NCBI RefSeq assembly: GCF_027359595.1
Contig: NZ_CP114783.1
Location: forward strand, 310,001 to 374,000
Direction: 5' to 3'
DNA: 64,000 nt
Source: Prochlorococcus marinus str. MIT 0912
GTDB lineage: Bacteria > Cyanobacteriota > Cyanobacteriia > PCC-6307 > Cyanobiaceae
Part shown: one piece after another, positions 1-64,000 of the stretch
How the letters are laid out: each line of letters opens with the position of its first letter
How positions within the stretch are numbered: the stretch's first letter is position 1
The notes under the pieces: generated by a model
Told to the model about the DNA's origin: nothing
Database searches by the model: none
What the model saw: the letters and a program-made list of their open reading frames with translations, nothing else
Position numbers and translations under genes: made by a program

Positions 1-1
1 T

Positions 2-352
2 ACGCCTCATTTGGTTCCAATGGTTAGAGGCATTTTAACTACAGTTTATGCTCGTTTAAGAGATCCTGGATTAACAGCAGAAGACTGCAAAATTGTAATT
101 GAAGCTTTTTATAAGAATCAACCATTTATTGATATTTTGCCTATAGGAACTTATCCGGCTACTAAATGGGTTAAAAATACTAATAAAGTTATGATTTCAG
201 TTGAAGTTGATAAACGTAATGGAAGAATAGTACTAATGAGTGTTATTGATAATCTTCTCAAAGGTCAAGCAGGACAGGCTATACAAAATTTAAATATTAT
301 GCACGGACTTAAATCAGATATTGGTCTTCCTAAAATTACTTATTATCCTTGA
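2..352 (+). CDS. argC: N-acetyl-gamma-glutamyl-phosphate reductase, C-terminal part
   Basis: The window edge cuts this gene; only the last 116 codons are present, in a frame that is open from base 2. The residues TPHLVPMVRGI followed by a LTAEDC... segment and GTYPATKWV are typical of the C-terminal half of ArgC. ArgC reduces N-acetylglutamyl-5-phosphate with NADPH to the semialdehyde in arginine synthesis in the cytoplasm. The catalytic cysteine lies upstream, outside the window. The tail GQAGQAIQNLNIMHGL is the usual dimer-face end of the family. The 3' end overlaps the convergent purN gene by 17 bases. Confidence 0.9.
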   Translation, partial: TPHLVPMVRGILTTVYARLRDPGLTAEDCKIVIEAFYKNQPFIDILPIGTYPATKWVKNTNKVMISVEVDKRNGRIVLMSVIDNLLKGQAGQAIQNLNIMHGLKSDIGLPKITYYP

Positions 353-1034
353 ATTTAGTTCTTAAATTCTTAGCTACCTTTGCTATCGCTAAAGGTAATA
401 TTATATGTTCCATGTTTTGAATTCTTTTTTTTAAAGTCTCTTTATTATCATTTTCATTAATAGGTACTGCAGCTTGAATAATTATTAAGCCGGAATCAAC
501 TTCTTTTTGAACATAGTGAACTGTACATCCTGTAATAGTTACCCTTTTATCTATTGCCTGCTGTATTGCATCAACGCCTTTAAAAGAAGGTAAAAGTGAT
601 GGATGTATATTAATCAGACGGTTTTCAAATTTATTAATTATTTCTTCTCCGACAATTCTCATCCATCCAGCCATAACTACTAGTTCTACCGAAAAATCCT
701 CTAGTTTTTTCATCACCAGCATGTCGTGTTCAAATCTCGATTTACAATCTCTATGATTAATAATTACATAAGGTATTTTGTACTTGATTGCCTTTTTTAT
801 TGCTAAACAATTAGGATTATTGACAATTAGTATAGAAATTTCTGCATAAAGTTGTTTAGTTTGAATGGACTTAATGATGTATTCGAAATTTGAGCCATTA
901 CCAGAAGCAAGTATACCTAATCTTATTTTTGGTTCGAATAAAGGGCTTATTGAATCTAATGGGCTAATTAGGCTCTGTTCATTTAAATCATAAGATAAAT
1001 TGTACTTCATATATTCTTTATTATCTTGTTTCAT
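336..1034 (-). CDS. purN: Phosphoribosylglycinamide formyltransferase
   Basis: This is the folate-dependent GAR transformylase of purine synthesis, which moves a formyl group from 10-formyl-THF to GAR. The sequence shows the phosphate-binding start GILASGNGSNFEYI, the catalytic stretch INIHPSLLPSFKG (Asn and His of the active site) and GCTVHYVQKEVDSGLII with the conserved Asp. The frame is open to 1085, but that first stretch is hydrophobic and unlike the family. I chose the ATG at 1034; another ATG lies at 1010, and either still leaves a longer N-terminus than the E. coli enzyme. The gene converges on argC with a 17-base overlap. Confidence 0.9.
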   Translation of the reverse strand: MKQDNKEYMKYNLSYDLNEQSLISPLDSISPLFEPKIRLGILASGNGSNFEYIIKSIQTKQLYAEISILIVNNPNCLAIKKAIKYKIPYVIINHRDCKSRFEHDMLVMKKLEDFSVELVVMAGWMRIVGEEIINKFENRLINIHPSLLPSFKGVDAIQQAIDKRVTITGCTVHYVQKEVDSGLIIIQAAVPINENDNKETLKKRIQNMEHIILPLAIAKVAKNLRTKFKDNK

Positions 1035-1319
1035 CAAACAATGATTATTTATTACTAAATATATGACCTTTAGAAGAAATAACAATATGTAAATATAAAG
1101 ACATATTTAATAGTAATGAAAGTTAAATCATCATTTATATTTCCCTGACGTTAGATAAAAATAATTATCAAGCTTATTTACAATCCTATTTGTCAATTAC
1201 TAAACATTCGCCATTTGAAAACCATTCTTGACTAATATAAATTAAATTAATTTGTTTGACGGTCCTCATTTGAGAATACCTGCTAACAGAACTCATTAAG
1301 GAGTATTCTTTTATTAATA

Positions 1320-2918
1320 ATGGCAATAACTAACATCTTCCAGATGAATAACAACGATAAATGGATAAGGTACTGCGACCTTTTATTTAGCGATGATTCA
1401 TTAGGTTTTTGGCTAGATATAAGCAGAATGGATGTCGAGAAGAGCGATTTTGAAAAATTTAAGGACATTTATTCCAACGCTTTTGATTCTGTAGAAAGTC
1501 TAGAGAATGGATCCATAGCAAATATTGATGAAGGTAGGCAAGTTGGACATTACTGGCTTCGAAATCCGAAGATTGCTCCAACTCAAGAAATTTCAGACTC
1601 TATCACCAAAGAAATTCAAGACATTTCAAAGTTTGGGGCATCAATATTAAATGGTGAAATAACTAACAGCGTTGGGAAAAAATATACAGATGTTTTTTGG
1701 ATAGGTATAGGTGGTAGTGGTTTAGGTCCCTTACTTATTAAAGAGTCCTTTAAGAGAGAGTCAATAGGATTGAATCTACATTTTCTAGACAATGTAGATC
1801 CCGAGGGCATTTCACATAAATTAAATTCCATTCTTCCTACTATTGAAACTACATTGTTTGTAGTTGTTAGTAAATCAGGTGGCACTCCGGAACCTTTGAT
1901 AGGAATGGAGCAAGCCATGAAGTTTGTCCAAGATAACAACCAGAATTGGTCATCTCGAGCTATAGCAATTACATCAAAAGGGAGTAAGTTAGATGTCTTA
2001 GCCGCTAACGAAAATTGGTTAGATATTTTTGATTTACCTGATTGGGTTGGTGGAAGGACAAGTATTACTGGTGCTGTTGGATTATTACCTGCCGCTCTAA
2101 TTGGCGCTGACATAAACAAGTTTTTAGATGGAGCATCTCAAATGGATGTTTTAACAAGAGAAAAAGACATTAAAAATAATCCAGCAGCACTTTTATCCTT
2201 AGCTTGGTACAAATCAGGAAAAGGAAAAGGGTTAAGAGATATGGTTGTACTTCCTTATAGAGACAGATTAGAAGTTTTTAGTAGATATCTTCAACAACTT
2301 GTGATGGAATCCTTAGGCAAGAAGTTAGATAGAGATGGAAATCAAGTTAATCAAGGTATCGCAGTTTATGGAAATAAAGGTTCTACCGATCAGCATGCAT
2401 ATGTGCAGCAATTAAGAGATGGTGTTGACAATTTCTTTGTTAATTTTATTGAGATTCTTCACGATCCATCTGAAATAGTAGAAGTAAAAAATAAACGACC
2501 AGGAGACTATTTATCAGGCTTTCTTCAAGGAACTCGATCAGCATTGACTGAAGGTGGAAGACAGAATTTGACAATCACATTTAAATCATTTGATGAATCA
2601 AGTCTTGGGGCTTTAATTGCTTTATTTGAGCGAGCAGTAAGTCTATATGCAGAATTGATTAATGTTAATTCTTACAATCAACCCGGTGTTGAAGCTGGGA
2701 AAAAAGCAGCTACAAACATTATTAATCTCCAAAAAGAAATTGAAGAACTGTTGGAGGATGGAAAGGAAAGAACTTTAAGTCAAATTAATGATGCATTGTC
2801 TACTGACTCAACTGAGTCAATTTATTTAATTCTGAGAAAACTTTCAGAAAATTCTGAACGTTATTCTATGAATGGAAATCAATCAAATCCAGATCAATTA
2901 ATTATTACGAAAAATTGA
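1320..2918 (+). CDS. pgi: Glucose-6-phosphate isomerase
   Basis: PGI interconverts glucose-6-phosphate and fructose-6-phosphate, here serving the pentose-phosphate and glycogen routes. At 532 residues it has normal length for cyanobacteria. Visible motifs are [12 protein letters not shown] (near residue 125), the phosphate-binding [12 protein letters not shown], the glutamate-containing [11 protein letters not shown] and [15 protein letters not shown] with the catalytic His. The ATG at 1320 follows a 234-base intergenic stretch that probably holds its promoter. The gene converges with leuS, with only three bases between the two stop codons. Confidence 0.96.
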
Positions 2919-2921
2919 TTT

Positions 2922-5510
2922 CTAAATAACTATATTCACTAATTTATTTGGAACAACAATTATTCGTTTTGGTTCTTTTTCATTTATCCATTTCTGAGCT
3001 GCCTCACTTTTAATAGCTATATCCCCTAATTCGTCTTTAGATAGATTTTTATTAGCATCTATTGATCCTCTAACTTTTCCATTGATTTGAATCATAAGTT
3101 TGAAAGTATCTTGTTCAATTGCACCTTCATCGAATTTTGGCCATGACTGAAGATGAATACTTTGAGTATTTCCGATTGTCTTCCAAAGCTCCTCTGCAAT
3201 ATGAGGAGAAAATGGAGAAGTTATTTTAACTAATATTGAAATTACATAAGTGAGAGTTTCATTATTACAGTTATTTACTATTGAGCTTAGGCCATTCACA
3301 GCTTTCATAAGTTCAGAAATTGCTGTATTAAATTGAAGATTGTCCAGATCATCAGTAATTTCTTTGATAGCAATATTAATTATACGTAAAGCCTCTTTAT
3401 CTTTTGACTTTTTACCTTCTATATTTAATCTAGACTTACACTTTGTTAGTTCTAAAGTATTAATAACAAATTTCCAGAGTCTCTGTATAAATCGATATTG
3501 CCCTTCAACATCTGAGTCATCCCATTCTAAATCTTTTTCAGGAGGAGCTTTAAAAAGAATAAACATTCTAGCTGTATCTGCACCATATTTATCTATGACT
3601 AATGATGGGTCTACTCCATTATATTTAGACTTTGACATCTTTTCATAGATGATTTCTATTTTTTCTCCAGTAATAGGATCTTTAGGCTCATCAATATCTT
3701 TAATTTGATCTTTTGAAAAATATTTATTATTATTTGGATTTTTAAAAGTAATAGCTTGAACCATTCCCTGAGTTAATAGTTTCTTAAAGGGTTCATCAAT
3801 ATTTAATAATCCACAGCTTTTTAGTGCTTTGGTTAAAAATCTTGAATAAAGTAAATGAAGTATTGCGTGCTCAATACCTCCAACGTATTGTTTAACAGGT
3901 AGCCATTTATCTATTTCACTTTTTATAAACGGATTTTCCTTATTTTCAGGGTTTATATATCTTAAAAAGTACCAAGATGAACACATAAAAGTGTCCATTG
4001 TGTCAGTTTCTCTTTTTGCTTCAATTCCACATTTAGGGCAACAAGTATTTATCCATTCTGTTTTTGTGGTTAAAGGTGATTTTCCTTTACCAGTTAATTT
4101 AATATCAACAGGTAGAGAAACAGGAAGATCCTCGTCTGGGACTCTTACCTGTCCACACTTCTTACAATTAATTATCGGAATCGGGCATCCCCAATATCGT
4201 TGTCTAGATATAAGCCAATCCCTTAACTTATACGTTATTTTTGGTTTTGCCCAATTAGAATTAGATCCTAATTCAAGTATTTTAGTTTTTGCAATATCAG
4301 ACTCAATTCCATTAAATGTATTTGAATTGATCATGATTCCCTTATCTACGTACTCAGCATTTAAATAACTTTCATCCTCATCATTATTTGGTCTTATGAC
4401 ATAATTAATTGGTAAATCATATGACTTAGCAAACTTATAATCTCTACTATCATGAGCGGGAACACCCATGACAGCACCAGTGCCATATTCCATAATCACA
4501 TAATCACCAATCCAAACAGGTATCTCTTTATTATTTGCTGGATTAATTGCATTTACTCCTAAATACATTCCAAGTTTTTTTCTACTATCTGAATTACGTT
4601 CTAGATCACTTAGCTTTTCTTGATCTTTTCTAAATTCTTTTAATTGATCAATATCTTTATTGTTTATTAATTGATCAATTAATGGATGATTTGATGCTAA
4701 GACAAGATAACTTACTCCATAGACTGTATCGATTCTTGTAGTGAAAGCTGTTATTTTTTGGTTATGATTTTTGATATCAAATGTTATTTCTGCACCTATT
4801 GATTTACCAATCCAATTTTTTTGCATAACCCTTACTCTTTCTGGCCAGTCTTTAAGCTTAACTAAATCCTTATTTAGATCTTCGGCAAAACTTGTAATAC
4901 TTAAAAACCACTGGTTTAATTCCTTTTTCTCAACTTTAGCTCCAGATCTCCAAGATTTACCTTCTGCATCTACTTGTTCATTTGCAAGAACAGTTTGATC
5001 AATTGGATCCCAATTTACTGTTGCTTTTTTTTGATAGGCAAGATTATTTTTATGTAATTGATTAAATATATATTGAGTCCATTTATAATAATCTTCTTTG
5101 CAAGTAGTAACTTCTTTAGTCCAATCTATTGATAATCCAAGTCGATCTAATTGATCTTTCATCTGTGAAATATTTTTATCTGTCCAGGTAGATGGACTTG
5201 TCTCTCTCTCTATTGCTGCATTTTCAGCCGGTAAACCGAAGGCATCCCATCCCATTGGATGAAGAACGTTATAACCTTGCATCCTTTTATATCTAGCCAG
5301 TACATCTGTAATGACATAATTCCTCACGTGCCCCATATGTAAAGAACCGGAAGGGTATGGGAACATTGACAAGGCATAAAAGGTGTTGTCTTTGTTTACC
5401 TCAGTATTTGTTCTATAGAGCCCTTGATTAGCCCACTCTTTTTGCCAATAAGCTTCTATTTCACGAGGCTCGTAACGCTGGTCAATAATCTCTGAAGTAG
5501 TATTATTCAA
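2922..5510 (-). CDS. leuS: Leucyl-tRNA synthetase
   Basis: A class Ia aminoacyl-tRNA synthetase of 862 residues that charges tRNA-Leu. The HIGH signature appears as [10 protein letters not shown] near residue 55 and KMSKS as [10 protein letters not shown] near residue 620. Between them lie the CP1 editing domain (TTRIDTVYG and [12 protein letters not shown]) and a Cys4 zinc-type module (NCKKCGQ ... CCPKCG). The C-terminal anticodon-binding and tail domains are complete. It is transcribed alone, divergent from dapF and convergent with pgi. There are no frameshifts or missing signature residues. Confidence 0.97.
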
Positions 5511-5645
5511 GGAAGATCTCCTTCAGTAGTTGATTTGCCAATCAGATAATGTTCTCATAAATTGATGCCCAATATGCGAATAGTTCTGAAATTACTACTC
5601 AGAATGCTTTATTTTCTAAAAACATAGTTAAACAAAATTTAAATC

Positions 5646-6500
5646 ATGAAAAATAATTTCTCAAAATATCAAGGCCTTGGTAACGATTTTATTATATTTG
5701 ATGGACGTGGTAATAACTTAGATAATTTATTTACTGTCAATAAAGATAACATTATAGAACATCTATGTAATAGGAACTTTGGCATCGGGGCTGATGGAAT
5801 TATTCTTATATTAGAGTCTAAAAATAAATGTTTTGTGAAAATGAGGATATTTAATTCTGATGGTTCTGAACCAGAAATGTGTGGCAACGGTATAAGATGT
5901 TTGATAGCTTTTTTAAACGACAATAATGAAATTAATGATAAGTCTGAGATACAAATTGAAACTAAGGCCGGTCTGATTATTACCTCTATTAGTGGTAATG
6001 AAAATATTAAAGTAAATATGGGTGAACCAATCCTCTCTCCTGATGATATACCTACTAAATTGTTAATGAATAATTTAACAGTTCCTAATGGAAAGATTAC
6101 AATAAATGATCACATTTTAAATGTATATGCTGCTAGTATGGGTAATCCTCATATGATCGTATTTGTTGATAAAATTGAAAATATACCATTTGAAGAGTGG
6201 GGAATGTGCCTTGAAAAACACAATACTTTTCCCCATGATACAAATGTTCACTTTGTTGAATTAATTGATAAGTCAAATATCAAAATCAGAGTATGGGAAA
6301 GAGGTTGCGGACCCACACTAGCTTGTGGTACAGGAGCTTGTGCGTGTCTGGTAGTAACATCTAAGCTAGGTAAAACTTTAAATACGGCTAACATTTATTT
6401 ACCAGGTGGCAAATTAGAAATTGAATGGCCCAATCAAACAGGTCCAGTTTTCATGCAGGGACCTGCCTTAAAAGTATTTAGTGGAGAGATAGATATTTAA
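5646..6500 (+). CDS. dapF: Diaminopimelate epimerase
   Basis: DapF converts LL- to meso-diaminopimelate for lysine and peptidoglycan. Both catalytic cysteines are visible: the first in SEPEMCGNGIRCL near residue 80 and the second in PTLACGTGACACL near residue 225. The KYQGLGNDFI N-terminus is also typical. At 284 residues it is full length. It heads a tight run, dapF - cysteine desulfurase - DUF1995 - PBP4 carboxypeptidase, with gaps of 4-12 bases, so co-transcription from a promoter in the 135-base gap after leuS is likely. Confidence 0.96.
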   Translation: MKNNFSKYQGLGNDFIIFDGRGNNLDNLFTVNKDNIIEHLCNRNFGIGADGIILILESKNKCFVKMRIFNSDGSEPEMCGNGIRCLIAFLNDNNEINDKSEIQIETKAGLIITSISGNENIKVNMGEPILSPDDIPTKLLMNNLTVPNGKITINDHILNVYAASMGNPHMIVFVDKIENIPFEEWGMCLEKHNTFPHDTNVHFVELIDKSNIKIRVWERGCGPTLACGTGACACLVVTSKLGKTLNTANIYLPGGKLEIEWPNQTGPVFMQGPALKVFSGEIDI

Positions 6501-6512
6501 TGAGTTTTCAAT

Positions 6513-7694
6513 ATGAATAATATTTATCTCGATTCATCAGCAACTACTCCGCCACATATAGATGTTATTAATATACAAAAGAATATTCAATCTGAATGCT
6601 GGGGAAATCCATCAAGTATCCATAAAGTTGGAGTTATTGCAAGAGAGATTTTGGAAAGGTCTAGATTTTCAATAGCTAATAAATTAAAAGCTTCCGTTGA
6701 CGAAATTTTCTTCACATCTGGAGCAACTGAGTCAAATTATCTTTCTCTTAAAGTTGTATCTAATAATCTTGATAAAGGAAGACTTGTTATTAGTAGCGTT
6801 GAACACCCTTCTATTAACTTAATAGCCAATCAATTGCTTAATGATGGCTGGGATATTAAATACTGGCCTGTAAATCGTTATGGAATTATTGATCTAGATT
6901 TGTTGGAGGAAATGTTAGCTCCTCCAACAAAATTGGTTTCGATAATCTGGGGCCAAAGTGAGATTGGGTCCGTTCAGCCCATAAATCTCATAGGTATGGA
7001 ATGTAAAAAACGAAACATATTTTTTCATACTGATGCTACACAGGTCCTCCCTAGCGGTCTTATTGATTGGAGTAAATTAAATGTTGATATGCTTAGTGCC
7101 TCTGCGCATAAACTTCAAGGCCCTAAAGGTGTTGGATTATTAATGTTGCGAAGTGGCGTTCGAGATTTATTACTGAACGATCCTTCATATGGATTTAAGA
7201 ATGGCTCTATAAGATCTGGTACTGAATCAGTTCCCCTTATTGCAGGTTTTTCGACAGCAATTGACCTACTAAATGAATATATAGAAGTTACTGATAATCA
7301 AACTTTATTTCCTGAGAATAATGTTTCCAAAATGACTTCTCTTTTAAAAAAAAATCTTGTTAAAAATAAACAACTTACTTTTATTGGTCCTCATAAAGAA
7401 CGACTGCCGAATAATCTTTCATTTCTTTGTCATACAAAATCAATGATTCCAATAAGAGGTCGAGAAATTGTTCGACTATTGTCACAACATGGCGTTTATA
7501 TAAGTAGTGGCAGTGCATGCTCATCATCTAGTCAAGGACCAAATCCCATACTGGTAGCAATTAATGTTGATAAATCACTTCAAGAATCTGGATTAAGAAT
7601 ATCTATTGGTCCTTGGATTTCAAATGATGATATTAACTCGGTTTCAAATATAATATATGAATCATTGCAATCTTTAGAACTTAAAAAACAATGA
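6513..7694 (+). CDS. Cysteine desulfurase, NifS/IscS-like
   Basis: This PLP enzyme takes sulfur from cysteine as a persulfide for Fe-S cluster or thio-cofactor assembly. Visible features are the N-terminal IYLDSSATTPP, the FTSGATESN cofactor-phosphate loop, HTDATQ, the PLP lysine in SASAHKLQGPKG (near K200), and the active-site cysteine in SSGSACSSSSQGP (near C336) on a long IscS-type loop. The usual NNEIG motif reads GQSEIG here. At 393 residues it is full length. It starts 12 bases after dapF. Which of the picocyanobacterial NifS-like enzymes it is cannot be decided from the sequence alone. Confidence 0.92.
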   Translation: MNNIYLDSSATTPPHIDVINIQKNIQSECWGNPSSIHKVGVIAREILERSRFSIANKLKASVDEIFFTSGATESNYLSLKVVSNNLDKGRLVISSVEHPSINLIANQLLNDGWDIKYWPVNRYGIIDLDLLEEMLAPPTKLVSIIWGQSEIGSVQPINLIGMECKKRNIFFHTDATQVLPSGLIDWSKLNVDMLSASAHKLQGPKGVGLLMLRSGVRDLLLNDPSYGFKNGSIRSGTESVPLIAGFSTAIDLLNEYIEVTDNQTLFPENNVSKMTSLLKKNLVKNKQLTFIGPHKERLPNNLSFLCHTKSMIPIRGREIVRLLSQHGVYISSGSACSSSSQGPNPILVAINVDKSLQESGLRISIGPWISNDDINSVSNIIYESLQSLELKKQ

Positions 7695-7701
7695 TCATCA
7701 T

Positions 7702-8325
7702 ATGAAGAATAAGCTACCCTCAGATCTTAGAGAAGCAGAATCAAATGTATATGAATCAATTCAAAGTTATTTTTTAACTAATTCTGAACAATCTTTTCTT
7801 TCTATCAATCTTAAATTTGAAGGTTTAAGAATTAATCCAATAATTTTTCGTTTATCTAATAAACTAACTGAAATTAAATTTGATAATATTTTATTGTGGG
7901 CTGATGCTGGTGGAGCGGCTCTTGCTAAAAGAGATAATCCAGAATTGGCCAATAAGATTTTTACATTTAAGGAGTTTATTAATTCTACAGATTCGTTAAA
8001 TTCAGTCTTATTAGTCTGTTCTCCTCAACCATATGATATCGAGATGTTTGAGCAAGTATGTTCTCATACTAACTCTACCGTAATTATGATTAATGGTAAG
8101 TTGGAAGATCCAATAGTAGGAATCGGAAGTGTCGGTAGGGAAATGAGAAAAAGATTTGCTGAAAAATGGAAAGTACTTTATTTTATTCAACCATTATCTT
8201 TGGGCGCATTATTAAAACGATTTCCTAATGATTGGGAGCTTTTTAAATTAAATCCTAATGGATATTCTTATGTTAAATCATTTGATAAACGTCCTGATGA
8301 CGAGACTATTATTCTAAACTTATAA
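7702..8325 (+). CDS. DUF1995 family protein
   Basis: A 207-residue soluble protein with the layout of DUF1995, a family of cyanobacteria and chloroplasts without an assigned reaction. Recognisable parts are LPSDLREAESNVYESIQ at the start, LLWADAGGAALAKRD in the middle, LLVCSPQPYDIE and the C-terminal GALLKRFPNDWELF. There is no signal peptide or membrane helix. It lies 7 bases after the cysteine desulfurase and 4 before the carboxypeptidase, so it is probably in their operon. The family assignment is from recognition of motifs; the function is unknown. Confidence 0.8.
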   Translation: MKNKLPSDLREAESNVYESIQSYFLTNSEQSFLSINLKFEGLRINPIIFRLSNKLTEIKFDNILLWADAGGAALAKRDNPELANKIFTFKEFINSTDSLNSVLLVCSPQPYDIEMFEQVCSHTNSTVIMINGKLEDPIVGIGSVGREMRKRFAEKWKVLYFIQPLSLGALLKRFPNDWELFKLNPNGYSYVKSFDKRPDDETIILNL

Positions 8326-8329
8326 ATTT

Positions 8330-9559
8330 ATGATCAAAAAAATATATATTTATATTGGCTTGATTTTATTATTAGTAAATATAGTTAATGGTAATTTATT
8401 TTCATTATTCTCATACATAAGACAAAGGGACAATATTAAAAAGATAAGTCCTGAAAAATTTAATATATGTAAATCTTTGCAAAATAAGTTGGAGGATTAT
8501 ACTTTTAACTTTAATTCCAATATTAGTGTAAGTGTCTTAGACGATTCTGGGGATTTTATTGTAGATATTAATGGAAAAATACCTAGGATACCTGCCTCTA
8601 ATCAGAAGATTCTGTCTAGTGCTTTTTCTTTAGATAAATTAGGGCCTTCTTATACTCTTAATACATCATTAAAAGAATTAAATGATGGAAGTTTATTCAT
8701 TGATGCATCTGGGGATCCTGACTTTGATAAAACTCATTTAGAAGAATTAATTAGTGATCTAAATAACAATAACCCTACTTTAAGGCTACCAATAATAATT
8801 AACAGCAGTAATAACACAAATTGGTGGCCTTCTAGCTGGTCATATGCCGATAGAAAAGAAGAATATGGAGCACCTATTTCTAAGTACTCAATAGCTAGTA
8901 ATTCAAGTATTAATGCTTTAAATAATCCTATTAATAATTTTATTAATAAATTAGAAACTGCTCTAAGAAAAAATAATTTGTCTAAAAAATATTTTGTAAA
9001 AGTCGTTAATGAAAACAATCCTCATGATTTTATCTCAACAATTAAAGTTATTAATTCTGCCCCTTTATATATCTTGCTAAATCTTGTTAATTCTGAGAGC
9101 CACAATTTCACTGCTGAAGTACTTTTCAGACATTCATTAAATGACTGGTCTCATGATTTTCCAAATCTAAAATATAGTAATTGGATAAAAGATCAAAACT
9201 TTAATTCTGACAATTTTACCTTTGCAGATGCTAGTGGTTTATCAAGAAAGAATAGAGTAACTACATACGGATTATCTCAGTTTTTGAGAAGAATGAAACT
9301 TAATAGATTTGCTGACTATTATTTCTCTTCTTTTTCAATTTTAGGTGTTAGAGGCTCGTTAGCTAATGTAAATGCTCCAGAAAGCCTTAAGGGTAGAATT
9401 CTGGCTAAATCTGGAAGACTTAATGATGTTAGATCCGTTTCTGGAATTATATTAGGAGAGGGTAAATTTTTTAGTATTATAGTTAACAATATGGATGACT
9501 CGACAAAACATATTATGAAAGTATTATCAATAGTAGATAACACTAAAAATTGTAATTAA
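8330..9559 (+). CDS. D-alanyl-D-alanine carboxypeptidase, PBP4 (S13) family
   Basis: This penicillin-binding protein trims or cleaves peptidoglycan cross-links in the periplasm. An N-terminal hydrophobic helix (about residues 5-20) should serve as signal or anchor. The three active-site motifs are present: SxxK as S90-N-Q-K93, SxN as S257-H-N259, and K360-S-G362 in place of KTG. At 409 residues it is shorter than E. coli DacB (477), and the loss falls in the variable insert between motifs 1 and 2. It is the last gene of the dapF run, and its end overlaps the convergent coaD by 4 bases. Confidence 0.88.
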
Positions 9560-10032
9560 TTTATATTTAGTGACAAAAGATCATTTGCTATAAACTCAGG
9601 AACCATATGACGAATCTCCCCGCCAAATCTTGCGACTTCTTTAACTACAGAACTACTTAAAAAACTGTGATGCGTTTCTGTCGCTAAAAAAATTGTTTCG
9701 TATTGATTATTTAATGATCTATTTGTATGAGCAACCTGTAGTTCATATTCAAAATCACTCATAGCTCGTAAGCCTCTTAAAATAAGGTCCGCATTATGTT
9801 CACGAGCACAATCCACCGTTAGACCTTTAAAAGCGATTGTTCTACAACCTGGTATCTCTTTGGTAGCATTTTTAATCTGCTCTATTCTTCTCTCGCAAGT
9901 AAAAGTTGCCTTTTTTGAGGGATTTTCTAATACTGCAATGAGAACTTCTCCAAATAAATCACTTCCCCTTTGAATTAGATCAAGGTGTCCAAACGTTAAT
10001 GGGTCGAAACTACCGGGATAAAGCGCCTTCAT
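9556..10032 (-). CDS. coaD: Phosphopantetheine adenylyltransferase
   Basis: CoaD transfers AMP from ATP to 4'-phosphopantetheine, the next-to-last step of coenzyme A synthesis. The nucleotidyltransferase signature [18 protein letters not shown] is at the N-terminus, with T/H motif [19 protein letters not shown] and the ATP-binding [17 protein letters not shown] segment follow. At 158 residues it is standard. The last four bases overlap the end of the carboxypeptidase gene in a convergent arrangement. Confidence 0.97.
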
Positions 10033-10099
10033 GGTTTTTTATCTTTAAAAAAGTCCATTTCTTTCATAGAATCTAATATCTATAAACGTATCAAAGCGC

Positions 10100-10582
10100 A
10101 TGACTCTTAATCAGGATGCCAAAAAAGTTCTTTTGCGCAAAATCCCTCACGGATTATTTATTTGTGCAGTAAGAGAAGGAGATGAAATAAATGGTTTTAC
10201 TGCTAGCTGGGTAACACAAGGTTCATTTACACCACCATTAGTTGTTATGGCTGTTCGCGCTGATGGATCAAGTCATGGAATTATTCAGAGAACTAAGATG
10301 TTTTCTCTAAATGTTTTGAGAGAAGATCAAAAGGATTTAGCTGCTGTGTTCTTTAAACCACAAAAAGGATTAGGTGGACGATTTGAAGCTTGTAAATTCA
10401 CTTATGGAGAGTTTGGTATGCCCTTAATCGAAGATGTAATAGGTGGCGTTGAATGTGAAGTTATTTCAGGCGTCGAACACGGCGACCATACAGTCTTTGT
10501 CGCTGAAGTAAAGAGTGCAGTATTGAATAAAGATGGATCTGCCTTAAATTTAGCGAGTACAGGTTGGAACTATGGCGGCTAA
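10100..10582 (+). CDS. Flavin reductase-like FMN-binding domain protein
   Basis: A single-domain protein of 160 residues with the flavin-reductase/split-barrel fold: GLFICAVREGDEINGFTASW, the TQGSFTPPLVVMAV strand and RTKMFSLNVL are the FMN-binding parts. In cyanobacteria this domain also ends flavodiiron proteins, but no beta-lactamase or flavodoxin domain precedes it here, so this is a stand-alone form. It probably uses FMN as substrate or cofactor; the electron acceptor is unknown. It is followed after 18 bases by uvrC and may share its transcript. Confidence 0.85.
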   Translation: MTLNQDAKKVLLRKIPHGLFICAVREGDEINGFTASWVTQGSFTPPLVVMAVRADGSSHGIIQRTKMFSLNVLREDQKDLAAVFFKPQKGLGGRFEACKFTYGEFGMPLIEDVIGGVECEVISGVEHGDHTVFVAEVKSAVLNKDGSALNLASTGWNYGG

Positions 10583-10600
10583 TTTAACGAGAAAAGTTCG

Positions 10601-12523
10601 GTGGAACTAACGCCGTTAATTAAGGACAAGTCAAGACTCTCGAATTTTTTGAAGGATATACCAAATGATCCTGGTTGTTATTTGATGAAAGATCGTGAGG
10701 ACAGATTGTTATATGTTGGTAAGTCAAAAAAGTTAAGAAATAGAGTTAGAAGTTATTTTCGAGCAAGTGATGAATTGAGTCCAAGAATATCTTTAATGGT
10801 TAGGCAGGTTGTAGATATTGAGTTGATAGTTACTGATACTGAAAGTGAAGCTTTAACTCTAGAATCAAATTTAATAAAATCTAATCAACCATATTTTAAT
10901 GTTCTATTAAAAGATGATAAGAAATATCCCTATATTTGTATAACTTGGGGTGATAAATATCCAAGAATCTTTTTAACTAGGAAAAGACGTGAAAGACACA
11001 CAAAGGATAAATATTATGGACCATACGTGGATGTTTATTTACTTAGACAGACGCTATTTAGTATAAAAAAACTGTTTCCTCTTAGGCAAAGAAGAATACC
11101 ACTTTACAAAGATAGAACGTGTCTTAACTATTCAATTGGAAGATGTCCAGGTGTTTGTCAAGAAGAAATAAGTTCAGAAGATTATAAAAATACATTAAAA
11201 CGTGTTGAGATGATATTTCAAGGCAGAACAGATGAATTGAGACTACTATTAGAAGAACAGATGAACTACTTATCAGAGTCATTGAAATTCGAACAAGCTG
11301 GATCTGTCAGAGATCAGCTAAAGGGAATAGACAGATTATATGAATCTCAAAAGATGATTATTCCTGATTCATCTGTATGCAGAGATATTATCGCATTGGC
11401 TTCAGAAGAAAATATAAGTTCTATTCAAATTTTTCAAATGCGATCAGGAAAATTAATTGGAAGGCTTGGTTATTTCTCAGATAATAATAATCTCAGTGCT
11501 TCTCAAATACTTCAAAAAGTTGTAGAAAATCATTACTCAAATGTTGATCCTATTGAAATACCTTCGGAAATATTAGTACAAAGTCAATTACAAAATATAG
11601 ATATAATATCTGATTGGTTAAGTGAATTAAAAAAGCAAAAAGTTAATATTACAATCCCAAAAAGAGCTAAGAAAGCGGAATTTATAAAATTAGTTGAGAA
11701 GAATGCAAATATGGAGTTGCAAAGAATAAGACAATCTCATGATAAAAATTTAGTTGAGCTTGACGATTTAACCAACATACTTGACTTAGTAAAAATTCCA
11801 AAAAGAATTGAATGTTATGATATTAGTCATATTCAAGGTAGTGATGCTGTCGCTTCTCAGGTAGTATTTATTGATGGTATTGCAGCTAGGCAACATTATA
11901 GAAAATATAAAATTAAAAGTTCAAATATAAAACTAGGACATAGTGACGATTTCGAATCAATGGCTGAAGTTATTACTAGGAGATTTAGAAGATGGGCTCG
12001 TTATAAAAAAGATGGTGGTGATATAAATGAACTATCAAGTAATGAATCTAGTGTTTTAGATAAGGATAATCTGAATGACTGGCCGGATTTAGTAGTAATA
12101 GATGGAGGTAAAGGGCAATTAAGTTCGGTATTAAAGGCTTTAGAGGAGTTGAATCTTGATCAAAATATAAATCTAATATCTTTAGCCAAGAAGAAAGAAG
12201 AGATATTTATTCCAAATGTTAAAGAATCATTAGATACTGAGCCCAATCAACCAGGAATGCTTTTGCTAAGAAGACTTAGAGATGAAGCTCATAGGTTTGC
12301 AATTACCTTTCACAGACAAAAAAGAAGTCAACGTATGAAACGCTCTCAATTAAATGAGATTCCTGGATTGGGACCACAAAGAATTAAATTATTATTGGAG
12401 CATTTTAGATCAATAGAGGCTATACAAATGGCATCTCTTTCCGAACTTTCATCAACGCCAGGCTTAGGATCATCTACTGCTGGTGTTATACGAAATTATT
12501 TTCACCCAAATGAAAATAAATAA
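10601..12523 (+). CDS. uvrC: Excinuclease ABC subunit C
   Basis: UvrC makes both incisions around a DNA lesion in nucleotide excision repair. The domains are in the usual order: GIY-YIG nuclease at the N-terminus (GCYLMKDREDRLLYVGKSKK), a Cys-rich region (RTCLNYSIGRCPGVCQ), a UVR helix near residue 205 (EQMNYLSESLKFEQAGSVRD), the RNase-H-like nuclease (ECYDISHIQGSD with its Asp, then VVIDGGKGQL) and C-terminal helix-hairpin-helix repeats (IPGLGPQRIKLLLEHF, TPGLGSSTAG). It starts with GTG at 10601 and has 640 residues, which is normal. Confidence 0.97.
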   Translation: MELTPLIKDKSRLSNFLKDIPNDPGCYLMKDREDRLLYVGKSKKLRNRVRSYFRASDELSPRISLMVRQVVDIELIVTDTESEALTLESNLIKSNQPYFNVLLKDDKKYPYICITWGDKYPRIFLTRKRRERHTKDKYYGPYVDVYLLRQTLFSIKKLFPLRQRRIPLYKDRTCLNYSIGRCPGVCQEEISSEDYKNTLKRVEMIFQGRTDELRLLLEEQMNYLSESLKFEQAGSVRDQLKGIDRLYESQKMIIPDSSVCRDIIALASEENISSIQIFQMRSGKLIGRLGYFSDNNNLSASQILQKVVENHYSNVDPIEIPSEILVQSQLQNIDIISDWLSELKKQKVNITIPKRAKKAEFIKLVEKNANMELQRIRQSHDKNLVELDDLTNILDLVKIPKRIECYDISHIQGSDAVASQVVFIDGIAARQHYRKYKIKSSNIKLGHSDDFESMAEVITRRFRRWARYKKDGGDINELSSNESSVLDKDNLNDWPDLVVIDGGKGQLSSVLKALEELNLDQNINLISLAKKKEEIFIPNVKESLDTEPNQPGMLLLRRLRDEAHRFAITFHRQKRSQRMKRSQLNEIPGLGPQRIKLLLEHFRSIEAIQMASLSELSSTPGLGSSTAGVIRNYFHPNENK

Positions 12524-12615
12524 TCTATTTATAAATTATTAACGATACTGGGATAGTTAATCTATATTATAGTAATGTATAGACTGATATGAAAATACGA
12601 AACATTTAATAGAAT

Positions 12616-13179
12616 ATGAACTTTTCGCCTGAGACATATTTATGGTTTAAATCTTTTCATATTATCGGGGTGGTTGTATGGTTTGCAGGCTTATTTTATT
12701 TGGTAAGATTATTTATATATCATGTAGAAGTACAGGATGAGAAAGAAGAAATTAGGGATGTATTTAATAAGCAATATACATTAATGGAGAAAAGGCTGGC
12801 TAATATTATAACAACTCCTGGAATGATCTTAGCTGTAATTATGGCATCTGGATTATTATATATGCAGCCTATATATCTTAGTCAAACATGGATGCAGATT
12901 AAATTATTGTTTGTAGCTTTTTTACTTATTTATCATTTTTACTGCTATAAAATTATGAATGAATTAACTAATAATAAATATAATTATAGTGGACAACAAC
13001 TCCGTGCTTTGAATGAGTTGCCGACACTATTATTAGTAGTAGTTGTAATGCTTGTTGTATTTAAAAATCAGTTTCCAACAAGTGCAGCAAGTTGGTTGAT
13101 ATTTGGTTTAATTCTCTTTATGGCTGCAAGTATACAGTTTTATGCTAAATGGAGAAGGAAAAGGAAACAATTCAATTAG
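12616..13179 (+). CDS. hemJ: Protoporphyrinogen IX oxidase, HemJ type
   Basis: A 187-residue membrane protein of the UPF0093/HemJ family, the form of protoporphyrinogen oxidase used by most cyanobacteria for haem and chlorophyll synthesis. It starts SFHIIGVVVWFAGLFYLVRLFIYH, with the conserved His and Arg; further helices are near residues 65-85, 95-115, 135-155 and 160-180. QTWMQIKLLFVAFLLIYHFYCY carries the conserved lysine and His. A 92-base gap upstream suggests its own promoter. The PHP gene follows directly. Confidence 0.88.
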   Translation: MNFSPETYLWFKSFHIIGVVVWFAGLFYLVRLFIYHVEVQDEKEEIRDVFNKQYTLMEKRLANIITTPGMILAVIMASGLLYMQPIYLSQTWMQIKLLFVAFLLIYHFYCYKIMNELTNNKYNYSGQQLRALNELPTLLLVVVVMLVVFKNQFPTSAASWLIFGLILFMAASIQFYAKWRRKRKQFN

Positions 13180-13184
13180 TTAGC

Positions 13185-13844
13185 ATGTCTTATATACATT
13201 CACCTGAATTAATTAACATAATTAAATCAATTACTAAGAATAGTTGTCCAAATTCTGTTAACTTTCACATGCATTCCACATATAGTGATGGTAGTTTGAC
13301 TGCTAAGCAAATTTATAACCAAGCGATTGAACTAAATATTGATCATTATGCAATTACAGATCATCATTCAGTTGATGCATATATTGAATTAAGCAAAATT
13401 AACGACTCTATATATAAGGAGAGATCAAATTTTCCTAAACTTTGGACAGGTATAGAAATTACTTGTCTATTAAAGGGGTGTTTAGTTCATGTTTTAGGTC
13501 TTGGTTTTGATCATAATTCAAAATACTTATTACCTTATGTTGATCATAAGGCTGCTATTGGTAAAGAATTATTAGCTTCGACAGTAGTAGATTCGATTCA
13601 TAAAGCTAATGGAATTGCCGTTTTAGCTCATCCCGCTAGATATAAACTTCCATTTTATCTCTTGATTAATGAAGCATCAAAACTTGGTTTTGATGCTGTT
13701 GAAACTTGGTATAACTATGAAAGAGCATGTAATTGGATCCCATCAGAATATGTATGCGATAAAATATTTGATTGCGCAAACTCTTATTCATTATTATCAA
13801 CTTGTGGTACCGATAGCCACGGACTATCTCTTCTTAGGCGATAA
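13185..13844 (+). CDS. PHP-domain metal-dependent phosphoesterase
   Basis: A PHP phosphoesterase with the metal-binding motifs in order: NFHMHSTYSDGSL (HxH), AITDHHSVDAY, a central GIEIT with the metal-ligand Glu, VLAHPARYK, and the end GTDSHG. Relatives (the TrpH/YciV group) act on nucleotide 3'-5' phosphates or RNA 5' ends. At 219 residues it is short. An in-frame ATG at 13149 lies inside hemJ; I prefer the ATG at 13185, just after the hemJ stop. It converges with cobN, with five bases between the stop codons. The substrate cannot be read from the sequence. Confidence 0.85.
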   Translation: MSYIHSPELINIIKSITKNSCPNSVNFHMHSTYSDGSLTAKQIYNQAIELNIDHYAITDHHSVDAYIELSKINDSIYKERSNFPKLWTGIEITCLLKGCLVHVLGLGFDHNSKYLLPYVDHKAAIGKELLASTVVDSIHKANGIAVLAHPARYKLPFYLLINEASKLGFDAVETWYNYERACNWIPSEYVCDKIFDCANSYSLLSTCGTDSHGLSLLRR

Positions 13845-13849
13845 ATAAT

Positions 13850-16800
13850 TTATAAATTATTATTAGAAGTATAGTTTTCAATTTTACTATCTATATCTGA
13901 TAGTAATTTTTTTATAGATGATATTTCTTCAATAGATGCATTTGTCCAAAGTTTTCTGTTAGATGCTTCTAGTAATCTTTCAGCGATATCTCTTAAAGCC
14001 CAAGGATTGTTTTCACTAATAAAATTTTTCGTATTATTATTCATTAACCAATTATTCACTATAGATTGATAACACCAATTAGGAACTAAGTTTGTAGTTG
14101 CATCATAAGAGAATAAATAGTCAAGGCTAGCTGACATTTCAAAAGCTCCTTTATATCCATGTTCTTTAATCCCTTCTATCCATTTAGGATTTAATAATCT
14201 GCTACGAACGACTTTATCAATTTCTTTTGAGAGTTTATGAATTCTTGGCCTTTGATACCTTGAATTATCTGCAAAATAGGCTTGAGGATTTGTTCCACTA
14301 GTTTTTTTAATCGCGGAAATTAATCCACCCTGAAATTGATAGTAATCATCTGAATCAAGTATGTCATGTTCTCTATTGTCCTGACTATGAAGTACTACTT
14401 TTACCTTTGATAAATTACTTTCTAATCCATCTTTGTCTCTTATGATTTTACTTGAACCTTCATATCTCCATTTACTCCATTCGATAAAAGCATCAGCGAG
14501 TTCTGATTGATTCTCCCAAGATCCACTATTGATTATTTCTTGTAATCCTGCTCCGTATGATCCAGGGGCAGATCCATATATTCTTGATTTTGTATTTCCA
14601 TTTCTATATGACTCTGCAAGTGGATTATTAGAAGAGGATTCTTTTAAATTCCCAATAAGGTTTTGACCTTTTCGAATTAATTCAATTATCTGTGGGAATG
14701 CATCCCTGAATAAACCCGAAATTCTTAATGTTACGTCTACTCTTGGTCTGTTCAATACACTGAGGGGAATAACCTCAACGTCAACTACTCTTCTCAAAGT
14801 ACCGTCCCATATTGGCCTTAAACCCATGAGAGCAAAAAGCTGACAAATATCTTCTCCACCATTTCTCATTGTTGAAGTACCCCAAATTGAAATAGCAAGG
14901 TGTGAAAGGTGTTCACCATTTTCTTGTAGGTAAAGTTCCATTATTTGTTCAGCACTTCTTTTCCCTAAGTCCCAAGCTGTTTCAGTTGGTATTGCTCTTA
15001 TATCAACCGAAAAGAAATTCTTGCCTGTGGGTAAAACTTCTAATTTCCCTCTTGTAGGAGCCCCAGAAGGACCGCTAGAAATTCTTTTACCGTCTAAAGC
15101 CTCGAGAAAATTTGTTTTTTCATTAGCTGAACTATTTAATAGTTTGGGTAAAATATTATTTAGTAAATGATTTATAAAAATATTCGGTTTTTCATGATCT
15201 AGGTAATTTAAAATTTTACTATAAAGTTTTACCTTCTTTTTTGATTTATTCTTGTAATTAAGTATTTTAAAACAATGAAACTCTATTATATATTTACCGA
15301 TTTCATTCAACCAGTCAACTACTTTACCGACTTTCCTTGCTTTAATTTCTGTATAGTATTTAAATAAATCAATGTCAACTTGGTTTAGGTTTTTACTCTC
15401 TTCGTCACTCCAAGGGTCTAACGTAAAACCTAAATCTTCTGCTAAACTTTGTGTAAGACCGAGAATATTTCCTGTAGGTACATTAGAAATTGTGAGTGTT
15501 AATTCTAATAATTTATCTATACTCTGATTAACTCCAAAAACATGAAGACCAGTTCTTATCTGAGAATTCTTAATTTCACATAAATAACTCTCTGCATTAT
15601 CTATTAGATCTTGTATAATTAATTTATCTTTTTCTGCTTTTAATTTATTTGATTCAATGCCTGGCCATGAATTTTTAATTAAAAGATCTAGTATCTTTTT
15701 TTCTAATAATTCATTTCTATTATCGTTAATTAATTTAGATTCATAATATTCATCAATTAAATTTTCAATTATTAGCAGGTCATTAAAACTACCCGCATGA
15801 GATAGTGGTGGGGTTAAGTGATCTATAATGATTGCATGTGTTCTTCTTTTTGCTTGGGAGCCTTCGCCAGGATCATTTACAATAAATGGATATATATTTG
15901 GAATAGGAGGACAAAGAATAAATGGGAAACAATTATGACCTAAACCAACCCCTTTTCCTGGTAACCATTCCAAACTTCCATGTTTACCCAGATGTACAAC
16001 TGCATTTGCTTTAAATGTATTATATAGCCAACAATATTGTGCAATATATTTATGTGTAGGAGGTAAGTCGGGCGAGTGTAAATCAGATAAATTATCGCTC
16101 TCATAACCTCTATTTGACTGAATTAAAATTGTTATATTTCCAAAGTTTATTCCATTAATAGGAAATCCAGACTTTTCTAATTGAAAAGAATCAAGTGGGT
16201 TTCCCCATCTATTTGATATCTTTTCTTTAACGTTAGATTCGAGTTCTTTCCAATAATTTAAATAATCTTGAATATTTAAATATGATTGAGGTTCATTTGA
16301 GTTTGTCTCTTCAGAATTGGTCCTATGATTTAATAGAAGGTTAATTAATTCTTTACTATTATCAGGAATATCTTCGTTTCCTAGATTATATCCCTCGTCT
16401 TTAAGCCAGTTCAAAATATTTAATAGGCTTTCAGGTGTATCTAACCCAACTCCATTCGCAATTCTTGAGTCTTTTACTGGGTAGTTTGCTATCACGAGAG
16501 CTATCTTTTTATTTGAATTATTCGTTTGTTGTAGATAAGTTAGATTTTTTATATATTTTATGCACCATTCAATATGTTTTTCATATGGCTCTGTTTTATA
16601 TACAGCAATTGATAATTCATTATCTGTATAAGTAAGGTTTTTAAATGCAACTGGAATTGTACATATTCGACCATCAACTTCTGGTAAAACTACTTGAATT
16701 GATAAGTCAATGGGGTTAAGACCTACTGTAGATTCTTTCCACTCAGTTATAGATGAGCTAGATATTAGTAATTGATATACAGGTATATCTAATCTATCCC

Positions 16801-17623
16801 ACAAGTTTTTCTTCACATCATCATGTTTATATTCAACTGATGAAAATGAGGTTGTAGTTATTATTGCTTTTATGTTCTCTTTCTCTAATAAACTTATGAT
16901 TTGATTCTCTATATTTTTAGATTTAAAACTTGTAATCCATATTATTTTGGCATTTAAGTTGTATTTATTAGATATATCATTTATTTTATCAGCTAACTCT
17001 GTATTACCCGATTGTAAAAGTGATTTATAGAGAAATATGGCAATAGATGGATTATCATTATTTTTCCATTTCCATTTTATTAACTCATGATGATATTCAA
17101 TTAAATCTGTATTTAAATTAATTTCTTCAACATCAATTATTTTCTCTAAGGTTTGAAGCATATAATTATAGTTTTTTATACCTCCTTGATTTAACAGTGT
17201 TTGAAATAAATCAACTTTCTCTTGATTTAAGCTACTAATTTCTTGAACATCATTTGCTGTACTTTCAATTCCAGAGACTACTATCAGATGTCTATTTGGT
17301 TTCTCTAATTGCCATAAACCTAATTGTTCAAAGCCATAAGACCAGTATGATCTTGACCCTAAAAACCTAACAAGAATAATTTCAGCTGTTTTACATGTAT
17401 TAGTTATATAATGATCAATTGATGCATTTGAAGATAAATAAGCTATAGGTAATGCTCTTATTTTATTTTTCCAGTTATTATTGTCAGGGAGCTTTAATAC
17501 TGTAGATAAACAGGTTATATCAGATGTAGCGCTAGTTAGGAAGATAACTGGAGCTGATGGCTGTTCGATAAATGTATTTTCTTCTTGAGGTTCATTCCCT
17601 GGAAGGGTGGAAATTCTATGCAT
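13850..17623 (-). CDS. cobN: Aerobic cobaltochelatase subunit CobN
   Basis: CobN is the large subunit of the ATP-dependent chelatase that inserts cobalt into hydrogenobyrinate diamide in cobalamin synthesis. At 1257 residues it has CobN length, and it shows the chelatase core: HLGKHGSLEWLPGKGVGL, PPIPNIYPFIVNDPGEG, AKRRTHAIIIDHLTPPL and later SGPSGAPTRGKLEVLPTGKN and GGEDICQLFALMGLRPIWD. The related magnesium chelatase ChlH is somewhat longer and differs in these stretches. With metH close by and cobU at 33.3 kb it indicates that the cell makes a B12-type cofactor. No cobalamin riboswitch fits in the 71 bases before ilvE. Confidence 0.93.
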   Translation of the reverse strand: MHRISTLPGNEPQEENTFIEQPSAPVIFLTSATSDITCLSTVLKLPDNNNWKNKIRALPIAYLSSNASIDHYITNTCKTAEIILVRFLGSRSYWSYGFEQLGLWQLEKPNRHLIVVSGIESTANDVQEISSLNQEKVDLFQTLLNQGGIKNYNYMLQTLEKIIDVEEINLNTDLIEYHHELIKWKWKNNDNPSIAIFLYKSLLQSGNTELADKINDISNKYNLNAKIIWITSFKSKNIENQIISLLEKENIKAIITTTSFSSVEYKHDDVKKNLWDRLDIPVYQLLISSSSITEWKESTVGLNPIDLSIQVVLPEVDGRICTIPVAFKNLTYTDNELSIAVYKTEPYEKHIEWCIKYIKNLTYLQQTNNSNKKIALVIANYPVKDSRIANGVGLDTPESLLNILNWLKDEGYNLGNEDIPDNSKELINLLLNHRTNSEETNSNEPQSYLNIQDYLNYWKELESNVKEKISNRWGNPLDSFQLEKSGFPINGINFGNITILIQSNRGYESDNLSDLHSPDLPPTHKYIAQYCWLYNTFKANAVVHLGKHGSLEWLPGKGVGLGHNCFPFILCPPIPNIYPFIVNDPGEGSQAKRRTHAIIIDHLTPPLSHAGSFNDLLIIENLIDEYYESKLINDNRNELLEKKILDLLIKNSWPGIESNKLKAEKDKLIIQDLIDNAESYLCEIKNSQIRTGLHVFGVNQSIDKLLELTLTISNVPTGNILGLTQSLAEDLGFTLDPWSDEESKNLNQVDIDLFKYYTEIKARKVGKVVDWLNEIGKYIIEFHCFKILNYKNKSKKKVKLYSKILNYLDHEKPNIFINHLLNNILPKLLNSSANEKTNFLEALDGKRISSGPSGAPTRGKLEVLPTGKNFFSVDIRAIPTETAWDLGKRSAEQIMELYLQENGEHLSHLAISIWGTSTMRNGGEDICQLFALMGLRPIWDGTLRRVVDVEVIPLSVLNRPRVDVTLRISGLFRDAFPQIIELIRKGQNLIGNLKESSSNNPLAESYRNGNTKSRIYGSAPGSYGAGLQEIINSGSWENQSELADAFIEWSKWRYEGSSKIIRDKDGLESNLSKVKVVLHSQDNREHDILDSDDYYQFQGGLISAIKKTSGTNPQAYFADNSRYQRPRIHKLSKEIDKVVRSRLLNPKWIEGIKEHGYKGAFEMSASLDYLFSYDATTNLVPNWCYQSIVNNWLMNNNTKNFISENNPWALRDIAERLLEASNRKLWTNASIEEISSIKKLLSDIDSKIENYTSNNNL

Positions 17624-17694
17624 TCATTTATTATGTGTAATAAGAGCAGTAAAAACTGAAATGCTGATTGTTTTCATCTTAGCTGGAACTAATA

Positions 17695-18609
17695 ATGCAT
17701 AATTTTCTTCCATTTGCTTGGTTTGAAGGGCAATGTATCCCATTTAATGAGGCGAAGCTATCTATAGCTACTCATGCACTTCATTATGGAACTGCAGCTT
17801 TTGGAGGAATGCGGGCTATTCCAGATCCAAATAATAGTAAATCATTTTTATTATTTAGAGCAGACAAACACGCAAAAAGATTATGTCAAAGTGCTAGATT
17901 TTTGATGACTGAATTAGATGAGGATTTTGTATTAAAGTCTCTTGAAACATTTCTTGTTAAAAACAAACCGACTCAACCTGTATACATCAGACCATTTGTA
18001 TATACTAGTGACTTAGGAATTGCACCAAGGTTACATAATATAGAAACTAATTTCTTTATTTATGGAATAGAACTAGGTGATTATCTATCACCTGATGGGG
18101 TTACTTGTCGCGTTAGTAGCTGGACTCGTCAGCAAGATAACTCACTTCCATTAAGAGGAAAAATTAGTGGAGCTTATATCACTAGCTCCTTAGCCAAAAC
18201 TGAAGCAGTAAAAAGTGGATTTGATGAAGCACTATTATTAAATAGTCAAGGAAAAATAAGTGAAGCCAGTGGGATGAACATTTTTATAGTACGTAATGGT
18301 GAACTAATTACACCTGGTGTTGATCAAGATATTCTTGAAGGAATAACTCGTTCAAGTGTTATAGAACTGGCAAAAGAAGATGGTTTGAAAGTTATTGAAA
18401 GACCAGTTGATAAAACAGAATTGTTTATATCTGATGAAGTATTCCTAACAGGAACGGCGGCAAAAATTACTCCTATAAAAATGATTGAAACTACATCAAT
18501 GAGCAAAGATATGCCAATAATGAATTCATTAAGAACGAAGTTGACTAAAATTACAGAAGGTTTAGTTCCAGAATATGAACATTGGGTTAAACGTGTACAT
18601 ATAGATTAA
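17695..18609 (+). CDS. ilvE: Branched-chain amino acid aminotransferase
   Basis: A class IV PLP aminotransferase that makes or breaks down Val, Leu and Ile. The sequence shows YGTAAFGGMRA near the N-terminus, VYIRPFVYTSD, the PLP lysine region LRGKISGAYITSSLAKTEA, EASGMNIFIVRNGELITP and the FLTGTAAKITPI end. At 304 residues it has standard length. The N-terminus FLPFAWFEGQCIPFNEAKL fits the cyanobacterial form. It precedes metH by 62 bases in the same direction. Confidence 0.94.
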   Translation: MHNFLPFAWFEGQCIPFNEAKLSIATHALHYGTAAFGGMRAIPDPNNSKSFLLFRADKHAKRLCQSARFLMTELDEDFVLKSLETFLVKNKPTQPVYIRPFVYTSDLGIAPRLHNIETNFFIYGIELGDYLSPDGVTCRVSSWTRQQDNSLPLRGKISGAYITSSLAKTEAVKSGFDEALLLNSQGKISEASGMNIFIVRNGELITPGVDQDILEGITRSSVIELAKEDGLKVIERPVDKTELFISDEVFLTGTAAKITPIKMIETTSMSKDMPIMNSLRTKLTKITEGLVPEYEHWVKRVHID

Positions 18610-18671
18610 AATAAGATTATCTAACTTTTTAAATTAATGATTTTCATTTTTATAAGTTAAATATATAATAT

Positions 18672-21600
18672 ATGACTGATTTTTTAGGCTATCTCAACTC
18701 TGAAAAAAGACCTATATTAGTCTTTGATGGCGCTACCGGCACGTCTCTGCAAGATCAACAACTTAATGCAGATGACTATGGCGGAGCTTCATTAGAAGGT
18801 TGTAATGAAAACCTTGTATTGACATCAGTCTCCAGCGTCGAAAAAGTACATGAATCATTTTTAAATGCAGGTTGTGATGTAATCGAAACAAATACATTTG
18901 GTGCTACTTCAATTGTTCTAGATGAATATGGAATTGGTAATAAAGCTTATGAGATCAATTTAAAAGCAGCACAAATAGCAAGGAATGTTGTAAATAAATA
19001 TCAATCAGATGAAAAACCACGATTTGTAGCTGGATCTATTGGACCAACAACCAAGCTACCAACCCTAGGTCATATCAGTTTTGATGAGCTAAAAAATTCT
19101 TATCTTGAGCAAGCTAAAGCTCTAATTGAAGGTGGAATTGATCTTTTTATTATTGAAACTTGCCAAGATGTCCTTCAAATCAAGGCTGCTCTGCAAAGCG
19201 TAAATGAAGCTATTGGTTCTGGAAAGAGAATTCCATTAATGGTGTCGGTAACCATGGAAACCACCGGCCAGATGCTTATTGGTAGTGATATTTCTTCTAT
19301 TACAACAATACTGGAGCCATTTAACATTGATATTTTGGGTCTTAATTGTGCAACTGGCCCGGAAGAAATGAAAGATCATATTAAATATTTATCGCAACAT
19401 TCACCATTTCATATAAGTTGTATACCAAATGCAGGACTTCCAGAGAATGTAGGTGGCAAGGCTCATTATCGATTAACTCCAATGGAACTTAAGTTCCAAC
19501 TTAGTCATTTTATTAATGATTTAGGAGTTCAATTAATTGGAGGTTGTTGTGGAACTAGACCGGAACATATTAAGCAACTTTCAGATTTATCTAAAGAGCT
19601 TTTATCTTCTGAGCAAAGATTGGATACTCTTTTAAAAGAAAGATCTATAATTCCAGCTGCATCATCAATATATGAGTCTATTCCGTATGTGCAAGATAAC
19701 TCTTTCTTGATCGTAGGTGAGAGATTAAATGCTAGTGGATCTAAAAAAGTAAGAGAACTCCTAAACGATGAGGATTGGGACGGACTTGTTGGAATTGCAA
19801 AATCTCAACTGAAGGAAAATGCTCATGTTTTAGATGTAAATGTAGATTTTGTTGGAAGAAATGGGATCGAAGATATGTCTATGTTAGTCAAAAGACTTGT
19901 TAATAATATTAATTTGCCTTTAATGCTTGATTCAACAGATTATGAAAAAATGGAGAGTGGGTTAAAGCATGCTGGCGGAAAATGTATTTTAAATTCTACT
20001 AATTATGAGGATGGACCAGATAGATTCTATAAAGTAATTGATCTTGCTAAACGATACGGGTCAGCTGTCGTAATTGGAACAATTGACGAAGATGGAATGG
20101 CTAGATCTGCTGATAAAAAAGCAGAAATAGCAACAAGAGCATATAAGGATGCGACTGACTCTGGATTAAAATCTTATGAACTTTTTTATGATCCGTTAGC
20201 ATTACCTATCTCAACAGGATTAGAAGAAGATAGAAAGAATGGTTTAGAAACTATAAAAGCAATTAAGTTAATAAAAGATAAATATCCAGAAGTTCATTTA
20301 ATCCTTGGAATTTCAAATGTAAGTTTTGGTTTATCTCCTAGTGCAAGAATTGTTCTTAATTCTATCTTTCTTAATGAAGCAATTAAGGCCGGTCTTGATT
20401 CTGCAATTGTTTCTCCTTCCAAGATTTTACCTCTAAACAAAATAAGTCAAGAAGAGATAAAAATTTGTATGGATCTTATTTATGATAGAAGAATATTTGA
20501 AAATAAAGTATGCACATATGATCCTTTAACAACCTTAACTAGTTATTTCGATGATTCAAAGACACTTTTAAATAAAAGTACAAATAATGATGATATTAAA
20601 TTACCAATAGAAGAAAAACTAAAGAATCATATTATTGATGGTGAAAAAACTAATTTACATTCAAATCTTGATTTCGCATTAAAGAAATATAAACCTTTGG
20701 TAATAATTAATGAATATTTATTAGATGGCATGAAAGTAGTTGGTGAATTATTTGGGTCGGGGCAAATGCAATTACCCTTTGTTCTCCAATCAGCGGAAAC
20801 AATGAAATTTGCTGTTTCATATTTAGAGGATTTTATGGATAAATCTGAGGTTAATCAATCAAAAGGAAAATTTATTATCGCTACAGTTAAGGGTGATGTT
20901 CATGATATTGGCAAAAATCTAGTAGATATAATTTTATCTAACAACGGTTATGAAGTTATTAATTTAGGAATTAAGCAAGAAGTCAATTCAATAATTAATG
21001 CTCAGAAAGAGCATAACGCTGATTGTATTGCCATGAGTGGACTACTAGTTAAATCAACTGCATTTATGAAAGATAATCTTAAAGCATTAAATGAAGAAGA
21101 TATATCTGTGCCTATTATTCTTGGTGGAGCAGCTCTGACTCCAAAATTTGTTAATCAAGATTGTGCAAGTGTTTATAAAGGGAAGGTTATTTACGGTAAA
21201 GATGCTTTTACAGATTTAAAATTTATGGATTCATATATGAAAGCAAAAGAATTAAATAACTGGGATAATTTCTCAGGTTTTAAAGAAGGTGCTCCCGAGG
21301 GGATTACTATTGGTAATTATAAAAATACAAATATTGATCAAGAAATTAATATCAACAAAATCAAAGAAAGGCCTATTGAGGATAAATCAAGATCAAAAAA
21401 TATTCCTCAAATAGATCCTATTAAACCACCATTCATAGGGCCAAAGTTTTTATTAGAAAAAGATATAGATATAACTAAGGTTTTTAATTTCTTAGATCGT
21501 AATGCTTTATTTGCAGGGCAATGGCAAATGAAACGTTCCAAGGAGATGTCTGCCTCAGATTATAAGGACTTTTTACTAAAGAAGGCCGAGCCGAAGTTAG

Positions 21601-22220
21601 ATTACTGGATAAATAAAATAATCAATGAAAAGCTTATTAATCCATCATTAGTCTATGGCTATTTTCCTTGTGGCAGAGATGGTAATAATTTAAAAGTATA
21701 TGATAAAGATCACCAAAGTCTTTTAGGCGATTTTTTATTACCTAGGCAAAGATCTGGTAAAAGATTTTGTATAGCAGATTTTTATAATGATTTAAATAAC
21801 AATCAGCCTACAGATTATTTGCCAATGCAAGCTGTAACAATGGGAGAATCAGCTAGTGAATATTCCCATAAATTATTTAGTCAGGATTCATACTCAGATT
21901 ATCTATTCTTTCATGGTTTGACAGTACAGCTGGCGGAAGCACTTGCTGAATATATACATTCTGTTATTAGGATTGAATGTGGATTTAAAGACTGTGAACC
22001 AGATAATATAAAAGATATCTTAGATGTTAAATATCGAGGTTGCCGTTATTCTTTTGGCTACCCAGCTTGTCCTGAAGTTTCTGATTCTAGAAAACAATTG
22101 TTATGGCTTGATGCTGATAAAATTAATATCTCTATGGATGAAAGTGAGCAGCTCCATCCCGAACAAAGTACAACAGCTATTGTTGCATTACATCCAGTAG
22201 CTAAATACTTTGGAATCTAA
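18672..22220 (+). CDS. metH: Cobalamin-dependent methionine synthase
   Basis: MetH moves a methyl group from methyl-tetrahydrofolate through cobalamin to homocysteine. All four modules are present in 1182 residues: homocysteine/zinc domain ([10 protein letters not shown] and [10 protein letters not shown]), pterin-binding domain ([12 protein letters not shown]), cobalamin domain (DVHDIGKN with the His ligand, [16 protein letters not shown]) and the C-terminal SAM reactivation domain ([26 protein letters not shown]). The cell therefore needs B12 for this step, consistent with cobN and cobU in the window. No riboswitch is visible in the 62-base gap upstream. Confidence 0.97.
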
Positions 22221-22253
22221 ATATGTTCCGTAATTTATATATTGATTTGAAAA

Positions 22254-22481
22254 TTAGTTATTCATTTCATCAATAGTTTCTAATACTTCCATCTGAAACT
22301 CAGCCATTGATTCTGAGTCACTTAAATCAATGCCCTCTCCGGCTGCATTTTGTGTTAATTCCTGAAAGTGGAAAGCACCCTCACCAGTTGCCAAAAATTC
22401 CATGGCAGATGGTTCACCGCTCTCGCGAAACGCTTCGCATAGAGCTAAAAAAGCTTCGTCTTCAGAAAAGTCCCAATCCAT
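22254..22481 (-). CDS. Small acidic hypothetical protein
   Basis: From the ATG at 22481 this encodes a 75-residue, strongly acidic protein starting MDWDFSEDEAFLALCEAF and ending VLETIDEMNN, with no signal peptide, metal-binding motif or membrane helix. The frame stays open to a TTG at 22583, and the extra 34 residues also look protein-like, so the start is uncertain. Predicted helices rich in Glu and Leu suggest a small helical protein. It converges with metH after 33 bases. I do not recognise a function. Confidence 0.6.
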   Translation of the reverse strand: MDWDFSEDEAFLALCEAFRESGEPSAMEFLATGEGAFHFQELTQNAAGEGIDLSDSESMAEFQMEVLETIDEMNN

Positions 22482-22736
22482 TGAGGACACATTACTGAAT
22501 GAGGTTTTAACTCTTTGCCCCCTGCTTTCGTCAACCTTATATGCCAAAAATCTGAAACTATTTTGCAAATTGATAAATTTCAATTTTCAAGTAATGTCTA
22601 AAAACCCAACCATTGCAACCGATCTCGAGAGTTTACTGAGTTGATTGCTAATTCATGACTTTAAGCTTTTATTATTTATAAAATTCATAAATAGGTTTTT
22701 TAATAGAAAAAATTTTTTTCAATAAGCAAAAAGATC

Positions 22737-22862
22737 GTGCAGTCAATCAAGCCGTCTCTAGAAGCCCGCAAATCGACCCTAGAGCGCCGAATCAATTGCC
22801 TGCATGCAATTGACCATTCATGTGTTTGTCGGCTTATAAGGCATAAATTCCAAGACGCCTAG
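22737..22862 (+). CDS. Possible 41-aa small ORF in GC-richer patch
   Basis: In the 517-base stretch between 22482 and 22998, the part from about 22735 to 22880 is clearly richer in G and C than its surroundings. It contains a GTG-started frame of 41 codons (contains SLEARKSTLERRINCLHAID) with a basic helical part and three cysteines. The GTG is not preceded by a clear ribosome site. The same patch also contains a 7-bp hairpin (CAATTGC/GCAATTG at 22794-22813), so a structured RNA is an equally good explanation. The rest of the stretch is AT-rich and shows nothing else I can support. Confidence 0.35.
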   Translation: MQSIKPSLEARKSTLERRINCLHAIDHSCVCRLIRHKFQDA

Positions 22863-22998
22863 AATATTTGCTACGTTCATTCAGCTATTAAAGTAAAGTT
22901 ATCGATTAGCAATAGGTTAATAAGCTTTTATTTAAATTTTAAATTTGTAGATTATTAATTATATAATCTATAAATATATTTATACAGGTCTATTTGAG

Positions 22999-23835
22999 GT
23001 GAAGAGCCAATCTATATGGTCAAGAGCTCTGAAAATTAGTAGAAAAGCTGTTAATTGTGGAGCCGTAATTCCTCTGAATACTATAAAATATAAATCGAGT
23101 GAAGAATGTTGTGATTTTGAACTTCGTTTTCTAAAAAGTCCAATACCTAAGTATTTAATAGAATATGGTCCAAAACGAAATCCATTTATCCCTTGGGATT
23201 CTAGACTAGAAATACAGCCAATAAATGATAAACATACATTAATATTAAATAAATATCCAGTACAAATAGGGCATATGTTATTAATAACTAATACCTGGAA
23301 GCCACAAAACGGCTGGTTAAATAAAGATGATTTTGAAGCTATTCAAAATGTTGATAGTGATACCACAGGTTTATGGTTCTTTAACAGTAGTAAAGAGGCT
23401 GGAGCCAGTCAGCCTCATAGACATTTTCAATTATTACCAAGACGCTATAATGAGAGTATTTGTCCTAGATTTGATTGGTTTTGCTCATTACTAAATAACA
23501 CAAAGGGGACTAACTCTGAAATATCTCATTGTATTTCAATTAGACAAAGGAGTAAAAACAAAAAATCAAGTGACTACGATTTATTCGGCTCATATAAATC
23601 TATGATAGATGAAATGAATTTAGGTGATATTGATATAATTAATAAACCATTAAAACCATATAATTTACTTATAACATCTGAGTGGATTGCTCTTATAACA
23701 CGCAAAACTGATAAATCAAACGGGTTTAGTATAAATGCGCTTGGTTTCGCTGGTTATTTTCTTGGAACAAAAAGATCAGATGTTGATACTCTTATTAAAT
23801 TTGGCCCAGAAAAGATATTAAAAGATGTAATTTAA
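22999..23835 (+). CDS. ATP adenylyltransferase (Ap4A phosphorylase)
   Basis: A HIT-superfamily enzyme that splits diadenosine tetraphosphate with phosphate to ATP and ADP. The key signature is the HIT-like triad in GASQPHRHFQLLPRR near residue 140, preceded by NKYPVQIGHMLLITN. FNPF-type and C-terminal PYNLLITSEWIALITR strands match the family. At 278 residues from a GTG start it is close to the yeast Apa and cyanobacterial versions. It stands alone between two stretches of small hypothetical genes. Confidence 0.85.
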   Translation: MKSQSIWSRALKISRKAVNCGAVIPLNTIKYKSSEECCDFELRFLKSPIPKYLIEYGPKRNPFIPWDSRLEIQPINDKHTLILNKYPVQIGHMLLITNTWKPQNGWLNKDDFEAIQNVDSDTTGLWFFNSSKEAGASQPHRHFQLLPRRYNESICPRFDWFCSLLNNTKGTNSEISHCISIRQRSKNKKSSDYDLFGSYKSMIDEMNLGDIDIINKPLKPYNLLITSEWIALITRKTDKSNGFSINALGFAGYFLGTKRSDVDTLIKFGPEKILKDVI

Positions 23836-23853
23836 GAAGCAGCTTAAGGTTAA

Positions 23854-24033
23854 TTAGCTTTCTACACTAGGAGTGGGTGAATTCATTTGTTCTTCAAGCT
23901 TTGATATTGATGCTGTGATAGCGGCAAGCTTTCTCTCATAAGATTCTTTGACGGATATTAAAAAATTTAATTTTCTAGCTTGAAAAAATTTTTTTCTTTC
24001 ACTCCAGTTTTTGGAAGATTCGCAGAAGTTCAT
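23854..24033 (-). CDS. Small helical hypothetical protein
   Basis: A 59-codon frame with an ATG, encoding a basic N-terminal half (NWSERKKFFQARKLNFL) and an amphipathic helix (YERKLAAITASISKLEEQM) that could form a short coiled coil. There is no homology I can name. It lies in the 369-base gap between the Ap4A phosphorylase and the J-domain gene, and its end converges with the former after 18 bases. The remaining part of the gap, 24034-24203, is AT-rich and probably holds divergent promoters. Confidence 0.55.
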   Translation of the reverse strand: MNFCESSKNWSERKKFFQARKLNFLISVKESYERKLAAITASISKLEEQMNSPTPSVES

Positions 24034-24203
24034 TTCTGATTTACATTTGATTCACTCGCAAATAATACTTAATAATATTGATCTATGTGGCCATAATTTA
24101 ATATTAAGATAATATTAGAATATTTTTGCATATTATGTAATTAGAGATTAATTATATAAATTCAAGGCTAAATGTGTGTTGAGAATAAAAAGACCATTAA
24201 TAT

Positions 24204-25262
24204 GTGACTAGATATAAGGATCATGTGACGGAAGGGGAAGGCAAGGAAGTTAAGAGAATTTCAATTGATTTACCAATTGATCTAGTTGATGGCGTCGATC
24301 GACTTCGCAAAGAGTGGGGATTTAGAGCTAGAGGACTAGTTTTCGAGAGATTATTAGAGGTTATTTTATCTAACGATTTAGATGATGAGATAATTGAAGA
24401 TAAACAATTAGATTTTAATCATAATAGCAATAATGATTCTTCAACTCCTCAAAACGGAATAGACAATAGTAACCAGGAAGAAAAAGCACTTGTGATAGTT
24501 GGTAATAAGAATATTGAAATAAAAAATGTTGCTGTCAATGAAGTCAAAGCTAATAATGTTGTTACTAATAAAAAAGATACTGTCTCCACAGGCATTGAAT
24601 TACCAGGTTTTATTAGAAAACAAACTACCAATCTAAAGAGAAGTTTGAGTAAAGATAAGACTTATAAAAATATGGAAGATACCTCAATTACCACTATTGA
24701 TATTGATGATCTATTAAAGGCGAAAGATGCTGCAGAAAAACATTGGATTTATCTATACGGGCAAAAACCTACTGAAAGTGTGATTGAGGCATCAATGATA
24801 TGGCTTGCTAGAGATATCTGGCCGAATGTAGATGGTACGGAAAGCATACCTTTCACTTGGAATGCTGCCTGTAAAATGCTTAATTCCTATTGCGTTGAAT
24901 GGAAAATAGACTCGGTAACATTTGATGATGTGGTGATATTGGCAGGTGCTCTTGAAGACCCTTTTTCAACTAAAAACCTAAGAAGTAGAATACCAACTCT
25001 CATTCGTAGATTCGTTAATAAATTCAAACGTAGTCAAAATGTGACTTCATTCCAAACGCTTGAGTCTACGATGACTGTTCATGGTGCTCTCAAGTTATTG
25101 GGTTTACCAACTAAGGCCGGATCATCATTAACACTTTCTTTTATTAGAGATGCTTATAAAGAAAAAGCTCTTTCCAATCATCCTGATGCTGGAGGATCAA
25201 ACGAAACCATGAGGAAACTGAACGAGGCTTATCAATTACTCAAGGATTTATACAAGAATTAA
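24204..25262 (+). CDS. Ribbon-helix-helix-like / J-domain protein
   Basis: The 352-residue protein has three parts. Residues 15-55 (VKRISIDLPIDLVDGVDRLR, then a short turn and ARGLVFERLLEVIL) look like a ribbon-helix-helix DNA-binding fold. Residues 60-160 are polar, Asn-rich and probably disordered. A conserved helical region (about 165-280) follows. The C-terminus (about 290-352) is a J-domain: AYKEKALSNHPDAGGSNETM contains the HPD motif needed to stimulate DnaK. The start is GTG at 24204. It might link a Hsp70 chaperone to DNA or to a protein bound there; this is inference from the domain layout. Confidence 0.75.
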   Translation: MTRYKDHVTEGEGKEVKRISIDLPIDLVDGVDRLRKEWGFRARGLVFERLLEVILSNDLDDEIIEDKQLDFNHNSNNDSSTPQNGIDNSNQEEKALVIVGNKNIEIKNVAVNEVKANNVVTNKKDTVSTGIELPGFIRKQTTNLKRSLSKDKTYKNMEDTSITTIDIDDLLKAKDAAEKHWIYLYGQKPTESVIEASMIWLARDIWPNVDGTESIPFTWNAACKMLNSYCVEWKIDSVTFDDVVILAGALEDPFSTKNLRSRIPTLIRRFVNKFKRSQNVTSFQTLESTMTVHGALKLLGLPTKAGSSLTLSFIRDAYKEKALSNHPDAGGSNETMRKLNEAYQLLKDLYKN

Positions 25263-25547
25263 GATTTCTCAAGTGTCTTACATGAGTCGAGTGACTAGTC
25301 TAGAAGCAAGACTCGTAAAAGATGGGATAGATTTAATTTGGGCAAAGTAATCTTTCATTAATAAACCAACTAATCGGACAATAATAGACCCGTTAAATCT
25401 AAATATTATTAATGCTTTTTTTGTACAAAAAAATATATTAAAGTCATAAGAAGTCATCATTCACATATTTAAATGCATAAAAATTGGCTTTTATTATTGG
25501 CGGTTTGGTGAGTTATCTTCGTTTTTGATGTAGCTAGACTCGATTTA

Positions 25548-25586
25548 TGTCCATCTTTTGTCCATTAATTTATTTGATCATATAAT
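25548..25586 (+). promoter_or_regulatory. Sigma70-like promoter with 11-bp-spaced direct repeat
   Basis: TTGTCC at 25558-25563 and TATAAT at 25581-25586 are separated by exactly 17 bases. The heptamer TGTCCAT occurs twice, at 25548-25554 and 25559-25565, with starts 11 bases apart, about one helical turn. The second copy overlaps the -35 box. That 7-4-7 arrangement resembles binding sites of OmpR/PhoB-type response regulators, which bind as head-to-tail dimers over a weak -35. The regulator itself is not identified. Confidence 0.5.
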
Positions 25587-25613
25587 CCTATGGTATAAAA
25601 GCGATTACAAGTC

Positions 25614-25642
25614 TGCATAACTGCTTTATAGACAGTTATGCA
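25614..25642 (+). repeat. 10-bp inverted repeat covering a start codon
   Basis: TGCATAACTG at 25614-25623 and CAGTTATGCA at 25633-25642 are perfect inverted copies separated by nine bases. In RNA this forms a stable hairpin in an otherwise AT-rich leader. The right arm includes the ATG at 25638 of the downstream ORF, so the structure could block translation; as DNA it could also be an operator. It lies about 45 bases after the probable transcription start of the promoter at 25581. Confidence 0.55.
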
Positions 25643-25832
25643 TTTTCAAAATGTAAATACATATAGTATTCCAAACAACGAGAGATTATTTCGTAAATCG
25701 TTAAAAACATTGTTCTCAATCGTCTACTATGAGTCTCTTGAAGAGTCTCTTCTGTATACTCATATGAGACTAAGAAGACACGCTTTTTCGGTTCGTTTTG
25801 GTTTTCGCATTCACTTCGACAACAGCTTTTAG
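25638..25832 (+). CDS. Possible 64-aa small protein
   Basis: The frame begins MHFQNVNTYSIPNNERLF and ends in a basic, aromatic tail (RRHAFSVRFGFRIHFDNSF). No homology is recognised, and there is no Shine-Dalgarno sequence; the start codon lies inside the right arm of a hairpin. Its best support is the promoter-like element 50 bases upstream. The transcript might instead be a non-coding RNA. Codon use is not clearly different from random AT-rich DNA, so I am unsure that it is translated. Confidence 0.35.
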   Translation: MHFQNVNTYSIPNNERLFRKSLKTLFSIVYYESLEESLLYTHMRLRRHAFSVRFGFRIHFDNSF

Positions 25833-25988
25833 CGTTATTGATTTACAAGCGATATTTTATGCAAAACAAATAAATCCAATAACTCAATAAGTATTCATCG
25901 ATTTAGAAATTATGGTATGAAAGTCTAAGCTGTATACTTTTGGGCTTATATTAGGACTTAATATGGGACATATTCTAGACTATAAAGA

Positions 25989-28463
25989 CTAGCTTCTAAG
26001 TTCCGCTTTTATTTTTTCTTTAAGAGCATTTCGTATTTTTTCGTGTATTGGATTTATATCTTCTTCTACTAGGGTTTTTTTAGGATCTCTGTATTTTATT
26101 CTAAAAGCCTGGCTAACTGAATCATCGGGAATAGTAGATCCCTCGTAACGGTCTATTAATTCCACTTTCTCTAAAAGTGGTCTTCCAGATTTCTTTATTA
26201 CATTTATTATTTCTAAGGACGTATATTTTTTTGAATGAATAAGAGCAATATCTCTTTCCATGAAAGGAACAGTCGGGTAATCCTTGTAAGTTCTTGTCCA
26301 ATTTGTTTTCCTTGTCGCGGCTCTGATCAATGCATCAAATTCGAGGTTAAATAAATATGTTTCTTTAATTAGATCATATTTTTCAGACATAGAAGGGTGA
26401 ATTTGTCCAAAGAAGCCAATACTTTTTCCTTCGACAAATAATTCTGATGTTCGACCCGGATGCATGAAATCTTTTTCGGTAAGTTGCTTATCAACGGTTT
26501 CAATTCCTAGAACTTCAAGAGACTGCTTAAGTTTTCCTCTTGCTTCAAAATAGTCTAATGATATTTGTTTAGATGCTTTACCCCACTTACTAAATTGTTT
26601 ATTCCCAGTCAACGAACCTGCTAATAAATTAGTTTCAATAAATCTTTCTTTGTCTATTTTGTATGTTTTTGCTATTTCAAATATCCAACACCCTTCAGCC
26701 CCAAATGATATATTTCTCTGAAGGATTTTAAGATGTTCATCCCACACATTTGTTCTTAATCTACTTGTTTCTGATAGTAATGGATTTTTGATTAATACTG
26801 CATTTTCATCAGTATTATCTGGACCAACAAGTGAAGAAGTAACTACTTCCTGAAAACCATTATGGATAAAAGAATTTCGTAATCGTCTTTCAACCAAATT
26901 AGTAGGTGTTAGTACTCCTGGTTCAAGAGGATCGGGCATATTTGAATCAAAATTATCATATCCAATTAGTCTTGCTATCTCTTCTATTAAATCGATTTCT
27001 CTTGTTAAATCAGATGACCTGTATGGTGGAATCTTTACATCCCAACCACTAGATATAGAAGTAAGCTGGCAACCAAGTTTTGTTAGAAGAGGCTCGATTT
27101 CGTCCTTATTAAGATAACTAAATGTATTGCTATCATTTTCTAATTTATTAGTATCTCTACGGCCTAATTTACCTAGGACTCTATGTATTTTATCCAATCT
27201 AAGTTTAACAATTATATCTCTTTTAATAAATTCATTATTAACATGATTTGATTTAATATCTCCTCCTAATTCTAACGAAATAAGTTCACTAGCTCTTTTA
27301 GAAACAGCTGTTGTCATATTAGGTGATATACCTTTTTCGTATCTACTACTTGCATCAGTTCTGAGGCCTATCTCTCTACTACTATTCCTAATTGATGTAG
27401 AGGAAAATACAGCTGCTTCTAACCAAACCCTTGTTGTTTTAGAACTTACAGAACTATTTTTTCCACCGATAACCCCAGCTATTGCAATTGGAACATCGTT
27501 ACATGTAATTAACTTTATTTTTTTATTTAATTTATATTCTTTATTATCGAGTGCAACAATTGATTCACCTTCCTTACCATTTCTAATACCGAAATCATTT
27601 GGAATAACTTTTCTACCAACTATATTTTCTAATAGATCTGCATCAAAGGCGTGTAGAGGTTGACCTTGTTCCAGCATTAAATAATTTGTTATGTCTACAA
27701 CTGGATTTATACAATTTTGTCTTAATGAACTTAATTTATTAGAAATAGATTTATTTATCTTTCCAGTATTGTTTATATTATCTATATATGTAAGTGTGTA
27801 AACACAGTCTGAACCTATTGTTTCTTTGTCTTTTATATTAGGTACAAACTTTTCAAACTCATAATTGTAATCTAATATTGGTAATGTTAATTTTGAATTT
27901 GATATTGTTGATATTTCTCGTGCTATACCAACCATAGACATACCATCAGGTCTGTTAGCCGTAATAGCTAATTCAATTATGGTGTCATTCAAACCAAGAT
28001 AATCGACTGCATTTGAACCAATTGGAGGTATAATTAATCCATTTTCTTCAAGAATTTCTATACCTTCATTACTACTTTCAATCCCTAATTCATCCAATGA
28101 GCAAATCATTCCCTCGCTTTCTATGCCTCGTAAATTAGATAGTTTTATTTTCAATGACTTTGAAGATAAATAAGCTCCAACCTTTGCTACAAGGACGTGA
28201 TATCCAGCTTTTACGTTTGGTGCACCACAAACAATATTTAGCTTATTAGGTAAACCAACATCTACAGAACAAACTTTGAGCTTTTCGGCATTTGGATGTG
28301 GTGTAATTTCTTCAACAAAACCAATAACAACATTTTTTGCTTGATCTGATAGGTCTTCTAATGACTCAACTTCAAAACCAGTCATTGAAAGCTTTTCAGC
28401 CAATTCATCAATATCATTGTTAAATTCAACAAGATTTTTTAGCCAGGAAACTGATACCTTCAT
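25989..28463 (-). CDS. pheT: Phenylalanyl-tRNA synthetase beta subunit
   Basis: PheT is the large subunit of the alpha2-beta2 PheRS and contains the editing site. In order: an N-terminal tRNA-binding domain (about residues 40-150, with ITPHPNAEKLKVC and NIVCGAPNVKAG), the B3/B4 editing domain (VVDITNYLMLEQGQPLHAFDADL), B5 domain (PPYRSSDLTREIDLIEEIARLIGYDN), a degenerate synthetase core, and the C-terminal ferredoxin-like anticodon domain (YPTVPFMERDIALI). At 824 residues it is complete. It is divergent from rpmG, with 116 bases between the starts. Confidence 0.96.
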   Translation of the reverse strand: MKVSVSWLKNLVEFNNDIDELAEKLSMTGFEVESLEDLSDQAKNVVIGFVEEITPHPNAEKLKVCSVDVGLPNKLNIVCGAPNVKAGYHVLVAKVGAYLSSKSLKIKLSNLRGIESEGMICSLDELGIESSNEGIEILEENGLIIPPIGSNAVDYLGLNDTIIELAITANRPDGMSMVGIAREISTISNSKLTLPILDYNYEFEKFVPNIKDKETIGSDCVYTLTYIDNINNTGKINKSISNKLSSLRQNCINPVVDITNYLMLEQGQPLHAFDADLLENIVGRKVIPNDFGIRNGKEGESIVALDNKEYKLNKKIKLITCNDVPIAIAGVIGGKNSSVSSKTTRVWLEAAVFSSTSIRNSSREIGLRTDASSRYEKGISPNMTTAVSKRASELISLELGGDIKSNHVNNEFIKRDIIVKLRLDKIHRVLGKLGRRDTNKLENDSNTFSYLNKDEIEPLLTKLGCQLTSISSGWDVKIPPYRSSDLTREIDLIEEIARLIGYDNFDSNMPDPLEPGVLTPTNLVERRLRNSFIHNGFQEVVTSSLVGPDNTDENAVLIKNPLLSETSRLRTNVWDEHLKILQRNISFGAEGCWIFEIAKTYKIDKERFIETNLLAGSLTGNKQFSKWGKASKQISLDYFEARGKLKQSLEVLGIETVDKQLTEKDFMHPGRTSELFVEGKSIGFFGQIHPSMSEKYDLIKETYLFNLEFDALIRAATRKTNWTRTYKDYPTVPFMERDIALIHSKKYTSLEIINVIKKSGRPLLEKVELIDRYEGSTIPDDSVSQAFRIKYRDPKKTLVEEDINPIHEKIRNALKEKIKAELRS

Positions 28464-28579
28464 GATTTGCTCTGACAGGAATTAAACATAGGTGTTCAAA
28501 TGAATTTATAAAAAAGGGTGCTTAGCCTAGTAAGATTGTACTTTGTTCCCTAGACTCACAAAAGTTGAGCTAAGTTCAT

Positions 28580-28777
28580 ATGGCTAAAAAAGGTACCAGA
28601 ATAGTAGTCACTTTAGAATGTACTGAGTCTAGATCTGTACCTAGCTCAGAAAAACGTTCTGCAGGAGTATCTAGATACACTACAGAAAAAAATCGTAGAA
28701 ACACTACCGAGAGACTTGAACTAAAAAAATTCTGTCCTGAATTAAATAAGATGACCATCCATAGAGAAATCAAATAA
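28580..28777 (+). CDS. rpmG: 50S ribosomal protein L33
   Basis: A 65-residue ribosomal protein of the large subunit with the typical start [16 protein letters not shown] and the basic [20 protein letters not shown]. Only one cysteine of each zinc-ribbon pair is left, as in the zinc-free form common in cyanobacteria. It is followed after 27 bases by rpsR; the L33-S18 pairing is also found in chloroplast genomes. Confidence 0.96.
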
Positions 28778-28804
28778 TCATTCCCTTTTACAAACTTTCT
28801 AACA

Positions 28805-29026
28805 ATGACTAATTCACTATTTAAACAAAAGCTCTCTCCCATTAAGCCTGGAGATCCTATTGACTATAAGGACGTAGAATTATTAAAAAAATTCATTACA
28901 GATAGAGGAAAGATTTTACCAAGAAGACTTACAGGATTAACAGCTAAGCAACAAAGAGATTTAACCACAGCAGTTAAACGAGCAAGAATTATTGCCTTAC
29001 TTCCTTTTGTTAATCCAGAAGGTTAA
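28805..29026 (+). CDS. rpsR: 30S ribosomal protein S18
   Basis: S18 sits on the platform of the small subunit beside S6 and 16S rRNA. The 73-residue product shows [20 protein letters not shown] and the end [30 protein letters not shown], both hallmarks of the family. It lies in an operon-like run rpmG - rpsR - RNB gene, with gaps of 27 and 23 bases. Confidence 0.97.
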
Positions 29027-29049
29027 GATAATATTCTATTAATAATAGA

Positions 29050-30321
29050 ATGTGCAATAAGATAATAGATAATGAAGTTAAATTTATAATATCTAGATTT
29101 AAAGAAACAAGTAATATAAATCCATTAGTTAAAGACCTTACTCATCTTAAAACTTATTCTATAGATGATAATCAAACCCTAGAAATAGATGACGCTATTT
29201 CCTTAGAAAGAATATCTAATCAGACTAAGTTATGGATCCACATTGCCTCCCCTAGCTCGTATTTTGAATATCAATCAGCTGTTGATATGCATGCTAGAAA
29301 GCTTATTTCAACAGTTTATTTGTCTACTAAAACTTATTACATGCTTCCTGAAATTTTAATTAAGTATGTGATTAGTTTAAGTGATAAAGAAGAGAGAGAA
29401 TCATTAAGCTTAGGTGTTATTTTTAACGAAGACGGTACCGTCTCTTCTTCAGAAATTGTACGGAGTTTAATTAAAGTAGACTTCAGGTTAAATTATACAG
29501 ATGCTGATGAACTTATTGATTATGCGCCAAAAGAAGAAGAAGATTTAAGCATTATCTCTACAATTTTACAAAGAAGAAAATGTTGGCGAAAGAAATTAGG
29601 GGCTATAGAAATATTAGAATCATATGGAAAGATTATTGTTGAAGATAATATTCCAAAACTTAAGATAATAGATCCAACTTTATCAAGACAATTAATAAGT
29701 GAAGCTATGATCTTGTACGGAAATATAATTTCAAATTTTACCAAGGTAAATAATATACCTGTTCCCTATAGAGTTCAAGAACGTATAGATAAACTTACCA
29801 AACCTAAGATAAACGAACAGGATAATCAAGTTTTAAATAACTTTTTACTTAAGAAAACTTTGGGTAAGTCGTATTATTCTTTAAATCCTTTGCCTCATTC
29901 TAGTTTAGGATTAACATCTTATTTACATGCCACTTCACCGATTAGAAGATATGCTGACTTATTAGTTAATTATCAATTAAATAGATATCTTACTAATAAA
30001 GATCTTATTTCTAAAGAGGAGGTGGAACTAATTATTCAGAAGATTAATAATCAAGGGATACAAAATATTATGAGATTTAGAGAAGATCAAAAATTTTGGC
30101 TTAGCAAATGGTTCGAAAATAATTCGGTTAACCAATATCAAGTATTATTGCTATATTGGCTAAACAGATATAAAAATATTTGTATTTTATATTTTTTGGA
30201 TTATAATTTCTCTACTATATGTAATCTAAAATCTAAGGTAAATATAAATGTTGGCGAGAACTTGAAAGTTAGAAATACAATCAATAATAATAATGATATA
30301 GTCTATTTTGAATTAATATAA
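29050..30321 (+). CDS. RNB-domain exoribonuclease, short form
   Basis: An RNase II/R-type 3'-5' exonuclease catalytic domain of 423 residues. The metal site is kept: TYSIDDNQTLEIDDAISLE aligns with the four acidic residues of RNase II, one of them Glu instead of Asp. The second active-site part, HATSPIRRYADLLVNYQLNRYL, is also intact. No N-terminal cold-shock domains are present and the C-terminal part beyond residue 355 is not a clear S1 domain. It may correspond to the cyanobacterial Zam-type RNB proteins. It follows rpsR by 23 bases and ends inside a long hairpin. Confidence 0.85.
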   Translation: MCNKIIDNEVKFIISRFKETSNINPLVKDLTHLKTYSIDDNQTLEIDDAISLERISNQTKLWIHIASPSSYFEYQSAVDMHARKLISTVYLSTKTYYMLPEILIKYVISLSDKEERESLSLGVIFNEDGTVSSSEIVRSLIKVDFRLNYTDADELIDYAPKEEEDLSIISTILQRRKCWRKKLGAIEILESYGKIIVEDNIPKLKIIDPTLSRQLISEAMILYGNIISNFTKVNNIPVPYRVQERIDKLTKPKINEQDNQVLNNFLLKKTLGKSYYSLNPLPHSSLGLTSYLHATSPIRRYADLLVNYQLNRYLTNKDLISKEEVELIIQKINNQGIQNIMRFREDQKFWLSKWFENNSVNQYQVLLLYWLNRYKNICILYFLDYNFSTICNLKSKVNINVGENLKVRNTINNNNDIVYFELI

Positions 30322-30339
30322 TCTTCAAAATAGACTATA
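30297..30339 (+). repeat. 16-bp perfect hairpin over the RNB gene stop codon
   Basis: TATAGTCTATTTTGAA at 30297-30312 and its exact inverse complement at 30324-30339 flank an 11-base loop. The left arm encodes the last residues of the RNB nuclease, and the TAA stop at 30319-30321 lies in the loop. No U-tract follows, so it is not a classical terminator. It may stop or slow 3' exonucleases and so set the stability of the rpmG-rpsR-RNB message, or act as an attenuator before metG. Confidence 0.65.
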
Positions 30340-30397
30340 AACATAAATGTGCAAAAGTTTTAAAAATATAATATAATATTTGGAATATATGATTAAT

Positions 30398-31942
30398 ATG
30401 AAATACACAATTACGACACCACTTTATTATGTTAATGACAAGCCTCATCTAGGTAGTTCTTATACAACAATTGCTTGTGATGCAATAGCTCGATTTCAAA
30501 GACTAAATGGAAATTCGGTTCTTTTTCTTACTGGTGTTGATGAACATGGTCAAAAAATTGAACGAACTGCTGAAAGTAAAGAACTTCTACCTCAAGTTCA
30601 TTGTGATCAAATTACAGAAAAATATAAGTATTTATGGGATAAATTAAATATTAGCTATGATCGTTTTGTAAGAACTACCTCTGAAGAACATACATCGTTA
30701 GTTCATCAATTTTATTCCAAAGTATTGAAATCTGATGATGTTTATATGGGTAGACAAAGTGGATGGTACTGCGTTGGTTGTGAGGAATATAAAGATATTG
30801 ATGAGAATGATAAAAGTCCCATTTGTTCAATTCATAATAAAGAATTAGAATGGAGAGACGAAGAGAATTTATTTTTTAAATTATCAAAATATCAAGACCA
30901 AATCGAAAAATTAATCCGAATTGATGGATTTATTTCTCCGAAAAGTAGAAAAAACGAAATTATAAATTTTGTCTCTAAAGGGTTAAGAGATTTCTCGATA
31001 TCCAGAGTAAACTTAAAATGGGGAATAAATGTTCCTGGCAACAAGGATCATACTTTTTATGTTTGGTTCGATGCCTTATTAGGTTATGTTAGTGGATCTC
31101 TTCGTGATCAAAGCTCCCCTAAACTCACCGAAGAAAATTTGTCTAATTGGCCTGCAAATATACATGTAATTGGTAAGGATATACTCAGGTTTCATGCTGT
31201 TTATTGGCCAGCAATGCTACTTTCCGCTGGTATGAAAACACCTCTAAGTGTCTTTGGCCACGGTTTTTTAACTCGAGAAGGTCAAAAAATGGGTAAATCA
31301 CTTGGTAACGTTCTTGACCCCATTGAACTACTTGAATACGGTGGTATCGATGCAATGAGATGGTATCTATTGAGAGATATTGAATTTGGAGAAGATGGTG
31401 ATTTTCAAATGAAACGATTTGTCGATATTGTCAACAGTGATTTAAGTAATACTATTGGTAATTTGTTAAACAGAACAATTACAATGTCTAAAAAATGGTT
31501 TAAAGAAAAAATCCCTATAGATGATACTTCTTTACCTGAATCTCCTCTTAAGGTTCAATCTGAAATAAAAATAATTGAATATATGGAATCATTTAAGGAA
31601 AGTAATTTCAAAAACTCTGCGAATGCTATTATTGAGCTAGCGAATAGTGCAAATCTTTATCTAAATGAACGAGAACCTTGGAAACTAATTAAAGATTTAA
31701 CAAATAAAAATATTGTAGCCTGTGATTTATATTCAGTACTAGAATCTTGCCGAATCATTGCAATATTACTAAATCCCTTTGTGCCGAATTTAAGTATTAG
31801 AATATTAAATCAACTAAATGTTGATTCTTTATCTATTACTTTTGAAAAATCATTGCATTGGGGTTTGTTAGATCCTGATAATGGACTACAAGATCCAACT
31901 CCTGTTATGGATAAAATTGAGTTCAATGAGAGTTCTTTATAG
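30398..31942 (+). CDS. metG: Methionyl-tRNA synthetase
   Basis: MetRS charges elongator and initiator tRNA-Met. The N-terminus TITTPLYYVNDKPHLGSSYT carries the HIGH-type motif (PHLGS), and KMSKS appears as QKMGKSLGN near residue 305. A zinc-knuckle segment (WYCVGCEEYKD ... CSIHNKELEW) and the anticodon-binding helical domain follow; there is no C-terminal EMAP domain. The frame is open from a TTG at 30380, with ATGs at 30389 and 30398. Because two overlapping TATAAT boxes end at 30377, the leader is very short; I chose 30398, which matches the family start. Confidence 0.95.
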   Translation: MKYTITTPLYYVNDKPHLGSSYTTIACDAIARFQRLNGNSVLFLTGVDEHGQKIERTAESKELLPQVHCDQITEKYKYLWDKLNISYDRFVRTTSEEHTSLVHQFYSKVLKSDDVYMGRQSGWYCVGCEEYKDIDENDKSPICSIHNKELEWRDEENLFFKLSKYQDQIEKLIRIDGFISPKSRKNEIINFVSKGLRDFSISRVNLKWGINVPGNKDHTFYVWFDALLGYVSGSLRDQSSPKLTEENLSNWPANIHVIGKDILRFHAVYWPAMLLSAGMKTPLSVFGHGFLTREGQKMGKSLGNVLDPIELLEYGGIDAMRWYLLRDIEFGEDGDFQMKRFVDIVNSDLSNTIGNLLNRTITMSKKWFKEKIPIDDTSLPESPLKVQSEIKIIEYMESFKESNFKNSANAIIELANSANLYLNEREPWKLIKDLTNKNIVACDLYSVLESCRIIAILLNPFVPNLSIRILNQLNVDSLSITFEKSLHWGLLDPDNGLQDPTPVMDKIEFNESSL

Positions 31943-32601
31943 TGAAAAAAACTTACATATATTTTCTAATAGTATTAGCAATATATCCTTTATTGGGATG
32001 TCAAAAATCTTCTAAACCTCTTGCTCAGTTGGATAATAATAGTTATATTACAAATTTCGAATTACTTCAAAAAAATACAAGTAATGATACACGTATAAGA
32101 ATCACGAGCCCTAAAGCCACACTAGATCAAACCAATAATATTATCGAAATCGTCGATAGCTCAATTGAAATAATTAACAAAGATGGTCAAGACTTTAAAG
32201 TTAAGTCTGGTTATTCGACTATAAATAATATGTCGAATCTTATAAATGTATTTAACAGTGTCACAATTTCATTTATTGATAATAAAGACTATTATATTAC
32301 TACAAATTCATTTAATTGGGATTTAAATACCTCAATAATTGATATCGATAGTCCGCTTAATATGAATCTAGATAATACAAAAATTGTAGCAACTAATGGA
32401 TTATATAATTTAGATTTAAACCGTTTTAAAATTGATAATTCTGTATTTAATAGAACTTTTTATAATTCTGAAGGGAAAATAACCTATCAGGTTGAAATTA
32501 AGTCTGACTTAGCTAATTGGCTGAAAAATGAGAATTCATTAGTATTTAAATCAAATGGTAAACAAGTTGAAACATCTATTAAGTTTCTAACCACTAAGTA
32601 A
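31942..32601 (+). CDS. LptC-like lipoprotein
   Basis: The 219-residue product begins with a lipoprotein signal: a hydrophobic stretch from residue 4 to 18 and a lipobox LLGC with C20 as the lipid-bearing cysteine. The rest is beta-rich (FELLQKNTSNDTRIRITSPKA, DSSIEIINKDG, GLYNLDLNRFKI), as in LptC/LptA-type proteins that carry lipopolysaccharide across the periplasm. It starts with GTG overlapping the metG stop by one base, so the two are probably translated from one transcript. The end overlaps the convergent CCB gene by 15 bases. Confidence 0.75.
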   Translation: MKKTYIYFLIVLAIYPLLGCQKSSKPLAQLDNNSYITNFELLQKNTSNDTRIRITSPKATLDQTNNIIEIVDSSIEIINKDGQDFKVKSGYSTINNMSNLINVFNSVTISFIDNKDYYITTNSFNWDLNTSIIDIDSPLNMNLDNTKIVATNGLYNLDLNRFKIDNSVFNRTFYNSEGKITYQVEIKSDLANWLKNENSLVFKSNGKQVETSIKFLTTK

Positions 32602-33204
32602 CACGAATAACTTATTAGACCATCCTGAAATCCATTTTTCATCAGAAGTTGTAAAGGATCTCTTCGACCAACCTCCAACTATTGTCAAGCCTCTATTAGA
32701 AAGTGGATATACTATTACAGAAGGCAAATCATCTAAAACGCAATCAAACTCATCACTTCCTGGAAATAATTCTGTGTTAACTAATGAAATTAACCTTTTT
32801 TGATTAATTGATCTATTACAAATTTCTCCCGGTTTAAATATTTTTTTAGATATCAGTCCTCTTCTAAGTATAACTTTATCATCCCAATATATTAATATTG
32901 TACTTGCTGCAGTTGCAGTAAGTATTTGCTGACTTCCCCACGCTAATTCATTTTTTTTATCTTCAGATAATTCATTACAAAGTTCAAAACCTTCTTTTCC
33001 ATGCAACTTAGCTTTAGTTGGTTTTGTCGGATTAATTTCAGTCCAGAGATAGCCTATTGTTATTAAAGCAATTGATGCAACTCCTGATATTGTTTCTGCT
33101 CTTATTAAAGTTGGGTTAACTTCATTAGAAGTAGCAATATTTATAATTGATAAAATTAATAGAAACGCTCCAAATATTATAACTAAGTTTGAAATCTTAT
33201 ACAT
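32587..33204 (-). CDS. Cofactor assembly of complex C subunit B (CCB2/CCB4-like)
   Basis: A 205-residue membrane protein with two N-terminal helices (about residues 5-22 and 38-56), the second followed by GYLWTEINPTKPTKAKLHGKEGFE. The soluble part (AWGSQQILTATAASTILIYWDDKVILRRGLI) fits the CCB2/CCB4 (DUF2930) proteins, which help attach haem c-i covalently to cytochrome b6 in oxygenic phototrophs. Family assignment rests on motif recognition. It is convergent with the LptC-like gene with a 15-base overlap. Confidence 0.75.
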   Translation of the reverse strand: MYKISNLVIIFGAFLLILSIINIATSNEVNPTLIRAETISGVASIALITIGYLWTEINPTKPTKAKLHGKEGFELCNELSEDKKNELAWGSQQILTATAASTILIYWDDKVILRRGLISKKIFKPGEICNRSINQKRLISLVNTELFPGSDEFDCVLDDLPSVIVYPLSNRGLTIVGGWSKRSFTTSDEKWISGWSNKLFVLLSG

Positions 33205-33337
33205 TTATCTATTTTAACTAGTTAAAAGTTCAATATTGATTCTTCATTATACATATATGAGTCTAATTTTAATTTTCAAGCTATACCGATATAATATATA
33301 AAAAACTCTATTCATAGATTTACCAATAGCTCAAAAT

Positions 33338-33895
33338 ATGATCGAACCATTATCTAAAAATTATAAAGGACTAATATCAATTACAGGACCGACAAAAAGT
33401 GGGAAAAGTCAATTAGCGGAATTTTTATTAAAAGAGCAAAAATCCGTCACTTACATAGCAACATCTAAACCAAGACTAAATGATCCAGTATGGCAAAAAA
33501 GGATAGATCTCCACAGAATGAGAAGACCTGATAGCTGGAAGCTAATTGAGAATCCTAAAGACATCTGCAAAGAAATTAAATCGATCAAAGAAACTGAATC
33601 AATATTAATTGACTCAATAGGTGGCTTAGTTGAACATTACCTGATAGAAGATGAAGATCATTGGGAAAATTTTCAAAATAAATTGCTTAATTGCTTTATA
33701 GAGGAGAATTTATGCATTGTTGTTGTTTCAGAGGAAGTTGGATGGGGAATTGTGCCCCCCACACCAATAGGTCATTTATTTCGTGAACGTCTTACCAACC
33801 TAATCTCATTAATAAGTCGCCATTCAAAAAAAAGGTTAATTGCCGTCAACGGCATTGCAATTGATTTAGATAACGTTGGTGAACTTATTCCATGA
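33338..33895 (+). CDS. cobU: Adenosylcobinamide kinase / guanylyltransferase
   Basis: CobU phosphorylates adenosylcobinamide and then adds GMP, preparing the nucleotide loop of B12. The P-loop is SITGPTKSGKSQLAE near residue 17. HRMRRPDSWKLIENP contains the His that carries GMP in the family. ILIDSIGGLVEHYL and SEEVGWGIVPPTPIGHLFRERL are also diagnostic. At 185 residues it is full length. It overlaps trmL by four bases and complements cobN in the cobalamin pathway. Confidence 0.9.
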   Translation: MIEPLSKNYKGLISITGPTKSGKSQLAEFLLKEQKSVTYIATSKPRLNDPVWQKRIDLHRMRRPDSWKLIENPKDICKEIKSIKETESILIDSIGGLVEHYLIEDEDHWENFQNKLLNCFIEENLCIVVVSEEVGWGIVPPTPIGHLFRERLTNLISLISRHSKKRLIAVNGIAIDLDNVGELIP

Positions 33896-34392
33896 GTACA
33901 TTTAATAGTTCTAGACCTCGGGTCGCATTGTTTCAACCAAGGATTCCACAGAATACTGGAACAATTGGAAGATCATGTTTAGCATTTGATATGTCCTTAG
34001 ATATTATTAAGCCAACTGGCTTTAGCTTTGATGATAAATATTTAAAAAGAGCTGGTTTAGATTATTGGCCTAATGTTGATTTACATTTGTATGAATCATT
34101 TGAGGAATATAAAGATTCATTTTCTAATTCAAGGTTTATTGCTCTTACTAAGAAAAGCAATAAATCAATATCAAATATTAAATATACAGATACAGATATA
34201 CTTTTATTTGGAAGAGAGGATACAGGATTACCAGATAAAATAATGAATAAGTGTGAAATCGTTGCCGGAATACCAATGCCAGGAGGTGAGAATCAATTAA
34301 AGAGTGGTGGTGTTAGAAGTTTGAATTTATCTGTTGCATGTGGAATTGTATGTTATTCGGCTTGTTTACAATTAAATTTATTAAATAGATAG
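33892..34392 (+). CDS. trmL: tRNA (cytidine(34)-2'-O)-methyltransferase
   Basis: A SPOUT-class methyltransferase that modifies the wobble base of tRNA-Leu. Motif 1 is visible in RVALFQPRIPQNTGTIGRSC, motif 2 in LLFGREDTGLPDKIM and motif 3, with the trefoil knot, in IPMPGGENQLKSGGVRSLNL. At 166 residues it is standard. It begins within the last four bases of cobU (ATGA overlap), so translation is probably coupled. The LKSGG stretch replaces the usual RSLN-spacing only slightly. Confidence 0.92.
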   Translation: MSTFNSSRPRVALFQPRIPQNTGTIGRSCLAFDMSLDIIKPTGFSFDDKYLKRAGLDYWPNVDLHLYESFEEYKDSFSNSRFIALTKKSNKSISNIKYTDTDILLFGREDTGLPDKIMNKCEIVAGIPMPGGENQLKSGGVRSLNLSVACGIVCYSACLQLNLLNR

Positions 34393-34402
34393 TTTATTCG
34401 TG

Positions 34403-34588
34403 TTATCCAAGATAATTGCAATATAAAACGCCATCATTAATTACATTACCCTCATCAACCTCTAACCATTCTTTGTATTCGTCATAAAGAGCTTCTCTGT
34501 TCACTCCCTTCAAATTATTAAGCCGTTTAAGTGATCCGTTAAGCATTACCTCAACTGATTGTAAAGCTCCAGATTGTCTTGAAGACAT
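34403..34588 (-). CDS. Small hypothetical protein, paralogue A
   Basis: From the ATG at 34588 this gives a 61-residue protein with SVEVMLNGSLKRLNNLKG and ALYDEYKEWLEVDEGN. The frame is open to 34645, but those extra 19 residues do not match the paralogue. It is clearly related to the gene at 34823-35020 on the other strand: S-x-EV-x(3)-L-KRL-x-L and AL-Y-E-EW line up without gaps over about 30 residues. No known domain is recognised. It converges with trmL after 10 bases. Confidence 0.65.
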   Translation of the reverse strand: MSSRQSGALQSVEVMLNGSLKRLNNLKGVNREALYDEYKEWLEVDEGNVINDGVLYCNYLG

Positions 34589-34704
34589 AGAGGTTACGTA
34601 ATTATTTGAAATTATAAAACATTCGACAGTCAGTTTCAGTTTCATTTATTACATAAATAAAAAATACTATTACATTCTCACTAGCAAAATTTAAATATAA
34701 AGAA

Positions 34705-34734
34705 TTGACCGATAAATTTATTTGTCAATATTAA
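34705..34734 (+). promoter_or_regulatory. Near-palindromic operator-like site and promoter
   Basis: The 24 bases at 34705-34728 form a palindrome in which 10 of 12 pairs match: outer arms TTGAC/GTCAA and an inner ATAAATTTAT. TTGACC at 34705-34710 can be read as a -35 box and TATTAA at 34729-34734 as a -10 box with an 18-base spacer, pointing toward the gene at 34823. The site lies between the two divergent paralogues and could control both. Confidence 0.45.
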
Positions 34735-34822
34735 GGGAGAATTAATATACATAAAAGAGAATTACGGCATTTACTAATTAACAGAGGTTAAAAGATAAAC
34801 TAATATAATTATAAATTAATTT

Positions 34823-35020
34823 ATGAAAATGACTAATAAAAGCCTTGTAGGAAGTTGTGAGGTTACAATAAATACAGCACTGAAGAGGCTTTCTAAACTT
34901 AGCGGTAAAAACAAAAGTGCTCTTTACAGTGAATTTAGAGAATGGATAGATGCTATAGAAACTGGCAATAGAAGTTATGATATTCTCTATCTGAATACAA
35001 TTAGAAAAAATGATATCTAA
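34823..35020 (+). CDS. Small hypothetical protein, paralogue B
   Basis: A 65-residue protein: MTNKSLVGSCEVTINTALKR, then SKLSGKNKSALYSEFREWI and a polar end. It aligns with paralogue A (34403-34588) over the EV...LKRL...L and AL-Y-EF/Y-EW positions, with a similar spacing from start to end. The helical, charged composition suggests a small soluble protein; no DNA-binding or enzyme motif is seen. It overlaps the end of the convergent gene at 35017-35223 by four bases. Confidence 0.7.
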   Translation: MKMTNKSLVGSCEVTINTALKRLSKLSGKNKSALYSEFREWIDAIETGNRSYDILYLNTIRKNDI

Positions 35021-35223
35021 GCTCGGGGATGTAAATCCGGGTATCTTGTGCTTTCATCCTTACTTCTATTAGGATTTTCTCTATCTGAGCTTCTTGCAGC
35101 GTTAAAAATAATGATAAATGGTATGAAAAGTGCAAAAAAATAAAAATGCAAAAGTATTAAATCCCATGGGACACCTGCATTCCCATAATCTGGAAAAAAC
35201 AGGGCAGTTGCTAGTGAAAACAT
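35017..35223 (-). CDS. Small single-pass membrane protein
   Basis: A 68-residue protein with one long hydrophobic segment at about residues 20-42 (WDLILLHFYFFALFIPFIII), preceded by FFPDYGNAGVP and followed by a polar, basic tail (FNAARSSDRENPNRSKDEST). That design (short N-terminus, one helix, soluble tail) is common among small thylakoid-complex subunits, but I cannot match it to a named one. It overlaps paralogue B by four bases at the 3' end. Confidence 0.65.
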   Translation of the reverse strand: MFSLATALFFPDYGNAGVPWDLILLHFYFFALFIPFIIIFNAARSSDRENPNRSKDESTRYPDLHPRA

Positions 35224-35274
35224 TTCAACAAATTTATAATCTTAAATTTAACTAAATTTTGATCCAAGCGTGAG

Positions 35275-35358
35275 CTATTTCTTAGACCACGACTTTATTA
35301 ATATCTGTAATTCTTTAATTCGATTTTGAGCAGCTTGAATTTTTTCTGTTTTTAACAT
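35275..35358 (-). CDS. Possible micro-ORF or gene remnant, helical
   Basis: From the ATG at 35358 the frame gives 27 residues, TEKIQAAQNRIKELQILIKS plus a short basic end. The same frame is open upstream for about 23 more codons (reading LRLLHSHYKFIDLKLDI), which also look coding, up to a TAA. No ATG, GTG or TTG occurs in that extension. The H-x-x-(I/L)-D-x-x-(I/L) pattern is reminiscent of short DUF465/YdcH-type proteins. It is either a truncated gene or a small protein with an unusual start. Confidence 0.35.
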   Translation of the reverse strand: MLKTEKIQAAQNRIKELQILIKSWSKK

Positions 35359-35547
35359 TGGATCAGAGTTTATGTCTAATTTTAAATCTATGAATTTATA
35401 ATGTGAGTGTAGTAACCGTAATGTTTTTAGTCTATATTACATTAACTAATTAATTTATAACTTAAGAGTAAAACTAAATAATGCATGGCTTTTATAGATA
35501 TCAGGAACTATAGTATTGTGTATAAAAATAAGTTCATTCAAATAGTT

Positions 35548-35760
35548 ATGAAATCTATATTTATGATCTTAAAAAAGATAAGAAATCAGTTACCTTATTT
35601 ACTATTAGTTGTAATATATTTCTTTTTTGTTAATCTTGAGGCAAGAAAGGAGACCAAAAATAATAAAATTATGGAAAAACAAGTTAAGTTTCAGGATCTT
35701 CAGCCTAACGTTGATGAAATACAAAGGAGGGTTTCAATACCAGTTATTCCATTTGAATAA
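35548..35760 (+). CDS. Small single-pass membrane protein
   Basis: From the ATG at 35548 the product has 70 residues: a basic start (MKSIFMILKKIRNQ), one hydrophobic helix (LPYLLLVVIYFFFVNL) and a soluble tail ending RRVSIPVIPFE. An earlier ATG at 35485 would add 21 residues. The positive-inside rule places the N-terminus in the cytoplasm. It resembles short conserved picocyanobacterial proteins of unknown role; no named family is recognised. It converges with the small Cys-rich gene at 35768 after seven bases. Confidence 0.6.
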   Translation: MKSIFMILKKIRNQLPYLLLVVIYFFFVNLEARKETKNNKIMEKQVKFQDLQPNVDEIQRRVSIPVIPFE

Positions 35761-35767
35761 AAGACTT

Positions 35768-35878
35768 TTACTTAATGTTTAGTTTAGTGCTCCTTAACTT
35801 AAATAAGTATGCCTGCATTTTTTCTGCTCTATCAAGTTGTTTTTTAATTTCAATACAGTGGTGACAATTGCAAGACAT
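35768..35878 (-). CDS. Cysteine-rich 36-aa protein
   Basis: The frame encodes MSCNCHHCIEIKKQLDRAEK followed by a short basic helix. C3-x-C5-x-x-C8 with two histidines (H6, H7) gives a compact potential metal site (zinc, iron or copper), and the rest is one amphipathic helix. It is too short for ordinary gene finders. The start is an ATG with no ribosome site. The ordered Cys/His pattern in such AT-rich DNA supports a real gene, but no homologue is known to me. Confidence 0.5.
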   Translation of the reverse strand: MSCNCHHCIEIKKQLDRAEKMQAYLFKLRSTKLNIK

Positions 35879-36073
35879 TTATTAAAAAAAATAGAATAGT
35901 AGGAATTTTATGGATTTAGAAGATCTGTAACTAGCTTTAACTGGATAGTAAAATAATTAACACTATTAATTTAACGAATTTATTAAAAAATACAAGTCCT
36001 TTTATGATTTTATTAATTTATGAATTGGATTCAAGTACTAATTATCTATTGAGTAAATTATTTTGCTTGGATT

Positions 36074-36208
36074 TTAATTGTCTTTAGAAACTAATTCTCT
36101 TTCAATAGTATTGTCATAATAAAGATCAAGTGTAGAGTTCAATTCTTCAAGTAGAAATTGAATTCTTTCGGTATTTTGACATAGATTTTCCTTATCAATG
36201 CGATTCAT
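36074..36208 (-). CDS. Small acidic hypothetical protein (44 aa)
   Basis: An ATG-started frame: MNRIDKENLCQNTERIQFLL, continuing as EELNSTLDLYYDNTIERELV. It is acidic and probably a helix pair with a leucine-rich face (IQFLLEELNSTLDLYY). There is no membrane segment or recognised motif apart from one cysteine. It lies in the same orientation as the Cys-rich gene at 35768 with 195 bases between. Support comes from its protein-like composition only. Confidence 0.45.
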   Translation of the reverse strand: MNRIDKENLCQNTERIQFLLEELNSTLDLYYDNTIERELVSKDN

Positions 36209-36479
36209 TTTAAAAATTTGTAAGTGGATAGAATAGTGGTTATTATGTAAATAATTTATTAGAAAAATTAAATGGAATCAAATTAACAAAGAATAATTTA
36301 ATGTGATGAGAGATCGAGGCGTGATTGTATTTTGTACGGATATCTTCATTTCTCTTTTTTAGTTAATTAAAGTTTTTGTGAATAGGTTTATTTTTATTAA
36401 ATAATTTTATTTTTTTAAATATTTTGGAATAAAATTAAGGGTAGTTTCTAAATGTATGAACAGATTATTATTTAATTCA

Positions 36480-36647
36480 ATGTCCAAACGATCAAATAAT
36501 CGAATTAGCCTTGATAAAAGAGCAGCAATTGCAATTCAAAATCACTTTCGCTTAACTAATTATCAGATGTTAGTATTGAGTTGGATAAAGGGAATATGGA
36601 CTGGTATATTATGTTCCTTAGTTGTTCATTATTTCGTAAATCATTAG
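36480..36647 (+). CDS. Small single-pass membrane protein (55 aa)
   Basis: From the ATG at 36480 the protein starts MSKRSNNRISLDKRAAIAIQ, has NHFRLTNYQMLVLSW and then one hydrophobic helix (GIWTGILCSLVVHYF). The basic N-terminus and helix suggest a membrane protein with a cytoplasmic or stromal N-terminal domain. An upstream in-frame ATG at 36456 is possible. It looks conserved in style with small picocyanobacterial membrane proteins. The function is unknown. Confidence 0.6.
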   Translation: MSKRSNNRISLDKRAAIAIQNHFRLTNYQMLVLSWIKGIWTGILCSLVVHYFVNH

Positions 36648-37606
36648 ATTTATAAGTTCAAGTTTTCTATTATTTACAAATATTGATTTTTACTCAACAA
36701 AAACTTATTTAAAATTATTATCTATTAGATTCCATATTATGATGTTAATTAAAATTTAATAGTTAATAAGTATATTAAACAATCAATATTAAAAAATCTA
36801 AGCTTCGGTAAGAAAGCTATCTTCATTATTAGTTAATGTATTTTTAGTAAATTCCATTTTGTTTATTCTATTTTCTTTGTATTTATTTGTTTTTTTAGTA
36901 TTTGATGAAAACATACCTATTATATATTTAAAATTTTCCGTGTATCTTGTATAAATTTTTCTTTTATATAATAAGGAGTGTGATTTGATGTTGTTGAACA
37001 TTTAAAGTCTATACAATGTAGATATCCTCTCAAAAAATCTTTTAATTGATGAATGCTTTCTGTAGTATATACCGAACTATTATTTATTGGTTTTATATGA
37101 TTTCAATATATTGTTTAATCAATAAAGCTACAAATCGGCAAAATGTTCACGCAATTTTGCCGATCAATTAAATTTAATCACTGTTTTTGCTTTTATTCTG
37201 TATTAATATATACAAGATAACTTTTTTAGATACATTCATATGCCTTTATAATTCATTATTTTATATATACTAAAATTTTATACTTATATATCAATTATTA
37301 ATAGTCAGATTAAATTAATACTTTATTTTTAAAGAGAGTCTTCTTTTCCCTTTTAAAGTTGTTTTACGCGTATATAGTAATATCATTAATTTAATTTTTT
37401 TTTATTCCTTCTTGGGTTTTTTAGCCAGTTGTATATAGGTTATTTATTATTCCTTGCTATTGATCTGAAATTATTAATTTTTCGACTAACTACTAGTTCT
37501 TTGTAATCAATTACATAATTAGAGTTTTTAGATAAAGGCATAGATGTGGATATAACCCTTTTCAATTAACCACATTTGGTTATTTAAAATACTAGGCTCC
37601 TATAAA
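36648..37606 (+). other. Long AT-rich stretch without a convincing gene
   Basis: About 960 bases of very AT-rich sequence. A frame on the minus strand at 36798-37001 is open, but its Lys/Asn/Tyr-rich content looks like random AT-rich DNA. The only strong structure is a perfect 11-bp inverted repeat at 37134-37164. A small inverted repeat TAACCA-CATT-TGGTTA at 37567-37582 lies 24 bases upstream of the gene at 37607 and may be part of its promoter. I see no RNA gene that I can name. Confidence 0.6.
37134..37164 (+). repeat. Perfect 11-bp inverted repeat
   Basis: ATCGGCAAAAT at 37134-37144 and ATTTTGCCGAT at 37154-37164 flank the 9-base loop GTTCACGCA. Both arms contain the block CGGC/GCCG, and the loop is also GC-richer than its flanks, so it stands out sharply. 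There is no U-tract on either side, so a simple terminator is unlikely. It could be part of a small RNA or a protein-binding site. Confidence 0.6.
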
Positions 37607-37774
37607 ATGCTTGAATCAATATTTAAAAATCAAGCCCTTATGACCTTGTTGATAGCAAGTGTTTGGCTTATACCCGGACTGGTTTTCACCTTTGCAACTA
37701 ATCGAAAGCAAAAAATCCGTCAAACACAAAGACAAAGAAAACGAATTTCTAAATTGTATCCAGAATCAAAGTAA
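37607..37774 (+). CDS. Small single-pass membrane protein (55 aa)
   Basis: The frame starts MLESIFKNQALMTLLIASVW, so the hydrophobic helix runs from about residue 10 to 31 (ends LIPGLVFTFAT). It is followed by a strongly basic tail (NRKQKIRQTQRQRKRISKLYP). By charge, the tail should face the cytoplasm. It is below the usual length cut-off for gene finding. The clear helix-plus-basic-tail design makes it a likely real gene; its complex or role is unknown. Confidence 0.6.
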   Translation: MLESIFKNQALMTLLIASVWLIPGLVFTFATNRKQKIRQTQRQRKRISKLYPESK

Positions 37775-37932
37775 AGGTAAGAAAATACTCTGTTTTTTGA
37801 TTTTAGAGAATCCGAATAAATTTATATTTTCTTTAAAGTTTTTTCTAATTAATGAATAGCCAAGGTCCTTAAAAAAATTATATGTTTTAAAATAGAAATT
37901 ATAAATGTGATTTAATAACCAAATAGGTGAGT

Positions 37933-38088
37933 CTAATTTTTGTTTTTCTTTTCTAAAACTTTTTGAGATTCAGCTCTTGAAAGGGTAGCTTCTATTTGAG
38001 CCAAAACTTGCTGTAGCTCAGCTGTTTTATTTAATGAAGTTTCAGCCATGGATCTTAGTTTTTGAAGTTCTTTAGATGCGGTTTTCAT
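37933..38088 (-). CDS. Small coiled-coil protein, paralogue 1 (51 aa)
   Basis: The product has heptad-like spacing of Leu/Ile and Ala: AETSLNKTAELQQVLAQIEA followed by TLSRAESQKVLEKK. It has a close relative at 38579-38734 with the same orientation and exactly the same length; SLNKT-x-x-LQQ-x-LAQ-x-EATLSR is shared without gaps. There is no signal or membrane segment. The pair is an obvious duplication, with about 490 bases between the two genes. A small helical dimer or adaptor is likely; no function is known. Confidence 0.65.
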   Translation of the reverse strand: MKTASKELQKLRSMAETSLNKTAELQQVLAQIEATLSRAESQKVLEKKNKN

Positions 38089-38112
38089 AGTCAAAATGAA
38101 AAATTTGTATTT

Positions 38113-38147
38113 TTTCTTAGATAAGCAAAAAAAGAATATCTAAGAAA
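38113..38147 (-). repeat. 11-bp inverted repeat upstream of coiled-coil paralogue 1
   Basis: TTTCTTAGATA at 38113-38123 and TATCTAAGAAA at 38137-38147 are exact inverse complements around a 13-base loop. The near arm is 25 bases upstream of the start at 38088 on the minus strand, so this would be in the leader or promoter of that gene. The stretch 38089-38428 otherwise contains only this element and the hairpin at 38333-38369. Confidence 0.5.
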
Positions 38148-38332
38148 TTAATAGGAAGAACACATTTATTAAAATGCCAAAAATTTTCTTTATGTCAATA
38201 GCTGAAATCATGATCTTTTGATAAATTTAATTGCAGTGAATTATTTCTTTATTTGAATTAATCTATTTTTAGTTATAAATCTTAAGCATCATAATGAATA
38301 AATTAAAAATAATGGGTTTTAAAAAATAGATA

Positions 38333-38369
38333 AAAGAACATAGACCATCAATACTGACCTATGTTCTTT
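38333..38369 (-). terminator. Terminator-like hairpin, minus strand
   Basis: AAAGAACATAG at 38333-38343 and CTATGTTCTTT at 38359-38369 form a perfect 11-bp stem with a 15-base loop. On the minus strand the stem is followed by TATCTATTTTTT, a U-rich tail. It therefore looks like the end of a transcript coming from coiled-coil paralogue 2 and the micro-ORF at 38429. Confidence 0.45.
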
Positions 38370-38428
38370 AAGTTATTAAAGTAGAAATAGTTAAATAAAA
38401 ATCTAATGTATTAAAGGAAAATTTAAAA

Positions 38429-38488
38429 CTAATCTTCCTTACCTTTTTTTTCAGAATCAACTGGTCTAACTGGTTTAGGCAAGAGCAT
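38429..38488 (-). CDS. Possible 19-aa micro-ORF
   Basis: The frame reads MLLPKPVRPVDSEKKGKED, a compact Pro- and Lys-rich peptide. It lies downstream of coiled-coil paralogue 2 on the same strand and just before a terminator-like hairpin, so it is probably transcribed. Whether it is translated is uncertain: it is very short and no ribosome site is seen. Confidence 0.3.
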   Translation of the reverse strand: MLLPKPVRPVDSEKKGKED

Positions 38489-38578
38489 GATAAAAATTCT
38501 ATCTCTTTTTTATTTATAGTTGATTTTCAAGATACGTAAATAAGAAGTATAACTTTGAAACTTCTTGATAAAAAATGA

Positions 38579-38734
38579 CTACTTTTGTTTGTACTTCTCT
38601 GTGACCTTTTGAATTTCTTTTCGAGAGAGGGTTGCCTCGACTTGTGCTAAGGCTTGTTGTAGTTGAGATGTCTTATTCAGTGATGCTTGCGCTTTTGCAC
38701 GCAGGTTCTGAATTGTTTCGGTTTTATTTTTCAT
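38579..38734 (-). CDS. Small coiled-coil protein, paralogue 2 (51 aa)
   Basis: From the ATG at 38734: NLRAKAQASLNKTSQLQQAL, then AQVEATLSRKEIQKVTEKY. It is the closest match in this window to paralogue 1 (37933-38088), and both have 51 residues. The frame is open to a GTG at 38764, but the extra residues have no counterpart in paralogue 1, so I prefer the ATG. Higher GC than paralogue 1 at third positions suggests that the copies have diverged for some time. No function is known. Confidence 0.65.
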   Translation of the reverse strand: MKNKTETIQNLRAKAQASLNKTSQLQQALAQVEATLSRKEIQKVTEKYKQK

Positions 38735-38868
38735 CGCTAATGAAAATAGCAGTTGAATTCGCACATTTCATTTAAATGAAGAAATCAAGACAGTCTTTAA
38801 GCAAAGTAAAAGCTAAAATTTGACGATCCATGAAATAATCCAATATAAATCCTTTAGGGAGTTTATCT

Positions 38869-39075
38869 ATGACAGAAGATTGGAAGCCAGTTGACGCCCA
38901 AGTTCTTGTTGATGCATGGGAAGAAATTAAAGACTGTGCGGAAGGTATCCAAAAAGATCTTGCTTGCCCAGATGAGACTATTTCAAAAATGTTGAGGTCG
39001 GTAGCTGAAACTTTTGATAATACAGTTGAAGATTTACTTGATAAGGCTGAAGAAGATTGGGAAGAAGAAAAATAG
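38869..39075 (+). CDS. Small acidic conserved-type hypothetical protein
   Basis: A 68-residue, strongly acidic protein: MTEDWKPVDAQVLVDAWEEI, then KDCAEGIQKDLACPDETI and the C-terminal helix NTVEDLLDKAEEDWEEEK. It appears entirely helical and soluble. TTTAGGGAGTTTATCT just before the ATG gives one of the better ribosome sites of this region (GGGAG, 9 bases before the start). The gene at 39091 follows after 15 bases in the same direction. No function is recognised. Confidence 0.7.
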   Translation: MTEDWKPVDAQVLVDAWEEIKDCAEGIQKDLACPDETISKMLRSVAETFDNTVEDLLDKAEEDWEEEK

Positions 39076-39090
39076 AGCTATTATTGAATT

Positions 39091-39231
39091 ATGATTCCAG
39101 ATTTTTTTCAATCTCCTGAGCCAGTTACACATATTGGTCTTTGGAAATCTATTATTGGTTTATTTATTGTTTTATTTGCAACCTTTGTAGGTGTAGAAAT
39201 TAGACTTGGTAATGAAGATGAAGAGCCATAA
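39091..39231 (+). CDS. Small single-pass membrane protein (46 aa)
   Basis: The frame reads MIPDFFQSPEPVTHIGLWKS, then a hydrophobic helix (IIGLFIVLFATFVGVEI) and an acidic end RLGNEDEEP. It lies 15 bases after the acidic protein at 38869 and probably shares its transcript. The size and single helix are typical of small photosynthetic membrane subunits, but the sequence matches none that I can name. It is too short for routine ORF calls. Confidence 0.6.
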   Translation: MIPDFFQSPEPVTHIGLWKSIIGLFIVLFATFVGVEIRLGNEDEEP

Positions 39232-39313
39232 TCAATCTTCATATTATTAATTAATAATTCACTGCTCATAAATTAATATTTATTGCTTTTATATCAATTT
39301 AAATTGTTTTATT

Positions 39314-39856
39314 ATGCCTCCATGGTTATCGCAATTAAGTTCTGCTCTTACAAAAGAATCAAAACTTATTTCTTCAAGATGGATGCAACTAGCCACAATT
39401 GGAATTGATAATACACCAAGGGTTAGAACAGTTGTTTTTAGAGGATGGACTGATTCATTTGAAATGGAAATATATACTGATAAAAGAAGTCAAAAATATT
39501 ATGAATTAAATGTAAATAATAATGTTGAGATATGTTGGGTTTTTATAAATTCTAAATGTCAATTCAGGTTTCGAGGAACTTCAATAATTGATTTAGGTAA
39601 GGATAACCTTAGACATTGGAATCAACTAAGTGATACATCTAAATCTATGTGGGGATGGCCTAAACCAGGCGATCATTATATTCATGACAAAGAAATAGAA
39701 TCATCATTTAAAGGTGAAGAAAAATTATCACATAATTTTTCATTATTAAAAATTGAAATTAAACATGTAGATCAATTAATTATACGTAAACCTATTCATA
39801 TAAGAAGGAAGTGGGTCAAAAAAGAAGAATGGATTGAAGAACGCATTAACCCATAA
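39314..39856 (+). CDS. Pyridoxamine 5'-phosphate oxidase-like FMN-binding protein
   Basis: The 180-residue protein has the split-barrel fold of PNPOx relatives: SSRWMQLATIGIDNTPRVRT, VVFRGW, IYTDKRSQKYYELNVNNNVEICW and a C-terminal IRRKWVKKEEWIEERINP. This matches the Alr4036-type group of cyanobacteria and plants, in which FMN binding is expected but the substrate is unknown. The true PdxH end with its conserved RLHDR is replaced, so I do not call it pdxH. A 7-bp inverted repeat (GAAGCTT/AAGCTTC, 39871-39894) lies just after the stop. Confidence 0.8.
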   Translation: MPPWLSQLSSALTKESKLISSRWMQLATIGIDNTPRVRTVVFRGWTDSFEMEIYTDKRSQKYYELNVNNNVEICWVFINSKCQFRFRGTSIIDLGKDNLRHWNQLSDTSKSMWGWPKPGDHYIHDKEIESSFKGEEKLSHNFSLLKIEIKHVDQLIIRKPIHIRRKWVKKEEWIEERINP

Positions 39857-40051
39857 TATTAGAGGATGACGAAGCTTACTGTTGGGGAAGCTTCATAATG
39901 TTCCGATCACCCTCATGATATTAATAGCAATTTTTTCTAGTTATGGCAACAGTTAGAATTTGAGGAGGAAACAATAAAATCTCTGACTATAATTTTAAAT
40001 TAAAATATTATCTAACAAATAAATTATTGAAGTATATTTTTAACTTTCTAT

Positions 40052-40222
40052 CTACGTTGTATTCTTTTTTCCCCATGCTTTGTGTTTTGTATCTAAGTCT
40101 GAAATTGAATTAGACTGAGCCTTCAATTTTAAAAGGTAAGATACTTTTGTGATTTTGGTGGATAAAATTTTATCTGGATAGTCGATAAAAGACTGGTAAG
40201 CTTGTAAGTAATCAGAACTCAT
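40052..40222 (-). CDS. Small hypothetical protein (56 aa)
   Basis: From the ATG at 40222: MSSDYLQAYQSFIDYPDKIL, then STKITKVSYLLKLKAQSNSI and a basic end KAWGKKNTT. A TTG at 40237 would add five residues. It seems soluble and basic and has no recognised motif. The reading frame is free of the Asn/Lys runs seen in random AT-rich frames nearby, which supports a real gene. It lies between the PNPOx-like gene and the candidate small RNA locus. Confidence 0.5.
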   Translation of the reverse strand: MSSDYLQAYQSFIDYPDKILSTKITKVSYLLKLKAQSNSISDLDTKHKAWGKKNTT

Positions 40223-40259
40223 AAAGTTCTCTAGCAACTTTGATTTATATAATTACTAC

Positions 40260-40420
40260 AGGTTTACTATAAATTAAATTACTTTAATATTCTCTTCCTC
40301 TTTCCTTTACATGGTTTATATGTAATGTGATTCTAAAAAATTAATTAATTTTTTAGAATTTGCCCATTTGCCTGAAAAATCTGATTTTCACATCAATACT
40401 AAACGTTAGTATTTTTTTTT
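40260..40420 (+). ncRNA. Candidate structured small RNA with terminator
   Basis: Three hairpins follow each other and end in a U-tract. First TTACAT/ATGTAA at 40307-40325. Then a perfect 30-base palindrome at 40330-40359 (arm TTAATTTTTTAGAAT). Last a terminator, ATACTAA-ACG-TTAGTAT at 40396-40412, with its T-run to 40420. TATAAT-like boxes near 40245-40270 could start it. No ORF of any length accounts for a terminator here on the plus strand. It does not contain the core motif of Yfr1. The exact 5' end is unknown. Confidence 0.45.
40396..40420 (+). terminator. Rho-independent terminator
   Basis: ATACTAA (40396-40402), loop ACG and TTAGTAT (40406-40412) form a perfect stem that runs into nine T residues. 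The U-tract is present only on the plus strand. No plus-strand gene is called in the 500 bases upstream, so it most likely ends the candidate small RNA. Confidence 0.6.
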
Positions 40421-40548
40421 GATATTCATATCACTGCATCTACTAGAGAACTCTCATTAGCTTAAAATTGCATAATCCTTAATTCATCAGCCATTTTAAA
40501 TAAAACATCTTTAAAGGACTAACCGAATTCAGATACATCAAAAGAAAT

Positions 40549-40671
40549 TTGGATCTAAAGATTTCTTCCGTTGATGACCATCCTGAATTATTATGGTTAT
40601 GTACTCCGTTTACCATTAGATTTGATAACTACTTTTCAAGGGATTTTTTTCTTGAAATAAGCGGAGATTAA
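40549..40671 (+). CDS. Possible 40-aa ORF with TTG start
   Basis: The frame from the TTG at 40549 reads LDLKISSVDDHPELLWLCTP and then FTIRFDNYFSRDFFLEISGD. It is open for a further 17 codons upstream (reading KGLTEFRYIKRN), but no ATG is found. The mixed codon use looks coding and the patch is GC-richer than its flanks. It may be a small protein or a remnant of a larger gene. It ends 25 bases before the tRNA-Met gene. The rest of 40421-40696 shows nothing else. Confidence 0.3.
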   Translation: MDLKISSVDDHPELLWLCTPFTIRFDNYFSRDFFLEISGD

Positions 40672-40696
40672 ATCTGTATTTAAACAGGTTCAATAA

Positions 40697-40770
40697 GTCA
40701 GTGTAGCTCAGCCGGTTAGAGCACAGCATTCATAACGCTGAGGTCGAGAGTTCAAGTCTCTCCACTGACA
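40697..40770 (+). tRNA. tRNA-Met (CAT)
   Basis: A 74-base cloverleaf: acceptor GTCAGTG pairs with CACTGAC and is followed by the discriminator A. The D-arm has AGCTCAGCCGGTTAGAGC, the anticodon loop TTCATAA carries CAT, and the T-arm has GAGAGTTCAAGTCTCTC. CCA is not encoded. The first pair G-C and the single-G-pair anticodon stem fit an elongator tRNA-Met rather than an initiator; a tRNA-Ile2, whose CAT is modified to lysidine, cannot be fully excluded from sequence. Confidence 0.9.
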
Positions 40771-40804
40771 TTATTTAAATTAATCAAGCAGAATCAGAAT
40801 ATTG

Positions 40805-40829
40805 ATAGTTCAAATCTGAACTATTTTTT
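40805..40829 (+). terminator. Rho-independent terminator after tRNA-Met
   Basis: ATAGTTCA (40805-40812), loop AATC and TGAACTAT (40817-40824) form a perfect 8-bp stem running into six T residues. It lies 34 bases after the tRNA-Met gene and should end its transcript. The same stretch separates the tRNA from the convergent hypothetical gene at 40873. Confidence 0.7.
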
Positions 40830-40872
40830 ATTTCTTTATATATGCTATCTATTATTTTAGAATTAATAGATT

Positions 40873-41277
40873 TTATTTCATATCTATTTTATTGAGCCGA
40901 TCTTTGAAGGTTGGAGATGAGTTGTCCTCCTTAGTATTTGATTTTTCTGACATTGAACTTTCATTTTTTCGATTAATATTATTATTATTATAAATTGAAA
41001 AATTTTTAGCATTATTAAAACTCACTGATGATTTATTACTATTTGATTCATCATTTTTGTAAGAGGAATTTGATAATGAAATATTTTTAGAGTTTGATAT
41101 ATATGACTTGCTTTTAGGGTCTTGTTTAGTCTCCTTGTTCTGTATTGATGTTGACTTATTTTTATTATTTAAAGGATACTTTTTAACTTCATTTTTTAAT
41201 TGGTTTAGAAGCTTATAATGATTTGAAGAACTAAACTTTTTTACAAGGGATGGGTCCCAACTTATTGGATCATTCAT
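40873..41277 (-). CDS. Hypothetical protein with low-complexity centre
   Basis: The 134-residue protein has two ordered ends and a Ser/Asn/Lys-rich disordered centre (about residues 35-115). The N-terminus (NDPISWDPSLVKKFSSSNHY, KLLNQLKNEVKKYPL) and the C-terminus (TFKDRLNKIDMK) look like short conserved blocks of picocyanobacterial hypothetical proteins; the centre seems free to vary. It has no signal or membrane segment. It is divergent from the peroxiredoxin gene, with 125 bases between the starts. The function is unknown. Confidence 0.75.
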   Translation of the reverse strand: MNDPISWDPSLVKKFSSSNHYKLLNQLKNEVKKYPLNNKNKSTSIQNKETKQDPKSKSYISNSKNISLSNSSYKNDESNSNKSSVSFNNAKNFSIYNNNNINRKNESSMSEKSNTKEDNSSPTFKDRLNKIDMK

Positions 41278-41402
41278 TTTTATAAAATATGCTTGCTTAG
41301 ATAGAAAGCGTAAGTTTTTCTGGTCTTTACATGATAAATTATAAATAGGAAAAGGGAAAGTTCTCTACCCTTCAAACCAATCAAAAATACGCATCAAATT
41401 CC

Positions 41403-41999
41403 ATGACGACAAATGAGTGCCTAAGGGTAGGAATGCAAGCTCCTGATTTTGCTGCTACTGCAGTAGTTGACCAAGAATTTAAAGACATTACGCTTTCACA
41501 GTTCAGAGGGAAGTATGTTGTTCTCTTTTTCTATCCACTAGACTTCACATTTGTTTGCCCTACTGAAATTACTGCTTTCAGCGATAGATATAGCGATTTC
41601 AGCAGCAAAAACACTGAAGTTTTAGGTGTCTCAGTCGATAGCAAATTTACACATTTAGCTTGGATTCAAACACCAAGGAATGAGGGAGGAATCGGTGATA
41701 TTAACTATCCTCTTGTGTCAGATCTAAAACGTGAAATTTGCCAATCTTATAATGTTTTAAATGATGATGGAGAAGCTGATAGGGGCTTATTCTTAATCAA
41801 TCCAAGTGGAATCATTATGCATTCAACAATCAATAAAGCTCCTGTTGGCCGTAATATTGACGAAACACTTAGAATATTGCAAGCATACCAATACGTTGAA
41901 TCTCACCCAGATGAAGTATGTCCAGCTGGCTGGACGCCTGGCGATAAGACTATGAAAGAAGATCCTAAAGGAAGCAAGGAATATTTTTCATCCCTCTGA
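41403..41999 (+). CDS. 2-Cys peroxiredoxin
   Basis: A thiol peroxidase that reduces hydrogen peroxide and organic peroxides with thioredoxin or NTRC as donor. The peroxidatic cysteine is C52 in [13 protein letters not shown] and the resolving cysteine C173 in [13 protein letters not shown], which makes it a typical 2-Cys (Prx1/AhpC) enzyme acting as a dimer. GGIG and the C-terminal tail, which ends in YFSSL, suggest sensitivity to overoxidation. At 198 residues it is full length. It converges with the FtsH homologue through a short hairpin. Confidence 0.96.
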
Positions 42000-42020
42000 A
42001 AATAATAAATTATTATTTTT
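41999..42020. terminator. Bidirectional terminator-like hairpin
   Basis: AAAATAATA (41999-42007), loop AAT and TATTATTTT (42011-42019) form a perfect stem flanked by A-runs and T-runs. It sits exactly between the stop codons of the convergent peroxiredoxin and FtsH-like genes and could work in both directions. The stem is all A-T, so its strength is limited. Confidence 0.45.
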
Positions 42021-43746
42021 AATTTCTAGAAAGGTAAGAATTAAGAGAATTAATAACATATTCAGACTCAAGAGATTCATTAACTATAAGTTCTTCGACA
42101 AGATTGTCCATTAAGGGTACTTTATCTGAGAGAAGATTAATTGCATCATTTATAGCATTATTTGCTATGGATATAATTTGCTTGTCAATTTCCTTGCTTG
42201 TCTTCTCAGAATATTCTTGTCTCTTTTTCATAATATCTTTTCCGAGAAAAATTGAATCTTTATTTGAGTCATATGCAACAGGTCCAAGATCTGAGAAACC
42301 AAACTTTGTAACCATTTGATTAGCCCAAAAATAAACATTTTCTAAATCCTTTTGTGATCCTTGTGTAACTTCCTTAGAACCAAAAACAATGGTTTCAGCA
42401 GCTCTTGACCCAAGCGAAATAACTATTTTGCTATAAATGTAATTTCGTGTTAATAGCCCACTGTCTATAGTCTCTTCATCAGGAGTGAAATAAGTCATTC
42501 CTGAAAGATCTCCTAGAGACTTAAACAATGATATCTTTTCCAATTTATCTTGAGTAGGCATCAATAAAGCTACTAAAGTTTTACCTATGATCTGATATGC
42601 AATTTGCCTTTTTTTAGTGGAATCAGAAAGTGGCTTTGATAACAAGCCAAACCTTGCTTTCTCTAGGGCATTATCAAGTTCAATATTACTTATTATAGAT
42701 TTATTATTTCTTGCAGAATAAATTGCAGCCTCATTAAGAAGATTTTGTAAATCAGCCCCAGAGAAGCCAGGGGTCTTCGTAGCCCATTCCATTAGATTTA
42801 CAGAATCGCTTAGAGGCTTTGATCTTGCGTGCACAGACAAGATCTTGTGTCGCGCTTTTCTATTAGGAAGGGATATGTCAATTCTGCGGTCAAATCTTCC
42901 AGGTCTTGTTAAAGCTGGGTCAAGAACATCTGGCCTATTTGTAGCTGCTATTACTATTACTCCATTATTAGTTTCGAAACCATCCATCTCAGTTAGTAGT
43001 TGGTTTAATGTTTGTTCTCTCTCATCATTTCCACCACCTATCCCTGCCCCTCTTTGACGTCCAATAGAGTCAATTTCATCTATGAAAACTATGCATGGAG
43101 ATTTAGATTTTGCACTTTTAAATAAATCACGAACACGACCAGCTCCAACACCGACAAACATCTCTACAAATTCTGAAGCAGAGATAGAAAAGAAAGGAAC
43201 ATCTGCTTCTCCTGCAATTGAACGAGCTAGTAAAGTCTTACCTGTTCCAGGTGGGCCCACCAACAAAACACCTTTTGGAGTCTTTGCTCCAAGCTCAATT
43301 AATCTCTGAGGATTCTTTAAAAAACATACTATTTCTTTTAATTCTCCCGATTCTTCATTTAAACCAGCAACATCATCAAAAGTATATTTCCTAATATCAT
43401 CTTCTTTCACCTGTGATGAAAGCCCGGAAAAACTTTGCATTTTGTTCAATAACTTCGATGATCTTCTAATTAAAAATGAAAGAGATAAAATAAATATTAA
43501 AGCCAGACCAAAGCCAGAGATATAATTAGCTAATCGCTCCTCATATCTAATATCTCTTACAGTAAGAGGAACATTATACTGTTCAGATATTCGAAGTATT
43601 TTTTGATCGTTATAAAATATTGGGATTAATTTTTTCTCTCCATTAGTAAATTCAACTACTACTTCTCTTCTGTTTGGAACTAAAGTAATAGAAACAATAT
43701 CTCCACTTTCAATATCTCTTAATAATTGACTATAACTTTTACTCAT
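42019..43746 (-). CDS. FtsH-family AAA protein lacking the zinc protease motif
   Basis: The 575-residue protein follows FtsH from the periplasmic domain onward. One membrane helix is seen at about residues 75-94. The AAA module is complete: Walker A GPPGTGKT (164-171), Walker [10 protein letters not shown] (218-226), the second region of homology [19 protein letters not shown] (269-287). In the protease domain the HExxH zinc motif should be at 385-389, but the sequence reads [10 protein letters not shown], so both histidines and the glutamate are gone; the third ligand region SQKDLENV (near D467) is kept. The first N-terminal membrane anchor is also absent, and an in-frame TGA upstream excludes an extension. 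It should unfold or remodel proteins but not cleave them. Confidence 0.88.
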
Positions 43747-43917
43747 TTGGTAATTTAATCAACTAAATAAAAAGAATTTATATGTTAACTATAGTCAAAA
43801 TATTAAATAACTTGAGTTTATATAGAAAAAGAGACAAGACTAAGTTTTCTTCAAAGGGTTTTTGTTAAATTGGTGCATGACGTTATAAAATAAAAGATCT
43901 GTGGATTCTGAGCAAAG

Positions 43918-44097
43918 ATGGCTGTACCTAAGAAAAAAACCTCAAAAGGCAAGAGAAATCAAAGACATGCTACTTGGAAAGGTAAGGCTGCTGTCGCGGC
44001 AGAAAAGGCTTTATCAATTGGGAAATCAGTACTTACAGGAAGAGCTCAGGGGTTTGTTTATCCTATGAATGAGACTTCAGATGAAGAATCTGATTAG
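43918..44097 (+). CDS. rpmF: 50S ribosomal protein L32
   Basis: A 59-residue ribosomal protein with the diagnostic start [20 protein letters not shown], basic centre ([19 protein letters not shown]) and an acidic end. It is short for routine ORF listing. There is no zinc-ribbon cysteine pair, as in other cyanobacterial L32. It is divergent from the FtsH homologue (171 bases between the starts), and its end meets the convergent DUF565 gene after six bases. Confidence 0.94.
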
Positions 44098-44103
44098 GGA
44101 TAT

Positions 44104-44424
44104 TTAAGAACCAAGTTTAAAAGCTTCAAGAATTAGGGCATATGTAGATCCAATTCTAAAATTGTTTATTGACATTATAATTATAGAGAATCTTGAAATT
44201 AGGGAAGATCGAATTGATAGTTCCATAATTAATACTATTGTAATTGCGAGAAATATCGTGTTAACAGGTTTGTCTAGTAAAAAAGAAATTAAACTATTTG
44301 TAAAATAGAAGCCAAAAAGCAAAGAAAGTAACAATATACTTCTTTTACCCCAAGAGTCTGAGATAAATGGATTGATAGTTTTAACTAGTGAATCTATGAA
44401 TTCGGTGAATTTAGTTTTCTGCAT
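44104..44424 (-). CDS. DUF565 / Ycf20-like membrane protein
   Basis: The 106-residue product has three hydrophobic stretches (about 28-45, 52-70, 75-95): SILLLSLLFGFYFTNSLISF, NTIFLAITIVLIMELSIR and a last amphipathic one. The C-terminal NNFRIGSTYALILEAFKLGS is the hallmark of the Ycf20/DUF565 family of cyanobacteria and algae; in algae it is linked with non-photochemical quenching. The role here is unknown. The gene sits three bases downstream of the HAD gene and is probably co-transcribed with it. Confidence 0.8.
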   Translation of the reverse strand: MQKTKFTEFIDSLVKTINPFISDSWGKRSILLLSLLFGFYFTNSLISFLLDKPVNTIFLAITIVLIMELSIRSSLISRFSIIIMSINNFRIGSTYALILEAFKLGS

Positions 44425-44427
44425 TTT

Positions 44428-45174
44428 TTAATTAATAATATTTGTGAGATATTCAGCATCAACATGTTTTTTATATAATTTTTTTCCATAAATAATTTTT
44501 GTAGGATTGTAATCATTACCAAGGGTATTCACACATGCATTGGCCTTTTTTGAAATTTTTTGGATATCACTTGACCAGGGGGGTAATGTCAATAAACAGT
44601 TAAGGTTTGCTGCCCTAGCAGCCGCAACGCCAATCGTAGAATCTTCAATAGCTATGCAATTAATTTCCGATTTTTTACTTTTTTTAATGGCTAATTTATA
44701 GGCATCAGGAAAAGGCTTGTGGTTGCTTACATCTTCATATGTAATTATTCCAGAAAAATAAATTAAATGTGAACTCAATGAGGTATTTAAAAAAGGTTCC
44801 AGGGACTCTTTACCACTTGTCGTAACAATAAATTGATCTACATCAATTGTAGAAAGTTCATTAATTAATCTCAGCACACCATCTCTAACTTTAATTTTAC
44901 CTGCATGAATTAAATTCTTGTAATGAAGACTCTTTCTAGATTGAATTTCAGAACATTTGCTATCACTGAGGTCACTTTGTATTTCATTTCGAAAGTGGAC
45001 GATACGGTTATAACCTCCAGATATTTTTAAAAGATCTAAATATTTACTCTCGCTCCAGTTCCAATCCAAATTAAAGTCTTTAAAAGCTAAATTGAAAGCG
45101 ACTCTATGCCCACACAATTCTGTGTCAGCAATGGTTCCATCAACGTCCCAAAAGACTGCTTCTAACTTTTGCAT
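44428..45174 (-). CDS. HAD-superfamily phosphatase, CbbY/beta-phosphoglucomutase-like
   Basis: A HAD hydrolase of 248 residues with a helical cap. Motif I is FWDVDGTIADTE (nucleophile and acid Asp), motif II VTTSGKES, motif III the lysine near NHKPFPDAY, and motif IV IAIEDSTIGVAAA. The HKPFPDAYKLA pattern groups it with CbbY and phosphoglycolate/sugar-phosphate phosphatases. The exact substrate cannot be read, but CbbY proteins remove the inhibitory xylulose-1,5-bisphosphate of Rubisco. It is divergent from recJ (61 bases). Confidence 0.88.
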   Translation of the reverse strand: MQKLEAVFWDVDGTIADTELCGHRVAFNLAFKDFNLDWNWSESKYLDLLKISGGYNRIVHFRNEIQSDLSDSKCSEIQSRKSLHYKNLIHAGKIKVRDGVLRLINELSTIDVDQFIVTTSGKESLEPFLNTSLSSHLIYFSGIITYEDVSNHKPFPDAYKLAIKKSKKSEINCIAIEDSTIGVAAARAANLNCLLTLPPWSSDIQKISKKANACVNTLGNDYNPTKIIYGKKLYKKHVDAEYLTNIIN

Positions 45175-45235
45175 GTTATTTGAGTATAAAACTAATATAA
45201 TTCTGATGAATAAGGAATCAATCTAGGATAAGCTT

Positions 45236-47125
45236 TTGAAAACAGATAGAGATCAAGATAAAAACTGGATATTACCTAAACCCATAAGTGAAGAAAAAAA
45301 ATTTAATTGCGATTTAAACCCAATTTTACAAAAAGTTTTACTTAGAAGAGGTATTGACATAACCAATAAATTGGAAGAATATCTAACACCATTAGAGCTT
45401 CCAAATCCTGAATATCATTTTAAGGAATTGTCCAACGCGACTCAAAGAATAATTCTAGCCTGCGAAAAAAATGAAAAGATTGCGATTTGTGGTGATTATG
45501 ATGCAGATGGTATTACAAGTACAACTCTTTTAGTTGAATTATTATCTATGCTTGGAGCAAGAGCTGTGGCCTATATACCATCAAGACAGGATGAAGGATA
45601 CGGACTTAATACCAACATGGTAGACGAAATAAATAATAATAATATCAAGCTTATTATAACAGTAGATAATGGTATATCGGCATTTGAGGCAATTAAAAAA
45701 ACCAATGAATATGGTATTGATGTTATTATCACTGATCATCACAAAATACCAGAAACCAAATTAAATATCTTTTCATTAATACACCCTGAAAGAACACCAT
45801 CAAGCTCTCCTTATAAATATTTAGCAGGTGTTGGAATTGCTTATCTTCTTGCTAAAAATATATGCAAACATTTAAATTTTGATATTAATAAAACAACTGC
45901 TAATGTATTATTTTGTATTGGAACCGTAGCTGATATGGCTCCACTGCAAGGAGCCAATAGGAAATGGCTAAAAGATTCTTTACCACTAATTAATTCCACA
46001 TCTAATAAAGGAATAAAATCTATCTTAAAAAAGCTTTCAATTGATAATATGCCTATAACTTCGGAAGATATAGGTTATAAGATTGCACCACTAATAAATG
46101 CTGTTGGTAGAATTGGCGATCCAAAACTAATAATCGAACTGCTAACAAATAAATCAGATGAATCAATAGATAAGCTTACCAAGCAGTGTTTTGCAATGAA
46201 TGTAGAAAGAAAAAGAATTACATCTTTAATTGAAAAAGAGGCCTTAGTAATTGCACAAAGTGAATATAATATTAAAAGAAAATTTCTAGTACTCGCAAAT
46301 AGAGATTGGCATCCTGGAATAATTGGTATCGTAGCCGCTCGTATGGTTGACAAGTTTAATTTACCTACAGCAATGCTTGCCCAGGCAAATGATGGAATTT
46401 TTAGAGGATCAATAAGGTCAAATAATAGGTTGAAAGTTAATAAAGCGTTGGATGAATGTAAAGATCTTCTAATATCACATGGAGGGCATTCAGCTGCTGC
46501 AGGTTTTTCAATTAAAGAAGAAAATATCATTAAACTAAAGGAAATGCTTAATAATATAGCTAGCAGAGAATTTAACAATATTGATTTAAATAAATCAATA
46601 AAACCAGAAGCTCACATTCAAATTAAAGATATAAATTTTGATTTCTATAGGCAATTAAATCTCATTGGTCCCTTTGGAATAATGAATCCTAACCCAATCT
46701 TTTGGACAAGAAGGTGTAAAATTATTGATATTTACAAACTTAAGGGTAACCATTTAAAAATGTCTCTTAATGATGGGACTTCAAGCATAGATGCAATTAA
46801 ATGGAATGGATCAATAGAATTAAAAAAAAATGATTTAATCGATATAGCATTTCATATAGAAATCAATAAATGGAAAAGAAAGAAAACACTTCAAATTAAC
46901 ATAATAGACATACATATTCATGAATCAGTAATTAATTTAAAAATGCATAATAATATATACAAATGCCAATTGACAGACAAAGAAGATATTTTAATCAGAA
47001 ACTCTAAAGGTTTGTGTTTCAGTACAAATTTATCAAGATCTTCTAAAAATCTAAGTAAAAAGCAAATTTTATTTGCACAAAAGATTCTTACTTTCGCTGA
47101 AATTGCTCTAGGAAAGGCTGCTTAG
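45236..47125 (+). CDS. recJ: Single-stranded-DNA exonuclease RecJ
   Basis: RecJ degrades single-stranded DNA 5'-3' in recombination and mismatch repair. The DHH-family phosphoesterase motifs are seen: AICGDYDADGITSTTLL (motif I), ITVDNGISAFEA (II), VIITDHHKIPE (III, DHH) and the DHHA1 motif ISHGGHSAAAGFSI. At 629 residues from a TTG start it is somewhat longer than the E. coli enzyme; the C-terminal part is an OB-like domain and a variable tail. It converges with psb30 after three bases. Confidence 0.93.
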   Translation: MKTDRDQDKNWILPKPISEEKKFNCDLNPILQKVLLRRGIDITNKLEEYLTPLELPNPEYHFKELSNATQRIILACEKNEKIAICGDYDADGITSTTLLVELLSMLGARAVAYIPSRQDEGYGLNTNMVDEINNNNIKLIITVDNGISAFEAIKKTNEYGIDVIITDHHKIPETKLNIFSLIHPERTPSSSPYKYLAGVGIAYLLAKNICKHLNFDINKTTANVLFCIGTVADMAPLQGANRKWLKDSLPLINSTSNKGIKSILKKLSIDNMPITSEDIGYKIAPLINAVGRIGDPKLIIELLTNKSDESIDKLTKQCFAMNVERKRITSLIEKEALVIAQSEYNIKRKFLVLANRDWHPGIIGIVAARMVDKFNLPTAMLAQANDGIFRGSIRSNNRLKVNKALDECKDLLISHGGHSAAAGFSIKEENIIKLKEMLNNIASREFNNIDLNKSIKPEAHIQIKDINFDFYRQLNLIGPFGIMNPNPIFWTRRCKIIDIYKLKGNHLKMSLNDGTSSIDAIKWNGSIELKKNDLIDIAFHIEINKWKRKKTLQINIIDIHIHESVINLKMHNNIYKCQLTDKEDILIRNSKGLCFSTNLSRSSKNLSKKQILFAQKILTFAEIALGKAA

Positions 47126-47128
47126 CCT

Positions 47129-47212
47129 TTATACACCTCTTCTATAAAAGATCAAAGCGATGATTGCTGGCCCTGCAAGAAAGACTGCAACTAATGGCAA
47201 AAGGTTTCCCAT
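47129..47212 (-). CDS. psb30: Photosystem II protein Psb30 (Ycf12)-like
   Basis: The frame encodes only 27 residues: MGNLLPLVAVFLAGPAIIAL, then IFYRRGV. The single helix ending AGPAIIALIFYRRG closely follows the family end GP-x-II-x-LL-x-RRG known in Psb30/Ycf12 of other cyanobacteria. The subunit sits at the periphery of photosystem II near cytochrome b559 and helps stabilise the complex. Other small photosystem peptides (PsbM, PetN, PsaM) lack this motif. The match is by eye on a very short sequence, so alternatives remain possible. Confidence 0.65.
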   Translation of the reverse strand: MGNLLPLVAVFLAGPAIIALIFYRRGV

Positions 47213-47515
47213 GTTAATTTAAAAACTTTTTGCATAGTACTAAACAAAAGGCATCACTTGGCAATAATTAAAAAAAATTTGATGTTTAATGATTCTTTAA
47301 CGGATTTATGGACTATGTCGATGTTTTTACCAAACTAGAAGAAGAGTTAAATAGCATGAAATGATTTATTTATAGATTGTAGGTAAATTCAGGCAGTCGT
47401 TAAAATCCTATAATAATAGATAAATTATTGATAACTTGATCATTTAGGGGTTTTCTATATAATATGTATTCGTTGAATAAACATAATTAAGTATAACATC
47501 ACTTATTGGGAAGTA
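47213..47515 (+). other. 303-base intergenic stretch
   Basis: The stretch between psb30 and the first GDT1 gene is AT-rich. It should contain the psb30 promoter (minus strand) and the promoter of the transporter genes; TATAAT at 47411-47416 is a possible -10 box. An 18-codon frame at 47308-47364 (MDYVDVFTKLEEELNSMK) is protein-like but too short to call. Nothing else is visible. Confidence 0.5.
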
Positions 47516-47875
47516 ATGGGTCAATCTAATTCAAATTCAAAGCAAGAAAGTAGTTTGCAAGAGGATTCTACTCCTTTTTTTAGTATACTGATTACATCCT
47601 TTAGTACAATTTTTTTAGCGGAGTTAGGAGACAAGACACAACTTGCAACATTAATTCTTTCAGCACAGTCTGGCAGACCCATAATAATTTTCATAGGAGC
47701 TGCACTTGCTCTTATTTCAACAAGCCTTCTCGGAGTTCTAATTGGTAGATGGATAGCTAATAACTTACCAAGACAAAGGTTTACACTAGTTTCAGGAATC
47801 ATTATGGTAAGTTTGGGGATATACCTAGTAACTCAGGGTTTTATTGACTTTACTCAAAATAATAACTTGAACTAG
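47516..47875 (+). CDS. GDT1/TMEM165-family cation transporter, half-size subunit 1
   Basis: The UPF0016/GDT1 family transports Mn or Ca; cyanobacterial members (Mnx) move manganese, important for the oxygen-evolving cluster. The signature E-x-GDK-T/S is in FLAELGDKTQLATLIL near residue 40. Three helices are seen (residues 25-45, 60-80, 92-112). Full-length members contain two such repeats; this 119-residue protein has only one. It is followed after five bases by a second half-size gene, so the two should form the complete transporter together. A polar start of about 20 residues precedes the first helix. Confidence 0.87.
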   Translation: MGQSNSNSKQESSLQEDSTPFFSILITSFSTIFLAELGDKTQLATLILSAQSGRPIIIFIGAALALISTSLLGVLIGRWIANNLPRQRFTLVSGIIMVSLGIYLVTQGFIDFTQNNNLN

Positions 47876-47879
47876 ATTA

Positions 47880-48176
47880 ATGATTCTAACCCTCCTATTC
47901 ACAACCTTTGTCACTGTTTTTATAGCAGAAATGGGCGATAAAACTCAACTAACAACAATAACTCTTAGTAGTACAACAAACAAACCTTTAGCAGTATTTA
48001 TAGGGTCGTCTTTAGCTCTAATATTAGCTACGCTTTTAGGTGCTTTGGCAGGTGGATCTATTGCTAATCTTATTCCTGCATTTTTACTTAAGCTACTTTC
48101 TGGAATAGTATTCTTAATTATAGGTATCAACCTCTTTTCACAAAGCAAAAAAGAATCTACTAATGAAAGCCAGTAA
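47880..48176 (+). CDS. GDT1/TMEM165-family cation transporter, half-size subunit 2
   Basis: The second single-repeat member, 98 residues, with the signature IAEMGDKTQLTTITL near residue 20 and three helices. ALILATLLGALAGGSIANLIP and the last helix match the first subunit in order. The pairing of two half genes in tandem (five-base gap) suggests a heterodimer equal to the two-repeat proteins of other organisms. The substrate, Mn2+ or Ca2+, is inferred from the family. Confidence 0.87.
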   Translation: MILTLLFTTFVTVFIAEMGDKTQLTTITLSSTTNKPLAVFIGSSLALILATLLGALAGGSIANLIPAFLLKLLSGIVFLIIGINLFSQSKKESTNESQ

Positions 48177-48257
48177 ACTATTGTTAGTATATTCAATTTC
48201 CTCTTTCTTTTTTGAATACTTAAATTCAACGAAATTAAATTAATTAGCCGAATTATT

Positions 48258-50570
48258 ATGACATCAGTTTTAAAAATACTTGAAAATCTTTGTTTTGAAG
48301 ATGGATTAGAAATTTCAAAACTTGAAAAATCCTTAAAATTAACAAAAAGAGTTGATAAAGATAATTTAAATATTGCGATTAAAGCTCTTTCAAAGTTAGG
48401 AATAGTCCAATATGTTAATGAAGATAAACTGAGTATTAATAATAGTATTCCTTTTTTGCAAGGCAGGGTTCGTTGTAGTAGTAAAGGTTATTGCTTTGTT
48501 GCTAGAGAAGATCAAGGTGAAGATATTTATATTAGAGAAGCTAATTTGAATAATGCCTGGCATGGAGATTTAGTAATAGTATTAATCACTAAGCCAGGAG
48601 TAAAAAGAAGAGCGCCAGAGGGTTCCATTCAATGTGTACTAGAAAGACATAATGATACTTTGCTTGCAAAAGTAGAGCCAGATAAATTAACTGGAGATCT
48701 AAAGGCTTACCCTTTAGATGACAGGATACCAGTAACTATTGAACTTGAGAATGTTATAGATGTTGATAAAAAACTTCGTGATAAAGATTTAATTCATGAA
48801 ATAAAAATAAGCAAATATCCAATTGCTCAACATAAAGCAAAAGGTTCAATAATTAGAGAGTTATCTATAAATGCTGGTGTAGAAGGTGATATTGAATTAT
48901 TACTTGCAAAGAATAATATATCTAGAAATCTTGACTCTCCTAAAGTTGCTCCTAGGAAAATCTCATTAAAAGGAAGAGAAGACTTAACATCACAACCATC
49001 ATTATTATTTCAAAGCTGGGAATCAAAGAATTCTCCATCGCTTCCTGCTTTATATGCAGAACCATTTGAAGGCGGCAATAGAATATGGATTCATTCTCCT
49101 ACTATTTCTGAAAGAATTAATTTAGGAGGAAGGCTAGATAAATTTCTTAGGGATAAAGGAGAGGTCATTTGTTTAGGAAATAACTGGCTGGATTTCCTTA
49201 ATGAATCACTCAGATCAGCATCACAATTCAAAATCAATGACGAATGTGAAGCTATCTCATTGATTATAGATATTAATGCTGAAGGCAATATTACTGATTG
49301 GAAATTTATCCTTAGTATTATTAAACCTGCAAAGATTATTAACCCAAAACATCTTAAAGCAATTAAAAATAGGAAACCAACCTCAAAATCGATACCCATA
49401 GCAATTAAACCTATTAAAGACAATTTAGAAGTCATTTATACCCTTATTCATTCAGCAAAATTAATTAATAATAGAAACAATGTTTCCATCAAATTAGATG
49501 AGCATATTCCTAATTTAGAAAGATTATATGAATTACATAAAACATTCCCTAGTAGAGATTTCCATGGATGGTCTAAAACATACGATAGTTGTGATTCTCA
49601 ATCAATTAGTGATGTCTATATTAGGCTTGCAAATAATATTCTCGCCCAACATTTAATAGGCTATAAATTACCATTCATTTACAAAGAACATGAAGTAATT
49701 GATCAATCATCTATAAACGAATTAACTAAATCAGCTTTATCATTAGACAAAAATATAACTGTTAACTTAGATGGGACACTGACAACAAATGAATTAATTA
49801 AATCATTCGAATCAAGTACTGAAAAGAAAATTCTTCATAAGTTATTGAAACATATTATCCCTGGAATTAATTTAAAACTTTTTATGATTAATAATCAATT
49901 AGATAATGAGGTTTCAAATTATGATATTTCTACAAACAATATTGAATCACCATGGTGTTGTCCATCTTTAAATTACTGGAATATTTTTAATCAATTTATA
50001 TTAAGTTCACTTTTGTCTGATGGAAAAAATAAAGCTTCAAGTCGAAGCAAAGTTATTGTTGAACTAGGTAAAAAAGATAGCTGGAATCAAGTTGATTGGG
50101 ATATTTTTTCATCTAAGCATAATGAAAATATTTCCATTCATTCAAGTTTACGATTAGTTCAGCATTTAAATGAAATAAGGAAAAACTCTAAATCTTTCAG
50201 AAATAACATAATTTCAATTGCACAGGGTAGGGAAGCTCAAAAAATTATTGGAAAAGAAGTAACAGCAATTATTACTGGAGTACAAAGTTATGGTTTTTTT
50301 GCTGAAATAGATGAATTAACAGCTGAGGGATTAGTTCATGTAAGTACTTTGGGTGATGATTGGTACGAATATAGATCTAGACAGAATTTATTAGTAGGAA
50401 GAAAGAATAAAAGAACTTATCAACTTGCACAAAAGGTTAATGTTAGAGTTTTGAAAGTTGATATTTTAAAAAATCAAATTGACTTGGAGCTTGTAAAAGA
50501 AAAAGAAAAAGTAATAGAGAATGAAACTATTATAAATAATGATCCTATTATAAATAATGATCCTGCATAA
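48258..50570 (+). CDS. RNase R-like protein with degenerate RNB domain
   Basis: The 770-residue protein has the outline of RNase R: a winged-helix-like start (about 1-65), a cold-shock/OB domain (FLQGRVRCSSKGYCFVARED, with DIYIREANLNNAWHGDLVIV), an RNB-sized centre (about 255-620) and a C-terminal S1 domain (KEVTAIITGVQSYGFFAEID ... GLVHVSTLGDDW). In the centre, RIWIHSPTISERINLGGRLD matches the fold, but the acidic cluster GEDARDFDDA that should precede it is replaced by a Ser/Pro-rich stretch. The ATSPIRRYADL motif is also missing. It probably binds RNA without cutting it. The last 36 coding bases are a tandem duplication. Confidence 0.82.
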   Translation: MTSVLKILENLCFEDGLEISKLEKSLKLTKRVDKDNLNIAIKALSKLGIVQYVNEDKLSINNSIPFLQGRVRCSSKGYCFVAREDQGEDIYIREANLNNAWHGDLVIVLITKPGVKRRAPEGSIQCVLERHNDTLLAKVEPDKLTGDLKAYPLDDRIPVTIELENVIDVDKKLRDKDLIHEIKISKYPIAQHKAKGSIIRELSINAGVEGDIELLLAKNNISRNLDSPKVAPRKISLKGREDLTSQPSLLFQSWESKNSPSLPALYAEPFEGGNRIWIHSPTISERINLGGRLDKFLRDKGEVICLGNNWLDFLNESLRSASQFKINDECEAISLIIDINAEGNITDWKFILSIIKPAKIINPKHLKAIKNRKPTSKSIPIAIKPIKDNLEVIYTLIHSAKLINNRNNVSIKLDEHIPNLERLYELHKTFPSRDFHGWSKTYDSCDSQSISDVYIRLANNILAQHLIGYKLPFIYKEHEVIDQSSINELTKSALSLDKNITVNLDGTLTTNELIKSFESSTEKKILHKLLKHIIPGINLKLFMINNQLDNEVSNYDISTNNIESPWCCPSLNYWNIFNQFILSSLLSDGKNKASSRSKVIVELGKKDSWNQVDWDIFSSKHNENISIHSSLRLVQHLNEIRKNSKSFRNNIISIAQGREAQKIIGKEVTAIITGVQSYGFFAEIDELTAEGLVHVSTLGDDWYEYRSRQNLLVGRKNKRTYQLAQKVNVRVLKVDILKNQIDLELVKEKEKVIENETIINNDPIINNDPA
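50529..50564 (+). repeat. 18-bp tandem duplication at the end of the RNase R-like gene
   Basis: The unit ATTATAAATAATGATCCT occurs twice without a gap or mismatch, encoding the repeated peptide IINNDP. The second copy also contains the ATG at 50557, the first possible start of the next gene. A recent duplication is the simplest explanation; strains may differ in copy number. Confidence 0.85.
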
Positions 50571-50574
50571 ATAT

Positions 50575-51183
50575 ATGAACAATATTGTTATTGCAATTAC
50601 GGGTGCCTCAGCTATGCAAATAGGAGAGCGCGCAGTTCAGTTACTGTTAGAAAATAATCAATCTGTAGATTTAATCCTTAGTAAAGGTGCATATGAAGTG
50701 GCCAAGAGTGAACGCAGTATTAATATTCCAGTTGAACCAAAGGCCCAATGTGAATTTTGGAGAAATAAGCTTGAAGTTAAATCAGGAAAATTAAGATGTT
50801 ATCGATGGAATGATCATTCAGCGTCAATTGCTAGCGGTAGTCATAAAACTAAAGGCATGGTAATTGTTCCTTGTTCAATGGGAACCTTAGGAAGAATAGC
50901 CTCTGGTTTTTCATTAGATTTAATAGAGAGATGTGCAGATGTTCACTTAAAGGAGAATAGGCCGTTAATTATTTCTCCTAGGGAATCACCATTAAATCTT
51001 ATTCACATAGAGAATATAAAGCGTCTTGCTATAGCAGGAGCATTGATTGTTCCGCCAATTCCTGCTTGGTATACAAATCCACAAACTATTGAAGATCTAA
51101 TAGATTTTATTGTAGTTAGACTGTTTGATTCTCTTGGAGAAGATTTTAATTATATACAAAGATGGTGTGGTCCAAATAAATGA
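50575..51183 (+). CDS. UbiX-like flavin prenyltransferase
   Basis: A flavoprotein of the UbiX/Pad family that adds a dimethylallyl group to FMN for the decarboxylase UbiD. Visible are AITGASAMQIGERAVQLL at the start, DHSASIASGSHKTKGMVIVP, CSMGTLGRIASGFSLDLIER and RPLIISPRESPLNLIHIENI. At 202 residues it has normal length. I chose the ATG at 50575, after the stop of the preceding gene; an ATG at 50557 would start inside the tandem repeat. The next gene overlaps its stop by four bases. Confidence 0.88.
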   Translation: MNNIVIAITGASAMQIGERAVQLLLENNQSVDLILSKGAYEVAKSERSINIPVEPKAQCEFWRNKLEVKSGKLRCYRWNDHSASIASGSHKTKGMVIVPCSMGTLGRIASGFSLDLIERCADVHLKENRPLIISPRESPLNLIHIENIKRLAIAGALIVPPIPAWYTNPQTIEDLIDFIVVRLFDSLGEDFNYIQRWCGPNK

Positions 51184-51728
51184 AATTTAATTTTTTTACT
51201 AAAGTCTCCCCTTTCTTATCAACATTATTAATAATAATCTGTCTAAGCTTAAGTAATCAAAAAGAATCTACTAATTTAAGAATACTAATTTGGGAAACAC
51301 CTTCACTTACCTTAGGAACATATCTTGCAATATCAACAGGAACTGGGTTTATACTCTCTTACTTGATAACAACTAATACTTCAAAGCTATATCAAGCAAA
51401 GCAAATGAAAAATCTAAAATTTAAAGATAAAAGAATAGATGAAAGTAGTAATGAAATTTCAGAACCTTCGACAAACATATCATATGATAATACTTTAATA
51501 GAGAGAGATATTAAAGATCCATCACCCACTATTAATGCAAGTTTTAGAATAATAGGTAAAAAAGAAAGAAGCAATATAAATTTTGTAAGTGATAATAATA
51601 AAGTTCAGTATGATGACTCATTTGATTTTGAAGGGCAATTCAATGAACAAACCGATCAACATACAACTATCGATCAAGTAAGTCCAATTTCTAATGATTG
51701 GAATGATGAATCTTATTCAACATGGTAG
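51180..51728 (+). CDS. Membrane protein with two N-terminal helices
   Basis: The 182-residue protein has two hydrophobic segments (about residues 10-25 and 42-64: LGTYLAISTGTGFILSYLIT), followed by a charged, probably disordered tail rich in Asp, Asn and Ser (from about residue 75), including NASFRIIGKKER. The helical hairpin resembles LapA-type (DUF1049) proteins, but the match is loose. It begins in the stop codon of the UbiX-like gene (ATGA overlap), so translation is probably coupled. The function is unknown. Confidence 0.7.
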   Translation: MKFNFFTKVSPFLSTLLIIICLSLSNQKESTNLRILIWETPSLTLGTYLAISTGTGFILSYLITTNTSKLYQAKQMKNLKFKDKRIDESSNEISEPSTNISYDNTLIERDIKDPSPTINASFRIIGKKERSNINFVSDNNKVQYDDSFDFEGQFNEQTDQHTTIDQVSPISNDWNDESYSTW

Positions 51729-51799
51729 AAAGATTTAGACAATATTTTTAATTAGAAATATCTACACAAAAAACTTATTAAATTTGCTAAAATAAAAAT

Positions 51800-52345
51800 A
51801 TGGAAAATCAAGCCCCCGCAAACGAAAAGGATAGTGGAAATAAAGTAAATAAATCCGATTCCTTACAGACAACACAACCTGCTGATATAGACAAAAAAGA
51901 TTTAAATATATTAGATAAACAAAAAGTGAGTGAGGATCTTAATGTTGATAAAACTCCCATTCCTAAAAAGCCTGTCAAACCGCCTAAGGTAGAAGAAAAA
52001 CCTTTTGAAGAGTTTATAAATGACCATTTAATTCCAAAATTAAAGTCATCTATAGAAGATAAAGGAACATTAGTATGTGATATTAAGTTAATAGAGGGAA
52101 TAAGACCTGTAGTTGGAGGAAAATGCTGGATGGTTTTTTGTGAAATGTCTGAACAAAGAAAATTTTGGCTTTGTTTTAATAAAAATATTATAACCTCCGA
52201 TAAAACTATATTATTGGCAGAATCAAATTCTGAACCAAGCATTGTTGAATCTTTTCTAATTGATGAAAAAAAGACAACATTAGCATTACTTATTTCGAGA
52301 GTACTTCAAAGATTAAATGGTCAGAAATGGGTAGGTGCTAATTAA
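51800..52345 (+). CDS. DUF2996 family protein
   Basis: The 181-residue protein starts with a Lys/Asp/Pro-rich, disordered segment (residues 1-65, ending KKPVKPPKVEEKP) and then the DUF2996 domain: FEEFINDHLIPKLKSSIEDK, CDIKLIEGIRPVVGGKCWMV, KFWLCFNKN and the C-terminal LLISRVLQRLNGQKWVGAN. The family is restricted mostly to cyanobacteria and plants and has no assigned function. It is preceded by an AT-rich gap of 71 bases. Confidence 0.78.
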   Translation: MENQAPANEKDSGNKVNKSDSLQTTQPADIDKKDLNILDKQKVSEDLNVDKTPIPKKPVKPPKVEEKPFEEFINDHLIPKLKSSIEDKGTLVCDIKLIEGIRPVVGGKCWMVFCEMSEQRKFWLCFNKNIITSDKTILLAESNSEPSIVESFLIDEKKTTLALLISRVLQRLNGQKWVGAN

Positions 52346-52483
52346 ATATATGTTATTTACTAATTAAATAATATAAGCTAGATAGTTAATTAGTTCCTCA
52401 AATAATAACAATAAATATTTCTTCTCAATATTCAAATACGCAGTTAAGCCAATCAAATGCCATAATAAAAAAAAAATTACAAA

Positions 52484-53929
52484 TTGACTAACTCATTACT
52501 AACTAAACGAAATGAAAATTTGCTATTTCATACTTTTGACGAAACATTAAAACCACAAATCGAGGAACTACTTTCTCTAGGTAAATCAGCTGGCGCTGAC
52601 CTTGTTGAAGTATTTCTTGAGAAATCTGACAATATTTCTCTTCTTGCCGAACAAGATGATATTTCAAATGTAAGCCCATCTTTTGGCATTGGAGCCGGTA
52701 TCAGGGTTTTTCTTGGCAAAAAAGACGGATTTGTTAGCACAAACGATTTATCTAAAGAAGGACTTCTTTTTGCTCTCAATCAAGCGTTAGGGATGTTAGG
52801 TCTAGTGACTGGATCATTAACTAATGATAAATTTGAAGGTCTTTCAGATTTGAGGGATTTTGGAACAAAAAAGAATGATTGGCTAGAGCATTCTCCAAAT
52901 CTCGATGAATCAACTATCAAATTGATTGAGGCAACAAAATCACTTGCGGATAAAAATAAGAATCTCCAAGTAAGAAGAGCTAGTTATGCCAGAAATTGGC
53001 AAGAAGTTCTTGTGGCTGCTACAGATGGTGTATTTGCTAGAGACATCCGTCTTCATCAAACCGTTGGTTTAAACGTGATAGCCCAACAAGATAAAAACAG
53101 ATCGACTTCCGCTAGAAGATATGGAAGTTCTGATAATCCCGACGATCTAAGAAACTGGGAAATTGAAAAGAGTGCTTGTGAATTAAATGAAAGTGCTCAA
53201 AAAATGCTTTATGCCGAATATGTTGAAGCAGGTCAAATGCCTGTTGTTCTTGCCAATAAATTTGGAGGAGTGATATTCCATGAAGCTTGTGGTCATCTTC
53301 TTGAAACCACTCAATTAGAAAGAGGCACATCCCCTTTTCATGACTCTATAGATAAACAGATTGCTCACAAGGCTGTAAGTGCAGTAGATGAAGGTTTTTC
53401 AAATCATGCTTTTGGTTCACTATCTATGGATGATGAAGGAATGGAACCGCAAAATACTTTACTAATAGAAAAGGGGATATTAAAAAAATTTCTATCAGAT
53501 AGAGCTGGCTCTTTAAGAACAGGTCATCCCAGAACTGGTAGTGGAAGGAGGCAAAATTTCTCATTCGCTGCAGCAAGTCGTATGAGAAATACATACATTA
53601 AACAAGGTAATTTTTCTCCAGATGAACTAATTAAAAGTGTTGACGATGGACTTTATTGTAAATCCATGGGTGGAGGTAGCGTTGGACCAACAGGTCAATT
53701 CAATTTCTCAGTCGAGGAAGGTTATTTAATAAAAAATGGCAAACTTGATAAACCCGTTAAGGGAGCAACATTAATAGGTGAAGCAAAAGAAATTTTACCA
53801 AGAATTTCTATGTGTGCAAACGATTTAGATCTTGCTGCTGGTTTTTGTGGATCAGTAAGTGGGAGTGTCAACGTTACTGTAGGTCAGCCACACATAAAAG
53901 TTGATTCAATAACTGTAGGAGGAAGGTAA
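52484..53929 (+). CDS. tldD: TldD metalloprotease subunit
   Basis: TldD is the catalytic subunit of the TldD/TldE protease that processes unfolded or modified peptides such as microcin B17. The zinc motif is HExxxH: H266-E267-A-C-G-H271 in GGVIFHEACGHLLE. The C-terminal GGGSVGPTGQFNFSVEEGYLI and MCANDLDLAAGFCGSVSG are typical. At 481 residues it is complete. The start is a TTG at 52484; no earlier ATG is in frame. The tldE gene follows after two bases. Confidence 0.94.
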   Translation: MTNSLLTKRNENLLFHTFDETLKPQIEELLSLGKSAGADLVEVFLEKSDNISLLAEQDDISNVSPSFGIGAGIRVFLGKKDGFVSTNDLSKEGLLFALNQALGMLGLVTGSLTNDKFEGLSDLRDFGTKKNDWLEHSPNLDESTIKLIEATKSLADKNKNLQVRRASYARNWQEVLVAATDGVFARDIRLHQTVGLNVIAQQDKNRSTSARRYGSSDNPDDLRNWEIEKSACELNESAQKMLYAEYVEAGQMPVVLANKFGGVIFHEACGHLLETTQLERGTSPFHDSIDKQIAHKAVSAVDEGFSNHAFGSLSMDDEGMEPQNTLLIEKGILKKFLSDRAGSLRTGHPRTGSGRRQNFSFAAASRMRNTYIKQGNFSPDELIKSVDDGLYCKSMGGGSVGPTGQFNFSVEEGYLIKNGKLDKPVKGATLIGEAKEILPRISMCANDLDLAAGFCGSVSGSVNVTVGQPHIKVDSITVGGR

Positions 53930-53931
53930 GA

Positions 53932-55320
53932 ATGGATAATTCAATTTCTAGTCAACAGATAGGCGAATTGGATCCAGAATTATTGAATAGTCTTTTAGAA
54001 AGATATAGTAACGATTCAGAAATTGTAAAATGGGATATGGGTGCATCGGCGAGTAGAGATGTTTCTGTTCAAGTACAACAAGGAAATGCCAAACAACTCA
54101 AAGGTTCTCAAAGGAATTCAATGACATTGAGAGTATGGAATAAGTATAATCAGGTAGGAATAACCAGTACTTCTGACTTAACAAGTGAAGGTATAAATAA
54201 AGCCATGAGAGGTGCAATTGAAGCAAGCCTCTTTGGTAATAAAAAAGAATCTCCAGAATTTTCTCCACTAGCTAAAAAAGAATTAGTAGATATAAATCCT
54301 AAAAGTTCTAATCCTCATTCGATAGATGAATTACTTAGTATTCTAAAAAAAGCAGAAAAACAATTAATTGATACTCATCAATCAATAGATTCGGTTCCTT
54401 ATAATGGATTAAACGAAAGTTATATGGAAAGGATATATCTTAATAGTGAAGGAGCTAATAGACATATGAAGCTATCACAATCCTCTATATATTTGTATGC
54501 AAAAGCTCAGGAGGAAAATAAAAAGCCCAGAAGTGCAGGAGGTATTAGGATAAACTCTAATTTAGATGAACTCGATATAGAATCTTGTATAAATGAAACA
54601 TCTGATAAGCTTATTAGTCACCTAAATTATAAATCAATAGAAACGAGTAAGTATTTAATTTGTTTTTCTCCTGAGGCCTTTCTTCAATTAATAAATGCTT
54701 TTAGCTCAATGTTTAATGCACGTTCAATTATTGATGGCCTAAGTTTAATGAATGAAGACTCAATTGGTAATCAAATTGCAGTTTCTAATCTAAATATAAG
54801 CGACGAGGGTCTGCATCCTGAAAACGTAGGAGCTTTTAGTTTTGATGGCGAAGGAACTCCAACGCAAAACGTAAAACTAATTTCTAATGGCAGATTGACA
54901 AATTTACTTCATTCAGAAGCAACTGCCAGAAAATTTGGTGTCAAACCTACAGGTCATGCAGGATTAGGAGCTAAGGTATCTGTTTCACCTGATTGGCTAG
55001 TCGTGAGCAAAAGTGAATCTGATATTGATAAAGAAAAAAATCTAAATGTTAAAAATACACTAAAAGAATACATTTTAATAGACGAACTATCTGCCATTCA
55101 TTCTGGTGTAAAAGCTAGTCAAGGTTCTTTCTCCTTACCCTTCGATGGTTGGATCGTTAATGATGGTAAGAGGATTTCGATTGAAGCAGCAACTGTTGCA
55201 GGAGATATTCTAAAAGTCTTGAAAAATATTGTTAAAATTGAAAACGAACAGATCGTCACACATCAAGGTATTAGTCCTCATGTTTGGGTTGAAAACATAT
55301 CAATAACTGGTGAAGCGTGA
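53932..55320 (+). CDS. pmbA: TldE (PmbA) protease subunit
   Basis: The partner of TldD in the heterodimeric peptide protease. It has the same fold but lacks the HExxxH motif, as expected (the matching region is [20 protein letters not shown]). [20 protein letters not shown] and [20 protein letters not shown] near the end are diagnostic. At 462 residues it is full length. It lies two bases after tldD and overlaps fmt (TGA in GTGA), so the three genes are probably one operon. Confidence 0.92.
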
Positions 55321-56321
55321 AGATTATTTTTTGGGGAACACCTAAATATGCTGCTGAAAATTTAGTAAACATAGTTAAAGCTGGGCAAGAAGTAGTTGCA
55401 GTAATTACACAGCCAGATAGAAGGCGAGGTCGAGGTAAGAAGTTATCTCCATCACCAGTAAAAATAGCTGCAATTAATTTAGGTATCCCTGTCTTTACTA
55501 CACAATCAATAGGTAAGGATCAAGATACGAAAAATATACTCAAGAAATTCAACGCTGATTTATATGTAGTTGTAGCTTTTGGACAAATTCTTCCTAAAGA
55601 GATTTTAGAACAGCCAAAATTGGGATGTTGGAACAGTCACGCTTCATTACTACCTCAATGGAGAGGGGCTGCACCAATTCAATGGAGCATCCTTAATGAT
55701 GACGCAAAGACAGGTATTTGTATTATGTCAATGGAAGAAGGTTTAGATACAGGGCCCGTTATTGAACAAGAGGTAACCCTGATTGATGATTCAGATAACC
55801 TAGAGATACTTTCAAATAGACTATCGAAAATGTCATCAAGGCTATTAGTAAAATCACTTGAAAGAATAGGGCTTGCCAAAGGTTTAAATATATCTTCAAT
55901 TCTATATGAATTAAAAGCTATTGATCAATCAGATATATATGCAAAACCGAGTTATGCAAGACAAATAACAAAAGAAGATTATTTAATAAATTGGAACCAA
56001 GAAGCAAGGAAAATCATGAAGAGAATACAGGGACTTTATCCAAATGCATATTCGTTATATAATGGTAAAAGAGTAAAAATTTTAGAGGCAAATATATTAG
56101 ATAATAAAGAGTGTTATTCAGATAAAAATAATCTTGATTTAATAGATAAAATTGTTCCTGGAGAAATTCTAGTGGTAAGTAAACAAACAGGAATAACGAT
56201 AATGTGTAGTGATTATCCAATTCAAATTAAATATGGTCAACTAGAAGGTAAAAAAGCAACTGACAGTTATACGTTATCAGTTCAATCTAATATGTTGGTT
56301 AGCAATATTTTTGGAAGCTAG
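55317..56321 (+). CDS. fmt: Methionyl-tRNA formyltransferase
   Basis: Fmt formylates initiator Met-tRNA with 10-formyl-THF. The N-terminal catalytic domain shows [50 protein letters not shown] (catalytic Asn/His) and [10 protein letters not shown]; the C-terminal tRNA-binding domain starts near residue 205 ([20 protein letters not shown]). At 334 residues it is standard. The start is a GTG inside the stop region of pmbA. It converges with the TerC gene after three bases. Confidence 0.95.
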
Positions 56322-56324
56322 ATT

Positions 56325-57029
56325 TTAAATATCAGATCCTTTTCTAGAAAAACCCCAAAGAAATAGAAATAACATTATTAGGAAAAATAAGTATTCTGGT
56401 AAGATTAATTGGTTAAATAATAATTGGATTATTAACTTCATTCCAATAATACCGACTGCGATATAACCAGCTTTTTCAAGATTAATATAGATCTGTAACC
56501 ATTTAATAAATAAACCTGAGGTGAACCTTAATGCAATAACTCCGATGATTGCTCCTGTAATAACTAAAAGAAATTGATCACTGATTGCTACCGCAGCAGT
56601 AATACTATCAATTGAAAAGGCTAAATCAGTTACTGACAATAAAAGAATAACCTTAAAAAGTGATTTTATACCAGTTGAATTATCATCATTAATTGATTCA
56701 TTATTGTTTTTAGAAATCAATTTAGTAATTGATAAAGATAATAAATAAATACCACCAATTAACTTTACTGGCCAAAAGTTTAAGAAGAATTGTGCAGTAA
56801 GAATTACAAATATTCTTAAGATTAAAGCTATAAATATCCCTATATTGAGTGCTCTCTTCTGAAGATCAATATTATTAAGATTCTTTGTTATTGAGGCTAG
56901 TGCTACAGCATTATCTGCAGATAAAATAAGTTCTAAAGATATAATTATTGGTAAAAGAGGTGCCAACTCAACCCATCTATCGATACCATCAAGTAAAGGA
57001 GTTAATGACCTAAGAGATGCTGAATCCAT
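56325..57029 (-). CDS. TerC-family membrane protein
   Basis: A 234-residue membrane protein with about seven helices. The TerC signature LELILSADNAVALASI is near residue 30, with the two conserved acidic residues (E31 and D38), and a second D in LLSVTDLAFSIDSITAAVA. Family members move or sense Mn2+ or other ions, or help thylakoid membrane protein insertion in plants. The C-terminus LFLFLWGFSRKGSDI ends in the cytoplasm. The role here is inferred from the family only. It is divergent from the gene at 57115. Confidence 0.87.
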   Translation of the reverse strand: MDSASLRSLTPLLDGIDRWVELAPLLPIIISLELILSADNAVALASITKNLNNIDLQKRALNIGIFIALILRIFVILTAQFFLNFWPVKLIGGIYLLSLSITKLISKNNNESINDDNSTGIKSLFKVILLLSVTDLAFSIDSITAAVAISDQFLLVITGAIIGVIALRFTSGLFIKWLQIYINLEKAGYIAVGIIGMKLIIQLLFNQLILPEYLFFLIMLFLFLWGFSRKGSDI

Positions 57030-57114
57030 TAAATTACGAATAAAGAGCTATTTGCACTACCTGTTTGGTATATGTTAACGCTAATAATTTTATTTAGGCT
57101 AATTTAGAAGAGTT

Positions 57115-57783
57115 ATGAGAATTGAATCTAAACTTTGCCACCTAACAGACAATAAAGCAGTTGTGCAAGTGAATGGATGGCTTAATGAAAAAAGCCTTGG
57201 AAGTGCGCTCGCCGAAGGACCCACAGTTGAAGTTGCTGAAGATAAAGCTATATTAAGACTTAATTTAAGAATTAATGGAGGATCAAATAATGAAACAACT
57301 CAATTACCAGGCCCTGAGAACATAATCAAAAAACCACTAAAAGCTGAATTACCCAAAAATGAGATAGTTGCTAATAGCAATTCAAATATTGAACCTAGTG
57401 ATTGGAGTAACGAACTAACAGCAATAGATTTAGAAATTAAACGGTTAAAATGGTCTAGAGAAGATGAAATAAATTTTCTAGAAAAAAGCTTAGGTTATAA
57501 TAACCGTAATAAAATAACCAATTACAATGATATATTAAAGTATCTTAGTCTATTGAAAAATACAGATAACAAAAATCAATCTACAAAATATAATGTAAAT
57601 ATTAATTATTTAATAACTGAATCAGACAATATACTTAATGATTTGTCATGGAATCACGTACAGGGTAGAGAATTTTTACAAAAAGAGTTTAATGTTTCAA
57701 CTAGAAAGGAACTTAATGAAAAACAATTAATCTCATTTGTTGAAAAGCTTAAATCCATTCGAAATAAATATCTAGTTGATTAA
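57115..57783 (+). CDS. Conserved-type cyanobacterial hypothetical protein
   Basis: The 222-residue protein has a small N-terminal beta domain (CHLTDNKAVVQVNGWLNEKS, EGPTVEVAEDKAILRLN), a Pro/Asn-rich linker (about 65-100) and two similar helical segments: WSREDEINFLEKSLGYNNRN near residue 120 and WNHVQGREFLQKEFNVSTRK near residue 180. Both carry W-x(2-3)-x-E/R-x-FL-x-K, so this looks like an internal repeat. No enzyme motif is present. I recognise the type as common in cyanobacteria upstream of mfd but cannot name a function. Confidence 0.75.
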   Translation: MRIESKLCHLTDNKAVVQVNGWLNEKSLGSALAEGPTVEVAEDKAILRLNLRINGGSNNETTQLPGPENIIKKPLKAELPKNEIVANSNSNIEPSDWSNELTAIDLEIKRLKWSREDEINFLEKSLGYNNRNKITNYNDILKYLSLLKNTDNKNQSTKYNVNINYLITESDNILNDLSWNHVQGREFLQKEFNVSTRKELNEKQLISFVEKLKSIRNKYLVD

Positions 57784-57843
57784 ATCATCTAAAATGACAA
57801 ATTAAATGTTATGGTAATCAAAATGATTTAAGTAAAAAGAGTA

Positions 57844-60800
57844 GTGTCATTAGAATCAATTGCAAAGAATTTAGAAAATCATCAGTTAACAAATGAGTTG
57901 ATTGGAAGAACATATAGAGATGAAAGATTAATATTAACTGGAGCTTCCCGAACAGCAAAAGCATTAATCACAACATCTCTTGCTAAAAATGAATCTAAAA
58001 AATTATTAGTAATTGTACCAACATTAGAGGATGCAACAAGGTGGTTTCCACTTGTAAAAGATTGCGGATGGTCTAAAACATGTTTATATCCTACGAGCGA
58101 AGTCTCACCCTATGATTCTACACAAGTAACCTCAGAGATCGTATGGGGACAATTACAAGTACTCAGCGATATATTGGAATTAAAAGATGATGAGAATATC
58201 GCAATTATTGCTACGGAAAGATCATTACAACCACATTTACCTCCATTTGAATATCTTAAATCAAAGTGTATCAAATTGTCCGTTGGTGAGGAAGTTAACT
58301 TAAGTCAATTATCATTCAAATTAAGTGAATGTGGATACAAGAAATCAAACAATATAGATCAAGAAGGAACATGGACACGACGTGGTGACATAATTGATAT
58401 TTATCCAGTTAGCAGTGAATTACCAATTAGATTGGAGTTATTTGGTGATCATTTAGAAAAGATTAAAGAATTTGATCCAATATCCCAAAGATCTTTGGAT
58501 AAAATTGATAAAGTATGTATTACTCCTACTGGTTTTGATCCACTAATAATTAATAAGCTTAAATCAATTAATGATAAAGATATTTCAATATTATTTTCAG
58601 ATGAGGAATACTCAGAGTTGGTTAATTCCGATACATTATCATCTGCAAGAAAATATCTAGGAGTTGCTTTCGACAAGCCTTCATCATTATTAAATTACTT
58701 GGATAGTAATACATTTATAGTAGTAGATGAAAGGTTGCAAAGTTTATCTCATGGAAAGGCTTGGTTCAACATCGTTAACGAAAATTTTATAGAATTAATT
58801 AATAATTCTAAAGAAAGCAACTTATTAAGAAAAATATTCAAGCCTAATCTTCATATAAATATTAATGATATATTTAAAACATTGGATAATTATAAAGGGA
58901 TAGATATATGCGATCTAGAAGACACAAACTCTAAAGAAAATGTTTTTAATATTTCAAGTAAAAGTCATAAATGGCTCCCAAATCAATATGGAAAAATTAG
59001 TTTATCATTAAAAGATTATATTATACAAAAATATTCTATCTGGATAGTTTCAGCGCAACCTAGTCGTGTAGTTTCTCTCTTAGAAGAACATGAATGTATT
59101 TCAAAGTTTATACCTAATAATAGTGACTTTAACTCTATAAAAAGTCTTTTAGATGATAATATTCCAGTTTCAATTAAAAATAATAATGAAGGTGAAATCG
59201 AAGGATTTTGTCTTCCAGCATGGAAGATTGCACTAATAACCGATAAGGAATTCTTTGGTCAACATAATATTTCTAATACTGGTTATATAAGAAGAAGAAA
59301 GCAATCTCAAAGTAAAAAAATAGATCCGAATAAAATGAAACCTGGCGACTATGTTGTTCATCGTAATCATGGTATAGGGTTGTTTCAAAATATTCAAAAA
59401 TTAAATATAAATGGCGAGTCAAGAGATTACCTTGTAATCAAATATATGGATGGAAAACTAAGTGTTGCTGCTGATCAACTTGGTAGTTTAGGTAGATACA
59501 GAAGTTCTAATTCTAAGACTCCTACTATTAGTAAACTAGGTGGAGCAAATTGGAATAAAATAAAAGAAAAAGCGAAGAAATCTGTTAAAAAAATTGCTAT
59601 TGATTTAATTAAGTTATATGCTGAAAGAAGTAAAGAAAAAGGTTATAAGTTTCCAAACGATGGGCCTTGGCAAAGCGAGTTAGAGGATTCATTTCCATAC
59701 CAATTAACACCAGATCAGGCAAAAGCTACAATTCAAGTTAAATCAGATATGGAAAGTGATAAGCCTATGGATAGATTAGTTTGTGGTGATGTTGGATTTG
59801 GCAAAACAGAAGTTGCAATTAGAGCAATATTTAAAGCAATAACCTCAGGGAAACAAATAGCATTATTAGCTCCAACAACAGTATTATCGCAACAACATTG
59901 GAGAACAATTTCTGATAGATTCGCCCCTTACCCAATAAAAGTATCATTACTTAATAGATTTAAAACTACTAGTGAAAGAAAACAAATTGTAAGTGGACTT
60001 AAAGATGGACAAATTGATGCTGTTGTTGGTACTCATCAGCTCTTGAACAAAAAATTAATTTATAAAGACTTGGGACTTCTAGTTATTGATGAAGAACAAC
60101 GTTTTGGAGTTAATCAAAAGGAAAAAATAAAGGAGTTAAAAAAAAGTGTAGATGTATTAACTTTATCTGCAACTCCTATACCACGAACACTCTATATGAG
60201 TCTTTCTGGTGTTCGTGAAATGAGTTTAATAACGACACCTCCTCCTTTACGTAGACCAATTAAAACTCATTTAGCACCACTGGATAATGAGATTATAAGA
60301 AGTGCTATTTCACAGGAGATCGACAGAGGTGGTCAAATATTTTATATTGTTCCGCGAATTAAGGGTATAGAATATGTAGCTGATAAATTAAAAGTAATGA
60401 TACCAAATGTCAAATTATTGATAGCACACGGGCAAATGGAGGAAGGAGCATTAGAGAATGCAATGTTGGCATTTAATGCTGGCGAAGCAGATATATTACT
60501 CTGTACAACAATTGTCGAAAGTGGATTAGATATTCCAAGAGTAAATACCATTTTAATTGAAGATTCTCACAAATTTGGGTTATCTCAACTTTATCAATTG
60601 AGAGGCAGAGTAGGGCGTAGTGGAGTTCAGGCACACGCATGGTTGTTTTATCCAAGCGAAGAGAAATTAAATGAGACGTCTAAACAACGATTAAAGGCCA
60701 TAAAAGAATTTAGTGATTTGGGTAGTGGTTATCAATTAGCCATGAGGGATATGGAAATTAGAGGCGTTGGAAATATTTTAGGTATTGAACAAAGCGGACA

Positions 60801-61350
60801 AATGGAAACAATTGGATTTGATTTGTATATGGAATTATTGCAGGAAACTATTGCTGAAATTCAAGGACAAGAAATACCTTCGGTTGACGATACTCAAATT
60901 GATTTACCTGTTACAGCTTTTATACCTGGAGATTGGATAACTGATCCAGATGAAAAAATAAATGCTTATAGATTAGCGACACAATGTCAAAACAATGATG
61001 AGTTGGTTCAATTTGCTAGCAACTTAGTTGACAGGTATGGAACATTACCAAAGGCAGTTGAATCATTAATAGAAGTAATGAAATTAAAAATTATCGCTAA
61101 AAAGTGTGGATTCTCGAGAATTAAATTATCTAAGCCTAATGTTGAGCTTGAAACAATGATGGATGAGCCAGCTTTTAGGTTACTAAGAAAAGGTTTAGCA
61201 AACCATCTTCATGGGAGATTTATCTATAAAAAAGGGGATCGGTTCTCCACTGTGATAATTCGAGGTCTTGGCATATTGGATAGCGATAAACTTCTAGATC
61301 AACTAACTGATTGGTTAAAGTTAATGAATTCAGAAATAAATCATCGCTAA
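57844..61350 (+). CDS. mfd: Transcription-repair coupling factor
   Basis: Mfd removes RNA polymerase stalled at DNA damage and recruits UvrA. The 1168 residues show, in order, the UvrB-like domains (TRRGDIIDIYPVSSELPIRL), the polymerase-interaction domain (KPGDYVVHRNHGIGLFQNI), the translocase with Walker A CGDVGFGKTEVA, DEEQRFGV and GRVGRSG motifs, and the C-terminal TRCF domain. The start is GTG at 57844. With uvrC at 10.6 kb it indicates standard excision repair. There is no truncation. Confidence 0.97.
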   Translation: MSLESIAKNLENHQLTNELIGRTYRDERLILTGASRTAKALITTSLAKNESKKLLVIVPTLEDATRWFPLVKDCGWSKTCLYPTSEVSPYDSTQVTSEIVWGQLQVLSDILELKDDENIAIIATERSLQPHLPPFEYLKSKCIKLSVGEEVNLSQLSFKLSECGYKKSNNIDQEGTWTRRGDIIDIYPVSSELPIRLELFGDHLEKIKEFDPISQRSLDKIDKVCITPTGFDPLIINKLKSINDKDISILFSDEEYSELVNSDTLSSARKYLGVAFDKPSSLLNYLDSNTFIVVDERLQSLSHGKAWFNIVNENFIELINNSKESNLLRKIFKPNLHININDIFKTLDNYKGIDICDLEDTNSKENVFNISSKSHKWLPNQYGKISLSLKDYIIQKYSIWIVSAQPSRVVSLLEEHECISKFIPNNSDFNSIKSLLDDNIPVSIKNNNEGEIEGFCLPAWKIALITDKEFFGQHNISNTGYIRRRKQSQSKKIDPNKMKPGDYVVHRNHGIGLFQNIQKLNINGESRDYLVIKYMDGKLSVAADQLGSLGRYRSSNSKTPTISKLGGANWNKIKEKAKKSVKKIAIDLIKLYAERSKEKGYKFPNDGPWQSELEDSFPYQLTPDQAKATIQVKSDMESDKPMDRLVCGDVGFGKTEVAIRAIFKAITSGKQIALLAPTTVLSQQHWRTISDRFAPYPIKVSLLNRFKTTSERKQIVSGLKDGQIDAVVGTHQLLNKKLIYKDLGLLVIDEEQRFGVNQKEKIKELKKSVDVLTLSATPIPRTLYMSLSGVREMSLITTPPPLRRPIKTHLAPLDNEIIRSAISQEIDRGGQIFYIVPRIKGIEYVADKLKVMIPNVKLLIAHGQMEEGALENAMLAFNAGEADILLCTTIVESGLDIPRVNTILIEDSHKFGLSQLYQLRGRVGRSGVQAHAWLFYPSEEKLNETSKQRLKAIKEFSDLGSGYQLAMRDMEIRGVGNILGIEQSGQMETIGFDLYMELLQETIAEIQGQEIPSVDDTQIDLPVTAFIPGDWITDPDEKINAYRLATQCQNNDELVQFASNLVDRYGTLPKAVESLIEVMKLKIIAKKCGFSRIKLSKPNVELETMMDEPAFRLLRKGLANHLHGRFIYKKGDRFSTVIIRGLGILDSDKLLDQLTDWLKLMNSEINHR

Positions 61351-61359
61351 AAGTAATGG

Positions 61360-61608
61360 GTGTCAATCTTTCAATTGGTTCAACAAAACACTTTTAAAGA
61401 AAATAATTGCTATAGTCTCCGAAAATTGAGTATTTTTACCTTGGGAGAAGTAATAGAAATTAGTAATAACCAATATGGGCTAAGTATTTTCAGTAGCATG
61501 ATTAGTCTTTTAGCTCTTGGTATATATACACTTTTAACTGTCGACACTGGAAACGATGATGATGATTCTGACTCAGGAAGTGGTGGATTGATGCAACCAG
61601 TAAATTAA
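61360..61608 (+). CDS. Small membrane protein with acidic Asp/Gly tail
   Basis: From the GTG at 61360 there are 82 residues, but the start is uncertain: a TATAGT box near 61410 lies inside the frame, so translation may start at a TTG at 61441 or the ATG at 61498. The clear part is one hydrophobic helix (SMISLLALGIYTLLTV) followed by TGNDDDDSDSGSGGLMQPVN. The acidic and glycine-rich tail is striking. The function is unknown. It follows mfd by nine bases and converges with the thioredoxin-like gene. Confidence 0.6.
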   Translation: MSIFQLVQQNTFKENNCYSLRKLSIFTLGEVIEISNNQYGLSIFSSMISLLALGIYTLLTVDTGNDDDDSDSGSGGLMQPVN

Positions 61609-61616
61609 TAAAAGGA

Positions 61617-61925
61617 TCAATTAGGTATTAGTTTTGTAAGTCTTTCTCTAAAATCACCCTTCGCAATTCCTCCTTTTAACTCACCAATAATTTTAAATTC
61701 TCCATCAGGATCATCAACTAATAGATAAGTAGGCCAACCCATACCTTCTTTTGTTGGATATTGTTTTAGCAATATTGGCCTATATTTTCTATATACAACA
61801 GTATCTTGTAGTTTTACATTAATAAATTCAATCCCTAATTCGTTCGCAACTTTTGAATCAAAGAAGCTCATTCTGTGACAGGTGCCACAATCCTCAGAAC
61901 TAAATTTAACTAGAGAATAAGACAT
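61617..61925 (-). CDS. Thioredoxin-fold protein
   Basis: From the ATG at 61925 the protein has 102 residues. SLVKFSSEDCGTCHRMSFFD carries a CxxC redox motif (C-G-T-C) at the N-terminus of the first helix, as in thioredoxins. A cis-Pro position is seen in GMGWPTYLLVDD, and the C-terminal helix is RERLTKLIP. The frame extends to 61967, but the extra residues are not conserved-looking. Partner and compartment are unknown; no signal sequence is present in the shorter form. The methyltransferase-like gene lies 53 bases upstream on the same strand. Confidence 0.8.
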   Translation of the reverse strand: MSYSLVKFSSEDCGTCHRMSFFDSKVANELGIEFINVKLQDTVVYRKYRPILLKQYPTKEGMGWPTYLLVDDPDGEFKIIGELKGGIAKGDFRERLTKLIPN

Positions 61926-61978
61926 AAAGAAATTATATTGTGAATTAATACTAAATATACCTATCAATAAAAACTAGT

Positions 61979-62632
61979 TCAGTTATTAGACTTATTGTTT
62001 CTTGCAATAACAGAATAGAATGGGTCACTTTCGGACGAGTAAAAACCAAAAAGCTTTTCTTCATATGTTTTTTCATTAAATATTTTTTCAATTCTCCATC
62101 CATTAGAAGAGAGAACACTACATACGTATTCAATCCTTTTAGCCTCTGACGAATAAGTCCAGATATTTGGAGCTTTGGTCCAAAATGCTCGATTAGTGAA
62201 TGAAATTATCAAGAATGAATCAGATTTGATAATCCTTGATAGTTCTAATGAAACTTTTTCAGGATATTGAAGATATTGCCATCCGGCAACTATTAATCCT
62301 ATGTCAATAGAAGAATCTTCTATTGGCATATTTTGCTTAATATTTAAATTTTGGACCCAGTAACTATTAAGCCTTTTATTTGAAGATAACTCATCTACGT
62401 TCATTCCATGACCAATAACCTTTTTATATCTCATATCATCAGGTAAATGGCTAATCCAACTACTCATTAAATCAAGAATTACGTAATGATTTAGTAGATA
62501 CTCAGAATATAAGCCTGTAAGTCGTTTTCTAAATGAATTGCTTAGGTGATTAACATATCTAGGATTTTTATAAAAAATATAATCATCATTAATATCTATT
62601 TTTTCTCTATCATTACTTGAAAGCTTCATCAA
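61979..62632 (-). CDS. SAM-dependent methyltransferase-like protein
   Basis: A 217-residue class I methyltransferase fold. VILDLMSSWISHLPDDMRYK resembles a motif I strand without the usual GxGxG; VIGHGMNVDELSSNKRLNSY fits motif II (an acidic residue binding SAM), and IDIGLIVAGWQYLQYPEKVS fits motif IV. FLIISFTNRAFWTKAPNIWT is a motif typical of a group of cyanobacterial and plant hypothetical methyltransferases. The substrate is unknown. It lies 140 bases downstream of the DUF4335 gene on the same strand. Confidence 0.72.
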   Translation of the reverse strand: MMKLSSNDREKIDINDDYIFYKNPRYVNHLSNSFRKRLTGLYSEYLLNHYVILDLMSSWISHLPDDMRYKKVIGHGMNVDELSSNKRLNSYWVQNLNIKQNMPIEDSSIDIGLIVAGWQYLQYPEKVSLELSRIIKSDSFLIISFTNRAFWTKAPNIWTYSSEAKRIEYVCSVLSSNGWRIEKIFNEKTYEEKLFGFYSSESDPFYSVIARNNKSNN

Positions 62633-62772
62633 AAGTAAAATTCTTATTGTTAATTAATTATTTTACTTTATTATCGAATTATTTACAAAATTAAATTAGC
62701 AATAAAATAAAGAATACTTATCGCTCAATTTTATATATCTATATTTTATAAATAATTAATTCCAGGATTCAT

Positions 62773-63384
62773 TTAAAATTCTTTTTGATCCAATGAGTTT
62801 TGAATGGAATTAGTGGGCTCTCTAAAGTCAATTTTATTATTTGTTGGAATAAAGAGTAATAGCGTACTTGTAAATAAAAATATAATAAATGCATAAAAGA
62901 AATTATAATTCTTCTTGGACTTTGAAACACTATTAAGTATAAATTTCTTACTGAAAGGACATTCTTGATTGATATCCCAACTAATATTAAATCTAGGATC
63001 AAACCTTAAAAGATCAAGACATCTTGTCAAGTCAGATAATTCAGAGTCATCTAAAATAATTTCTAAAGGCTTAACACCCGTCCTTGTACTATTTAGTAAT
63101 AATTTATGATTAATACCAAAAGGTGACATTGTCACAATTTTTTTATTAGATATAAATGTGTTTCGGATACCAGAAACATATGATCTTGAATATTGAAATA
63201 TTACTTGCATTAAATTATCAAGGTGTTCCTTCTCTCCCTCCAATAGGGGTGACCCAATTATTTTTAATGACCAAGAAAATAAAATACCAATAGTATCTTC
63301 TGAGTCTCCATTTGAAACATCTGGCATCCCTGCAAGTTCAAGGGAAGAGGAGTTTTGATCAAATCTATAAGTTAAATTAATCAT
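62773..63384 (-). CDS. DUF4335-like protein with C-terminal membrane helix
   Basis: The 203-residue protein starts LTYRFDQNSSSLELAGMPDV, has a region KIVTMSPFGINHKLLLNSTR followed by the domain SELSDLTRCLDLLRFDPRFN, and ends with one hydrophobic helix near residues 165-182 (FFYAFIIFLFTSTLLLFIP). The start and the neighbouring DUF3038 gene identify it as a DUF4335-type protein; members that I know of are longer, so the C-terminal part seems reduced. The function is unknown. It lies nine bases downstream of the DUF3038 gene. Confidence 0.68.
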   Translation of the reverse strand: MINLTYRFDQNSSSLELAGMPDVSNGDSEDTIGILFSWSLKIIGSPLLEGEKEHLDNLMQVIFQYSRSYVSGIRNTFISNKKIVTMSPFGINHKLLLNSTRTGVKPLEIILDDSELSDLTRCLDLLRFDPRFNISWDINQECPFSKKFILNSVSKSKKNYNFFYAFIIFLFTSTLLLFIPTNNKIDFREPTNSIQNSLDQKEF

Positions 63385-63393
63385 ATATAAATA

Positions 63394-63990
63394 CTATTGC
63401 TGGTGATATAAAGATGCCTTTAAACGATTAGCTCCGGCTTTTCCACAGGATAGAGAGAGTATGACTAATAATTCTCTAAAAAGCTCATGACTATCTTCAA
63501 TTAATAAAGAAGAAATATAACTACGTTTAATATTCATCCTCTCACGAATAAGTGACTTAAGACGTGTAGTAAATAAATACCAGCGTTCTTGATTAAGTGT
63601 CTTTGATTCTTTTGACGAAAGTAATTGCCGAATAAGTGGATAGAGATTTTCTGCCATGCAAGAAATAAGATCAACGAGTGAATCGATCTGCTTAGAAGTT
63701 AGAGTTTCAAACGTATGAGTATTCCTCAGAGGATTTGTACATCTCATTTTCCAAAATTGGACTCTACTAGAGAAATCATCTGATAAACCAATATCTTTAG
63801 CCTTCAATAATAAGGAATCGGTTGCGTTGATTTGAAGAGTTTCAATAACTAATATCAAAAAGTCAAGTTTCCTAGGGGTATCAGAAGCGATTTGGCAATT
63901 AGCAAAAGATTTGTCGGAAGTTGAGAGTTGATATTTTGAGCTCATATTGACATTTTCATTCTGCGTAGCAACTAAGTTGGATTCTTTCAT
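63394..63990 (-). CDS. DUF3038 family protein
   Basis: A 198-residue, helical protein without membrane segments. Recognisable blocks are LDFLILVIETLQINATDSLL, ARDIGL-like KAKDIGLSDDFSSRVQFWKM, RCTNPLR, and a C-terminal ELLVILSLSCGKAGANRLKA. The family is cyanobacterial and usually stands next to DUF4335, as here (nine-base gap), so both products may act together. No function is known. The start lies 10 bases from the window edge, so upstream context is missing. Confidence 0.75.
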   Translation of the reverse strand: MKESNLVATQNENVNMSSKYQLSTSDKSFANCQIASDTPRKLDFLILVIETLQINATDSLLLKAKDIGLSDDFSSRVQFWKMRCTNPLRNTHTFETLTSKQIDSLVDLISCMAENLYPLIRQLLSSKESKTLNQERWYLFTTRLKSLIRERMNIKRSYISSLLIEDSHELFRELLVILSLSCGKAGANRLKASLYHQQ

Positions 63991-64000
63991 ATTTTAAATA

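Follow-up and report, generated by a model that had tools for sequence, protein, structure and literature searches.

In Synechocystis, FtsH1 and FtsH2 (both type B) assemble with FtsH3 (type A) into FtsH1/3 and FtsH2/3 hetero-oligomers, while FtsH4 forms homo-oligomers, as set out in passages of a 2024 review (PMC11287208). The same passages describe FtsH1/3 as essential, with free Fur as a substrate for degradation and PhoU as a probable target of control, and list the reasons for its essentiality as unanswered (PMC11287208). A 1:1 subunit ratio has been shown for cyanobacterial FtsH, and in plant thylakoid FtsH some of the catalytic sites are dispensable (passage of PMC6019477). One or two N-terminal helices anchor FtsH proteins in the membrane (passage of PMC9020784), and the zinc ligands of E. 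coli FtsH are written as HExxHx74D (passage of PMC11266112).

Members in which HEXXH is mutated or missing and the AAA domain is kept are defined as FtsHi in a passage of PMC6460958. The Arabidopsis FtsHi proteins read TEVGV, NEAAM, REAAV and WAAGR at this place, and the relevant passages of the source name only plant FtsHi as inactive M41 proteins (PMC11266112). One FtsHi, presumably inactive, has been observed in P. marinus SS120 (passage of PMC6460958, repeated in PMC8197885).

The window analysed here is a stretch of 64,000 nucleotides from P. marinus str. MIT 0912. It lies within a single-contig genome of 1,898,947 bases (G000), and its genus bears the code g1. An open reading frame on the minus strand, 42019–43746, starts with ATG and encodes 575 aa; its coordinates, frame and residues agree with the first-pass annotation, as does an in-frame TGA upstream, which is the fifth codon before the ATG and gives an open frame of 579 aa. 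The features of the gene and its neighbours are:

41403..41999, plus strand, 2-Cys peroxiredoxin (named from sequence), convergent neighbour, 19 bp from the ftsH stop
42019..43746, minus strand, FtsH1-type pseudoprotease (FtsH1i; picocyanobacterial 'FtsH4'), 575-aa ORF, assigned by families, trees and rpmF synteny
42058..42624, minus strand, M41 peptidase domain, residues 375–563, predicted fold kept, active site lost (PF01434; model)
42346..42348, minus strand, Asp467, at the place of the third zinc ligand, Asp retained (alignment)
42580..42594, minus strand, QIIGK, residues 385–389, in place of HEXXH (sequence, alignment)
42871..43269, minus strand, AAA ATPase core, residues 160–292 (PF00004, 1.6e-48)
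42886..42906, minus strand, SRH RPGRFDR, residues 281–287 (motif; R281 and R284 invariant in 60 sequences)
43069..43092, minus strand, Walker B IVFIDEID, residues 219–226 (sequence motif)
43234..43257, minus strand, Walker A GPPGTGKT, residues 164–171 (sequence motif)
43462..43524, minus strand, the only membrane anchor seen, about residues 75–95, equivalent of TM2 (hydropathy, 29/29 unique g1 sequences; helix 67–107 in the model)
43555..43737, minus strand, FtsH_ext-like N-terminal domain, residues 4–64, with no first membrane anchor before it (weak Pfam match, below cut-off)
43918..44097, plus strand, rpmF (ribosomal protein L32, named from sequence), divergent upstream neighbour, a conserved synteny marker

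The domain content of the protein is that of an FtsH. Pfam finds the AAA domain (PF00004, E=1.6e-48) followed by Peptidase_M41 (PF01434, E=6.6e-39; 134 bits against a cut-off of 29.9), and FtsH_ext is weak (1e-4, under its cut-off). The AAA module is complete, as the first-pass annotation had stated, with Walker A, the pore loop MFVGVG, Walker B and the SRH all seen; a sensor motif is also present, and we take RPGRFDR to supply the arginine fingers. A single hydrophobic helix forms the N-terminal anchor, where FtsH usually has two, and it is the first that is absent. The protein scores 615 bits against FtsH_fam (TIGR01241, cut-off 600), an NCBIfam equivalog named 'ATP-dependent zinc metalloprotease FtsH', so that a name-based inventory overcounts the active proteases by one. 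An AlphaFold2 model built from an alignment of 60 orthologues has a mean pLDDT of 78.8 and a pTM of 0.59, with residues 491–511 at a pLDDT below 50. In a Foldseek search with this model, the top match is an E. coli FtsH model and the next a Chlamydomonas Ycf2-FtsHi motor subunit; at the level of a predicted structure, such matches follow from the fold that FtsH proteins have in common, and they do not separate the readings weighed below.

The HEXXH half of the HEXXH-plus-Asp zinc site of an active protease is absent. The plus strand at 42580–42594 reads tttacctatgatctg, and its reverse complement, CAGATCATAGGTAAA, encodes QIIGK at residues 385–389. The loss reported from the window alone is thereby confirmed: His385, Glu386 and His389 are all replaced, while Gly388 and Asp467 are retained. 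The damaged HEXXH together with the kept AAA domain makes the protein FtsHi-type by the definition given above. In the model, QIIGK sits inside a helix spanning residues 376–395, and the neighbouring 'LVAL strand' of the first-pass annotation, named by motif, is in fact part of that helix. The motif Q[IV]IG[KR] is found in 31/31 loci read from g1, which rules out a sequencing error or a frameshift and bears out the earlier view of a substitution. Likewise, a purely local loss is excluded, since none of 78 unique orthologues from seven genus codes has the second zinc His. Taken at the level of sequence, the protein is thus a protease-dead FtsH with conserved ATPase motifs that arose by substitution and has been kept across clades.

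The missing first membrane anchor had also been noted, alongside the loss of the zinc motif. The absence itself stands, and its connection to the protease site does not. A hydropathy search, with the upstream stretch limited to 60 residues, finds a TM1-like segment in only 1/48 HEXXH-bearing orthologues of the family, compared with 8/13 from other cyanobacterial families. A coupled loss of anchor and protease site is therefore ruled out, and anchor loss is not specific to the protease-dead form.

The protease-dead state extends over seven genus codes. Residue 389 is Lys or Arg in 77 of the 78 unique orthologues, Ile in one and His in none, while all 61 other sequences carry HExGH and the zinc Asp; 48 of these represent 39 further genera of the family, and the remaining 13 are FtsH1-type proteins of different cyanobacterial families. 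For g1, 31 loci were read, of which 30 (29 unique) entered the final alignment; that alignment leaves out L008, a near-copy of L111, represents L009 by its copy L188, and does not count paralogues as orthologues. A match at E <=1e-158 is present in 29/41 g1 genomes, with a partial match in one of the other 12 (G040). In g18, 52/61 genomes match, and NEVGR is read in all 31 loci. The 10 orthologues read from the 14 genomes of g11, the group to which the SS120 FtsHi presumably belongs by strain placement, show HEIGK four times and NEIGR, NEAGK, YEIGR, NEVGR, NTIGR and NEIGI once each, all different from QIIGK in the window. The remaining motifs are QQVGR and RNASK in g4, HEAGR and NEVGK in g40, HQIGK (twice) and HEIGK (once) in g17, and RESAR in g28. 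Asp467 is retained in most protease-dead members. In the five HEIGK sequences (L148, L149, L150 and L151 of g11, and L311 of g17), His385 and Glu386 are kept, the second His is gone, and the zinc Asp is now Gln. The RNASK sequence (L179, G043:C1:286939-288615) is FtsH1-type and comes from a single-contig genome; its frame is open and its Walker motifs are still present, and its branch is very long, at 1.8–1.9 changes per column.

Three relatives with Prochlorococcus titles were found among 80 scanned loci (the other 77 come from other organisms and stand outside all counts): L007 (AG-402-B05) is 85% and L008 (AG-402-I20) 82% identical to FtsH1i of the window, and L009 (AG-363-K07), with HEVGH, is 57% identical. 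The N-terminal 40 residues of L008 and L111 are unlike those of the rest of g1, the match starting at residue 39–41, apparently through misassembly of one single-cell genome.

Among high-quality genomes, an orthologue or match is present in 15/17 of g1, 22/22 of g18 and 3/3 of g11, and no match listed contains an internal stop. The 12 g1 genomes in which FtsH1i is not matched at 1e-158 also yield no peroxiredoxin, in a search run without a positive control, so the segment is either missing from these assemblies or deleted as a block; we do not take these 12 cases as true absence. Across the family, 46 of 59 sampled genera have a match at 1e-158. No FtsH1-type protein was seen in the other 13 (g12, g15, g16, g20, g21, g27, g34, g37, g39, g47, g51, g56 and g57) when one genome of each was re-searched (12 genomes 53–88% complete, and G066, of genus g27, 99% complete). 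G066 and G078 (84% complete) each encode three FtsHs, all of the other types and all with HEXXH. FtsH1 may thus have been fully lost in some picocyanobacterial lineages, and because G066 at 99% completeness has only the other three types, the subunit is possibly dispensable in some of them.

The assignment to FtsH1 rests on tree topology and on passages of PMC11287208 for the names FtsH1–4, the trees being built from sequences other than those of Synechocystis. In a quick tree of 78 rows rooted on the L004-type paralogue, the family groups with FtsH1-type proteins of other cyanobacteria at 97, and the FtsH1-type joins the L003-type at 100, with the L002-type placed elsewhere. Because Synechocystis FtsH1 shares type B with FtsH2, whereas FtsH3 belongs to type A, we read the L003-type as the FtsH2-like paralogue, the L002-type as the FtsH3-like one and the L004-type as the FtsH4-like one; FtsH1i clusters with the FtsH1-type, is sister to the FtsH2-type and stands apart from the FtsH3 and FtsH4 types. 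This sequence-based assignment matches that of Bonisteel et al., for whom picocyanobacterial FtsH4 corresponds to Synechocystis FtsH1, a relation that the passage concerned terms 'less obvious' (PMC6300248).

With the motif columns removed, a 59-row tree gathers the protease-dead sequences of g1, g4, g11 and g18 in a single group (support 100/96). In a 55-row tree covering all seven genera, also without motif columns, the protease-dead rows fall on one side of a branch at 90/57, so that support for a seven-genus clade is only moderate. A single change accounts for the loss of His389 on the 55-row tree, against at least four changes at His385, at least three at Glu386 and at least eight at Asp467, and the second His was therefore probably lost first. 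A 29-row tree of the L002-type likewise places the rows of g1, g4, g11, g18 and g40 together, with modest support (91/58).

The upstream neighbour is stable and the downstream neighbour is not. By tblastn, rpmF adjoins the gene in 77/78 protease-dead loci, 48/48 HEXXH loci of the family and 1/13 loci of other families; a strict pattern search did not match rpmF at L111, and it also missed all g18 loci. The first-pass annotation had remarked on the adjacent peroxiredoxin, and a link to it finds no backing: direct adjacency was seen only in g1 (29/29) and at one HEXXH locus (L196), and in the other protease-dead genera the gap between ftsH and peroxiredoxin measures 700–899 bases wherever the fetched stretch reaches the peroxiredoxin. 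UPF0182 takes this place at 26/48 HEXXH loci and at 0/78 protease-dead loci; an example is L009:6754-9540, a gene of 929 aa (PF03699) between ftsH and peroxiredoxin. The peroxiredoxin adjacency thus varies, and it looks incidental; a functional link is unnecessary. In the other 22/48 HEXXH loci, no UPF0182 match is present within the fetched stretch, and 11/48 have no long open frame just downstream, one of them being L196, with its adjacent peroxiredoxin. Genome-wide, UPF0182 was found in G124 and G053; it was not found in protease-dead G000, G057, G050 and G079, which represent four genera, nor in G066, G078 and G054. Loss of UPF0182 may coincide with loss of the zinc site.

Purifying selection, for which a test had been suggested, is seen in a one-ratio codon model, with an omega of 0.048 across eight g1 genomes (N-terminal part 0.065, AAA 0.036, M41 0.054). 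In g18, omega is 0.038 for ten sequences and 0.055 for M41 alone, compared with 0.081 for eight HEXXH orthologues and 0.008–0.017 for the three g1 paralogues; since tree lengths amount to several substitutions per codon, dS is probably near saturation and these values are rough. Residues K170, D223, E224, N270, R281 and R284 are invariant in 60 aligned orthologues, comprising the seven protease-dead genera and HEXXH relatives. Mean identity within g1 (eight genomes; seven for the L004-type) is 0.858 for FtsH1i against 0.956–0.975 for the three paralogues, and FtsH1 is described as fast-evolving in cyanobacteria generally (PMC8047818).

We defined conserved columns as those kept in at least 95% of HEXXH orthologues. 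In the protease-dead set, 25/51 such columns are lost in M41 and 20/143 in AAA (Fisher p 1.4e-6, with relatedness ignored); those lost in g1 include 385, 386, 389, 390, 409, 413, 447 and 464. Individual protease-dead genera have lost 4–16 of 51 M41 columns, compared with 0–4 of 47–52 in ten HEXXH control sets, which are less divergent (mean identity 0.63–0.70, against 0.51–0.58 in the protease-dead genera), and the lowest genus, g40 (4/51), is level with the worst control, L215 (4/52). In AAA, too, the protease-dead genera show slightly more losses, 4–10 of 143 columns against 0–4 of 140–145 in the controls. As judged from these alignments, constraint is relaxed mainly in M41.

Among the paralogues of FtsH1i, HEXXH is kept in 56/56 sequences read from five of the seven genera (g1, g4, g11, g18 and g40), comprising 25 L002-type, 20 L003-type and 11 L004-type sequences; the zinc Asp is confirmed in 48/56, the search pattern having missed it in eight L003-type sequences. 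From the analysis as a whole, we favour a reading in which FtsH1i is a protease-dead, ATP-hydrolysing FtsH1-type partner of an active FtsH3-type subunit in an FtsH1/3 hetero-hexamer; the first-pass annotation had likewise suggested an inactive member of mixed FtsH rings. An ancestor shared by several Prochlorococcus lineages would have turned its FtsH1-type subunit into a pseudoprotease, the second His changing to Lys or Arg first and the other active-site residues then drifting in each lineage. Carrying over the arrangement of Synechocystis, FtsH1i would alternate with the active type A subunit in one ring, supplying ATP hydrolysis, pore loops and ring structure to pull substrates in, and cutting would be left to the three FtsH3 zinc sites. 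The faster evolution of FtsH1i relative to its three paralogues speaks against this reading and would also fit slow decay.

A more specific version of the partner reading, which we offer tentatively, is a natural 'half-dead ring', in which FtsH1 would be a pure motor, three zinc sites would suffice, and Lys/Arg389 might form a salt bridge with the remaining acid (Glu386 or Asp/Glu467). The basic side chain at 389 would then possibly take over from zinc in balancing the charge of Glu386 or Asp467. Alongside the 77/78 unique protease-dead sequences with Lys or Arg at 389, an acid is left at 386 or 467 in 76/78; many of the 78 are close relatives, so the charge pattern is a suggestion only. In inactive alpha-MPP, of family M16, an Arg likewise occupies the place of the corresponding His (HxxDR; table in PMC11266112, as excerpted). 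In a ring with three working zinc sites, selection on FtsH1 would keep unfolding and ring building, and not cutting.

The same ATPase and pore-loop motifs, together with the predicted retention of the M41 fold, could serve a stand-alone unfoldase or chaperone, in which FtsH1i homo-hexamers would act as a remodelling motor that draws in membrane or soluble proteins and leaves them uncut. The chloroplast Ycf2-FtsHi motor complex at Foldseek rank 2 points the same way, as does plant FtsH12, which performs an import job without a zinc site (passage of PMC6460958). However, fold matches of this kind are common to FtsH proteins generally, and Synechocystis FtsH1 is known as a partner of FtsH3 (passage of PMC11287208); we regard stand-alone action as unlikely. 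An inhibitory role, with FtsH1i competing with the fully active FtsH2-type for FtsH3 and thereby setting the number of zinc sites per ring, draws on the mixed rings with a shared type A partner in Synechocystis (passages of PMC11287208), as the preferred reading does, but it overlaps with that reading, and as a separate explanation it seems quite improbable.

Decay of the gene is a doubtful explanation, and one that we rate somewhat below stand-alone action. The protease function would have been dropped during genome streamlining, leaving a remainder of weak or no function on its way to loss. Faster evolution than the paralogues, the relaxed M41, the repeated and separate losses of the other active-site residues, the very long branch of the RNASK sequence, the lack of any FtsH1-type protein in G066 and of a match in 2/17 high-quality g1 genomes would all fit such a course. 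Yet the listed matches are free of internal stops, omega in g1 is low in AAA and in M41 alike, six key ATPase residues are invariant across seven genera, and the gene is present in nearly every high-quality genome of g1 and in all those of g18 and g11; the two g1 exceptions also have no peroxiredoxin match, and the segment may be missing from their assemblies. An active protease with a non-canonical site could call on Asp467, which remains in most members, but replacement of His385, Glu386 and His389 leaves the general base and two ligands missing, and His389 is absent in 78/78 unique orthologues, which makes this reading barely credible.

If many Prochlorococcus keep an FtsH1 that does not cut, what makes this subunit essential may be its motor or the position that it fills within the ring. 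The protein belongs to the same lineage as Synechocystis FtsH1 (slr1390, the FtsH1/3 subunit), by a passage of PMC6300248 and by our quick tree, and shares its AAA and M41 architecture; it differs in having neither HEXXH nor the first anchor, the latter loss being common to HEXXH-bearing relatives of the family. The prior report is of one FtsHi in SS120 (passage of PMC6460958), and the published passages do not cover its gene and motif, its orthology and distribution, its partner or the selection acting on it. In the passages of open-licence literature searched, we found neither the loss across the clade nor its history described, nor any mention that the inactive protein is FtsH1 or of the sequence in which the residues were lost. 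Catalytic mutants of Arabidopsis FtsH2 (VAR2) are engineered, whereas Prochlorococcus FtsH1i is a natural state. Plant and algal FtsHi1–5, with FtsH12 and Ycf2, likewise combine a damaged HEXXH with a kept AAA domain, and they act in hetero-complexes. A kinship with plant FtsHi import motors, which the first-pass annotation had cited for comparison, is unsupported, and nothing found here points to an import motor: in trees without plant sequences, the protein lies inside the cyanobacterial FtsH1-type, and an origin independent of plant FtsHi is therefore likely. In FtsH1i, Prochlorococcus would thus have a bacterial equivalent of plant FtsHi that probably arose separately, and intermediates that keep His385 and Glu386 but have lost His389 are still alive.
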